Shown: in pieces, positions 1 to 64,000 of the stretch
Position numbering within the stretch: position 1 is the first letter of the stretch
How the letters are laid out: each line of letters starts with the position of its first letter
Assembly: GCF_036417845.1 (NCBI RefSeq)
Contig: NC_089979.1
Span: forward strand, 48,058,775-48,122,774
Reading direction: 5' to 3'
Length of the DNA: 64,000 nt
Source of the DNA: Apteryx mantelli
Lineage: Eukaryota; Chordata; Aves; Apterygiformes; Apterygidae
Position numbers and translations under genes: made by a program
The notes under the pieces: model-generated
The model's database searches: none
The model's input: the letters and a program-made list of their open reading frames with translations, nothing else
What the model was told of the DNA's origin: nothing

Positions 1-3000
1 GACATGATCAAGAACTGGACACACTTCACTTAAGTCTCAGTTAAGGTTATTAACCTGACAGCAGCTTTATAGTGGCTCTGCCACTTACTTAAACATAGGA
101 ATTATTTTGTCTAATGTATTGGAATATCTGACCAGTATTGTTATACATGCAAGGCTTCACTAAATACACGAATGAGCATGTATCTGCAACATTTGAGTAT
201 CAGTGGGATACTTGCAGTAAAAACATTTTTTATGGTTTTATTCAATTATGTTTTTCATTTTTTTCCTATTGAAGAATTACTTAATTATTTTGGAAATAAT
301 CATGGGCCACAAAGGATAGAAATGAGGAAAAAATAAAGTGCTTAAAACGTAGATAGACAAAATATTATTGCATTGTAGCTTCCTATTAGATATATCTTTA
401 TGTATATCCAAAAATGCCTGTCAAGTAACAGTTATCTGTTAGCCACAGTTTGCATAGTGTTATTCAGGAGTGTGGCATGGCAGCAGAAGTAAGTGACAGA
501 ACTAAAGTTAGAGCTAGAAATACCACATCTGGAAACTCTGTATTGGATGAACTTAAGATCTTGCATGCATGAAGAAAAGGAAGGAGACTCTTTTTAAATT
601 TAACTTTAGCAAAATTTGAGGTATAGAAATTGCAAAGTGAATAAATATAAAACACAGAAATCAAGTTTTGAAAACAGCAAAACTAAAATGCATCGCTGAA
701 GTTAGGCCTCCATTAAGTGTCTGATTTAGAATACCTGAGTAACAACCATTGTGCGCCAAGCATTTTAGGATCTGTGGGGCTAAAAGATCAATTAAAAAGC
801 TGAACTTTAGATCTGTTTTTTTCCCTTACGGAAAAACCTTGTCTCTAAGGGTTTATGTTGATATTGATTACATATAAACTTCCAAAGATGAATTATGATC
901 AGAGTGATGATTCCCAAAATACAGATTCTTCCAGTGTCTGCAGGTTTTTAAAAGGCTGTATAAGGCACAGAAAGTACGAGGCAGGGAATATGCTAGTGCT
1001 TTTCAGCTCTGGAGAATGTTTAATATTTCTTCCAGCTAAAACATAGACATCTGATTCCAGCACGTTTTGATTCCAGGAAGATCACTAAAAAGAGCTGACA
1101 TCAAAATACCTGGATGCCTTTAAGAAAGTCAAGCAGCAGTTTCTCTCAGAAGTATATAAAGCCAAATTGTCACTTACATGATCAATTACAAAAAATGCAT
1201 TGTACCCTTCTATTCCACTCAGAAACTGATTATGAACTATACATGGGAGCCCCGAGAGAAATGTAATAATGTTAATGCAGTAAGCATATACTTCTTTTTT
1301 TTTTAATATCGGGGTTGATCTTATTTGATATTTTAATTCCAAAAACTGTAACTATGTGTGATTACCACCGCACATGCAAAATGTATTAAAAACTAACTGA
1401 TAAATCACAAAATATAATTGTGAACAAAGGTGCATCCTCCAACAGCTGCATTCCTAATGAATCCCCTCCGGTATCACCTCTTCACATTAGGCTCTTTAAA
1501 ATATTTTAATATAAATATAAACCTGGAGAAAAACATAAAGCTATGCTTGATACACTTTGGGTGTGACAAGATGGGGGGATCATATGTAATGACAACTTGT
1601 ATGTAAAGACAACTTGATGATACATATCATTATGAATAATTTGGATGCAGAAATTCAATGTAAATTTCAATATCACCAGCTATAAGAGAGCCCACCCAAA
1701 CCAAAAAAGATTGGTCATGCTTCCAGGATGTGGGAGTCTCTCCTGGGAATCACTGTTTTGGAGCAAGTGTGAGGAGCCTTGGTAAATAATTAGCTAAGTA
1801 TAATGCCTTAGAGTGACACTGTGATCAGGCTTGGAATATAATTTACACAGTCCAAGTAAAGATTCCTCTGTACAAGTAGCTACATCATGTCATTTGTGTC
1901 TGCCAAACTTGTCCAACCACTATCTTTGCAACTAGGATAAGCTGCAGATAAGAAAGGCATATTTTACAAAGAATGAAATGCATATGGTCAAATTTAACTG
2001 CCTTGTTTTGGCAGATATCTTGTTTATCTTCAGCAGTTTTTAGAAAGTAAATCCAAAATGATGCCATAACCTCTTTGGCTTAGAATTAGCTGAAGATCAC
2101 AGAGTGAAATGGTTAGACAACTTTGAAGAAAACAAATGGTCAAAATGTGCTACATAAAAGAAACTTTCAAACATTAATAGGAATGGATTTTGCAGAATTT
2201 TTGCTAAAAAATTTCTATTGCTATTTGTTAAATGCTTCAACTTTGTTGCTGCTAAAAGGGATTAAGAAGAAATAGCAGGAATAAAAATTATGTTTCTCAA
2301 ATATATCTTCATTATTAACCAAGATCGAATGAGCTTATATTGAGCCTAGCAAAATAATGTACGTGTACACTTTAGTTTTAATCTGAATTTATGTTGTTTC
2401 AACTTTCAGATCTTGCTATATCTTTATTTGCTAAATTAAAAAATCTATTAGTAATATTTTCTCTGCATCAAGACAAACCTTAATTTCTGTTTGGCTATGC
2501 TAAACTATCCAAGTTCCATCTGCCTTTCATGTTTGCTTTTGTGCCGTTAATCTTCTGTAGTTGGAAAGGTTTCAGGAAGAAATCACTGCCACTTTTCCTA
2601 TTGTGGACAGGGAATGGGAATGAGTTCTTCAGAAGTGGTCTGAGCTTTGCAGTCAGTGCAACACAGAGGAGCAGAAGCTCATTGAGGCTTGGTGCTGGTG
2701 CTCTTTCACAGTGACTGCTAACAACTTCTCCCAGTCCCTGGGCAACACAACTGGCCTAATAGCATGCCACCACCAAAAACCGGATGGTGCTTTTGGTTAC
2801 TATATGTATGATCATAAATTTTGCAAATGTATATTTTTTGCATCTTCCCAGCTAATCAGAGGATCCTGATTTTTTTTTTTTTATCTGTGCCTCATCGTCT
2901 TAAAAATTTGTTGACATTTTCCACTCTTGTCATGGGTGAACTTTATCAGTGATGACTCCATTTCTTACAGGTCACTGACAGAAACATGAAACAGGGTCGA

Positions 3001-5025
3001 ACCAAGGGCTGGTCTCTGTGGGATTCCTTCAGTGGGGGTTCCTTTTCGCAGGTTAAATTCACAGGTTTTGCCAGTTTCTAATACATTTAATGTGTGTCAT
3101 GCTGATTTGGCTGTCTTCCAGGTTTTTCATGAAAATTTTCTCGTCTTCTATTGTGTCTTATAGAGGTTTGAGTATGCTATATCAACACTATTATCCTTTA
3201 ATCAACCAAAATTACAGAAAAAATAATGTGAAGCTTGTTTGATAGGATTATTTTCTATAAACACATATGAACTGGCATTAATTATTCTACTGTCAAAGTC
3301 CAAATGTCTGATTCACTCCATGCTTAACACCTACAGCCATCTCCTCACAGTGCTTCCCCTGTACAACCCAGAAATCATCACACCAAATTAAAAAAAAAAA
3401 AAAGAAGTACAACTATTTCTCATTAGCTGACTAACTCTGATTGGAATCACAACTAACAATATCTCTGAAATGCTGATTTTTTCCTCTCTTTCCTTCTCTG
3501 TAGCTGGTGTTTTTTGTCCCAGAATGGAAAGCAGTCAGGACATACAGAGTTAGCATGATGCATAATTAAAAGTAATTTTTTAAATAAGATTGGGGGAGGG
3601 AATGTTGTCTTTTTTTGATGATATGTGCAAAAAAATGCAGACACATACAAATATTGTGTAAGGAAAGTGGAAAAGTAGTTGGAGAGATTATATTTTAAGC
3701 TTATTTGTCTTAAGTTTGAACTTCTGAAGCATGCAAGTATGCATAAGGTTAAAAGAATTATGAAGTCAAAGCTAAAAAATAAATTAAAATTTTAAATAAA
3801 TGTCTTTTATAGTCTAGTAATGAAACAGTCATACTTCCATACAGTGTTTTCTGATATATGTTCAAGCAGGAAAGCAGCTGAGACCAACTAGTGTCACTGA
3901 AAACAAGCTATAATATTGAAATATGGAATTGCTGTTGGCCGGAGTAGCTAATAAAAGTTATAAATTTAAGTTCTCTTTCTTTATGTTTAGTGCTTGGTAA
4001 TGTGGAATGATCCAATGGCAATAAGAAATCATATGAACTGAATACGGTATTTGCTTCATTGTGATTTAGCATTATAAAACAATGAAGCAAAAGAAAGCTT
4101 GTATTAAGAGGACATCAAGTGATTCATATTCAAAAGATATGGTATTTTCTATTTGAGGTTGTGTGTATCCCTTCACAAACAGTCTGTCATTTAATGAAAG
4201 CATTAGTTTTCAGAACACTTCTATCTCAGTCAGATCTGGGAATGAGTGAACATTTTGTGTTGAAGAAGACAGTATATCCAAGGCACCACATCCCTCATTT
4301 GCTCTAGCAATGGAATTCAATGCAGGCAATGAGACAGTGCTTGCAGAAGGGTTACTACATTAAGGAAGTTGGATACTGCTCCGAAGAATTGAACCACCTC
4401 TTTCCCATTAAATTCCAAGGTGATACTGGGATCATTTAAATGAAAATTTTCAAAAATGGTCATTAATTTGATTTGCCTTAGTTTTTTAGACTATATCTTA
4501 AACCCTCAAGGCCTGATTTGGTGAAACTCTAAACTCTTATAGTTGTACTTTAATATTTAATAGATTGTATAATATCCAATATTTAATAGATTGTATAATG
4601 TCCAGTAGGAATTGCTGCTACCCATAGTTAGTCAGAGGTTAAGTTATGGAATACCTGCTGTTCACCTAAACCAAACTGATTGTGATAATTGGTCCTTCTT
4701 TACTTTCTTATTATTTTAGGAACTTAATTCAAGGAGAATATTTGGAAGGTGTTAAAGTTCAATTATTTTGAAAATTAACTATTAATTATCAATTTTAGGA
4801 AAAATGAGGTCATAGGTAACTCTGCTTAGGCATCCAATGTTAGGGACCAATTTTGCCCATACTACCTTTGTTTCTGTCTAAAAGATCTAGGAGAACTGAG
4901 ATTGGTGTATATTGGCTGAACATCCATACAGGGTAGGCAAGTACTGTTTCCTTTTTCTCCCTTTCTGTTTTCACGGCTTCCTGAGGTAAACAGACATACA
5001 TAGCTGGACCTGAATCTCTATCTAT
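1..5025. other. Intergenic DNA, no gene recognised
   Basis: AT-rich sequence with frequent stop codons in every frame; the longest open frames are below about 90 codons and resemble nothing I know. I saw no RNA gene or clear transposon. The one local structure is a 26-bp tandem duplication at 4552-4603. By known vertebrate synteny TRAPPC8 lies on the 5' side of B4GALT6, so its 3' end could lie to the left of this segment, but no part of it was recognised here. Confidence 0.6.
4552..4603. repeat. Two-copy 26-bp tandem duplication
   Basis: The 26-bp word beginning AATATTTAATAGATTG is present twice head to tail, differing by one base near its end (ATATCC versus ATGTCC). This is a simple local duplication in AT-rich DNA with no visible function. 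Confidence 0.85.
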
Positions 5026-6813
5026 GGAATGCAAAAGGAAATGCGTGGCTGCACCAAGCTTGCTCCTAGGACACCTTTGTCTTTTAAGGCCAGCGGGGGG
5101 CTGGTAGGCCCAGGTTCAGGCCATGCCAGAGATTAGGGTTACGGTTAGGGTTAGGGTTAGGAGAGAGAGAAAGGCTAGAGCGATATGTGGAGTGGGGCTG
5201 CAGAGGGCATTTCAAAGGAAATGGGTGGCTGCACCAAGCTTGCTCCCAGGACACCTTTGTCTTTTAAGGCCGCCATGGTTCTGGTGTGGCCAGTTTCAAC
5301 CCATGGCAGAGATTAGGGTTAGGGTTAGGGTTAATATTAGGGTTAGGAGAGAGGGAAAGGCTAGAGTGCCATGTGGAGTGGGGCTGCAAAGGTCATGCGA
5401 AAGGAAAAGCGTGGCTGCAGCAAGCTTGCTCCCAGGACACCTTCGTCCTTTAAGGCCGGCATGGGTCTGGTGTGCCCAGGTTCAGGCCATGCCAGAGATG
5501 AGGGTTAGCGTTAGGGTTAAGGTTAGAGTTAGGGTTAGGAGAGAGAGAAAGGCTAGAGCGATATGTGTAGTGGGGCTGCAGAGGGCATTTGAAAGGAAAT
5601 GGGTGGCTGCACCAAGCTTGCTCCCAGGACACCTTTGTCTTTTAAGGCCGGCATGGGTCTGGTGTGCCCAGGTTCAGGCCATGCCAGAGATTAGTGTTAG
5701 GGTTAGGAGAGAGAGAAAGGCTAGAGCGATATGTGGAGTGGAGTTGCAGAGGGCATGCGAAAGGAAATGCGTGGCTGCAGCAAGCTTGCTCCCAGGACAC
5801 CTTTGTCTTTTAAGGTTGGCGTGGGTCTGGTGTGGCCAGGTTCAACCCATGGCAGAGATTAGGGTTAGGGTTAGGGTTAAGGTTAGGGTTAGGAGAGAGA
5901 GAAAGGCTAGAGGGCCATGTGGAGTGGGGCTGCAAAGGTCATGCGAAAGGAAAAGCGTGGCTGCAGCAAGCTTGCTCCCAGGACACCTTTGTCTTTTAAG
6001 GCCAGCATGGGTCTGGTGTGCCCAGGTTCAGGCCATGGCAGAGATTAGGGTTAGGGTTAGGGTTAAGGTTAGGGTTAGGAGAGAGAGGAAGGCTAGAGCG
6101 ATATGTGTAGTGGAGCTGCAGAGGGTATGCGAAAGGGAATGCGTGGCTGCACCAAGTTTGCTCCCAGATCACCTTTGTCTTTTAAGGCCGGCATGGTTCT
6201 GGTGTGGCCAGTTTCAACCGATGGCAGAGATTAGTGTTAGGGTTAGGGTTATGGTTAGGCTTAGGAGAGAGAGAAAGACTAGAGCGCCATGTGGAGTGGA
6301 GCTGCAAATGTCATTCAAAAGGAAATGGGTGGCTGCAGCAAGCTTGCTCCCAGGACACCTTCGTCCTTTAAGGCCGGCGTGGGTCTGCTGTGCCCAGGTT
6401 CCAGCCATGCCAGAGATTAGGTTTACGTTTAGGGTTAGGGTTAGGGTTAGGTTAGTGTTAGCGTTAGGAGAGAGAGAAAGACTAGAGGGCCATGTGGAGT
6501 GGGGCTGCAGAGGGCATTTGAAAGGAAATGGGTGGCTGCACCAAGCTTGCTCCCAGGACACCTTCGTCCTTTAAGGCCGGCATGGGTCTGGTGTGCCCAG
6601 GTTCAGGCCATGGCAGAGATTAGTGTTAGGGTTAGGGTTAGGGTTAGCGTTCAGGTTAGTGTTAGGGTTAGGAGAGAGAGAAAGGCTAGAGCGATATGTG
6701 TAGTGGGGCTGCAAATGTCATTCGAAAGGAAAAGTGTGGCTGCAGCAGGCTTGCTCCCAGGACACCTTTGTCTTTTAAGGCCGGCATGGGTCTGGTGTGC
6801 CCAGGTTCAGGCC

Positions 6814-7221
6814 ATGCCAGAGATTAGGGTTAGCGTTAGGGTTAGGGTTTAGGGTTAGGTTAGTGTTAGGTTTAGGAAAGAGACAAAGGCTAGAGCGCCA
6901 TGTGGATTTGGGCTGCAAATGTAATGTGAAAGGAAATGGGTGGCTGCAGCAAGCTTGCTCCCAGGACACCTTTGTCTTTTAAGGCCGGCATGGGTCTGGT
7001 GTGCCCAGGTTCAGGCCATGCCAGAGATTAGGGTTAGCGTTAGGGTTAGGGTTTAGGGTTAGGTTAGTGTTAGGTTTAGGAAAGAGACAAAGGCTAGAGC
7101 GCCATGTGGATTTGGGCTGCAAATGTAATGTGAAAGGAAATGGGTGGCTGCAGCAAGCTTGCTCCCAGGACACCTTTGTCTTTTAAGGCCGGCATGGGTC
7201 TGGTGTGCCCAGGTTCAGGCC
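6814..7221 (+). repeat. Two adjacent identical 204-bp satellite units
   Basis: Units 6814-7017 and 7018-7221 read identically over all 204 bases. Shared private variants include TTAGGTTTAGGAAAGAGACAA in the purine box, GGATTTGGG in place of GGAGTGGGG, and GTAATGTGAAAGG. This implies a very recent unequal exchange or conversion, or an assembly duplication. Confidence 0.93.
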
Positions 7222-10200
7222 ATACAGAGATTAGGGTTAGGGTTAGGGTTAGGGTTAGGAGAGAGAGAAAGGCTAGAGTGCCATGTGGAGTGGGGCTGCA
7301 AAGGTCATGCGAAAGGGAAAGCGTGGCTGCAGCAAGCTTGCTCCCAGGACACCTTTGTCTTTTAAGGCCGGCATGGGTCTGGTGTGCCCAGGTTCAGGCC
7401 ATGCCAGAGATTAGGGTTAGGGTTAGGGTTAGGGTTAGGGTTAGGGTTAGGAGAGAGAGAAAGGCTAGAGCGATATGTGGAGTGGGGCTGCAGAGGGCAT
7501 TTGAAAGGAAATGGGTGGCTGCACCAAGCTTGCTCCCAGGACACCTTTGTCTTTTAAGGCCGGCATGGGTCTGGTGTGCCCAGGTTCAGGTCATGCCAGA
7601 GATTAGGGTTAGCATTAGCGTTCAGGTTAGGGTTAGGGTTAGGAGAGAGAGAAAGGCTAGAGGGCCATGTGGAGTTGGGCTGCAAATGTCATTCGAAAGG
7701 AAATGGGTGGCTGCACCAAACTTGCTCCCAGGACACCTTTGTCCTTTAAGGCCGGCATGGGTCTGCTGTGCCCAGGTTCAGGCCATGCCAGAGATTAGGG
7801 TTAGGGTTAGGGTTAGGGTTAGGAGAGAGAGAAAGTCTAGCGCGCCATGTGGAGTGGGGCGGCAAAGATCATGCGAAAGAAAATGGGTGGCTGCAGCAAG
7901 CTTGCTCCCAGGACACCTTTGTCCTTTAAGGCCGGCGTGGGTCTGCTGTGCCCAGGTTCCAGCCATGCCAGAGATTAGGTTTACGTTTAGGGTTAGGGTT
8001 AGGCTTAGGTTAGTGTTAGCGTTAGGAGAGAGAGAAAGGCTAGAGCGATATGTGTAGTGGGGCTGCAGAGGGCATGCGAAAGAAAATGGGTGGCTGCACC
8101 AAGGTTGCTCCCAGGACACCTTTGTCTTTTAAGGCCGGCATGGGTCTGGTGTGGCCAGTTTCAACCCATGGCAGAGATTAGGGTTAGGGTTAGCGTTCAG
8201 GTTAGGGTTAGGAGAGAGAGAAAGGCTAGAGTGCCATGTGGAGTGGGGCTGCAAAGGTCATGCGAAAGGAAAAGCGTGGCTGCAGCAAGCTTGCTCCCAG
8301 GACACCTTTGTCTTTTAAGGCCGGCATGGGTCTGGTGTGCCCAGGTTCAGGTCATGCCAGAGATTAGGGTTAGCGTTAGCGTTCAGGTTAGGGTTAGGGT
8401 TAGGAGAGAGAGAAAGGCTAGAGGGCCATGTGGAGTTGGGCTGCAAATGTCATTCGAAAGGAAATGGGTGGCTGCACCAAACTTGCTCCCAGGACACCTT
8501 TGTCCTTTAAGGCCGGCATGGGTCTGCTGTGCCCAGGTTCAGGCCATGCCAGAGATTAGGGTTAGGGTTAGGGTTAGCGTTTGCTTTAGTGTTAGGGTTA
8601 GGAGAGAGAGAAAGGCTAGAGCGATATGTGTAGTGGAGCTGCAGAGGGTATGCGAAAGGAAATGGGTGGCTGCAGCAAGGTTGCTCCCAGGACACCTTTG
8701 TCCTTTAAGGCTGGCATGGGTCTGCTGTGTCCAGGTTCAGGCCATACAGAGATTAGTGTTAGGGTTAGGGTTAGGGTTAGGGTTAGGGTTAGGAGAGAGA
8801 GAAAGGCTAGAGCGATATGTGTAGTGGAGCTGCAGAGGGTATGCGAAAGGAAATGGGTGGCTGCAGCAAGCTTGCTCCCAGGACACCTTTGTCTTTTAAG
8901 GCCGGCATGGTTCTGGTGTGGCCAGTTTCAACCCATGGCAGAGATTAGGGTTAGGGTTAGCGTTAATATTAGGGTTAGGAGAGAGAGAAAGGCTAGAGCG
9001 CCATGTGGAGTGGGGCTGCAAAGGTCATGCGAAAGGAAAAGCGTGGCTGCAGCAAGCTTGCTCCCAGGACACCTTTGTCTTTTAAGGCCGGCATGGGTCT
9101 GGTGTGGCCAGTTTCAACCCATTGCAGAGATTAGTGTTAGGGTTAGGCTTAGGCTTAGGCTTAGGAGAGAGAGAAATGCTAGAGCGCCATGTGGAGTGGG
9201 GCTGCAAATGTCATTCGAAAGGAAATGGGTGGCTGCAGCAAGCTTGCTCCCAGGACACCTTTGTCTCTTAAGGCCGGCATGGGTCTGGTGTGGCCAGTTT
9301 CAACCCATGGCAGAGATTAGGGTTAGGGTTAGCGTTAATATTAGGGTTAGGAGAGAGAGAAAGCCTAGAGTCCCATTTGGAGTGGGGCTGCAAATGTCAT
9401 TCGAAAGGAAATGGGTGGCTGCAGCAAGCTTGCTCCCAGGACACCTTCGTCCTTTAAGGCCGGCATGGGTCTGGTGTGCCCAGGTTCAGGCCATGCCAGA
9501 GATTAGGGTTAGCGTTAGGGTTAAGGTTAGAGTTAGGGTTAGGAGAGAGAGAAAGGCTAGAGCGATATGTGTAGTGGGGCTGCAGAGGGCATGCGAAAGG
9601 AAATGCGTGGCTGCAGCAAGCTTGCTCCCAGGACACCTTTGTCCTTTAAGGCCGGCATGGGTCTGGTGTGCCCAGGTTCCAGCCATGCCAGCGATTAGGT
9701 TTACGGTTAGGGTTAGCGTTTGCTTTAGTGTTAGGGTTAGGAGAGAGAGAAAGGCTAGAGCGATATGTGTAGTGGAGCTGCAGAGGGCATGCGAAAGGGA
9801 ATGCGTGGCTGCACCAAGTTTGCTCCCAGATCACCTTTGTCTTTTAAGGCCGGCTTGGGTCTGCTGTGCCCAGGTTCAGGCCATGCCAGAGATTAGGGTT
9901 AGGGTTAGGGTTAGGGTTAGGAGAGAGAGAAAGTCTAGCGCGCCATGTGGAGTGGGGCGGCAAAGATCATGCGAAAGAAAATGGGTGGCTGCAGCAAGCT
10001 AGCTCCCAGGACACCTTCGTCCTTTAAGGCTGGCGTGGGTCTGCTGTGCCCAGGTTCAGGCCATGCCAGAGATTAGGGTTAGGGTTAGTGTTAGCGTTAG
10101 GAGAGAGAGAAAGCCTAGAGCGATATGTGGAGTGGGGCTGCAGAGGGCATTTGAAAGGAAAAGTGTGGCTGCAGCAAGCTTGCTCCCAGTACACCTTTGT

Positions 10201-11223
10201 CTTTTAAGGCCGGCATGGTTCTGGTGTGGCCAGTTTCAACCCATGGCAGAGATTAGGGTTAGGGTTAGCGTTAATATTAGGGTTAGGAGAGAGAGAAAGG
10301 CTAGAGTGCCTTGTGGAGTGCAGCTGCACAGGGCATGCGAAAGGAAAAGCGTGGCTGCAGCAAGCTTGCTCCCAGGACACCTTTGTCTTTTAAGGCCGGC
10401 ATGGGTCTGGTGTGGCCAGGTTCAGGCCATGGCAGAGATTAGTGTTAGGGTTAGGGTTAGGGTTAGCATTCAGGTTACGGTTAGGCTTCGGAGAGAGAGA
10501 AAGGCTAGAGCGCCATGTGGAGTGGGGCTGCAAATGTCATTCGAAAGGAAATGGGTGGCTGCACCAAGGTTGCTCCCAGGACACCTTTGTCTTTTAAGGC
10601 CAGCATGGGTCTGGTGTGCCCAGGTTCCAGCCATGCCAGAGATTAGGGTTACGGTTAGGGTTAGCGTTCAGGTTAGGTTAGGGTTAGGAGAGAGAGAAAG
10701 GCTAGAGGGCCATGTGGAGTTGGGCTGCAAATGTCATTCGAAAGGAAATGGGTGGTTGAACCAAGCTTGCTCCCAGGACACCTTCGTCCTTTAAGGCTGG
10801 CATGGGTCTGGTGTGCCCAGGTTCAGGCCATGCCAGCGATTAGGTTTACGGTTAGGGTTAGCGTTTGCTTTAGTGTTAGGGTTAGGAGAGAGAGAAAGGC
10901 TAGAGCGATATGTGTAGTGGAGCTGCAGAGGGTATGCGAAAGGGAATGCGTGGCTGCACCAAGTTTGCTCCCAGATCACCTTTGTCTTTTAAGGCTGGCA
11001 TGGGTCTGGTGTGCCCAGGTTCAGGCCATGCCAGAGATTAGGGTTAGGGTTAGGGTTAGGGTTAGGGTTAGGAGAGAGAGAAAGGCTAGAGCGATATGTG
11101 TAGTGGGGCTGCAGAGGGCATGCGAAAGGGAGTGCACGGCTGCAGCAAGCTTGCTCCCAGGACGCCTTTGTCTTTTAAGGCCGGCATGGGTCTGGTGTGC
11201 CCAGGTTCAGGCCATGGCAGAGA

Positions 11224-11265
11224 TTAGGGTTACGGTTACGGTTACGGTTACGGTTACGGTTGCGG
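11224..11265 (+). repeat. Variant telomeric tract (TTACGG)5
   Basis: The tract of the last satellite unit has one TTAGGG followed by five consecutive TTACGG hexamers and one TTGCGG. Elsewhere in the array TTACGG occurs only singly, so this run points to local expansion of a mutated hexamer at the array edge. Confidence 0.9.
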
Positions 11266-11523
11266 TTGGGAGAGAGAGAAACGCTAGAGAACCATGTGGA
11301 GTGGGGCTTCAAAGGGCATGCCAAATTGAATGTGTTACTCCACCAAGCTTGTTCCCAGGAAAACCTTGGCTCTTGTCTGCGAATTGTGCTTGTATGCCCA
11401 GTTTCAGTCCCCACCCCATATTTCTAGTGGGTTAGCATTAACCTGTACCCTGGTGCTACCCCTTTTTTCTTTTGTCGCCTAAAGCTAGCGTCGCCATTCC
11501 CCTTCTTTTCTAAGTGTCATTAT

Positions 11524-11623
11524 TGTCCTAGTAGCAAACTTGTTGCAGCCACACATTTCCTTTGGCATTCCCTTTGTATCCTCACTCCACCCTGCGCTCT
11601 AGCCTTTCTCTCTTTCCTAATCC
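11524..11623 (-). repeat. Degenerate satellite unit in inverted orientation
   Basis: Read on the minus strand, this stretch reproduces the order of the satellite body: a telomere-like GGATTAGG remnant, an AAAGAGAGAAAGGCTAGAGCGCAGG box, GGAGTGAGG, AAAGGGAATGCC, AAAGGAAATGTGTGGCTGCAACAAG, and a relic of GCTCCCAGGAC. On the + strand this appears as GTTGCAGCCACACATTTCC, CTCTAGCCTTTCTCTCTTTCC and CCTAATCC. Sequence back to about 11441 may belong to the same unit but is too diverged to be sure. Its orientation faces the main array, giving a TTAGGG-to-CCCTAA head-to-head layout. Confidence 0.8.
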
Positions 11624-11627
11624 GAAA

Positions 11628-11870
11628 CATAGAATCACAGAACCAGAGAATTGTTTGAGGTTAGGAGATCACCTGGTCTAATCACCCTCCTCTGGCACAG
11701 TCTTCTATACCGCATTGCCCGGGATCGTGTCCAGACAGCTTTTGAATATCTCCAAGGGTGCAGATTCTTCAACTTCTCTGTGCAACCTATTCCAGTGCTG
11801 AGTCACACTCAGTAGTATTTCCTCGTGTTCAGACAGTACTTCCTGTGTTTCAGTGTGCCTGCGTTTCAGG
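11628..11870 (-). mobile_element. CR1 LINE, 3' end fragment
   Basis: On the minus strand this ends in the CR1 3' terminal motif (TTCTGTGATTCTATG) and contains characteristic 3' region words, seen on the + strand as CACCTGGTCTAATCACCC, CTTTTGAATATCTCCAAGG, CAACCTATTCCAGTGCTGAG and GTGTTCAGAC...TTCCTGTGTTTCAG. The 5' limit is vague because similarity fades after about 11870. It is truncated and non-coding. It abuts the inverted satellite relic with only a few bases between them. Confidence 0.88.
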
Positions 11871-13290
11871 CAGCAGAGCAGAATATTCTTAGTCTCTGCT
11901 CTGAACGCTGTCTTCCCTTCACCTGAGTCTTACACCCCTTTATTGGATTTTGCCTTTGATCTTAAGAAGTCCTCCTCCTGTGAATAATTGCAACAGCCTA
12001 GTGAGAAATGGACACATCCTACAGGTCTTGATGTTATAAATATTTCCGCTTCCTCTGTCTCCCTCTGGCAAACTGATTTTTCTGTAAAAAGACTTTTTTC
12101 AGCCCTGAAAGATTTAATTCAGATATTTTTTGTAGTGTAACTTGCTTCTTATGGGTTGTTACAGTATGAGTGCAAAATACCAGCATTATCTTTCATCTTT
12201 GCTCACCAGAACACCTAATCCTCAGGGAAGTAAATCTTTGGGAGAAAAAAGTTCTTGACCTTCCTGTCTTGCCACAGAATTTTGAGCTGAACAGCAAAAT
12301 AATAAATGGGATTGCTTTGCTGAAGAAGGAGGACTGAGGGTGGTACAGGAATAACTCTCAGTTCACCCAGGTTGAGGCTGTTTCATATCAAATCTTTCTC
12401 TCCTCACAACAGCTACTATTGTTAGGTACGAGGATCCCTATGCAAAAATATAACTGTTTTCTTTACATGAAGGGTTGGGCTCCACAATCAGGACATTTTT
12501 CTCTTTCTCCAGTATGACTCAAGGTTTTGTTCCCCATATTCTGTGTGGTAGAGTATCCTATCCTGAGCAGGTATTTAATCTGGAATAAATCCACAAAGGC
12601 AGGAGGGAAGTGACCTGTGAAATGAAGTGGAAGATTATCATTGTCTTTGTAGACCTAGAAGAGGATAGTTATGAAAGTGTGAGGAACATCAGAGGTGTTG
12701 CTTTGCTTCATCCAAAGTATTTCAGAAAGTGGTGTCTGTCTCAAAAGATGTCTGACGAGTTATTATAGGGTATTCCAATTTTAAATAAACACATTCATAG
12801 ATAAACTTTGAAAATAACTCTGGACGGTATGTCATGTACCCTCAGAACTATTGGCAAGTCGTCTTATAAATGCACAGCACACAAGCTGCATGAAGGAAGC
12901 AAATAACAAGGTAGTATTTCTGAGAGGTATTATATTAGCAGTAAGAGGAGGCTTAAGGGTTTTTTTTTTAGATTCTTTTTTAATTTTTCTTTTTCATGAT
13001 CACTGTAACATTGAAAATGGAAACCTTATGGACTGTTTTTATTCTCCTGTCGGCCTTGATTTGTCCTTTTTACACCCACAGCTGCAACTGACTGAAATGA
13101 AGACAGAGGCTCATTCCTTATCATGCAAGAGAGAGATGCAGAAACCTATTCATATGGTGTTTATGTGGAAATCAGTTTATTTTTCCCAACACAGGTCAGG
13201 AAATCAAGACCTTCAGGGAAAAATTACCCTTTTAGCCTGTCAAAGTCAGGGAGAATTATGTGGTTAAAAATTTCTGAAGGTCTGGGCCTT
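11871..13290. other. Intergenic DNA with an unrecognised 138-codon open frame
   Basis: AT-rich intergenic sequence. An open frame on the + strand at 12851-13267 (138 codons, Met start) has no motif I recognise. A second frame overlaps its end at 13123-13344. Composition is like the surrounding DNA and I see no splice or promoter context, so a chance frame is most likely. Confidence 0.5.
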
Positions 13291-13350
13291 TGTATTGTTG
13301 TGCCTCAACTGTCCATAAATAAAATGGGAACAATAATTTTCTGACTTACA
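13291..13350 (+). repeat. Possible ancient MIR-like SINE 3' tail
   Basis: The order TTGTGCCTCAACTGTCC, then ATAAAATGGGAACAATAAT, matches the conserved tail of MIR-type SINEs (a TGCCTCAGTTTCC word, then TGTAAAATGGGGATAATAAT). Only the tail is recognisable; the tRNA-like head is not evident. Assignment is by eye and needs a repeat-library search. Confidence 0.4.
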
Positions 13351-15539
13351 AAAATGTAATAAAGTTAAATACACTAATATTCATGATTTGGGGATGGGAG
13401 ACAGAAATCTATCAGTCAAAAAATAATGCGGTCCCAATTTACTATGGCTAATGCACACATTCACATGGACTAAAATAACAATGTGTGTATAGGCACGCCC
13501 CCAAGGAAAGAGGCTGCCAAGTACAATTGTGGCTGCTTTTTTGCTTACCAAATTAATATTTAGCCATTACAACTTACCTTGGTCCGAAGACATGGGTCTC
13601 ATCTAGAGCCAGTGAAATCAATAGCAGTGAAATCAATGGCAAGACTTCAGTTGACTGTACAGGATTTTGGATTTGTTCTGTGATTCATGCATCATACTAA
13701 AGAATTATGTCAGTTTTTGTCACTTTTACCTCCACACACCTAGGAGATTAAAACTGTGCTTTACTTTCCAACCTTTTTTGATTTATATTACTCACACATC
13801 TGTATCATATTAATAAACTACACTAACAGCATATACATTCCTCAAAGTCCCTGCAACCCAAAAGTGATGAAGAATGTGCTTTTTTACCTGATGCTTGGCT
13901 TTAAATATTACAATAAATTTGCTGATAAATGTATTGTTGATCTTGAAACCTATGCATGACCCAAACACCTTTTCATCTTAGGAAGCAACTTGTCTATCTG
14001 TAGTTCTGCAGTGCAACAGTATTTGTTTTTCAACTCTTTCATTGAAGTCTTTGTAACATTAGAGCACTGGCTGGCGATGAAGATAAATCCTTGGCAGTAT
14101 CCCTTTCAGTGCAGGGATCCAAGTTTTCCTATGAGAATATCTAAATTCCTTGGAGGCTTTTAAAACTCTCATTTAGACTTTTTTTTTTTTTTGCTCTGCC
14201 TTCATTGATCTGCTATGAAAATAATTCCTCTCTCCTTTCATTAGATTTTCCCATATTTTACTTCCCTCCCCATTCAGTTGGTGATTTACTACTATGACAA
14301 TGATTTCACTGCAGGAGGACTCATATGTGCCTCATCCACAAAGCTGTTGGTGATATCACAGAAAATGGTGCCAATAAGTGTCTTACAAGTTTTGAAAAGT
14401 CAGACCTGCCCCAAAGAATTTTAAAATTTGCATAAACCAGTAGGTTAAAAGGAGGATGAACTGCATTAATATTAAGCCCTTATCTTTAGAAACCTTGGGT
14501 TCAGTTCTTATCCTATAAACAGGCCATTCCTGAATGATTTTTGGCTGTGAGAACCCCTCATACTAAGACTATGACTGCATTACCTGAAGGATGGATGGCA
14601 TATCTGTGTGCAGAAAATTCTTAATTCTTAACTCTTAAGAGTCTAGGGACTCTTGCTGTAGTGCCTGTATATCTCCATTTGTTACTGGACTAGGTACTTT
14701 GCCTGTATCTGACCTGAATGGAGGAAACTTGCCTTTCTCTGGCAGGTTAATCTTGTCTAAAATGACTTTCTACACTTTCTTATCCTAGATTTATGCCAAA
14801 AAAGGTTTTGGATCATAATCCAGCATTATATATTCTTCTTCTGAATATATCAGTGTCTATAATTACATTTTAATCAGTATAAAATATCTCACTCCTTGAC
14901 TCTGTACTCATTATTTACGCACATGTTGACTCTTAATGAAGTTTTTGACAATTAATTAGCTAGCTTCTTCAAGATGATTTGTTCATTTATACTTTAAAAT
15001 TTTTCATATATTTAATAAACTGTGGCTTTCAAGAAAAAGCACCAAAATTAGTTCTTCACTCTAAGCCACATACACAGCTGTTCACTAAATAGAAGCACTA
15101 CTAACATGAGCTCCAACACAGAAAACCAAAGTTAATATTTTGCATTATGTATAGTAGTTCTATATGACTGAAATTACTGCATAAGTTAACTTTCTCTGTT
15201 TGAGGACCTAAACACAAAGTTTCTCACCTGATCAGATTTTTCTGAGCCCTGAAGTATTTCTGTGGATTTTCTCTGAACTTCTGCTAGTATTTCCCCCTTC
15301 TCCCTTTCTGGCAAGACAGTCTCACAAACTGTCAGTGTAGCTCTTGTTCTGCATGTTTTAAGTTTCATATGGTTGGATTAAAATGTATTTTGTTGGATTG
15401 TGGCCATCTAACCAGATCAAGTTTGCTTTTAGAAACATTCTCTTCATGGTCCTTTTGGTCTGCATCATCTGAAAACTGCCATAAGCAGGAGTTTTCTATT
15501 CATATCTAGAAGGCTAATCATTGTATTGTGTTATGCCAG

Positions 15540-15650
15540 GCCAAAATGCCAGCCTCAGGGCCCTCCTAGTTATACGCACTTTCTATGATTGCTTGACAAG
15601 GTCTGCCTTCCTTGAAACCATGTTGACTAGCAGCCACAGTGTTTTTATCC
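15540..15650. repeat. Possible ancient L3/CR1-type LINE relic
   Basis: The words TTGACAAGGTCTGCC, CTTCCTTGAAACCATG and TTGACTAG resemble a segment shared by old amniote L3/CR1 LINE copies (a CTTGATAAAGCCATGCTGGCT-like stretch). The match is short and degenerate, so this is a weak call from memory of the family, not an alignment. Confidence 0.22.
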
Positions 15651-17029
15651 TTAAATTCTTCTTCATAGAATCTTAAATTGACTGTTACACTACCTGACTT
15701 AACACCCAGGTCAGAACAACCGACCAACCAGTTGACTGGTTTTTCATCTTAGGTTCTTTTAATTTCTTTTCTAAACACCAGCATTTAACATATAATGTTC
15801 ATTCTACTTCCTTCTCCTTCTTTAACCCCCATTACTTTTTTTGAATAACTTGTTTCTGCTTCCGTATCTCCTTTTAGCTAGGATGGCCTCTTTTACATTG
15901 AAATCCTATTGTGGCTTTTTTGAGGTAGTTGGTGGTATATCTTGAAACAATTCTCAGTTTTCATTAATACTTCTTAGCATACATGTGTATTCCCACTGAG
16001 TTATGTTAGCAATTGTTTGGGGTTTTGGAGAATGGTTCTTCTGGAGTCCCAACTATGCATATTACAGTGGGGTCACGTTCTAGAAATGCAATCGAAAAAC
16101 AATCCAGGAAACAGTGCAATGGCTGATTTTAGGTCTGTAATTAATCCTCTTTTGCCAGTCAGCATGGGGTTCAATAAGTGGTTATGTCAAAGCAGGAGCA
16201 AGATTTCCAGTACTAACAAATAATCATCTATTACTTTGGGAAATTGTACAAAAGTCACGTGAAATCCCCAGGAATGTCCACAGGTTGAAGTCATTTGTGA
16301 GAACACAATTTTTTCCTGTATATTCTGGTACAAGAAAACACATCTAGTGAATGTTTAGGAGCAAGTCATCTTGTTATGCAGTGAGGTAAGGTAGACAGTA
16401 AAGATGCTTTCTAATACCCCACATACTTAATTTGCTTAGAATTATTATCCATGATGACTACAGCTCCTGTGATGCTGAATTGTCAGTGCTTCTGTAAAAG
16501 GATATAGTATTTTTAGTTGTAAAACTCCCTTTTCTGCTATGTACATGTGCACACTGACACAGACATACATATAAACATACACTCTGTACACCTATTCTGT
16601 CCAGGTGGAACAAATTTTATCCATCAGTTGTTATGAAAAGTCAGGTCTTACTGCATTGTCTTAACCAGGAATCTCTTTTCTTTTCAGATGTCTCCCCACT
16701 ATCTTGCTTATTTTCTCTGAACATTAATTATATAGACTACAAAATCTTGTTTTCTTATATGTCCTATTTGGGCCGGCAGATGTCATGTACAGTGTATTGG
16801 ATTAACTCATTAAAACTTTTTTCCTTCTTGATTAGATTAAAGGTCTCCTGATGAACCTGATCAATCAGCTGAGAAACTGGTATTCTGCAGCTGTGATAAA
16901 AGGTGTTTAAACCCTTTCTCTCTAAATTGGAAATCTTTAATGTCTTGAAAATCTGTGCTAACTGCTTATCTCTAGTAATTTTTGCTGTTTTTTCTGTCAT
17001 ATAATAGGGCATGTACCTGAGAAGGGCAT

Positions 17030-17049
17030 ATATCCCAATATTGGGATAT
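17030..17049. repeat. 20-bp perfect palindrome
   Basis: ATATCCCAATATTGGGATAT is identical to its own reverse complement. It could form a small cruciform or a dyad protein-binding site, but nothing around it supports a specific role. Confidence 0.9.
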
Positions 17050-20000
17050 TGGTTCCATCACATGATCCTGGAAGATGAAGAGTCTGTAGCTAAGAGGTGG
17101 TAACTGGAGCCAAAGTGCATTGTCATTAAAGTACTTTATCTTTTGATATTTATTTGTCTGTTCGATAGTCCAAAATTCAAATTTTAAATATCCTAAACTA
17201 AGGCATTAAATAAACAGTCTTTGGGACAAAGCATTTAATAAATAATTTATTTACAGCCTACTAATACAATATTTTTTTCAACAAGAAAGGAAGTTATTCA
17301 TTCAGTAATATATATCCTACAATTGTATTGCTTGCCTCAGTTGCTGATTGCTGAATGTATTAATAAGAAGATGCTCTTAAAACTGTGAACAGCAAAATCT
17401 GTGCCTCAGATTCTCAGGCTTCACGAGGATGTTGTGGATATTTCTTGGCTGATCTGATGCTGTGTTTCTTTTCTGTCTCGATGAGTTTTATATGGCTGGC
17501 ATCAAAGATGTTTTCAGATCTCATTTTTGTCCTGCTGTGAACTTTCAGGAGTGCTCAGCTTTGTGCCCTCGTATAAGACTTTACAATCTCTAGACCTTTT
17601 TCATAAAAGCTTGCTGTTTGGCAGTTGTAACAAAATTATCCTTAATGGATTTATCCTATTGTAATTTCAACTTCAAGTTTTGTATTTCGAAGACATTTCT
17701 AAAGCTTACCTAGGAAAGTATTAATGAGTTTTAGGAATTTTTGTACTTTCTAAAAATTAGAGGCAGTCTTCAGTGGCTCACTGGCAAATTCTGACTCTGT
17801 CCATGGTTTGAGCAGCTTTCTTGTATGTTCTATACACGGCTACCTGTGCTGCTGGGTTGTACTCTAGGGACATCCCTGAGATGTCGCCTGGGGAGCCTTG
17901 TCCAATTAAAGTCTATGACAACTTTTGAAATTGATTTTAGTGCAGTAAGTCAACACCTGTATGAAAATGAACTGGAGACCCTGGTGGAAGGTGAATGGAA
18001 GAATGGAAAGAAAGAGAGTTGAAAAATTTGGCCCTTTATATTTACTACTAATTCTTTTAATTTTAATCCAATTTAATGAAAAAACTTTCTGGTTTTATGG
18101 TTGGAGGCAATATTGATGTGCTTCACACAGCGAAGAATTCCTCCAGCTAGCTCTGAGACCTCTCAGTCTGCTGTAATGATCACTCTATGCAACCTCATGT
18201 GGAAATAATATTGAAAGTCCTAAAAACAGAATATCCAGACTAATTAGTTCACGACTATACTGCTTCTGCTACAAACATGGTTACAGTGCTTCCAGTTCTA
18301 GCCATAGCTTTGTTGGTGATCTTTGCCTTGTGCTACATTAAGCACCTGTGCATAATGTGTGCATAAACAGAAAGCAAACCATGTCAAGAAACTGCATCTT
18401 ATCCAAAGGATCACTGATGAAAATTGTTTAGCCGTGTTTGTCTTTATTCAGTAGCAAAATATATAATGAGAAAGGGGCTAAACCCACAAATCATTATGTC
18501 TTTCAGTTTTATCCAAAGCCAAGGTTTAGTTTGATTCATTTGTGTCATTGTGGTATCAACAATATTTAGAGGCCTTTTATCCAAAATTCTGTTATACTAA
18601 AATGAACAAATTTATTAAGGTCCCAAATGGATCACATCCAAAGGTCAGTAAGAGTATTTACATTGATTTGAGTGGAATTTTTACCATGTACAGCCAAGAA
18701 ACATTTGTCTAATAGTCTTATGAGTCTTTCTCATCTAAAATAGCCTTCTTTATTCTGGCAGCATAACTGTTTATTATCAAATGTTAGGGATGTCAGGTAT
18801 AATCAAGCCAATTGGAATACAGCTATATTAATTTCTAGCTAAATAGAGAAAAATACGTTCTCAGCTTTTGAGGCAACTTGTTTTTCTTATGAGATGGTTG
18901 TACATTATCATACATATTTTTTAAACTGCATTACAGTTGGCTTGTCTGGCTAGAAATCTTGTTCATTTACATAAGAACAGGGCAGAGGGAAGTTGTTATA
19001 AAAGGGAAATGGAGGGGGTAGCAGTAGACCCCACTGATAATAAAATTTGGATATGTGAGTATATAAGTTCCTATTCCTCCATAAAAAACAGATCATGATC
19101 TGTTGGGGTAAGGTGGAATTCCCAGAGAGGTACCAAAGCCCTGTACTCAATTCGCTACAGTTCTTATGAAAGCCCTTACTGGGTTTCACAGGCTTGATTC
19201 TTGGAGCTGACTTGGGTTCTATTCCATGCAAGTATCTTGCATGTATGTTTCTGAGCAGCTTATGTCTCTACCCAGTGGTTTTTGTGTGCTATTGCGTGAT
19301 GTGTTACATTAAGAAAGAGGCATGCTTTAAAATTTGCATTTCTCACTGGGCTTTTATGACTTTTGTATGTACTTTTTAATGACAGGCTTATAACTAAGCA
19401 CTCTAGGTCTGTGAGGATGTATAACAGATTAGTCCAAAGTCATCTGACAAGTATATTTTTGAAGGACTTTATGAGACATTGCATTTTACAGATGTTATGT
19501 TGTAATTTATATGTAATTTGATGTGGAAGATGAAGAAAAAAAGTCAACTTTCTGCCTTCTCATATGCAAAATGAGGTGCAAGTTAAGAGTAAATGAATTT
19601 TCTCAACATGCTTTAAGATAACTGAAGAAGCCACTGTTCCCATTCCCACCTCTTTCTTGAGTTACCACTTGTAACCTGAACTGACAGAAGGTAGCGTGTC
19701 CAGTGCTCTGGCTCCCCAGGCTCCCTGGTATTGTAGTATGGACCATTTAATTTGCAATTCAGATGCTCCCTTGCTCTGCAGCATATTAGTATACCTATCC
19801 TTCTCTGCTCCTCTAGTTTAGAAGCAAAGGGAGTAACTCCACATAGAGGAGTCTGCAATTGCTCTGTACGTATTGAGTAAAGCTTGTGAAGTTCTTAAAT
19901 TCTCTCTTCACCCTTGCAATGCACATTTATATCAAGTTAGAACATGAAGAAATTTAGCCCTTCTCATGTCAGTTTCGACATCATATTCAGTCTTGTCTCC

Positions 20001-21772
20001 TGAAGTCTTACAGTCAGGGAAGTCAGCGACAAACAAGGCTTCCTTCCTTGCATTGTGCTTTATGGAGCCAAAACAGTATCGATGTATGTTGCAGCAAAGT
20101 CTGTTGCACCACCATAACTATCAAATCTGAATTCAGTTCATTTGTCACTTTTCTAAGGAGCTCTTCTCTGCTAGATAAATAACAAGAGAAAGGGGGAGCA
20201 CAACTTCACTCCAGAAAGCACTGATTAGATGGTTCGCAGTTGATCTGGTTAATTCTACACATCAAAAAATAAAGGTAACTTCTCACTGTAATGTTTCAGG
20301 TTGACTGTAGGTGCTTCCAGTGATCAAGTTCTTTGTGGAAGGCTTGTTTCTGGTTCCTGAACAATTAGAAAAACCCAGGCTGCGCTTGAAAAAAAAAAGA
20401 AAAAAAAACAAAAAAAATCAAACCCTAGGTGGTGTTTTACTCCAACCTACATTGGTACAAATTTTCAGTAACTTGACTGTCTTGAATTGTCCAGTATTTT
20501 GACTGGAGATGCAACTGGAGTAGAGATGCTTCCTCATTTTGTATATGTTTCTTGTAAAGTCGAGCTGAATGTGCATATGGGTGGAGAGAGGGGAGACAGG
20601 ATTCTTTCTGAAATGAATCTGTGACAGTCAAGTAGTCATAATGGAAACTGGTCAAATTAGCTAGAGAAAAAGGTCATTCCTACTAAAAATTAGAGATGTT
20701 CTGAGCAATTTGGGAACAAGTGGATATATTTCATAGCATGATTGTCTCTCCTTCCTTAAGTCCATTGCTGCATGAGCTGGTTGTATTGGCATTTGCTTGT
20801 GTTCTGTTTAATGCTCTAGCCAATCAGCTTGACCTTTGTGACCGTGGTTTGCATGGTCATGGCAGATGTTGCTCCTGACTGACATCTAGAAGTTTCATCC
20901 AGTTCTCCATGTTTTTGCCTTGTTAAGCATAAATCCCAATTTTTCCTTCATTACCTTGATTTTTTTTCATATATATAAAAGGAGAAAAACAATTGCTGGC
21001 CTTGATATTGTGAGGGAGGAGGGATAATGAATAAGGGGGAGAAGAAGCCCTCCAGAATTTTTAATTTGGCCATCAGTTTATAGTAGCCCTTAAGTAAAAG
21101 CAATTTAATGCTCTGGTGTCTAAAGTCAATAGGAAGATTTCAGTGGATTCTGCATTTGAATCCATCCCTTTGAGTTAGGAACTATGCAATTACTGAGGTT
21201 ATTGAAGCAAATAGCTACTGGACAGCAGGGAGACACTATGCTCCCTTGCCAAAGGGTAAGCTCTTTAATGTAACTCAGATGAATGGTCTCCTTACCGTAG
21301 TACTGTGGTTTTGACAATGTTCAGAGCAGATACTTTGGGAAAGAGCATGGCACAGCAAAAATATACTTCTGCTTTTCTGCATCTGCTTCCAGTGGATTGT
21401 CCCTAAGGTAGTTCCTAAGCCAGAGTTCAGATTAATATCATGGTGTTTCACAGCTCTTAAGGACTCTTCTTCCATGAATTTGTCCAATGTCTTTGTAAAA
21501 CTATTTGCACTTTGTCAGCAGAAACAACAACCTGTAGCAGGGAATTCTACAGGTTAATTAAGCAATATGTGTACAAGTCATCCCTTTTGGTTTGTTTTGA
21601 ATCCATTGCCCAATAAAATGAGCTGCTGTGGTATACTCTCATGTTTCAGAATATTAGTTTGGCTTCTAAATGAGACTTTTTCTGTGTAGGGAGTATAACT
21701 GTCTTGTATGAGGGATGTGGTTTTGGCTTTCCTAAGTGGGTAACTGGACTAATCTGAGAAGGCAAAGCCTTC

Positions 21773-21805
21773 ATAATAATAATAATAAATAAATAAATAA
21801 ATAAA
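21773..21805. repeat. Microsatellite (AAT)n/(AAAT)n
   Basis: Compound simple repeat: about five ATA triplets, then about five AAAT tetramers. Confidence 0.95.
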
Positions 21806-24800
21806 ACACATTTCCAGTGCTTTTTTGTGACAAGCATTTTCCATGGCACATTTTTATGTAACTTAATATATTCTCTTACCACATGCTGAGACTTTCAATG
21901 TTTCTTGTTTGTCCACAGTGGTTTCTAGAGTGAATAGAACAGTTATGCCAGTCCCAGATCACTTATAACTGTGTGAAATTTTTGAATTCAGCAGTAGATG
22001 ACTGAATAGCTATTAGTCTTAATTGGCTTTCTATTGACTTAAGATAGTGTCAATCCTTTACATTTTCCATTCTTTCCTGGAAGCAGGCATCGAAATGGTA
22101 CCTTATTTTGTCTCTCTTTTGAGCTCAAGGATGATTGTCCTTCAGTGGAAATGCCAGAGAAATAATTTCAGAGATTTTTTTTTCAACTTTCACGTCACAA
22201 TGAGAAAAATGGCATGGGGAAAAGATCCTTGTACATGCTACAAGTGAAAGATTCAAGAGAAGAATCAGGAGGATAATAAACTCCTAGGGACACATAAGGA
22301 TAACTTCTAAGGAATAACCCTTTTTTTAGATAGCTCTCCTTCCTCCTTCTCACTCTTGTGATTTCACCAGCTCTCTTTGCCATGTTTTTTTTTACTGCCA
22401 TTTTCCTAACACTTTCTTTACCAGAATCAAAGCTGTTGATGACAACTGCATGTTTTCTTATCCAAGAAGATAAAAGCAGTGCAGTTCTTGCATTGAATTG
22501 AACGGCTACTCTAACAGACTTGAAATGGCTATCGTGACTCTTTAAAAAATCCAGTGAACCTTGGAGTACTTCAGATCATCTCTTTGGCACATACTTCTAA
22601 ACTAATATTCAGTTACTTGACTCTGTCTTCTTGCATTGCTGCAATATGTCCACGTCACAAGAATCAATGCAGTAACATCTTATGGCTGTCTAGTATCAGG
22701 TCAATGCTGACTTTAAAGCTTAATAACAATGCTTGCATGATAACTCATCTCAGTGAAGTAACTATGTGTAACTGCATAATTACCTATTACAGCTGTTTGA
22801 CTTCCTGGTACTTACACTAATTAAATTAATGTGATGCACAACTATAAATTTACTTAAAAAAAGGAAAACACCTCTTGAGGATTTCTACACAGGAAAGGAT
22901 ATTGGGGTTGAACAGAAAGTGAAACATTGATTTTCTTGTTGTTGTTGTCTGTTTGTTTCTTTGTTTGTTTTTTTACATCTTTTCGTGATCCTATTACACA
23001 TTTTACTTTTAACAAGTAACAAGATACAGAATTAAACTATAATAATCCTAAACAAAACAAAACCCAAGCCTCTGTAATAAAAATAAATTCTCTTGCTCAA
23101 GAAAACTGTTACTATTAGGAAGCAAGAAATAAAATTTCTTGCAGGCAAATAATCATACAGTTACTTATTGTAAACATTTCCCAGTGGTGGCCAGAGCTAA
23201 ACTTGGATTTAGCTCAGTCCCTGCTGGTATGTTTTATGTTCCTCTAGATTAAAATCCAGTGTTTGAGTCTTATGCTCAGTCAACAATTCTGATGTGCAAA
23301 AAAACTTTAACAGATTGACTTTTTGCTTATACAACGAACATCCAAATCATATTGACAGGAAGAAGATTCAGAACTTAAATGAAGAAAAAGGAAGGATTAA
23401 CATAATGAATAGCAAAAACATAATGCTGTCTTTAAATCTGCGCTTTTGGAAACATTCATAATCCTACAGTTACTTTACTGAAAAGAATGTGATATTTAGT
23501 TTTGACTTAAGTAAATGAAGTGTTCCTTTTTGTCTTCTTCATTTGAAATTTGTCTAACGTGTTTCTTCAAAGCAAAACTTAAAAGGTACTCTAGCTGCAA
23601 CAGATGAGCTAAACCTTCATTCTGTTTTCTCCCTCAGCGTTTGCATACAATTGAATTTTATGACTATAAACAGAGGTTTTGTTTGCTCTGATGTATTTTA
23701 CTTGCAATAGGGATAATCAGACAGACACATCTGCAGTGTCCTCTGAAAACCTTTCCTGTTGGGAACTATATTGTGAGCTGAAATCTTCTTCTGAACAGGA
23801 TAAAGCTATTCTGAGGTCTTTTAAACTTCTGCCTTCCAGAGCTGAGTTTGGTATAGTTTATCATTTCGTAAATCTGTGAAGCAGGTTGCCTGGGTAGAAG
23901 ATACTTGTTTTGAGTAACTTGTGTAGAAGAAACCGAAGACTTGATTTCCTCAGGAGAAAAGCTCAGTGACCCGTAACTATCTTGTGTGCTCTTTACTAGC
24001 AACAGTTCAAACTCACTTGAAAACAAACAAACAAACAAAAAAAAACACGAGTTCTTGAGGTTGAAGTTAGTGGCACAGCTGCTTATGCAAACTGAGAGCT
24101 GCTTGGAGAAGATGCCAGCCAGAATATATAGAAGGCACCTACTAATTTATGGTTCTTGAGTCTTAGTTTAACCTGATTTATGGCTTTTTGTATCTTACAG
24201 CTTCTAAACACAGGGTTAACTGATTACAATCTGAGGGTCTTGTAATCTACTTAGGGATCACAGATGTACAACACTTTTCTCCAAAGGTTTGATCCATTCT
24301 CCAAATGTTCTTTCACAGCCAATCTTTCTGAGGGGTAATTTGTAGCTCTCTGATACGCAGAGGTGGCTTGGATGACTAAAAGGTTTTAATGTTCTTTTTG
24401 GCAGCAAAAAGCAAGACCGCTTCAGCCTGCTGTTTAAAGCTGAGAAATCATAAGATACATAATCTTAGTTTTTTGGGTTTTGGTTTTTTTTGACAATGAA
24501 ATAGCTAATGCTCTATCGATGAGACTTTCTATAGCTAGATACTGATAATGAAGGCTTTTGTTTGTTTGTTGTTTGTTTGTTTGTTTGTTTTCTTCCCCCT
24601 TCCTCTGTCCAGTTTCTGGAGCAGAAATAGTACTGATAACGTCACAATTTAAGCCTGCTGAGGTAGCAAAAAGAGACAGTATCCTGATCTCTGAAAAAGA
24701 GATCATCTGTAAACAGGAACAGCAAATTCTTTTACCTTCTGCAACAGAAGAAACCAGAGGAGCAAGAATCAACATATTTCAACAAATTTGGATGAGCCTA

Positions 24801-25094
24801 AGCTTTTATTAATTAATTTTTTTTTTATTTTTATTCCTTGATCAGGTACTTGGATATTACATGTGCTTTATCAAAGTTGTTCTTTGTAGATGAACAGAAG
24901 AGATGGCTATTAATGTAATATTTGTTACTTACACTTTCTGCTAAGGAGACCCTTCAAAAAGTTAACCAGAAACTTATATGTTTTATCTACCAGGAGCAAA
25001 AATGTTTGCCTTGCTGCGAGCAGATCAGATAGTTCTGGATTAGTGCATGAGAATGCCTAAAAATCAGCTAAAGAATGTTGGGGGTTTTTTGTTT
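21806..25094. other. Intergenic DNA, no gene recognised
   Basis: AT-rich sequence with small unrecognised frames only. It contains GTTT-type simple sequence at about 22935-22970 and 24557-24590, and AAAC-type sequence near 24022-24042. Confidence 0.55.
24557..24590. repeat. Microsatellite (TTTG)n
   Basis: About eight TTTG units with one interruption (GTTGTTTG). Confidence 0.93.
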
Positions 25095-25095
25095 T

Positions 25096-25139
<44 letters not shown>

Positions 25140-25142
25140 TTT
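25095..25142. repeat. Microsatellite (CTTT)n
   Basis: About eleven uninterrupted CTTT units, flanked by further pyrimidine-rich sequence (TTCCCTTCC). It is likely length-polymorphic. Confidence 0.97.
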
Positions 25143-26050
25143 CTTCCCTTCCTTAGACCCATGTTTTCCACTGTTGAACTAATTGAATTGATTAGATTTC
25201 TCTATAAAACTTCAGAATTTGTGAAAATGCTGTTTCACAGACTATTTCATAAGCCTAGATTTCAAAGATCTGGAGCTGGATTTCAAACAACAACATCGTA
25301 GAGATTTTTAAAAAATCCCTACCACAGCTGCTGGGGTTCATTCAGTGAGTTGTTCATCTTTCTTGGAAAAACAGTATCTCTGCAGAAAAAAAAAGAAAAA
25401 AACCTCAAACCAAATTTTACGTATGATGCATCATACATTGCAATTTAGCATCTTTGTTTTTCAGCAGGTTAGATCACCTCTGTTTGAAAGCCATAAAGGC
25501 AAAATCAGTCATACATATTGAAATTGGCAATGTCTTAAGGTAAGATCAAATGTTTTAACATCACTAACAATATTCTATTACGTAAATGCTGTTGGCAGAG
25601 TAGCTGCAAATCTAATGCAAACTTTTGAATATGTAGAAATGACAATATTTGGGACTGGATTTTTAAAATCTGAACTTACTAGATATTTTGGGAGTATTAG
25701 GCATAACATTTTCAAAGCAGTACAAAAATGATACTGAACCCCACTACTTCCATTCGTTTTAATGGCAATCATACAGTTATATCTCAGGATACAGTATCAA
25801 ACTGTTTTACACAGTTGGGTCATGATTCTATCTACACAGTGAATTTTCCAGACTACTGGCAAAGGCAAAAATATTTAAAGTTATATTCACTCACTTACAT
25901 GCAGTTAAGTTTAACAGTACACAGTGTAATGAAATAATTAGCATTATAATATTAATTTATTCACACTGAAGTCCCTATTACAGCAAGGTATTAGCAATTT
26001 CATTCCCATGTAAGCTAGGAATTTCCTTCTTGTCATTAAATACTATTAAA

Positions 26051-26101
26051 ATTACTGATATATTTTTACTGATATATATTTTACTGATATATATATATAT
26101 T
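26051..26101. repeat. AT-rich tandem repeat (TTACTGATATAT-like)
   Basis: The word TTACTGATATAT recurs three times with expanding TA dinucleotides at the end. Confidence 0.8.
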
Positions 26102-26214
26102 TTTTTCCTTAAATGATGTAAAACACCTATAGTTTTAACAGGACTATAACTATCCATTTGCATGAATTTAGTCATACGTACTGAGAATGAATCTTTTCTA
26201 TGAATATATAACTC

Positions 26215-26242
26215 TATAGTTTGACCAACAGGCCAAACTATA
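26215..26242. repeat. 12-bp inverted repeat with 4-base loop
   Basis: TATAGTTTGACC and GGCCAAACTATA are reverse complements apart from one base, separated by AACA. It could fold as a hairpin. No transposon ends or target duplications are evident. Confidence 0.7.
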
Positions 26243-27875
26243 TGTATATATATATATTTTTTATTATTATTTTTGCTTGAGAAACTAATAACTACTGACT
26301 TTTAAATATTGCCTCATATTTCTTTGAGTGACAGATTTCCCCCTCAAAGCACTTCATTATGCGTATAATGTTTAAGCATGAGAATCATTCTGTTAGAATC
26401 ATTACCTAAATTACCATGTGCTCAATGTTTTTTCCAAATGTTATTTTAAATAGGAGAGAGATACATACAAGAGGTACATACTCTTTCTCTCCCTCATCTC
26501 CTCTCTAAGAACAGGGATTTGAATTGGCCTGTGGTTAAATGAAGTCTGATGTTGCCTGGGTGTAACAACAGTGCTGACACTCATGCAAACAGCTTGCTCT
26601 CCTGATTTGTATTTCATCTGTCAGACAGAGGGAGTATGTGAATGAACCCTACTCTGCATTTGCAAATGTGAAACTTCACTTATTTCTTGGAAATGAAACA
26701 TATCTTTAAGTGTTACAGAGTAAATTCCTCTCACACATACCACATTTTGGTTTTAACACTGACCTGAATGTGTAGGATAACATGATGGTTTCTTAGAAAA
26801 TAATAGAAGATAGACCATTAACTACAAAAGGGCCAGGATCTCACCTGTACTGCACACTATCGATTGACACAGCCCTGTCCAAACTGAATGACTTCTGCAG
26901 CTGAATCTTCAAACTATTGAAAATAGATTTAAGCAGTAGCACTTTAAAATCAAAATTAGTCTATTAGTACCTCCACTTGAGTCCTCTCTGTAGAAGAAAT
27001 TCACTTAAAGAATATGAAAAGCGTGAGTTTTCACTTTTTGTAGGCAATGTTATATCAGTGAGAATCAAGAAAAACAGCTGCTTCCACATTTCCAGATGCT
27101 CTGTGAGCACATGCTTTTCACAGAGGTTTGTATTAGGTAAGAATTTCTTGTGGATAAATTTGTTTGGGGGAAATTAGCCCCAAAGTTTTATTATATTACC
27201 AAACATATTCTTCTTCAAGAAAATGTCTTCAAGCTCCAGATGTCATGTATGTTCTATTGACAAGTGTTTCTTTTGTTGTGCCTACTAACTATTACAGACT
27301 TACTTGTGGATTAGCTGTACCTCAGCTGTAAAATTAATCCAGGAGCACAGTCTGCTGTTCCAAATGAAACTGCAACAGAAGGAAACACCGTTTCCATGTG
27401 TTTGTATTTTAAAGGCATGTATAATTGGTTAATGCTACTTTCTCTCTTTTATTTTTTCGCAGACAATTAATCAATACTTTGTCATGTGTAACATTTTCTA
27501 TTTTCAGTACATTGCAGTATACAAATGGCAAATTCAGATGTTCATGTCCTCTAGTGCTCAAAGAACCAGAGAGCCCTACTTAACTGATCTTATTGTGGTA
27601 GCAGTTTTAGCAATTAATTTTGATCTACAGACCCATGATTCAAAGCTTTTAGTTTTCAGCTTTCTGGATTTTTAAAAATTTAAATCAGTTTTTGCAGAAT
27701 AAATGTATATTTTTCACTCTTTTTTTTTCTATTCTCAGTGTAAATAGAAGACAAATGTTTCAGTGGCTAAAATACAGCATTTCAGTCAGGGGTGCCAGAC
27801 TTAGTTCTTTGGCCAGCCTTGCTGCCTGGCTGTAAGGAAATCCCACATGATGTGGGCAGACAGTTGAAACTTCAT

Positions 27876-28193
27876 TTATGGATGGCCTCTTAATGCACCA
27901 GATATGCTCAGTTTTGACACACTGAGTCTGCCTCCAGTTTGCCAGGTGCTGCTAGCTGGAAAACAGTAAGTATTTGCCGAAGGCAGTGAGAAGCCTTTCA
28001 GTTGTAACTGACTGTGTGAGCACTCTGAGCCATTTTCAGTGAAAAATCCAGGAGATGAGTTTAAAGCATTTTCAGCTTTTATAGTTGAATAATTCAGTGC
28101 TCTGTGGACACCAACAAGCTGAAGAAACATGTTACAGCTGCAGTGTTGATAGGCTATTCTGTATGGAAGCAGATATACTGAGTTAGCTAGCAT
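27876..28193 (-). other. Unrecognised 105-codon open frame
   Basis: An ATG-to-stop frame on the minus strand with no domain, signal peptide or repeat I recognise. It is notable mainly because the window's longest non-satellite frame outside the CpG island lies about 450 bases upstream of it on the same strand (28643-29095). It may be a chance frame or part of an unannotated transcript. Confidence 0.25.
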
Positions 28194-28642
28194 TCATGCA
28201 GAGGTCAGCCTTCAGCTGGATAAGATCAGGCAGCTCAGCTGTATGTCAGAACATGGTGAAATCAGTAAATGTTTTCTTCCTGCTCAAGCAGTGAAATGCT
28301 TTTAAAATAAATAGTGTTGATTTTTTTCTCTGTTGCTAGAGCCAATTTAATGCTGGATAATAACAACTGGAGTTGTCTTTAGACAACTAAAAATTGCTTT
28401 TGGGTATACTTCTTCCTTTTCCTTTTGCCAGTACACAAACAACCTTCTAATGCAGGTTTCTAGGAAAACAGAAGGTAGTACTTCATGGAGGAAAGTAGCT
28501 GCACCATGAAGGCCTTTCATTTCTCCTCATATTACAATAGGGAAGATTTCTACATACATACAAGCCAAATGCATGATATTTGGTTTTAGAAGTACTTCCC
28601 TGGTTATCAAGTAGACTTCCTTGTCCTTTTTCCTCTGTTCTT

Positions 28643-29095
28643 TTAGTAAGTGTTGTATTTTACCGATAATTCTTCCTCCCTTGTCACATAGCCTGTACTA
28701 GGACAGAGGTCTTGTACCAGCATGCTCCTGGAGTGAACTTTACCATCAACCATCGTTCTGTTGTGATGGGGCAAGGTCCTTCCTGGCATATTGGGTGTTT
28801 GGCTTAAGCCAGAGTTTTCATTTTTGGAAAAGCTGCTCACACATCTAACCAGTTCATCATGGTATCTTTTATGGATGTGTAATCTTAGCTCAGTTAGGAC
28901 TAAGCTACGTTGTTTTTTGCCTCCTACTGTATGGAAAGGAAGAGGGACCATATAGCTGCTCTGTTTTCTTTTACTGAGCTGCTGCAAATAATCACTTGAA
29001 AGTGAGCAGGCGAACTTGAAACAGCTCAAATAAAGTATGGAATAGTAGAAGGAGGAAAGGTACAGGAGAGGAGATAAAGACAGCTGCTCTCTCAT
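28643..29095 (-). other. Unrecognised 150-codon open frame
   Basis: An ATG-to-stop frame on the minus strand. Residues about 10-35 are hydrophobic (LLYLSSFYYSILYLSCFKF), giving a signal- or membrane-like N-terminus; the rest is basic and polar. The family is not recognised. With about 6% stop codons per codon at this base composition, a 150-codon frame is mildly unusual but not decisive in 64 kb. There is no visible promoter. It could be a lineage-specific transcript, an old element fragment or chance. Confidence 0.28.
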
Positions 29096-31870
29096 GTGTC
29101 AGGGGACATATCCAGCTGGTGGAGGTGGGAAGGTGGAAGAGAATGATACAGAGAGGCAGGCACACTCAAAGCTCCTAGCATGAGGAATAAGTTGAGGGAG
29201 GATGCACAGAAGTGGAAGGTGGTGAGATAAGGGGCTTTCAGTAGAGTGCAAAGGAGTGCAGTGTTACATTACCTACAGAAGCAAACAAAGTGCATGGCTG
29301 TTCAGGTAGCAATTAAATGGAAGTTAACAACTTAATAAATAAATAAACTTGATAAAGCCAAAGTATTAGATAATCTTCCTCTACTTCCTTGGCATTTTGC
29401 ACCACCTTGCAATTTCTTCTTAGATGGCATCTTTTTTTGAATTTCCTCCTGTTCCTCCAGGGTACATTTACCACTTTGAGTCAACAAAATGAAGACATAC
29501 ACTTAGCCTAGCTCAGTTTCCTAATACTCAAGTGAGACCCAATCCCTTGGGCTGCAGTCGTTATATAATGATCATCAGCAACAAGTTTCAAGGTAATTTA
29601 GCAAAAGAGCAGTGTGCTCCTAGGTGAGTTACTAGAACTAGTAATTTTTTCATGTGCTTATTAATTACAAGTAATAATAACTTTGGCAATTATACGTGTA
29701 GCCCAAGAGACTGGGTCTCACTTGCACAGCAGGAAGCTCAAAACTCCCAAAGCTTTCACACATATGAACTCAGACACAGTTTATGTAAAATAAACCAGTG
29801 AAAATTGATTTATACTTCAAAGAAGTCTCTCTCTAGCCCTGCCCCAAATCTTTAAACCACCTTGCACAAATAAATTTCTCTATCTGACTAACACCGGCAA
29901 TGTGGGAAGTCACTTGCTATGTTAAAGGCCTGAAATTCTGTGTTCAGTATAAGGTTTCAACTGCCCCAGCTGTGTCTGCTGGGGGAGGGGGGGATCTCTT
30001 CCTCCTACAGCCCTTAAACTAGGTGATGTTATCATGAATCCTAGGCTCAGAGCAGCTGGGCCAGCAAAACTGCCATTGCCAGCTTTACTCAGAGCAAGGC
30101 TCAGCTGATTATAGACCTTTGAGAGAGAGAAGAGCTAAATGGGTGAAAAAGCTTTTTGTCAGCAAATACTGCATCTCCCCAACACAGCTCCTCCAACACA
30201 ACTGTGCTGGAATAGCTACACTGGAAGCATCTCTGTAACAGGGATGTAAAAATGGCCCAAAGCAGAGAAACCTGGACATGTTGAAAAATCCCATATGCAT
30301 ACTGTAAATTTGTTTAAGTTAGATGTAACTCTGTGTTGATGGAAAGAAAAAAAAAATATTTGGTAGGCTTCTACAATTGCTAGCTAGAGCCCTGAGTTAC
30401 ATTAACGGGAAGTTTGTGTCTCCTACAAAGAATGAAGCTTTTGTTTGCCAATTGGTCATGATTATTACCTGAAATGATGATTGTCTTTTTAAATAGCTCC
30501 ACACTGGTGGATTTTGAATGTTCAACATCTAAGATACTTTCTATAAATTGCTGAGATTGAAGTGTCAGGGGTGTAATCATTTTGCTGCTAACATTAAATT
30601 AACAAAGGGCAAAAAATAAAAGTGTAAACTATGCAACAATTCTACTATATTTCATTGGAAAATTATGTCATCAATCTCTTTGATTCCTGTTTAGCTTCTC
30701 ATAACTGCTGGTAAGAGGATAATTTAACTCCAGGAATTTTTCAATAAGTTTATGAATGCTGCACAAAAAGGAAACTATGATCTAAGAAAGAATAACTTAA
30801 GATAGTTAACTTAGCTGGTTTCAAACTATATTAGTGTGAGTCACTCAGGTTAGGACAATGGCTCTGTATTGTCTTGTTGAAAGACTGGGTAACAAAAACA
30901 TTTCACTGTACCTGAACGACAGATTTTTCTTCTTTTCTTTGTAGTCTTGCATTCAGACTTTCTGTTCCTTTGTCCCCTTTACAAACAAGAGAAGCATTTT
31001 TATGTAAAGGCATATCGTTTCTATAATTAAGACCCTCTTCCAGTTGCAACCCCGAAATTTTTCAGTGGCTTCAACAAAGAAAAATTTAATCAGTCTGGGC
31101 ACGGACTATTCCTGGACAGGAATAGTGTGGCATACATAACCAAAATCATAACAGGACTTGAAGACATGCACCCCACTACCAGACCGTTCCAGCTGGTATG
31201 GAGATCTCTCCTTCCAGAAAGTCTGGGGCCTACATCAAGAAGGCAAAATTCGGAATAGACCTTCCAGACATGCAGCAGGATCATGCACTACTGTCATACT
31301 GTTTTAGGGAATGTAGCATCTATCCCACTTGCACCTGAGGAAATCCATGGAAGGGAAGATGACAGGAGACTTGATCCTCCATTTTCTCAATCACTAGAAG
31401 CAGCCTCTACACTGTGCAGACACTGTAGGGGAACTCTATGTCCAGTACAGTAGTTGGAAATGGAAATTCTTGAAATGGAGGAAAGAAGTAGCTGCATGCA
31501 TGAAAAAGGTCTTTGTCCCTCTCTGGTTTGAGACAACTTTATCATTGATTCTAAGAAAGTGGCTAATATGAGACTCCTGATGTAAAAATTGCCTATAATA
31601 CTATTCTCATAGTCTTGAGCTACTGTCAACAGGAAATTTGTGCTAATTTCTGTTGTAAAAATAATGACTGAAGAACAAGTTTTGAGCTTCTATATAAAAT
31701 ATGAATATCCTAGCAGTTCACCTTTCCTTACTGCAACATTATTTGCCCCTTCCCCTCCTTTCTTATGTGTATTCCTGTCAACAAAGTACTTCTCAAGGGA
31801 AAGGATTGTTTGAACAAATAAAGAACTGGATAAGAATGGAAAGCATTCATGTTTCCACTATGTCCTCCAT

Positions 31871-31891
31871 AAAAAAAAAAAAAAAAAAAAA
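31871..31891. repeat. Poly(A) tract of 21 bases
   Basis: Twenty-one consecutive A residues, with an AATAAA hexamer about 50 bases upstream on the same strand. That spacing resembles the tail of a retrocopied transcript, but no parent sequence or target-site duplication is recognisable. Confidence 0.9.
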
Positions 31892-32015
31892 GTACATCTT
31901 TCAGTGTAGAAATCATTGTTATTTAGCAAACTGACTTTATGGACCTTCTAGCTAAATGTGAATTATTGGGTGTCACACAGGATTCACAATGCTTGATAAA
32001 AATATGTTTGTGTGC

Positions 32016-32035
32016 AGATAGATAGATAGATAGAT
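32016..32035. repeat. Microsatellite (GATA)n
   Basis: Four to five GATA units ending in GATCTACATAGCTAGCTATC, which adds a short palindromic stretch. Confidence 0.9.
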
Positions 32036-35000
32036 CTACATAGCTAGCTATCTAAAAAATTAGACTGTCAGAGATCTACATATAAACCAGGAGAAGCTTC
32101 ATTCCTTTTATGAGGTATTCTTTTTAATTGCTTCAATCATCACTTGGTACAAACTTTGTTCAGTTTTAGAACATCTTGGAAAATCACTTCATGGGCACAA
32201 TTGTTAATGAGAGTCTAGCCACAGTTTAACACTTCTACCACTCTTTCTTGCTACTGTAGTGCATGGATTGCCAGGAGCAACATTTAACCTGTGATTAAAT
32301 ATTGGTCCAGAACAAAATATGAAGACAGAATGTAAGTTATTAATTCTCACTGTGAGAATAAGTGAAATTCTCACTGTGTTTAGTTCAGCCCAGTTTTGGT
32401 GCATGTAACAAGTTAGGTTTTCTAGATGAAATTAAATTTTAGAAACTTTTTTTTTTTACATTAAAGTTTCATCTGAAGTTTTTTGTTTCTTTTTTTCCCC
32501 CCAAAAAAATTTTCTGTGGATAGCTGTTCCCTTCCAGATCTGTGTCAGATGAAGATTTGACTGCCCTCAGCTGTTCTTCACTTTTCTATGCTGTCCCACA
32601 CATCTCTACTGAAGAGTTTCTGGGAGTCACGCTTAGTTTACCTCAGTCAAAATCAGCTGGGTTAACTTTGACTTCTTTCATTGACTAGTTGATTTAAACT
32701 AACTGATTTTGATTGTCATGAATCAGGGATTCACACATTTTCTGGCACTGAATGGGGAGCAGGGGTAATCTCCAATAGCAAGACAAGAACAAACAATGGG
32801 GATGAGAATTTCTTCAGCAACTAATTCAGCTGCTGTTCTGTAAAGAGTAACTAGTCATAAACAGGAGCTTAAGGTGGTGTTTTAACAGAAGGAAAATTTG
32901 AGGAATTTTATTGTTGCAATATTGAATAGATCTAACTGGAAAATAGAGTTTTTTACTCCATGGGGAATTTGGAGGGAAACGAATGAAGAATGTAAATATA
33001 GGAAAGAAGCAATAGACGAAAAAGAAGATAACAGTGGGCTGGTTGTTCTTTTCCCTTTCTCCATTTCTCCTCAGTCTTGAATTAAGGTACGCATTGATCT
33101 ACTAATATCAGGTGCATGCTTTAGACCATCACACCCATAACAAAATACCAACACACAGAGAAAACACCCCAGAAACCAATTAGCAAAAGGAGGCAGCAAG
33201 GAGAGAATCCTCCTCCAGTGAGTTAAAACTGGAGGCCCTCCAACTTCCCTATTATTATATCCCTGGCTGTGCTTAATCCCCTTTGTCTGTTGAATGATGA
33301 TACCACATAATAATATTTAATTCCTTTGACATGGCTAATTTTAAAAGAGCTAGAATTATTATTTCTACAAAAAAAAAAAAATCTGTAAGTGGGTTGTTTC
33401 CTGTGACTACTTACTGAAGTAGCATAATGGTCACTAAAGTTGCATAGTATCACTCTTGGCTTTTTATGGGATGACTGTTATAATAAAATAATAATAATGC
33501 TTTTTCAGTATGAACTTTCAGACAATATTCAAACATGATAGAATTTATGAAATATTTGAAATGATAAATGATTTTGTGAATTCAACTTGTGGCTGAATAC
33601 TTAATGAGACTTAGCAGACAACTCAATTTTATGTATGAGTTGCTTTTCCTATTAATCACTCATCTCCAACAATTTTATAGTAGATTTTTTTTTTGTCAGA
33701 ACATTAGAACACAGAATTAGCTACAGCTGCAATAAATAGACTGCAGTAAAGTAAGCATTTTGCTTTAAATGGAAACTCAAAAAACAAGTGAGTAGCATTT
33801 AAAGTAGAAAAAGCCTGCCTAAATGCAAAGAAACTATTTAGTGTGTTAGAGTGCCATCTAGTGACTAGTTCAGGATCTAACATGGCCTGAGTTATAAAAA
33901 TAGGAGGGGGAAAAAAAAAAAAAAAACCCTGCTTTCCTCTTTTGATTCTTTCTTTGCTGCCCCCTAATGAAAGTTATAAATGTAAAGAACGTCAAACCAA
34001 TTTCAGAGACAAGGAAACTAGAAAGAAAATCGCTAAATTAGGGTTAAGGCAAACAGTGCATTTGTGTAAGGGGGAAAATCAATAAAACAGTTGATGCTCC
34101 TGAAACTCTGGCTGGATTTTTAAGTTATTCCTCAAAAGCAAGGAATGGGGGAGCTAAGATACAAATGTGACTTACTATTTTCTAGTATGAATTCTTATTA
34201 TTTTACTACTAGGAGACAAAGTAGATGCTACTTACGTTTGCAGAGAGTTTGATTTACCTGAGTTAGAAACAGTAAAGAAATGTTGGAGAGCATAATATAA
34301 ATAGATTTTGAGAAAGAAAATAACCGCTTAAGGTATCAGATTTGGCACAACTTCAGTACTATTCTAAAGTGGTATACTTTTACTTCTGAGAAATCCAGGT
34401 TAGTTTATTTAGCCAAACTTACAGCCTATCTGAACATCACCATCAGGAAATTGAAAAGCCAGAGAAAGAAGCTTGTATGGAAACACCTGAGCTTTGGAGA
34501 AGCTTGGATCAAGAGCTGGATCTATTTTAGGATTCTGGCAGCCTTCCATGCTTTTCATCATTATACTTCTCCCCTGCCCCAAAAATGGGCCTGGCACCAC
34601 AGCAAGATGACAAGAAACAGAAGTTAATGAGGAACAGTACCATTAACTAACCCCCTAATGAATCTGTACTCATTAGAATGTCTCTATTTTAATGAAAATG
34701 GCCAAGTGACACCTTATAGCTCTTATATTTCTCTTAATTTTTGTTAGTTAGAAATGTTTTAGCTAGCCTTGTAAGTAACTCAATGATGTATTAATGTAAA
34801 AGCTCTGTCTTTCTGAAATAAGCCGTATAGCTCAAAAAGAAAGTAAGGCAGCAACTTCAGTATGAGGTTGACTACATAGACATACGGGTGGGAAGGAATG
34901 TGAGGATCTGCTCTATCTTTTATTTCTGAGCAAAGGCCAGCCAGAGCTCCAGTGATCATCTTTGGCGTGTATTCCTTAATTGCAGTAATACATATGCTCT

Positions 35001-36724
35001 ATGTTCTAATGCACCCCATTAATGCAATGTTTCTAGTTACTGTTCTGCAGTCTAGGAAGTGAGAAGCTGGTGTGACAGCCCATAGTCTTCACACATTAAT
35101 TTTTCAAGAAGAACTGGCACTCAGTGTAGTGACCCCTTCTTTGACCTTATTCCTCCCACTGGGATGTATTCTGTTTTAGTCTGCATTTGCTGCTGTGTAA
35201 TCCTTCTAAACTTTCTATAAAAGGCTTTGAAAAGGTGGCAGAACTCCAAAATTGTTGGTGAATACATACAGGATATATTCACAGTATGCAGTCCTTATTT
35301 ATATTTGTGCATATCCATTTGAATGAGACTACATTATTACAAATGTGATTCACATTAGTACATTATTAGTAGGAGGAATATTATTTATTCACCAATAGTA
35401 AATTCTGGTGTGGGTTCATGCAGCATGTATAAAGAGTTTAAGGCAACTACTGAAGTAGCCTGGGTTCTTATGATCTCTGTTAAGCTCTAAGGTCTATGAT
35501 CTATGGTCATCCTACCTGTATTTTGATTGATACCTCCAAGTGTTATAATTCAACTCTCAAAAACTTTCAGGAAAATAGAACTGATAATTGCACTCTGTTT
35601 AATTGCAAACTGTGATAATATGAATACTCTTTGATATGAATTAACTGCTTGGGAAATAACCCATAATTTCCCTTTTCTATGGAATATATCCAGGAAAAAT
35701 TTTGTTTAAAGTTCCTTGAAATATGTTGCTGATCAGGAATAGAAACTCAGCTGTGTAGTGAAAACACATTTGACAAATAGAAGCACAAAGACTTTTGAAT
35801 GATAATCAACAATCCTCTTCCATTCAACAAAATCATTCTACTGATTCACAGAGCACTGTGCAAGAGGGAGAGAGTTCATATCTATCATCTCATGCATGTT
35901 TAGTATATTAACAGTAGAAAGTCTATTTTAGTTGATCCTAACAAGATGCAAATACTTTTTTTCACATCCAATACTGGAGATGGAACTGCAAGCTGTTGAG
36001 AATGGAAATTTAAGAGAGAAATGGGATGATAAACTGTAAAGATAAAAAGTCATTTTTTATCTGGCTGAAGTTTCAAATTATCTTCATATGTATATAGCTT
36101 CATATATGGCTGAAAAGAATTGAATTGTGTTTTTCTCACTGAAAACTGTGCAAGAACATTGATTACATTAAAGATTCTTTCCAATCACATTTCTCCTCTG
36201 AACATACATCAGACCAGTGTTCCTAAATAAAAAGAATGCTCCCTTTTCTATTCTTGCAGGATAGGACATTTGCAGAGAGATGAAAATTATTCTCCTGAAG
36301 CCCAGCTTCGTGTCAAAACAAAAAGTAACTCTCTAATTACAGAGTTTAAAAAGCAAGCTGCGAGAATATGAAGAACATGTAATCATTATGTGTACATCTG
36401 CCTGAGTCTGTAGAAAACTGAAACAACGGTGGTGAGGTGTAAATGTCAGTAATGATACTCTAATGATCATCAGTAAGTATTCAGGTTAATTGAAGTATAG
36501 GAGAAAGAATATGTGGGGGACATGGCACTTCCTGATTCCTATGCATGAAGGACTTGTGACATAGTAAAGATGCGCTAGGGATAAATTGATAAAGTTTAAG
36601 AAAATACGCTGGAATTATAAGATCCTGAGGGTTCATTTCTTATTCCTAGGACTGTTTCTCATAATTTCAGGTAATTCTACACTATCCCTCAAACTTTGAA
36701 GCACTGAGCTGTACAGCTACACCA

Positions 36725-36835
36725 GATTACTTCACAGATGCGAAGGTTGAAACATAGGAAGTTGACCTGATGGAGTTATGAAAGTTTTTGGTTTAGTACT
36801 TTGTTCTGGAATTGGTAATCCCTGGCAAGCATCTG
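36725..36835 (-). repeat. Possible ancient MIR-like SINE relic
   Basis: On the + strand TTCACAGATGCGAAGGTTGA, then GGAAGTTGACC, then TCTGGAATTGGTAATCCCTGGC parallels the reverse complement of MIR (a TTTACAGATGAGGAAACTGA word, GGTTAAGTGACC, and a GGATTCGAACCCAGGC B-box region). The divergence is high, so this is a weak call by eye. Confidence 0.33.
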
Positions 36836-39800
36836 GTACTCAGAATGTATGTGCAGCATCTAGATTACATATGGTAACTTTCTAAGTTGGCAGAATGTGT
36901 TTTCTGCTCTGAATCTCAAAAGCCTTTTGATAATGCTGCTACTGCATCATTACTCTTGTCCTATGAGAAATCTCAATCTCTTAAAAGTCTATTTGTTTAA
37001 TGTGTTGAGTTGTTGTTAGTCACTAATGGTGGCACGGATATTTGCACTCCCGTGGTTTGTGGTCCAGGATGGTCCAATGATTAGCACTAGCATCACCATC
37101 TTGTCTGCTCAGCATTTTCTGGTTAGATTTATCTAGGAATACTTTGTGAAACCCAATGGTGTAAGATACTTGGAGAAACAGTCAGTTTCTGGTTCTCATT
37201 TTGGCTCAATATCCCAGCTACTTGGCACTGGAAAGATTTTGGTGCCTTAAAGCATACTCAGGTATCTAGTGACCTTCATGGTGCACACTTAGCTATCTAG
37301 ACACATGTCATGTGTTTCTAGGGTTAAGTAGCACATGACTGGGGACTTTAAATGTGGGTTTATACCCTGATATGGATGCTAAAAGCAATGTGATGCTAAG
37401 TTCCTCTTGTTGTTCTAATCCTTGCTCTTTCTATACCTCAGGTCTCCATCTGCAGAGTCTCCATTTGCACAGTAAAAAGAGATGTAAAATACAGGGGTAT
37501 TGAGGATAAATATATTCAATATCACTTAAATACAGCAAGGTTGGAGAACTAAGATATGCTTCAAATAGAAAATATTGTGTATAGTCAACACACAAAAAAA
37601 ACTTTTCTCACCCTTACTCATTTCCTAAGTGACAGCAATGGACACTGCAATGTATGAAACACAAAGAATTTACAAATGAATAGGCAGAAACAGAGAAAAT
37701 GGGATGTAAACTGTAAGCCTAGAAGGAATATGTTGGGATTGTTTGTATTTTAATGTTTGGTTTGATTCAGTCTGTGTGGGCATTGCTTACAAGGGAACCA
37801 GTCACAGAAAAGGTCAGAAAACGTCAGTGTCAGACAGTATGGGTCTGATCTGACAGGCTTTCAGGAAAAAAAAAAAGTGTTCTGCATTAAGGGTGAGGAC
37901 ACAGTTTTCAGTAAAAACGTTCTGGGATAAGTTTCTGTTCTGCAAGCCTAAAATTGAAATTTCATTGCAACAGGTATGGAAACTGTTTCTTACAGTGTAT
38001 CTAGGATCTCGAAACTAAGAAGGAACAAAGAGTTTTCTTAAAGTTCTTTTTAATGCTTACTACACACTGATTACCAAACATTTTTTTTTCTAGAAAAGCC
38101 TAATTTGCTTACACAAATTCTAAAATGCATGTTCAGCTGGGTATTTGCATGCACTGTTCAGCTTCTCTAGGGGTTTCATTCAAATAATAAAACATGAAGA
38201 AATGATGTAGAGTAAAACTACATAAACAAAGAGGCAAAATTACATGGAGCTGAAGCTAACCATGATATTTTCCTAAATTACCCACCTAATTGTTGTATAG
38301 GCTGGCAGTTCTGGTGATCACAATACTCAGCATTGTACTGATAACCAACTTGTCATTGTATAATACTCTATTTTATGGTTAGAAATGTTTTAAATAAAAG
38401 TTAAATTTGGAAATATGTGCAATTAGTACAATGTCCTTTGAGGAATTAATCTGTAGCAAATCATCATCCGTGACAACTGTAGTGAGGAAAAATATTTTAT
38501 GTTGTTACTGTTTCTGGAATAATTCCATGAGTTTTTCTGGTTCCTTATCTAACCCTTTTCTGAAGTATACAGAAGAGCGTATCAAGAAGCTTTCATAAAT
38601 ATGCAAACTTTACTTCCAAATGACCACACACTTTCGGACTTATCATATTTGTCTCCCAAAATGTAAGCCTCCTCATGCTGAGCCCATGTTGGTAAAGCAT
38701 GTTTTTTACCCCTTTTGAAGTGTGTGATTAATGCATCCAGATGTGATGAGGGAGAGCCTGTGACACAGGCTGCACTAGGGAGTGTGACTGGTAGGCCCAT
38801 TGAGTGCCAAGCTTTTCTGCATTGTATTGGCTGTATTGGATCCCACTTCTTGCAGTGCAGTGGATCAGTCTATTTGTGATAACAGGCACAACCCTGCAGA
38901 GAGATTACAGGTCAGCTGCTTCTTGCTACTTGAAAGCAGCAGACAGGCTGCAACCTGCACTGTGCTGCACACAGAGATGGTGGTGGTGGTAGAAGAATGT
39001 AAGAATATAGTCAAAGCAGTGAGTATCTCTCTAAATGTGTGAAACCTGACAGGTCTTTGACAGTCAGAGAGACTTGGCTTTTCATTTCAGTCGATTTAAG
39101 TCATGATCCCTTTGTGAGAAAAAAAAATGTTGTAATTGATATACAAGTTGAAAAAGTATTCTGTTATTAGTTATTAGCACACATGGAAATGCAACTCTTA
39201 TTAGAGGAGACAGTCTCATAGGCTATCTTCCTTCATTATTCTGGATGTATCAGTTTTATTTGTTTGCTTTTTTTTTTTCTCAGACAGATACACATCACAG
39301 ATACTGAGATCTGTAGAGAACAGAATATATCCTGCAACTTCATGTTAATATGTACACTAAGTTGACAGTGTAGTGTTGGCATGATGTGTGGGTGGATCTT
39401 TGTTCTTTGCAGCGCCCCACTGAAATCAAGCAGACTGGTTTTGGGTGTACAAAGCTCAGATTAAGGTTTCTGACTGCCACAAAGAGCAAATGAATGGGTG
39501 GTTTTGTCTGGGTTACTTCCAGATAGTTCATAGTGAATATTTATTTCCTTTATCCAGAACTTGGGGTAAAAACAATTTTCTGTCTCAAAATTTTCTGGAA
39601 GTACAGGTCAAGCTTTGTTTTACTGTATATTTTGATGTTTTTGCATTTCCAGATTTTTTTTTAACTAAGCTGAAAGGAAATTAATAGTATGAATCATTTT
39701 AATTTGCTGACCATGGAACATGATTATTGTACAAATATTATTCTGGAGTAAAATGTTGCTAATATCCTGGGTTTATCATGTATATTAAAGATACCTACAT

Positions 39801-42800
39801 ACTTTTTTTTCATCTTTTAAAAAGGACAACAAGATCAACTCCATACCATCTCAGTATTGCAAAACTATTCTGCTTTATAAGCAGCTATAAGCTAGTCTCA
39901 ATTTTCTTAAATCATGACTTCTCATTTTCTTAATTCAAGTGGGAGCATCTGAAAAGTTTCACGGAAGTTAGCAACAGTGAATCGTGTAATGAGCATCACA
40001 CTCTTAAATGCACACGATGTTCATCATCTCAAACAGTCTGAAACAATTGTGTGCGTCATTCTAGTTCCCTTGTCAAGTATAATGCCATAACTGAATCTTC
40101 TTAGAAAACATTTGTCTTTATTAAATTCAACCAGCATATGCAGATTTGCAAACTAACTATAGGTATTTCCTAATCAATAGATCATGGTCAGACCCTAGAC
40201 TGAGTTTCTCTGCAAGCTTTCTCTTGCTTTCACCTCTTGAGCCATGCCCAAGCTTCCCCCCACCCCTCCCCTTGTTGAATTCAGTATGTTTGTTAAAGGA
40301 CAGGTTTTCTGTGACTGTAGTTTCCATCAAGGTCTCCCAGTGGATCTACACCTGGGTGCCCAACAAATGCACAACAAGAAGTTTAATTTCTGTTCTGTAT
40401 TTTCTCTTTCCACTTGCTCAAATATGATGCCATGGCATTTCTTAGCTGAATTACAGATGGAGAACATGGTATATGTTAGAACTCCACAAATAAAGTTCAT
40501 TTCTCCATATTTGTTTTTTCAGTCAGACTGGTTTAATTGAAAAATAGTGGGATCCAGAGTTAGTCAGAAGTGAACATGCTTTATTTTGGTATAATGACTG
40601 AAAGCAATCCTTGTGCAAAGCTGCAGCATTTAGATAGAGTCAACACCAGTGAGTCAGTTGCTTGAAGACAGCCATGGGAGCTTACGGGCTTCCTTTATAT
40701 GTGATAATAGAATTAACTTTTGCATTGCCTTTGACTGGTGATGGGGACCAAATAAGCAAACTTGAACTGAAAAGTATTGTTCTTTTATGTACTATGGGTG
40801 CAATGCAGTTGAGGTTAGATCTCCCCACTTTGGTAACTGGAATGAATTGTTCTGAATGTGATGTCTCTGCCTTCCCTGGCAAAGAAGAGTATAAAATTAC
40901 TAACACAAACTATATTCCATACACCTGTATGTTTTGAATTGCTCCATAATTCCTATTTAAACTGAGTAGCAATGATATTTCTGGTATCTCATATCTACCA
41001 CAATACCTTAGACAGAATTAGATGTTTCCCTAAGAGCCCACAGAATATAAGAAGAAGCAGAGCTGTAACTTACTCACTGCTCTCTAATAGAGATAGAATG
41101 AAGGGAAGATGCATTCTTCTTTCATTTGAAATTGGGAGTAATTCTGCAGAAATTAATGGAGCTCCCCAGTGCAAGATGGATATGAAAGAAGAGTCTGGCC
41201 CAGAGGTTATAAATTAAGTGTAAGTGAAATTCAGAAAGAGAGACAGATTTGTGCAATAAGAAGCTATGTAAAATAAAGTATATTCTATCTGACTGGCTGA
41301 GAACAAAAATGAATCAGAATATTAACAAATACTGCAGACTAAGAAATAACTTCTGCTTCACTGCCTCTTTCTTTCCCTCCTTCTTCTGCTAGTTTCACAT
41401 TGCCTGAGGTTATTGACAAAACTAACTGATATAATCTTCTTCTTCATGCAAGTGATTAAAAGAACCCCTTCAGACATAAATTATAATATCACTGAACCTG
41501 GAAGGAAACAATGTATTAAATACATATTTAAAAGAATTTCTGAATTCTGAACTTAACTCATTAAAAGGAAACCACAATGTACTAACTAATTTGTTTTGTT
41601 TTGGTAAATCCTAAGGTAATTTCAGGTGACTCTGTAGTATATTGTTGTGTATGTCAGATGTTGTACATCACTAACTAGCACTCATCTCAGTCTGATGGCT
41701 ATAGAGAAGCATAAAAGATTGTGAATCACTGCTTGTAAAAATAGTCTAAGCCACCCCCTTCCTCCTCAATAAAAATATAAAAAGTTGAAAAGGATGAGGC
41801 TGAGGAGAACGAAAGACAAGTAGCTGAATGGAGAAAAGGGACATTTGCAAAAAATACTGCTTTTTCTAGAAATGATTCTTGTCTGCCTCATCTGTCTGTG
41901 CTAAAAGAAGTGTCCTGTGTTGATTTAATGGCTGGAGTGGTGTTCAGATAGTAAGGAAAGTCATAGAAACCTAGATAAATGCAGAAAAATATAGTAAATT
42001 AGAAAGCTTCTTCAGCTAGAATTGTTTCTTATTGAAAATTTTCTTTGGCAGTGAACTGCTACTATTCATTAAAAGGAAAAGGTGAGGACTGACTTATGAT
42101 CCAGTCACGTATTTGTAGTTGAAGTTCATCTTTTGTCCTGTACACTAATATGGTGGGTTGATTTCAATAGGATATGATCTTCATCTGGAATGAGTTGAAT
42201 GGCTGTTCTTGGGAATGTCGTGCTCAGGAGACACTGAAGTTTTAAGTTTCTTATAGGCAGATGTGCATGTATAATTGCTTTTAAGACCTTGCACGGTGTG
42301 GCTGGTTTAAAATATGTGATATTCCCTTTACCAGACAAAACCCAGAAATTAATTCCTGTTTTTTTTCAAGACTAGAGCTGATTAGTCTTTGACCTGAATT
42401 GGTTTTCTTCTTCATGATACATGAGCATATGCTTGCTCATATAGCAATCAACTGGAGCAATACTTCCATCTTGTGTCTGTGGCTTAATTGCTCACTGATT
42501 GTAAGCCTAAACCAGGCCAAAATAAGGCAGTATTATGCAAGCTGGGTAGTAGAACCTGATTCCCATTCCAAAGTTAGCAGAAAAGAACTGTTGTTTCAGC
42601 AATTAAATATCTCCACTTTACTTGGAGGTAGTTTTTATTACTTCTCTGTAGTTTCTCTTGCTGTTTTACTCTTGGAAATGAGATAGGAACTAAGAAAAGA
42701 GTGGGAATATATCTTTGTACAGTGCCTAATTTTGTGCCTATTTCAGCAGTTTTGGAAATCTGCTCAAGCAAGCATATTGAACAGAACCTAATTTTCCTAA

Positions 42801-43049
42801 TATCCTGGTTGTGTAACCAATGTGGCATCTTTTTTTTATGTGCGATAACTGTAGAAATGTTTTGAAGTCCTAGCTGACACATCCTTTCTGAGTAATATTT
42901 AATCTTCTTAGCAGACAATGCTTGAATTTACAGGAAGGGTACAAAATGAAGTGCATGTGATTAAGAAATAGTGTTCTTGGTCTTCAGAGAGTGTTTACAG
43001 GATAGGAAAGTTATCATCTGATCCCTTTCATATTTGGGAAAAGGTAGTA
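36836..43049. other. Intergenic DNA, no gene recognised
   Basis: AT-rich with unrecognised frames up to 114 codons (minus strand, 42574-42918). There is no RNA gene or full transposon that I can support. Confidence 0.5.
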
Positions 43050-43290
43050 TTATCTTTCCATTACAGAGCTAATCTGGGTAGCTGGTTCAGCTGACTGAGA
43101 AACAGGTTCGTGATTTCCCAAATCTTCTGAACTACTCAAAAAATTTACCCACTCTTTTGTTTTGGGCAATTTTGGGGACCCTGAACATGAGGGAGTTACT
43201 GGATCGTTTTGGAGGACTGTTGGCTCTGGACAAACTTCAGCACCTTCAGCACAAGCAACATTCAAAATTATAAACCCAGGGAAGCCAGGC
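43050..43290 (-). other. Protein-like open frame, possible exon or relic
   Basis: On the minus strand an open frame runs from just after a TGATTTAG (a possible AG acceptor) to a TAA stop at 43050. It covers about 80 codons, the first Met being codon 11 or so. The translation is rich in Pro, Glu, Ser and Thr (segments CPEPTVLQNDP, SCSGSPKLPKTKEWVNF and SSSEDLGNHEP), unlike the Phe/Leu/Ile-rich frames typical of this AT-rich DNA. Local GC is visibly higher than the flanks. I do not recognise the protein. It may be a terminal exon of an unknown minus-strand transcript, a decayed retrocopy, or chance. Confidence 0.3.
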
Positions 43291-45515
43291 AGTCTAAATC
43301 AGAAGCTTTTCTGTGCCCAGTAGCTAAGTTAAGGACAATGCATGAGCAAGGGCCCTGGTTAACTCTCTAGACAAGAAATATAATTAGTACATTTGGCACT
43401 ATGTCTTAAAATCACAGAAGGATTTCCTTAATTACTAGAATTGTTCTGTGTCAGTGGAACACTTATTGCATCTTCCATTTACATATAATAACCAGTGTTT
43501 GTTCTGTTCATTAACTTGGCCATCAAAGTTTATGTGTCAATTTATAATTTTCTCTATTACACCCATTGGGTTATATTTTTCAAAAGTGCTGGGGCTTAAG
43601 TTAAGCACTTCTCCCTAACTACCTCTCATAACCTTCATTGAACAACAAAACTTTGCAAAAATGCTGCAGTTGCTAGAAACATTGATTTGTTCCATCTCTA
43701 GTCCCAATACCACACTTTAAATATTCCCCCTGGAATTAATCTGCCAATAAATTTGTCCAGAGCTTATCACCATGGTTCCCACATACGACTGTATAGCTTA
43801 TTCACTTTCAATTAACAGATTATCTATACCCTTTTTGTGGCTGAAGCAAACTCAACCTTATTAAACCCAAACATACTGAAAGTTTTCCAGGAAAAATTGT
43901 CATCTCTTTCAGAGAAGTATATCAAATATGTGAAAAGTAGGGGATTCGCTTGAAATACTACTTTCCTTCTAAATAAATCAGACACAATAGGAATAATCAA
44001 ATCCAGAAATATATTAATAGAATTTATCAGAATTTTCTGTATTTTGGGAATTTTCTGGATTTCATTTGAAAAAAAAACAGATGTTGTAAGTATTCAGAGC
44101 AATCTACTTTGTCAGCAGATAGCACTGGCTTCAAACTTCCAAAAAAAATAGACTTATGGTGATGATGTTGGTCTATTTTGGGGAAATGTGGGTACACTTT
44201 TTATTTCTGCTCTGATTTTTCTGTCTATAAAATAGCAATAATACTTTTTTGTCTGGTTTTCAGCTGTTGACAATTGTGTTTTCTTCATGAGTAATACGAC
44301 TTTGATGAAAAAGTCTGGGAGATGTTCCTCCCTCTTAATGATGCAGAAGGAAGTTTAAAAAAAATCAAAAGACAGACATAAAAAACCACAGCAGAGTCTT
44401 CATTCTTTTTGAAAGAGGAAAAAGGAAGTCTCGAAATTTGGGATATGATTCATTTTCTTTTTATTTTTGAGGGCAGCACTACAGGTCTTATCTATTAAAT
44501 ATAAAATTCTTCAGGGCAGCTCTGTTTTCTACATTTCTTATGAAAATGACTATTGCAATAAGACTTCAATTTCTCTTAGAAAATAATGTAACAAATCTGA
44601 TAAAACTGAGAAAACTCTCTTTTATCTCCTCAATACTTTGCAGTAGAAAAACCTTGTAGATGTAGGGCTAGTTACTGAATTTAAACACTTACTTATTTGT
44701 CAGAGTATGCAGTCTCACTAGCTATTTACTTCATCATTACTAAAAACAACTATACATGTGAGTGTATGTATAAGGATAATTTAACATAACCATATCTAAA
44801 CAAAAAATACATTAAGCGTTCTAAAAGTCTCATAAGAATCCACAGAGCTAGGATCAAGGACTGGCAACAGGATCCAAATAAAAGTTGGCATGAGAGAATT
44901 TTTCATCAACTAATGAAACAAGGTACATCATTCCTTTTAAATCCAATTTAAATGGCCTCCTGTCCTACACCTAAGAGGATATTTCAAAGGAATCTGATCT
45001 TCCAAATCATTTATCTGAAATTTTTTAAAAAATAATTGGATGTATGTCATATAAAAAAATGAATGTTCCCTGCAGTTTTTAATGATGAATTATCTATTAT
45101 ATTTTAACAATTTTAATTTTGAGGATTTTGGTTCCATGGAAAAAGTGTGTGGAAAAAGTGGGAAAATAAAAGACAATAGAAGGATATCTGACAGAGAGCA
45201 AAGTAAATGCTCCAGATTTTCAGGTCAATTGTCTGCCGTTGAAAGTTTACAATCAATTGTTAAATTGGTTTATTACTAAGAAGAACACCTTTCTAGTTCA
45301 TTGTAAAGAGCTGGCATTTCTGTTCTTGCATAGCTAATTAAAATGAGTTATCTAGCTTTCAAGTGATCATTAATATGTGGGATCTAGACGACATTTTGTC
45401 TTGGGTCATTAACAGCTGATGCTTGCTGCAAATAACTCCCATAAGTGCTTTTAGCACGTCTTTTATGCTTTAGTCACTTGTAATCTATTCAAGAGTGTTG
45501 TGAGGTTATGAAGTG

Positions 45516-45528
45516 TGACCTGTGACCA
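45516..45528 (-). promoter_or_regulatory. DR1-type nuclear receptor motif
   Basis: TGACCTGTGACCA reads TGGTCA-C-AGGTCA on the minus strand: two AGGTCA-like half sites in direct repeat with one-base spacing, the form bound by HNF4, COUP-TF and PPAR/RXR. It is motif evidence only. Confidence 0.35.
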
Positions 45529-48525
45529 CGACATCAGCGTTCTTTCACAGGAACTATGCAACATGGAAATGAAATGCAAAAAGTGTATGCAGCAAATAAA
45601 GTACCCTAACAGAACCAACACTGCAATAGGTTAATGGCAATGATGGTGTGAGAAAGACCAACTGAAAGCAATCACTGGAGATGATGGGATCAGAAGAAGA
45701 GGTTGTGATCACAAAAGAATCTTCATTCTACAGACAGGACTGGCCCTAGAACATACTCCAGACAAGATATAGCCATTCTCAGCCATTACATGTACAATTC
45801 ATTTTGGCCTATTTTCATTTCCTTTCGTCCTTGCCTCAGTCTTTCCAGAGTCTAATGTTGCTTAGGTTTCTATTAGAAAAGTCTAAAAATGACAGATGTA
45901 AAAATCCAAACCCTAAAGATAAGATTAATTTGTTAGAGTTTAAACAAGTTACCTGGGCTCTACAGTGAGTTGAGATAAAAAATAATAATTCCTGAAGGCT
46001 AGTCATCTCATGATAAGTTGGATATTTAACATATTTCAGATGTCTAAAACTAGAAATGTGAACCTTCATTGCCTTGCTCCTGCAAGATGCAAATGATAGA
46101 GATATCATTTGCATCTATGCAAGCTGAGTAAAAATAATCTTTAATTTAAATACTTGTCTCTCTCTCTCCTGTTGACCTAGATGGCATAAGGTAACGGAGG
46201 CAGGCTGTTGTTTTCAGATTGATTATTCATCACTAAATAATTTCTAGCTTTTAGCATCCTGGAGAAATGGGAGTGCTTTTCTCTTAACTGTAGGGTGCTT
46301 GAGCATACAGCTCTTCGATAACCAAAGTTTATTTCTCTATTTTTTGCTGATTATGTACTATGGATGGAAAATTTTAAAATAAGAACTCAATTTATATCCA
46401 TAGATTGAAAGATGGATGATATATTTATCCATATGCTCTGCAAAAAAATGCTGTATTTATCTGTATTGCAAACTACAGAATTATGCACAATTGGTGCTAT
46501 TAAGGCTGCCACCCTCTTGCCATACAGTTCTTTTTTTTTTTTCTTTCTTTATTCTCCTTAAGTTGTGTACCCTCTCTATCACAGGTATCTTCTTTCCCTC
46601 TGGGAAGCATTCATTAACAAGGTGGTTCAATTTTACTCTTTCCTTCTTTTTATTTCTAAAGGCTATTCCCTCCTGTTCAGATATTGTGTCATTTTACTGT
46701 TTTATAAACTGAGGCAACAGCAAACATTGACCCTTGATAAAGAAGTGGATTTCTGTTTGTCTTCTATAATCTGCTGAATAGGCTGATCTTTGGCTTACTG
46801 GAATTGTGACATTTTGCAGCAGCTGAGGATCTGAGTCTGGTTTCTGATTTCCTACTAGAGAAGCTAATGCTGTATGTGTAGGAAATGTTCCAAAATATAG
46901 TATTTGTAGAAAATAATTCAAGACATGCTATGTAATTTAGGAAATAGCATCAATCCATAAAACATTGAGAAATATAATTCAGTGTTGTGCCTTTTCATCT
47001 GAAGATCTCAGTGTGCATAACGGAAGTGACATGTCCATTTTTCAGCCTAGAAACTGATGACCATCAGCGAAGGATTTTGAACTAAGCCACCTTGAATACA
47101 GAAATAACTAAAATGAAAACATGATTTTTCAGGAAATTAAAGGTAGAAACTATTTTCTGTTGAATAACAAATATTATCAATTACTATTTTTTTTTTGTGA
47201 TGTGGGATTATTTGTTTTTAAATGCTTCTTTGGTTCATATAAATATTTATTTCCCAAAACTTGTATTTACTGAAAAGACTATATAAGAAAAAGAAAACAG
47301 GAGATGAAGAAAACAGAGATCATGAAAGCAAGTAAGACAATAAAAAGACAAGTGATAAAACAAATATCACAGCAAGGGCACTGAAAATCATCTATATAAC
47401 ACAACTGGGACAAAAAAAAAAAAGTAACTAGAAACTTAAATTAACAGACCACATAGATGTTGATTAACTGTTTCAGTGTTGGTTAGCTGGTTTGTGCATA
47501 AGTTCTCCAATGTAAAGCTGTTCCTGTGACATTTTGTTTGCTTTCCACAGAAGTTAAGTTGCATTTTTTTTTCCCTTGGGAGTAGTGAATTGGAACCTTT
47601 TAGTTAGGCAATTAGCTAGAAACTACTGGGAGGGTACCCAGTGATATAGAAAGAGTAGTTTCCTGACTTTATAAAATTGGATGATACAACTGGGTGAAGA
47701 ATTTAGCAACTTTATATTTATTGAGATATGGATATATAACAACCAGTAAATGACTTAAGTAGAAGTAACTTTTTAACTTTTAACATGAACATTTCAAAAG
47801 CAAAACTCCCCCCAAATATTTCTTTATATTCTTGTTTTAACTATTACTGGTAGGAATGATTTTATTTTGGGTTACCTGTACTGTTAAAACAACATTTGAT
47901 CGTAGGGTGAACCTCTTCATGAAAGCTAAGTTTTCCTCCCACTTCTGTACGAGCCTGTAAATGAAGCTGCATGGGTTAGTTCTAGAATAGGCACTGCTAG
48001 TGATGTATAGACTCAAGATTAACTAGAAAATGATGCCTTTCGTTCCATGGAGGTAATCTTTCTAAATTAGTAATTGAGCCTTTTTATAAGAAACGACATC
48101 TGGATCTACTTCAAACCAAAAAAAGCAGTCCTAGCCAGAAAAGTTAAATATGACTGAAACTTGAACCTAGTGGTCATCTATTACTTTAATTGAAGATAAA
48201 AGGAAATGATTCTGCAAAATAGCAGAGGCTGGGAAACATACTGAAGGAATGCTGGAAATATGGAATACAAGGCCATATCTGATGTTTTATTTCATTGCAT
48301 CATTGCATCTGTGAAAGAAAACTGGTTCACAAAACCTTCTTGATACATAGTACTCTCCTTTGGTAGCAACTGCAGTATACTTACAAACTTACTTTTGAGT
48401 AGAGAACTGAGAGATGACAATTACTAAAATAAGCTGCAAGTTCAAAGTTATATTACCAGAAAAACTTAATACATTTCCATAATCCTTTCAATTTGATGTT
48501 TAATGGGATTATAATTGATGTAATG

Positions 48526-48544
48526 AGGTTAGATCACATGACCT
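48526..48544. promoter_or_regulatory. Inverted AGGTCA-like half sites, 7-base spacer
   Basis: AGGTTA, seven bases, then TGACCT forms an inverted pair of nuclear-receptor-like half sites. This could be coincidence. Confidence 0.2.
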
Positions 48545-48707
48545 CAACCTTGAGCACATTATTTTTGTTCTCAGTATTTATTTGTGTGAGTTTTATGTGT
48601 CACGGTGCCACAATGAGGAACACTAACTTTCCTTCCTAGATTACTCTCTAGATCACCCTGAAACAATTTGATTTATATCTTTAAACATCTTAATTAACAT
48701 CATTTGT

Positions 48708-49150
48708 AGCAGGGCTACAAAGATGATTAGGGGACTGGAGCATCTCTCTTATGAGGAAAGACTCAGAGAGCTGGGCCTGTTTAGCTTGGAGAAGAGAAGA
48801 CTGAGGGGGGATCTTATCAATGTGTACAAGTATCTGAAGGGAGGGTGTCAAGAGGATGGGACCAGACTCTTTTCAGTGGTGCCCAGTGACAGGACGCGAG
48901 GCAACAGGCACAAACTGAAACACAGACAATTCCATCTGAACATGAGGAAATACTTTTTCACTGTGAGGGTAACAGAGCACTGGAACAGGTTGCCCAGAGA
49001 GGTTGTGGAGTCTCCTTCTCCGGAGATATTCAAAACCCACCTGGATGCAATCCTGTGCAATATGCTCTAGGTGACCCTGCTTGAGCAGGGGGGTTGGACT
49101 AGATGATCTCCAGAGGTCCCTTCCAACCTCAGCAATTCTGTGATTCTGTG
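48708..49150 (+). mobile_element. CR1 LINE, 5'-truncated 3' end
   Basis: This is a typical avian CR1 tail. It starts abruptly in the coding region (AGGGCTACAAAGATGATTAG), runs through the end of ORF2 and the short 3' region (GGTTGGACTAGATGATCTCC, TCCCTTCCAACCTC), and ends in two tandem ATTCTGTG octamers at 49135-49150. 5' truncation and lack of a poly(A) tail are normal for CR1. Its good preservation suggests it is the youngest CR1 in the window. Confidence 0.97.
48723..49070 (+). pseudogene. CR1 ORF2 C-terminal remnant
   Basis: One hundred and fifteen codons remain open from an internal Met to the natural stop (TAG). The segments [31 protein letters not shown] and [14 protein letters not shown] are hallmarks of the extreme C-terminus of the CR1 endonuclease/reverse transcriptase protein. 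The endonuclease and the catalytic reverse transcriptase motifs lie upstream in a full element and are missing here, so the copy cannot move by itself. Confidence 0.95.
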
Positions 49151-52100
49151 ATCATTTAAGAAAGACTGTGCATTTTCTTGAAACTATCAGGCAGGTTCTT
49201 GTGCAACATAAAATTGAGCTTTTTAAGCCAAAACATTTGGGTTAAAATAGCCTTGAAATAAAATAGCCTTGCTGACCTTGCAAGAAGGATAATGTTTCAA
49301 TTATTGTACAAGATCCTTAAATGCTGCTATCCTACATAACAAGGTGTTACTAAAAAAAATTAAACTGCTAAACCAAATAAACAAAGGTATCTAAGAAAAA
49401 CATTAACAAAATAACTATTCTACTCCTACATGTAGGATTAATAATGAAAATAGTCATTTCATGAGTAGGCTCATAAAGGCTCATTTATCACTTTGTGTTA
49501 TTACCATTTAGGAAAACAGAAAGAGCAGGGAAGAAAACTAAAACAGTAATGGCAAAAGATTTAAGAAGCCAAGCCACAGGGAAGATTTCATGCAACTCCC
49601 CGTAGTGAGGTGAAAGCCGGCCATATATGTTTGCCTGTGGCTCCGGGGTTTGTTTGGAACTTACAAGGTCTGTGGCTTGGCTGCTGTTCACAAGGTTTGT
49701 TTGGAGAATAGGTATTGCAGTTGGGGGAGAGCTATTTGCAGACAAGGATGCAAAAGGATTAGGGAAGATCTAACAACTGGGGATGCAACAGGAGAAAATA
49801 TTTGTGTTCATCTGAGGAGTTTACCTAGGTGTTTTTGGAAAAAAGCCTCTTGAAACAAGGTTGGGATTGTTGATAAAAAGTTTTTTGAAGAGGTAAATGA
49901 TGAGAGAAGTTGGAAGAGATCCACATAATCTTTGTGCCTTAACAGTTAGAAGATGGAAGAAGCCAGGTAAAAAGACAGCTTGGCAATGTGTATATGGGTA
50001 TTAACTGGTGGAAAGACAGACTAAAGAGAGATTGTTACATTGAAAGGAACAAATAACTAGGTAAATTATAGTTAATGAAGGGACTATATCTGATTCACAG
50101 ACTGGGTAAAAGCAGTGGGAAGTAACATAAATATTTGTATACAGCTGCAAGTGACCTGGAAAACAAAATGGAGATTTTAAATTAGTATTTCGTGATGTGA
50201 AACTGGATGCTCTGTGCACATTCCTACACATATTATTGTAACCCTCAGCTGTGACAAATGATTTAAGCAGAATATCACCTTCTAACTCCTTGGCTAGTGG
50301 AAACTTGTCTGGCACGGCTTCAGCGATGCTTTTGTCAGGGTTAGTTTCCACAGTAGGTGAATATACTAGCTTAAGATACTTTTCCTTCCCTTAGGCTCTT
50401 CTGGCATATATTCCTGCCTGTTGTCTCACAGCACCCTACATCCTCAATTACAAAGCTAAAATGGTTTGTGGTGTCAGTCTGTCAAATGGATCACAGAAGT
50501 GACTCAGACAAAAAACAAACTGGTCAAACCCCTCCCTCTTCCTCTAATTAAAAAGACTGCTTTTGTTACTTTTCTTAACCAGATCAGTACCCTGATTTTG
50601 TTAACAGAGTAGCCCTATGCACACTTGTGCCAGTACAGCATGGGAAAAGGTAGAAAAGCTGATGGAAAGGATGGCAGGAACTCCTTTAGCATGACCACTG
50701 AGATAAGGCACATGAGACAACAGGGGAATGGGTTTTAAGAGAAATTTTGCACAAGGTGGACTATGCTTCACTGTAAATACTACCACTCATACAGTGGAGT
50801 TGCACTGTCCTGTTGGGCTTTTATTTTTTGTCCTGGAGAGTAGCTGAGAGCTGTATCATCTTTGAATTTCTATGCATTTAAGTAATAAAATTTCTGTGAT
50901 ACAGCTTTAGAAATAGGACTTTACAGGCATAGCACTGAGAACAAAGAATGCACCCATGCCAACTCTGGATGGAGGATGGAGACTAGGTATGATAACCAAA
51001 AAGCAATGGCTCTGCATCAGATAATGACAAACCTGGTTTGCTGAGTTTGGAGAAACTGAGAGGATGTATGATGCTCAAAAATAAAGTAACAGTGGTGAGG
51101 TAGTTTAAGTAAAAAATGCACTCCCCTCCTTCCCAGTTTTAAATTTTGTAAGAAGAAGACAGAGCCACCCTAACATTCTCTCCCCCTCTCCAAAACAAAG
51201 GAATTCATCCAGAAAGCTGTGACTTATGTGTGTTTCTATCATTGTATTTTCTCTAGTCTGAGGCAAGTTTTTACCTAAACCAAAACAAAATTGATCGTTT
51301 TTTGATTGAAATGTTCTCAATAAGACAATCAAAAATCCCTTTGTTCTTTTTGCTTTCTTTCACTGAAAGTGACTCAAACCTCAGACCAAGATAAAAGAAT
51401 TGTTTTTGCTGCTTAGAGTGAGGTTTTAACAGCTGAGACCCTTTATCCTATAGTTAGACATCTTACTTTAAGCATATGAGGCATTTCACTATCAGAGTTT
51501 TCAGGGGGCTAGGGCCTAATAACCAAATTATTCGTCCTGATCTTTCAGTCAAAAGTGCTGAAATTTTGCTCAGTGTTACTCTTGCTCTGCAATGAAGATA
51601 TGTGGACTGCTATGTCTGCACAAAACTGGGTTTCCATGACAGACAATTTGCAAACCTGTTTCTGTATTGTTACTGCATTGTTACTTATGTTCTTCTATAC
51701 TCCTACTACAGATAGACAATAATAATAGCAATAGCCCTACTTCCACCTTCAGATTCTCTACAATAGATTATTGTGATGAAGTAAAAAAAGCTTTCTTTCA
51801 AGAAATTTGTAACGTTACTGTCCAGAAAATAAAGTTGTATGCATCAAAGACAGATGATGTAATGAACTGAATGCTGCTTTGCAGATCATCATGCATAACT
51901 TCTTCAAATCATGGCATCTGTTTAACTTTGATTTATAGTTATACAGCGCTGCGAATCCTATAGTCACATGTAAATGAAAAATAACAAAGGACAGTCATTT
52001 ACCTTACAGCAGCAGGAGTTTTAGGAGATGTGACTAGTGGTTAATAGGTTTCTTAGCATGAGACCTGATTTAAAAAAAAAAAAAAAAAAAGTTTAGGAGC

Positions 52101-52656
52101 ATTCCACCAGAACTATACATGGGCTATATGTCTCCTTTTGCTCTTGTGCAAACACATAGAATTGCAGAGTGCCATGGCTTAAATCCTAAAATACACAGGC
52201 CATTTTGGCAGTCAGTGCTTCTTATACTCCTTCAAAAAAAAAAATTGTTCTTATTTTTGAGATTTTGGAGAGAGAACATCCATATATAATAAAAAAAGAT
52301 GGTCATTATGAGAGGGCTGAAATATTTATTTGCCAAATTGTCTAAAGGTAAGTTTGAGGAAGTTGCAACTTGAAAATTTGTTAGGTTCCATCTTGCTACC
52401 ACAAGCAGTAGAAAGAAGATCATGGATGCTCTACTCTTCACACTGTTGCATGGGAAAATGAATATCTGTAACTAATATCTGCAACATCTGTATTATGCTT
52501 CCCCATTACAAAAACTAGGGAGGTATGTATGATCGGACAGAGAGACATACAGTGAAATATACTGAAAGAAATATAAGAAATTTCACCTACATTTTAGAAG
52601 TACAACAAGTTTTACTTTCCTGAATGAAAGAAAGTAATGGGTAAAAGCTGTCCTTT

Positions 52657-52677
52657 TGTTGTTGTTGTTGTTGTTCT
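52657..52677. repeat. Microsatellite (GTT)n
   Basis: About six to seven GTT units. Confidence 0.93.
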
Positions 52678-53626
52678 CTGGTACAGAATATGTAAGATTT
52701 TTTTCAGATCCCATTATAAAAAGCAATACAGCAAGTAGTTTCCAGATTCCACATAGAACTTGTCCCATCTAAGATTCATTTATTTATTCTCCACCCTGAA
52801 AGTAATTGTGTCCCTACAAATAAAAAGTGTTTTCATAAATAATTCCATTTACTGGTTCTACGAAATCTAATTTGAGCCTATTATTAGGAACAAACTGTCA
52901 CAAAGTCCCACTGACACAATTTTAAAAAGCAAGGGCACTGCTTACAATGCAAATGTTGACTATCAACTGGAGCTGCTGAATGCAGATTGGGCTCTAGATT
53001 GTCTTAGTGGGTGAGGCAGTCCTTTTAAAAACAATGAAGAAAAATTCAGTTAGTTGCAAGAACACTTCTGCCTCTTTAGAAGTTTTATGGTCTTAATCCT
53101 AGGTAAGTTTGTAGTCTCTGTTTTTTATATTTTTATAGAAATATTTAAAGGAACATTCCTTTTCTGGGAATGGTGGGGCAGAAATGGGTTTCAATATGTT
53201 TTCTTTTGTATATAAAATAGTACAGAAAATAGTAGTAAATTGTAGGTACTTAAAATAGTTACTAATAAGTAATACTATAAACAACTACAAAATAACCAGC
53301 ATTAATAGCTGTTGTATACTTTGTTACAGCTAATTTAAGCTCGTAGGAGAAGTAAAATCAGTAGGAAATTTGCTGATACAGTTTGTAAAAGTGGCCAAGC
53401 TTTTGGAATCTGAATCACTTACTCATGTGACTAATAAATAGCAAACTCCAAGCTCCAGGTTGCAAACAATTTCTTGAACTTAGCCTAATTTTGCTAATCA
53501 GTTAGAGCAGAAAGATAAATGGTTTGATAGCTCCTACAGAACAGAAAAGGGATTAGCAATAACATGTTAGCCCTCATGGAGCAGAAAGAAGTCAAGCAAA
53601 AGGAGGAAAATGTTATAATAAGCTGT

Positions 53627-53654
53627 CATCATAATAATCATCATCATCATCATA
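53627..53654. repeat. Microsatellite (ATC/ATA)n
   Basis: Imperfect ATC triplet run with ATA interruptions. Confidence 0.9.
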
Positions 53655-55440
53655 AATGTCATCATAACTAATATGAATTTTGATTTTAATTTTAATTGAC
53701 TGACATGGTTTTAGGTTTGCCTTTTGAAGGTATTTTGTACTCTCCTCCATAAGGAGTAGTAAGTAAATTGCATTTTTGTGACCTTCTCAAAGCAGTGAGC
53801 TATTTATTGCAGAGGAACCTTCCTACTGAAGGAAAAGTAACGCTTAAAGAAGTCAGATGGAGGATGATCTGAGTATTCTTTTCAGAGCAGGTGCCTGGGC
53901 CTAGCTGTCTACCACAACTATGTGCAAGTCATGGAGAATCAATTAAAATGACACAACCGTCTCTGGAAATTCATTTTTGATAGTCTTACACAAATGTCCC
54001 TATATATTTAGGTTAAGCTGTTATGCCACAAGTTTTCTCATGATCATCACAGTAGCACTTAGGGCCTTACAAAAGTGCAGCTAGTAGTCTAAACATAAGC
54101 TTCCTTTACTTAGCATACTTTCATCTATTCTAAGTTAGCATTTTAACTACAATTAATACAAAATTAACAATCTTGAGCTGAAGGCATGGCACTTACTTTT
54201 AGCTATGCAGAGAGAGTGATGCATACAGCACTACTTACTGTTACTCCACACAAAAGTTAGGGCCAGTCTTAAGATCGCCTGTACTATGAATCTTACTCCT
54301 GTCACAGATAGGATTCTGCAAATCGTCATTGTCTTGATATTCTAATGTCCTCCCCTATGTTTACAGCAAGGCAAAAATCTACAAAAATAATATCAAAACC
54401 ACTAACAGAAGTGAAATATCAGAGAAGTATGTGTCAATTAATACTGAGCTATTACAGTTAATACAGTAAATTAATAGTATTAATACATAAAAATTAAGTA
54501 GTAATAACACTGTATCACATATAAAATTAATTTTACTTTAATGAGTGGTGGTTGTCCACATGCAACTAGTTAAAACAAAGTTACAATACATTTTTGCTTC
54601 AGAATACCAGGTTCATGTTCATAAGGACTATCTACAATACAGTCTGCTGAAGCTTCCAGTATAAGTCATATATGTATATGGTAGTTATGTTATACTCTGC
54701 TTAATAAAACAAATGATATACATTAACTTGCACAGCAGCTATTGGTGTTTCAGAAACAATTTTGGGACAAAACGCATTACCCAATCTATCCAGCTAATAC
54801 CCATTGCAATAACATCCATCAAATATTACTTACAAATCTGTTTCAGAGAAGAAGGAAGGGAATTTTCACTCTCTCTCCTATGGAAACTCTCATTGGGAAA
54901 TTCCGGTGTCCATGCTCTGTATCAAAGTGACAATCAGTAAGTTCCTATGTGGCTATAGATTGTTACTATATGTATTGTATTCTACTGTGCTTTATGTACT
55001 GTACTGTACAAAATGTTCCTTTTCAACAAGCAGCAATTTTGGAGGACACTAGAGTAGCTCCTTATTTAACTAAACTATTTAAGCTTGTGGGTTTGTTATT
55101 ACTTTCATTTATTTGCATTACTTCACTGATTAACCAATCAATCCACATTTCTAGCTCTGATGTTCAATTACTTAATTGACTTAGCCTTTTTACATTTATG
55201 ATATGAAAATACTGAAAAGGAAGCCTGCAGACTAGAAGCTGTTTGCCTGTGACTGAAGTAAAGGAAGTGGTAAGTTCATCCCCCTTAGCCTAAAGGATAA
55301 TTCTACATGACCCAGCTGTGCTGGGTGAACAAAAGTATTTGTCCCAATTAATTATTACCAAAATAAAATGAAGTTATCAATAAGGTCTGTTGCATAAAAC
55401 CCATACTGCAAGCATAGTGACTGAGAGGAAATTGTAGAAT

Positions 55441-55453
55441 GGGGGGGGGGGGG
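55441..55453. repeat. Poly(G) tract
   Basis: Thirteen consecutive G residues. This is a common sequencing and assembly error site and a potential G-quadruplex former. Confidence 0.95.
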
Positions 55454-55687
55454 AACAATTCTGTATTTCCATTCTTTTTACCCTACTTCAGAGTAAATGC
55501 AACACATTTTAACAGCCCAGACCTGAATTCTTGTGCAACCCGACTCGGCTGCTATCGCAGGTGCACCCAGGCACATCCTGGCTGGATGCCAGCCCCTTGG
55601 CACACATCTTCCCAACAGTGACAGCTGCAGAGGAATGGAGAGATGGCTGGCTTGACCCTATGACCTAGCAACTTGGTGGTAGCTAAG

Positions 55688-55693
55688 GTAAGT
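55688..55693 (+). other. Candidate 5' splice site
   Basis: GCTAAG|GTAAGT is close to the ideal vertebrate splice donor. It sits in a moderately GC-rich stretch (about 55530-55690) just ahead of the CpG island, so it could end a non-coding or alternative first exon. No transcript evidence is available. Confidence 0.25.
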
Positions 55694-56275
55694 CGCTGAA
55701 GCAAGAAAGAATAATCGTCACTTTAAGCGAAGCTGGTATTAGAGGCCTTTAAAATATGATTTCCATGAAACAGGTTTGAGAATAAACCCTGGAGCGTCTA
55801 GACTACATAGACGAATTCAGCAGTTTTAAAAGTGCAAGTGTAGCCAAATCTTTAGGGAATGTTTTCTATAATCTGCGCTGGAGAGCTGCTCTGGGGAGAG
55901 CGCTCAGGTCTGACAGCTCCGACTCTCATAGACCACTGTTCTGGGCCAAAAGCAGCTCAAGTGCATGACTTACGACAGCGATTGGTACGGGGCCGTATCG
56001 ACGGCAGCCGCGGCGGCGGAGGCAGGCCGAGCTCCCCTCAGATGCCCGAGGGGTCCCCGCCCGCCCGGCCCCAGCCCTTCCCCCACCGCGGCCACCTGTC
56101 CGCCGACAAAAGGCGGGGGAGGAAGGGCACAGCAACGGCACCGCCTGCCTCGCGGCCGGGCACAACCGGAGCGGCGGGAGAGACGGGGCGCAGCCCGCCA
56201 GGCCCTGAGGGGAGGGGGGGGAGGCTCCCCCCCCGCCCCCGTCTCCCCAACGGCTCTTCCCGCCCCGCCCCCTCG

Positions 56276-56285
56276 GCCACGTGAC
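56276..56285. promoter_or_regulatory. E-box, GCCACGTGAC
   Basis: CACGTG core with a GTGAC right flank, as bound by USF and MiT/TFE factors; it is one base from the symmetric GTCACGTGAC form. Confidence 0.45.
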
Positions 56286-56390
56286 GCTCGCGAGGCCCCT
56301 CACAGACCCCAGCCACGCCGCGGCCGAGCCCCCCTCACACCTCCTCCTCTTCCGCCCGCCCCGGGGATACAAGCGATTTCACGTCGGCAG

Positions 56391-56406
56391 CCAATCGGGA
56401 GGGCGG
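56391..56406 (+). promoter_or_regulatory. CCAAT box with adjoining GC box
   Basis: CCAATCGG, the NF-Y type pentamer and flank, is followed directly by GGAGGGCGGG, an Sp1-type GC box. The spacing is typical of TATA-less promoters. Confidence 0.5.
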
Positions 56407-56428
56407 GCTCGCTTTCCTCTTGCCTCCC

Positions 56429-56433
56429 ATTGG
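56429..56433 (-). promoter_or_regulatory. Inverted CCAAT box
   Basis: ATTGG in the context CCCATTGGCCC, 38 bases downstream of the forward CCAAT; paired NF-Y sites at this kind of spacing are common. Confidence 0.45.
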
Positions 56434-56572
56434 CCCGGAGCGCGGGGCGTCGCGCGCCCGCCGCAGCAGAGCGGCAGCACCGCCGAAGCCCCCAGCCCTC
56501 TCCGCTGGAGCGCGGGGCGGGAGGGCGCGCGCGCCCGCCGCAGTTCTGCAGTCCGCTGCCGCGCCGGGGCTC

Positions 56573-56582
56573 GCGCACGCGC
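56573..56582. promoter_or_regulatory. NRF1-like site
   Basis: GCGCACGCGC resembles the palindromic NRF1 consensus (GCGCATGCGC) with one central change. Confidence 0.35.
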
Positions 56583-56610
56583 CCAACCGCCGCAGTAGCC
56601 GGGTCTCTGC

Positions 56611-56619
56611 GGGGCGGAG
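56611..56619 (+). promoter_or_regulatory. GC box (Sp1-type)
   Basis: GGGGCGGAG, within the likely core promoter or 5' UTR. Confidence 0.4.
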
Positions 56620-56746
56620 CCAGGCCGCGCGGCGCCGCGCCGGCCGGGTGCAGCGCGCTCCTCGCCGGTGCGGGAGGAGGTGGGAGCGGCGGGACAGGGC
56701 AGGGCAGGGCTGGGCGCGGAGGTGTCTTTCCCCGCCGGCAGCGGGG

Positions 56747-56857
56747 ATGCTGCAGCCGCCGCTCGTGAGGCGGCAGCAGGCGGGAGAGCGGGCGGCCGCG
56801 GCGCCCGGCGGCATGAACAGCAGCGGGAGCCGTCCCCAGGCCCCGCGGCAGCGCTAG
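56747..56857 (+). other. Upstream open reading frame (36 codons)
   Basis: An ATG at 56747 (a second in-frame ATG at 56813) opens a frame that closes at 56857, ahead of the B4GALT6 start. It acts as a uORF only if transcription begins upstream of it, which is not known. Confidence 0.35.
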
Positions 56858-57030
56858 GCGCCCCTCCCCGCTCCGGCCGGCCCCCGCGGCGGCGGCGCCA
56901 GCCCGCCCCGAGGCGCAGCGCGGCGGCAGGGCCCCCCTCGCCGCCGGCCTCTCCCCCTGCTCCGCCGCTCCCGGGGAGGCGGCGGCAGGGAGAGCGGGAG
57001 CCCCCTCTCCGCCGCCTCGCCGCCCGGTCC

Positions 57031-57087
57031 ATGGGAGGAGCTCGCCGCCGCCCGGTGGAAGGTGCCGCCGCCGCTCACCGGGATTGA
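57031..57087 (+). other. Upstream open reading frame (18 codons)
   Basis: The ATG in TCCATGGGAGG has G at +4 but T at -3; the frame stops at 57087, 37 bases before the B4GALT6 ATG and in a different frame. It very likely lies within the 5' UTR, so it could lower translation of the main frame. Confidence 0.45.
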
Positions 57088-57124
57088 GAGCGGCGGCCGC
57101 CGGCCGGGCCGGCTCGGAGGGAGG

Positions 57125-57239
57125 ATGTCAGTGCTGCGCAAGGCACTGCGGGTCTCCAATCGCTCCATGCTCGCCTTCATCTTCTTCTTCTCCTTCTCTT
57201 CGTCCTGCCTCTACTTCATCTATGTGGCCCCCGGCATCG
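57125..57239 (+). CDS. B4GALT6: B4GALT6 coding exon 1 (partial gene)
   Basis: Codes for the first 38 residues plus one base of beta-1,4-galactosyltransferase 6, a Golgi type II membrane enzyme that transfers galactose from UDP-galactose to glucosylceramide to make lactosylceramide. Visible here are a short basic cytoplasmic tail (MSVLRKALRVSNRS) and a membrane anchor at residues about 15-34 (LAFIFFFSFSSSCLYFIYVA) followed by APGI. The pattern fits B4GALT6 rather than its paralogue B4GALT5, whose tail differs and whose anchor lacks the SSSCLYFIYV spelling. The ATG has A at -3. The exon ends at CATCG|GTGAGT, a strong donor in phase 1; the split codon starting with G fits the Ala expected next. 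The catalytic domain is encoded by later exons outside the window. A CpG-island promoter suggests broad expression. Confidence 0.95.
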
Positions 57240-60200
57240 GTGAGTCGGGAGCCGCCCCCTCGGGGGGAGGAGGGGCGGGGTGGGGGGAGGTGGGCGCGCG
57301 GCCCAACGGACGCGGCGCCGCGGCCCCGGCTCCGGCCCTGCCCGGGCGGGCGGCGGCCTCGGCGGGGCGCAGCCCGACTCCCCCGGTCTGCCACGCCGGG
57401 CTCCTGCGCAGGGAAGCCGTTGGGAAGGGCAGGCACAGCGCCGGGGGAAGCAGGTCTCGCCGTTTAAAACGCGCCCCCCCCACACACACACCTCCTCGGT
57501 GAGGGAGGGTCAGAGCTGTGGCGGCTGTGAGCGACCACCGAGGCTCGCAGCGCTGATAACTTGTGTTCATTTTGCATCTGCGTTCTGTTAATCTCAAATG
57601 CTCTAGAAGATTCATCTGCCACCGCCAGGTAGGTGAGTGCCGTTCTTATTTCCCAGGCCGGAAAGGTGAGGCAAAAAGAATCTGCTCACCGTTTCATCAT
57701 GTTATAAATTAGTTGCTGAAACCAGGAAAGAGCTGCGAAGTTGCCTGCTGGAGTCACCTAAGTGCATCTTTTAAATCATTAGTAATTGCATTAGTAATAA
57801 AGCACATGTGAACATAAATCAAGAATCAATTTGAATTTTTGTCATTTTCTTCTGTCTGTGGGATGTCTCTTCACAGGTTTTACAGTTAGTTAACTTCCAC
57901 TTCCCAAAGTATCACTTCAGCGCGGGAAGAAATGGTTTGTATAAGAAATGTTACCTAAAACAACTGTGCAAGTCTAGATCAGATTTTTTTTTTTTTAAAT
58001 TCTGTGCTGTTTTCCTAGTTTGTTCTGTTGTTTCTGGGAAAACATCAGACAGCTTCTCACTGGATGATGCTTTCAGCAATTGGTTAATGTTGCCTTTGAA
58101 ATAAGGCAAGAAGTATTCTTCTGTGTGGTGCTGTGATATTTCACTGTTTCATGTCTTTGGCTAGGTTACATGTTTTCTTTTTTCCAGGGAATGCTGACAC
58201 TTTATTCATGAGTTCCTTCCCAAATACCTGTAAAGCCACCTCAACGTACTTCTTCAGTGCTTAAAACTCTTCTCTGCAGTGATTACTACAAAATGTCCAC
58301 ACTGATTAGGCAGCTGAATCTCTGTGGTGATCGTTTCATGCACACTGGTGTCTTCTTGCTGTTTAGCATCCTCTTGTTCATTTTTTACTTAGTTAGTAAA
58401 ACCTTTCAAGGTGCAGTAACTTCTCCTATATTTACAGCACCTCATACAATATTGGCATGCCTGTCAATAATTATTACAGTTCAAATAAATGTAAAAAATA
58501 ACTAGGGAATATATCATGGACTAGAGTTCTTGAATTTCTTGCCTGATAATGTTTTCCCATTGAATGGGATGTAGTTTAGTCTTTTGTAAATGAGAGAATG
58601 ATGCTACCAATGTCCATTTAGACATTTTAGTTCTATGAAGCACTCATGTAATATCACAATAGACTTTAAATACAAGCAGTTGGTGTATGATTTAGAAAGC
58701 AAACTGCAGTTTCCACGTTTTTAAATAGTTAAACAAAACTATTAACATCTTGCATAATATACAGAGCTGAAGTATTACTTCAGCACCATTTAAAAGTGTC
58801 TTCTTCACTGCATATTTTCTCTTAGAAATCCATCCACTGATGTATTATTGAGGCTTGTTCCTTAGCTTGTTTAGAATCAGAGCATCCAATAATAGACTAC
58901 TTTCCTGACTTCATCTTGCTACTAAACTATTGGTCATTGGTTATCTCCATTTTCCTCTGAAAAATAAAAGAGTACCAGTGAAATGCAATCAACAGCATGC
59001 ACCAACGGAATTCTTACAGTAGGTTATTTAACATAGGTCGGATCAACCCTAAGAAAAAATCATATTCACTTAAGCTGGTCTCTCTTCTCATCTTGGACAC
59101 ATATACTGCAGTTAGCATTTTCAAGCTGTAGTTTTATGATGTAAAAATCTTCAGCAGTGTTATCAGTTTGTGAGATTACAGCTCTTCCCAGTCACTGTTC
59201 TGCAGTGTGCTACCCAAACTCTGTATGCAGTTGTGTTGTGAGCTCCTCCAGCTTAAATCAAAACCCTTCAACACTGGGGGTTATTCTTTGTCACTTCCCA
59301 AATCCAGTTCAAAGTGCTACCATGCTGTGCTGGTCTTACTGGGGGAGGGAATATAGCAAGTGATAAAGGAAAAGGAAATAGGAAAATCTTCCACTGGTAA
59401 TCTAAACCTGTCAACTTTCAGATGTCATGATGGTTTCCCAGGAATTTGCTCCTGAAAATGTTACTGTGTAGAATAGAGAAAAATAAAATATTTTAGCAAA
59501 ATAAAATCTTATTATCCTAAAATAAAATTAAGGGCCACCCTGGCAATATTCTCGGGGAAAATGTAACATTTTTAAGAGTGGAAGATTTGGCAAAAAATAA
59601 AAAATCCCCCAAGTTAATAGACAGTATTATTAGTATTATGATTTCTAGTCACCTAGTAATCGTATACTGTGTGCTTATGCCATTTGCATGTTGCAATATG
59701 CACTTGCTTCTTTCACTATCAGCAGCAGAATAGGTGTATCTAAATCAAAGCTGATTGTGTGTGTGTTGGGGAGGGGGAGGATTAGTTAAAGATCGCTGAC
59801 TGGAGTTTAGCCACCTTACCTATTAGTAGCATTTCATGAATACATTCCTATATTGTGTAGGAAAAGTAAAAACATAAAAAGAAGCAATATTTGTAGAAAA
59901 AATATACTGCATTTCAGTCATAAATAGTTGGAATCTGACATAAGGCATGTGTACAGGTATGCTTTAGTGAATGTATTTTGGTTCACCAGAATGGTTTCTT
60001 CCTCAACAAGAATCACAGAGAAGCTACAAGACACATGGCAGAAGAGTGGAAAGTTCTAATGTGTTGTCGAGAACTGGAACTGCTTTCAGGCTTGTTTCCC
60101 TTCCTGATGATGGTGGGAACTGGAAGAAGAGCAAGAAGCTGGATTCCCAATTGTTGTACGGGACAGCAGCATATTGGAAGGTGGGAGGGAAAAACAAGTG

Positions 60201-62477
60201 GTTTATGTAGGAGAATGGCTTCCTGAGATGTCAAAACTGAATGAAAATTTGAATTCTTACTGAGCTAACAGAATGGAATTCCCTCCTAGCAAGCAGGTCG
60301 TCAAACGGAATAGATATATGCACAACTAAGTCCCTAGCACTGGAGCATTTTCGAAGAGGTCATTATCGTATTCCTTCTGTCCTTCGTGCTAATTAGAAAA
60401 TAGTATTGATAGCTGTTTTTTTAAGGAAATTGCTGTTTTGTGACAAACAAAGTTTAGGTCAATTTCGAATATTGATAATCTGTTTAGAGGGAAAAAAATC
60501 AATTACTTATTTTAACATTTTTGATTATTTTTGTTTAATATTTAAATATTTTTATTTTCCTAGTAATTACATAAATATATACGTGTCATTTAATTGTAGC
60601 GACTTTACAGAATGTTAGTTCTGTGGGAAATAGAAACCTTTGTTATCCATTATATTGAAAAATATGATGAGAAGAAAAACATGAAAATTTCAGGTTTTCA
60701 GATAGACTGTTTTGAGATCAAGACATACCATATTCAAAATAATATAAAATTGCAGGTCTTATATGCTTGAGAAGAATTCATGGTCTGTGTTGGGGTTGTT
60801 CATGCACCTCCTTTCTCCCTTCCTCCTCCCCTATAAGGACAGAAGATGGGGTGGGGTAAAGTTAGCTGCAACCCTACCTCAGTGTCCCCCTTCTTTTGGT
60901 AGTCAGAGGAGCTCAAACACCGAAGCAGATGGATCTTCTAACTGCTAATTAGAGAAGAAAACTATGTTCCTGGTTTTCATGTCCCCTTTTCAATTGGATG
61001 GATGTTTTGAAGCAAAATCTGGAAGGATAGCATAGCAAGGTAAAATGGTAGAAAATGTTTTAAATTTTTTAAGTTTAAAATCTCATTTAAATGTTTGCAT
61101 GAGATTATCACATAGAAGTCTCATATATTTGATGGAATGGGATAAAAAATGACACCTCCCCAAAAGACCACTTTGCTGACAATGCTTCATTTGGTGCTCC
61201 CTCTCTGATAATTGAAATGAAGAGATGTGAACTGAAGTTGCTGTTTTTGAAGTAATCACTGAGGATGGCCTGTGATTCTGAAACTGTATTGAAGCTGCAG
61301 ATATCCATGCATGCCGTAGTTAAGAGACTGAAGAAGCTAGCTGAGAATAGAAATCTGTGGCACCAATAGATTCTTTCTCAGCATTTGTAGATGACGGTAC
61401 TAATAAAGGGACTTGAATAATCAGTGTCTAGTGCTGACTGTTATTCAAAACAAATATTTAGCTTCAAGTTTACATCATCGAAAGGAACCCAAGATAAGAC
61501 TTGAGCAAAGTAGCATGGCCATGGTGACCAAGAGACAGCAACTGGGTACTGTTCTTATTTCACTGTGAATGATCTGAGTTTTGTGTGAGAATTTTTTTCT
61601 GACTCTGCTTTTCCTCTTTTCTGTCAGTGTCATAGCTGAAATCACATTGGACAATATAACTAGTCTTAGAAACCTGTCTCTTAGTCATATGAGTTGTTCC
61701 TGTCTGTCTAAATCCAGCAGAAAACCTTTACCAGACTGGCTAGAAGAGCACCTTGGAGTTTTCAGTATTGTAATCACCTACGGTCTAATCTGGCCACCTT
61801 GGATATGATGGCCTTATAGTGCTCACGAGAACTGGTTATGTAACGGTGTGATGACCAGGGAAGATGCAATCTGTCTTTGACATCAATAACCAGAAATCCT
61901 AAACAGCGGAACAAGTTTGAGGAGAAAAACAGCTACTATTTTCTGTCTTAATTTTTTGCCTCTGTTTAAAAAAAAATAATAATAATAATAATTTTTTGTT
62001 TCTCTTGTGGCAATCCTAATCAAGGGGCAACTGTGTTTGGCTTATAGTTATGCCGGGATCTTTTCTAATATTTAAGAGAGTACAGAGCATTCCATCACTG
62101 ATGAGAGTTGTTTTGTAAATAACTGAGGGCTAAATGAGATTTTGATGCATATCCATTGGTTTCAGATCCAAATTGGTGAATCTGATATCCATCTATTTTA
62201 TAAAAAGGTCAACATTTTAAAAGAAATATTTTCTTGTATCACTCTTCTTTTTTTTTTTTTTAGGGGGGAGGGGGAAGGACTTTAGCAGAAGTGGAGGAAA
62301 GCGCTGAAAATTCTATTGTCAAGATAAATGGTGACCACTGTGTCCAGATGCTGTGCATCCAGATGCTGAGCCCATAAATATGAGACCAACCTTTGTGCTA
62401 ATACACTTTGTTCCTGGCATTGTGGCAGATCAGTGATATTTCTAAAGATCTTCTGTTTCATAACCGAATAATTTAGA
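57240..62477 (+). other. B4GALT6: B4GALT6 intron 1, first part
   Basis: Begins GTGAGT. The first 320 bases remain in the CpG island (with a C-run then a CA-run at 57474-57491), then AT-rich sequence follows. Only short frames occur and none matches the expected second exon. A possible splice-signal pair lies at 57604-57638. An AAT microsatellite occurs at 61969-61991. Confidence 0.85.
61969..61991. repeat. Microsatellite (AAT)n
   Basis: An A run followed by about five AAT units. Confidence 0.9.
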
Positions 62478-62900
62478 TCAGTAGGGACCTCTGGAAGTCA
62501 TCTGATCCAACCCCTGCTGAAAGCAGATCCTATTAGATCAGATTGCTCAGGGCCATGTCCAATTGAGTTTTTGAATATCTCCAGGAATGGAAATTTTGCA
62601 GTATCTCTGGGCAACCTGTTCCACTGTTTGACAACTGTGAGATATATATTTTTTTCCTAATATATGATTGGAATTTCCCATTTTGCACCTTGTGCGCATT
62701 GCCTTGTCTTCACTGTGTATCTTCAAAAAGTGTCCAAATTCACCTGCTCTGTACCACTGTGTAGCCAAAGACAGCAAAAAGGTTCCCTCTCCCCTTAGCC
62801 ATCTATGCTTAAGACTGGACAAACCCATTTCTTTCAGTATGAATAAATTATTACAATTCAGACGTTCATGGTTGTCTTTCACTTTTACCAACAGATGAGC
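62478..62900 (-). mobile_element. Old CR1 LINE fragment in intron 1
   Basis: On the minus strand it matches CR1 3' sequence. The + strand shows GTCATCTGATCCAACCCC, CAGGGCCATGTCCAATTGAG, TTTTTGAATATCTCCAGG, TGGGCAACCTGTTCCA and, further on, relics of the ORF2 end (GACTGGACAAACCCATTTC). The clean octamer end is lost and the coding frame is disrupted, so this copy is older than the one at 48708. It is antisense to B4GALT6. A 127-codon minus-strand frame (62547-62930) overlaps it and is not a gene. Confidence 0.85.
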
Positions 62901-64000
62901 TTTGACTAAACTTGCATATTTCTTTCTCAATCATTTGCTTCTACCTCTATCTGATAGTTACTTTTCCTAAAGCCTTGGCTATACTTAGTTATTGGTCAGG
63001 GAACCTACCTGCATAGGATTTCATGGAGTACTCATTTTGTGGTCTTGCTCTTAGTCAGGAAGGAGCATCTTTTGTATACACAATGGTCAGTTCCATTTTT
63101 AAAATTTGTGGACTGTCCTTCTTTGCCTTTACTTTGGGATGTGTGGGGGATTTTTTTGTTTGTTTGTTTGTTTTTAATTTATGATGTTACTTGGAATATT
63201 TGATTTATGAATATTGCAGGTTTCTATATTTCTCAGTAATTGAACTCATTAAAAGAAAATTTTTGAAGAATTTGGCAGATCTTATGTTTCAAATGTCTTT
63301 ATAAAAACAGTTAGTTCCTAGTGTCCAAAGTGCTCCTAGTGTCCAAAGTGCTCCTAGTCTTTATTAAACTATTATTGTAATGAAATTCAGATATGTATTT
63401 TAAAGTTGGTGTTGAAAATTTGCTAAAATAGTAGAAATTCGAGGAAAAATACTTACTTTCTTGATTGAATCTGCCCAGAATAGAGGAAAAAATAAATGAT
63501 ATAATTTTAAAAATTATGCTGTTAGATGTTACAGCAATGTTGATTGTAAATTTCCATAGGATACTGTTTCAAAATTAGCTATTGAATTATTTTTGACCTG
63601 CCATACTATCGGCAACTAATAGTCTGAGATTGGAGGATAGAATAGTATCAAATGTGTTAGAAGTTGTATTGGATATTGTATCATGCATCTTGCTTTAAAA
63701 TACTGCTAGAGAAAGGAATCTTGATTTTTTTTTTTTCCCCCCTTAGATGGAAACTTGACTAACAAGATTTCCTCCTTGTGCACTTTTATTGGCTCTGATG
63801 AACAATGAACTGACATTTTCCATTCAAGGAGGTAGATATATGCAGATGCAAATGCAGTCTCACCATACCCATGAAATGAGTTTGGGTTTATTGTTAAACT
63901 ATTAATAGTGCAAAATTGCTATTAAATATTCAAGAAAAAGAAATTAAGTCAAAGATAGGTTTCAATGCATACAAATTTTTACTTTCTTCTGTTGTGTATG
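62901..64000 (+). other. B4GALT6: B4GALT6 intron 1, continuing past the window
   Basis: AT-rich. It has a GTTT run at about 63156-63172, an 18-bp tandem duplication at 63317-63358, and a pyrimidine tract ending in TTAG at 63746 that resembles an acceptor. The sequence after it does not encode B4GALT6 exon 2 and soon meets stops. No other feature was seen. Confidence 0.75.
63317..63358. repeat. 18-bp tandem duplication, 2.3 copies
   Basis: CCTAGTGTCCAAAGTGCT occurs twice in direct succession, then CCTAGT begins a third copy. Confidence 0.92.

Follow-up and report, generated by a model that had tools for sequence, protein, structure and literature searches.

The tandem array under study lies in a window (the whole analysed stretch of DNA) of 64,000 nucleotides and is understood, with a probability of roughly 0.8, as one array of an old and dispersed avian satellite superfamily whose monomer of about 185 bp comprises a body of about 150 bp and a telomeric tract. 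Body and tract amplify jointly with fixed junctions, dozens of interior sites across many chromosomes hold the composite, and a homogeneous cousin array extends over at least 318 kb of C6. The first-pass annotation of this DNA had proposed a composite satellite in which tract and non-telomeric body were amplified as one unit, and it had suggested a local event as the origin; the former part is borne out, the latter is not.

Tandem Repeats Finder reports a 186-bp unit in 33.2 copies between 5,029 and 11,360 and, together with a parse into units, confirms the 33 head-to-tail units of tract plus body noticed earlier (Table 1); the body, previously put at 145-150 bp, measures 153-154 bp in the parse. 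The first unit is cut on its left side and starts inside the body, and both body halves are present in 32 of the 33 units. The junctions between tract and body are constant, all 33 tracts occupying the identical unit position, and the tracts hold 104 exact TTAGGG hexamers within 1,240 bp. Tract lengths range from 15 to 51 bp and in 28 of 33 cases equal 3 modulo 6; the length differences are therefore mostly hexamer steps. The array has a GC content of 0.53, and its bodies differ pairwise by 10% on average (32 units). It evolves by whole-unit duplication and short-patch exchange, and its tracts mostly by hexamer steps: the longest exact duplication is found at a lag of one unit, the 202-bp exact repeat at a four-unit lag is a multi-unit duplication, and allele linkage (r2) declines from 0.23 to about 0.05 over about 50 bp. 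Higher-order structure was not seen in the array, the mean divergence being flat across lags 1-19.

The array also continues past the interval initially assigned to it, through a decayed direct unit (to about 11,443) and then part of an inverted one (11,521-11,631). The region 11,426-11,660 scores 76.5, compared with a maximum of 15 among 400 random window pieces. Clear significance of the inverted unit is limited to its outer 111 bp; the score for 11,444-11,520, its possible remainder, is to be read against a 99th percentile of 12.5 and a maximum of 14.5 in 400 random pieces. The repeat adjoining the inverted unit at ~11,636 is presumably CR1-like.

Table 1. Features of the satellite array and its right edge (window positions).
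Feature	Position	Strand	Details
Array of 33 direct units	5029..11267	+	body 153-154 bp, (TTAGGG)n tract 15-51 bp
First telomeric tract	5133..5159	+	
Last of the 33 tracts	11224..11267	+	32 tracts follow the first, spacing 168-204 bp
271-bp repeat, longest exact duplication	6749..7223	+	lag 204 bp (one unit)
202-bp exact repeat (7,615-7,816 and 8,376-8,577)	7615..8577	+	lag 761 bp (four units)
Decayed 34th direct unit with remnant tract	11268..11443	+	76% across 177 aligned bases
Possible remainder of inverted unit	11444..11520	-	score 13.0; a 68.6% alignment extends across
Inverted partial unit, starting in a remnant tract	11521..11631	-	

In the window's own genome (1.50 Gb), the same composite is found at 36 further fetched loci, distributed over C1, 2, 3, 4, 5, 9, 11, 14, 16, 18 and 22. 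The locus set is biased, for 13 of the 36 were found via a core pattern, and the excess on C2, which holds 17 of the 37 loci, may partly reflect a C2 query. Conservation of a 30-bp core (0.90-0.96 at 22 loci, but only 0.86-0.89 with every unit of 14 loci included) is partly ascertainment and was not seen within the window array. When gaps between same-strand units outside the window are counted and those longer than 140 bp dropped, exact TTAGGG is present in 121 of 140 and absent from 19, compared with 0.9% in flank controls. All 31 loci that have a countable gap include TTAGGG-bearing ones; at L039, where the tract is nearly lost, they number 2 of 11. A common flanking element was not found, the flanks of 24 loci (window included) giving 19 hits. 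A short-type interstitial telomeric sequence, that is, a tract within unique sequence, is ruled out by the genome-wide repetition of the flanking body.

The family shows the hallmarks of a satellite, with head-to-tail units of one length class that are homogenised and with within-locus distances mostly below those between loci. Across 23 loci, units lie on average ~19% from the consensus and 31% from the units of other loci. Measured against a between-locus distance of 0.31, the within-locus distance is 0.18 for three window units, 0.14-0.18 for nine loci (L009, L011, L012, L018, L022, L032, L034, L035 and L037) and, more weakly, 0.21-0.29 for five (L016, L033, L036, L038 and L039); at L019 and L020 (0.33 and 0.34) it is no lower than between loci. 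Furthermore, loci lying within a few megabases of each other on a chromosome show a closer kinship than expected. In a residual test, applied after correction for locus-wide divergence, the likeness of loci less than 5 Mb apart (17 pairs) exceeded that in any of 2,000 permutations, and it is this test that is significant; a same-chromosome test uncorrected for locus-wide divergence gave p 0.21. Kinship of neighbours could also stem from gene conversion between arrays instead of from local spread.

Coding capacity was considered as well, one forward frame of the window array being open for up to 488 aa. A coding array is rejected: 1,438 of 2,000 shuffled bodies also keep an open frame, and variable sites number 20, 25 and 21 at the three codon positions (of 51 each), an even spread. 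The longest open reading frame gave two Pfam hits, each under its cut-off. Rfam returned no gathering-score hit within the window. Exact matches were also lacking in viral and prokaryote collections, which is what one expects of DNA from a bird.

The family has diverged cousins on C6, on C1 and, as judged by pattern, on C3. Against the family HMM, the cousin bodies from C6 and C1 score E ~1e-13, where the best of 80 shuffled sequences reached E 2.7. A core pattern gave 2,192 exact matches, and its backwards control gave none. The C6 array follows the same body-plus-tract plan as the window array; it was present in six of six samples from 19.62 to 19.84 Mb, with 96-98% identity, was absent at 19.518 Mb, and contains a 200 N assembly gap near 19.791 Mb and a strand-switched block. 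Given the composite at 36 other loci and the cousins on C1, C3 and C6, the tract most likely belonged to the ancestral monomer. The C6 block, characterised by its size, homogeneity and place, might be a centromere. On a bolder and less likely reading, tract-bearing monomers would provide one or more chromosomes (C6 among them) with their centromere, and the interior arrays, including that of the window, would be seeds or fossils of such centromeres. If so, telomeric hexamers in each nucleosome-sized monomer would contribute to forming and moving avian centromeres, and the C6 reading would fit with the (TTAGGG)n in chicken centromere cores. The canonical CENP-B box was sought on both strands of the window array and not found; this box is not universal among centromeric satellites.

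As regards the mechanism of dispersal, pieces of arrays would have spread by break repair or as reinserted excised circles, mostly within one chromosome, with microhomology probably involved at the joints and with strand switches probably arising from fold-back template switching. After spread, every array would have been homogenised in place, and the small arrays may be what remains of satellites that in some places reached centromere size, or library members of these. The tract is probably kept mainly through renewal by slippage.

Persistence of the tract might alternatively reflect selection for a functional element in each unit, either binding shelterin or acting as a G-rich seam of replication or recombination. 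The forward strand of the window array carries 102 sites of YTAGGGTTR, the TRF1/2 core motif. Divergence is slightly lower in tracts (0.166) than in bodies (0.207), a difference that 20 of the 30 loci show (Wilcoxon p 0.014) and that is reversed in L041 and nine others. However, slippage renewal could account for the small divergence difference, and L039 is a locus almost without tract. At equal distance, linkage does not drop across the tract relative to the body, and therefore no recombination seam is shown. A selected tract appears unlikely.

A foldback-like DNA transposon presents a different account of dispersal, in which the loci are insertions, the inverted arms are composed of tandem units and the multi-unit arrays are expanded arms. 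The long inverted arms of the Drosophila elements FB and Galileo are built from tandem units in this way. Both strands are present in 9 of the 37 loci, L034 and L032 resemble two facing arms, an exact 12-bp direct repeat flanks L042, and the kinship of nearby loci is what local hopping gives. Against this, 28 of the 37 loci involve a single strand only, the open frame of the window array looks non-coding, and the 74 array edges occur at many unit phases instead of at fixed ends. Edges fall in the tract in 21 of 74 cases (p 1e-4, computed with a reference tract of 21 bp, but real tracts average 33 bp) and near body position 50 in 11 of 74 (p 0.052).

Array edges share slightly more short matches than chance, an observation counter to the satellite reading that would also fit target duplications of a transposon. 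When the comparison is given a slop of 6 bp inward, matches between the two edges of a locus are longer than in permuted pairs (4.68 vs 3.96; 0/1,000; 0/400 in another test with slop), and the signal persists when L042 and L037 are left out (9/1,000). The outside left flank compared with the right edge, again with slop, gave 6/1,000 (8/1,000 without L042). Shared hexamers as the cause received no support from this result or from an inside-only comparison (114/1,000). With strict flanks, however, the excess is not found, neither at 20 bp (3.89 vs 3.88, p 0.48) nor at 14 bp (316/1,000), and microhomology at repair joints would yield the slop signal too. We read the signal as microhomology or short duplication and regard the transposon as improbable.

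A local event would have involved either a subtelomere that a fusion or inversion left stranded, or a repair that joined telomeric DNA to unique sequence, followed by amplification. All 33 tracts share one direction, and a direct and an inverted tract may come together near 11,440, which would be the head-to-head (TTAGGG)n(CCCTAA)n arrangement of a fusion-type interstitial telomeric sequence. The inner inverted half there scores 13.0 (null 99th percentile 12.5, maximum 14.5), clear significance being confined to the outer 111 bp. Both variants are contradicted by the composite at 36 other loci and by the diverged arrays on C1, C3 and C6. None of the 37 loci is subtelomeric, the closest (on C11) lying ~2.96 Mb from a contig end, and the supposedly unique flanking body is repeated throughout the genome. 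Such an origin is very improbable here. An assembly artefact is scarcely credible, despite the gap and strand-switched block in the C6 array, given that the window contains no N, that the array unit is unmatched elsewhere in the window and that a mean unit difference of 10% is hardly a product of collapse or misjoining.

The dispersed satellite has implications for cytogenetics, where interstitial TTAGGG signals in FISH are often taken as scars of chromosome fusion. With many hundreds to thousands of monomers carrying TTAGGG, such signals can arise without fusion. The arrays, with their chromosome-biased subfamilies, constitute a test set for satellite spread, and the family also allows testing whether telomeric DNA helps make avian centromeres.

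Satellites with TTAGGG inside the monomer are already known. PaB6 of the plant Prospero autumnale, as described in PMC4273535, has a 249-bp monomer containing TTAGGG repeats and a 256-bp variant that arose via TTAGGG insertion. By description, it resembles the window family as a tandem satellite with TTAGGG within the monomer itself; it differs in being pericentromeric and from a plant, and in having seven intact, dispersed TTAGGG in place of one continuous tract of variable length (PMC4273535). Short interstitial telomeric sequences, which PMC7215372 describes as break-repair insertions with insertion-free orthologous loci, share with the window tracts the short interior TTAGGG, whereas the window tract is part of a monomer. 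Among birds, the emu satellitome is reported to comprise 24 DnoSat families (PMC11036779). In the chicken, small satellite families are interspersed within chromosome arms, as is the window family, but the account in PMC4992247 describes no telomeric tract for them. The centromeric satellite APL-HaeIII of the duck is comparable in its 190-bp monomer and its GC content of 51.6%, near that of the window array (PMC6435179, PMC7787181); it differs in that the main text of PMC6435179 mentions neither TTAGGG nor telomeres, a comparison by description only. The centromeric tandem repeats of chicken macrochromosomes are usually chromosome-specific according to PMC9974502, and there, too, bird satellite arrays are tied to telomeric hexamers: in the chicken (TTAGGG)n is embedded in arrays of CNM, a 41-bp repeat, whereas in the kiwi family the tract is found in most of the ~185-bp monomers.

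The array in the window is part of a genome-wide composite satellite and is not just a local feature. The first-pass annotation had described thirty-three head-to-tail units, each joining a telomeric tract to a non-telomeric body, and this structure is confirmed. The extent it gave, 5026..11430, encloses the 33-unit array; beyond it come a 34th, decayed unit and, further out, a partial unit in inverted orientation. Its reading of the composite as the product of a local event did not survive: beside the window (G000:C2:48,058,775-48,122,774; genome size 1,504,198,195 bases), 36 further loci were fetched, making 37 on 11 contigs.

Features of the array and its surroundings, in positions of the window
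Feature	Position	Strand	Remark
Array of 33 direct units	5,029-11,267	+	body plus telomeric tract in each unit
Decayed 34th unit	after 11,267	direct	past the first-pass interval
Inverted partial unit	11,521-11,631	-	outside the first-pass interval
CR1-like retrotransposon remnant (presumed)	11,636-~12,000		adjoins the inverted partial unit
CR1-like retrotransposon remnant (presumed)	48,672-49,070		of a type typical of birds
CpG-island-like stretch	~55,000-58,000		GC up to 0.69; contains an open frame

The open frame in the CpG-island-like stretch contains a segment that resembles the N-terminus of B4GALT6, a putative B4GALT6-like first exon, and no Pfam match was found for it. This segment and the CR1-like repeats are the signs in the sequence of a bird host. 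In the window array, bodies measure 153-154 bp (the first unit's is cut), and the tract, made up of TTAGGG and its close variants and 15-51 bp long, occupies a single fixed site in every unit, with unit lengths of 168-204 bp. Tract length changes mostly by whole hexamers, since 28 of the 33 tracts have a length of 3 mod 6. Divergence between bodies averages 10%; in an alignment of 32 units, 87 of the 154 columns do not vary, and lags 1-19 show no higher-order period. The longest exact internal repeats are offset by one, four and eleven units, and the linkage of variable sites falls off over about 50 bp: the array changes by whole-unit duplication plus short-patch exchange. Body changes are transition-poor (35 transition vs 42 transversion states), and single-base tract variants mainly replace G by C or T; oxidised guanine as the source of the array's base changes is a guess.

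The further loci came from whole-unit searches and from a 29-base pattern which, at up to 3 mismatches, has 98 matches (control, 0); L023, contained in L032, was left out. Outside the window, loci hold 1 to 24 unit matches, partial ones included. Exact TTAGGG occurs in 121 of 140 same-strand inter-unit gaps there (gaps over 140 bp dropped) and in 0.9% of flank pieces, and all 31 loci having a usable same-strand gap contain a TTAGGG-holding one. None of the 37 loci comes closer than about 2.96 Mb to the end of a contig. C2 holds 17 of them, against 4.3 expected (p 1.8e-7), an excess to which the C2 origin of the first query may have contributed; C3 holds eight, C5, C9 and C16 two each, and six other contigs one each.

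Mean unit distance is about 19% to the family consensus and 31% to units of other loci, within-locus distance being mostly below the latter (23 loci; exceptions L019 and L020), which is understood as an old, star-like family under local homogenisation. With locus-wide divergence removed, the 17 locus pairs no more than 5 Mb apart are closer than expected (0 of 2,000 permutations as low); a same-chromosome kinship test without that correction gave p 0.21. Array pieces probably spread via break repair or circle reinsertion, mostly within chromosomes. Outside the window the tract is slightly less diverged than the body (0.166 vs 0.207; lower in 20 of 30 loci, p 0.014), for which slippage renewal may be enough. 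At L039 (C3:10.34 Mb; twelve unit matches) TTAGGG is retained in 2 of 11 gaps, and the tandem array persists although the tract has decayed.

Comparison of flanks across 24 loci (13 fetched later lay outside it) revealed no common element: its 19 matches, spread over 8 flanks, comprise 14 between L013 and L039, four that link the CR1-like repeat of the window with L014, L015 and L016, and a single match of L021 with L040. No fixed end was seen at array edges (37 loci), and sequence shared by two flanks strictly outside arrays showed no excess (p 0.48). Allowing 6 bp slop, the matches between the two edges of a locus are slightly longer than those of permuted pairs (4.68 vs 3.96; 0 of 1,000; 9 of 1,000 with L042 and L037 removed), which fits repair-joint microhomology or short target duplications. 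The clearest target-duplication-like mark among the 37 loci is the exact 12-bp direct repeat GCATTAGACACT flanking the array at L042, whose edges lie near 2,914 and 3,295. Both strands are present in 9 of 37 loci. By eye, strand changes in the L022, L032 and L034 inversions lie at or near ...GCC/TAACCC or GCC/CTAACCC (slash, switch point), where the start of the body and the complement of the tract share a few bases; fold-back template switching would give such switch points.

On C6, Tandem Repeats Finder (1.5 kb) returns a 186-bp unit with 96% matches, and a 34-base pattern has 1,772 matches (control 0), solely on C6 among the matches listed. The array is present at 6 of 6 samples across 19.620-19.840 Mb (identity 96-98%) and absent from the sample at 19.518 Mb, which puts its span at no less than 318 kb. 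An oppositely oriented block of ~23 kb (C6:19.7678-19.7911 Mb; samples L059, L060), ending at a 200-N assembly gap, reflects either a genuine inversion or the way the assembly was scaffolded. A centromere reading of the array is possible but unproved.

Diverged cousin arrays are indicated by a pattern across the junction of tract end and body start (620 matches), a C1/C3 subfamily pattern (626) and the core AAAGGGNNTGCCAAAGSAAR (2,192 exact matches), each with control 0; these sets overlap, and places are known only for the matches listed first. Samples L054 (C6) and L055 (C1:90.88 Mb) hit the family HMM with E values near 1e-13 across at least 130 positions, the best E among 80 shuffled sequences being 2.7, while L056 (C1:136.3 Mb) has tract and body start with few full bodies. 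The C3 cousins are known by pattern only; at C3:68,731,568-68,742,816, among the matches listed, spacings of 1473, 555, 742 and 1840 bp recur, which amounts to higher-order repetition every 4,610 bp, or about 25 units.

In full-text literature, mostly non-subscription and excluding supplements, no avian satellite turned up that is described as having a telomeric tract in every monomer. Emu satellite families (PMC11036779) are a possible match to this family. The plant satellite PaB6 (PMC4273535) carries TTAGGG within its monomer, and the kiwi family is like it in having TTAGGG as part of the satellite monomer.
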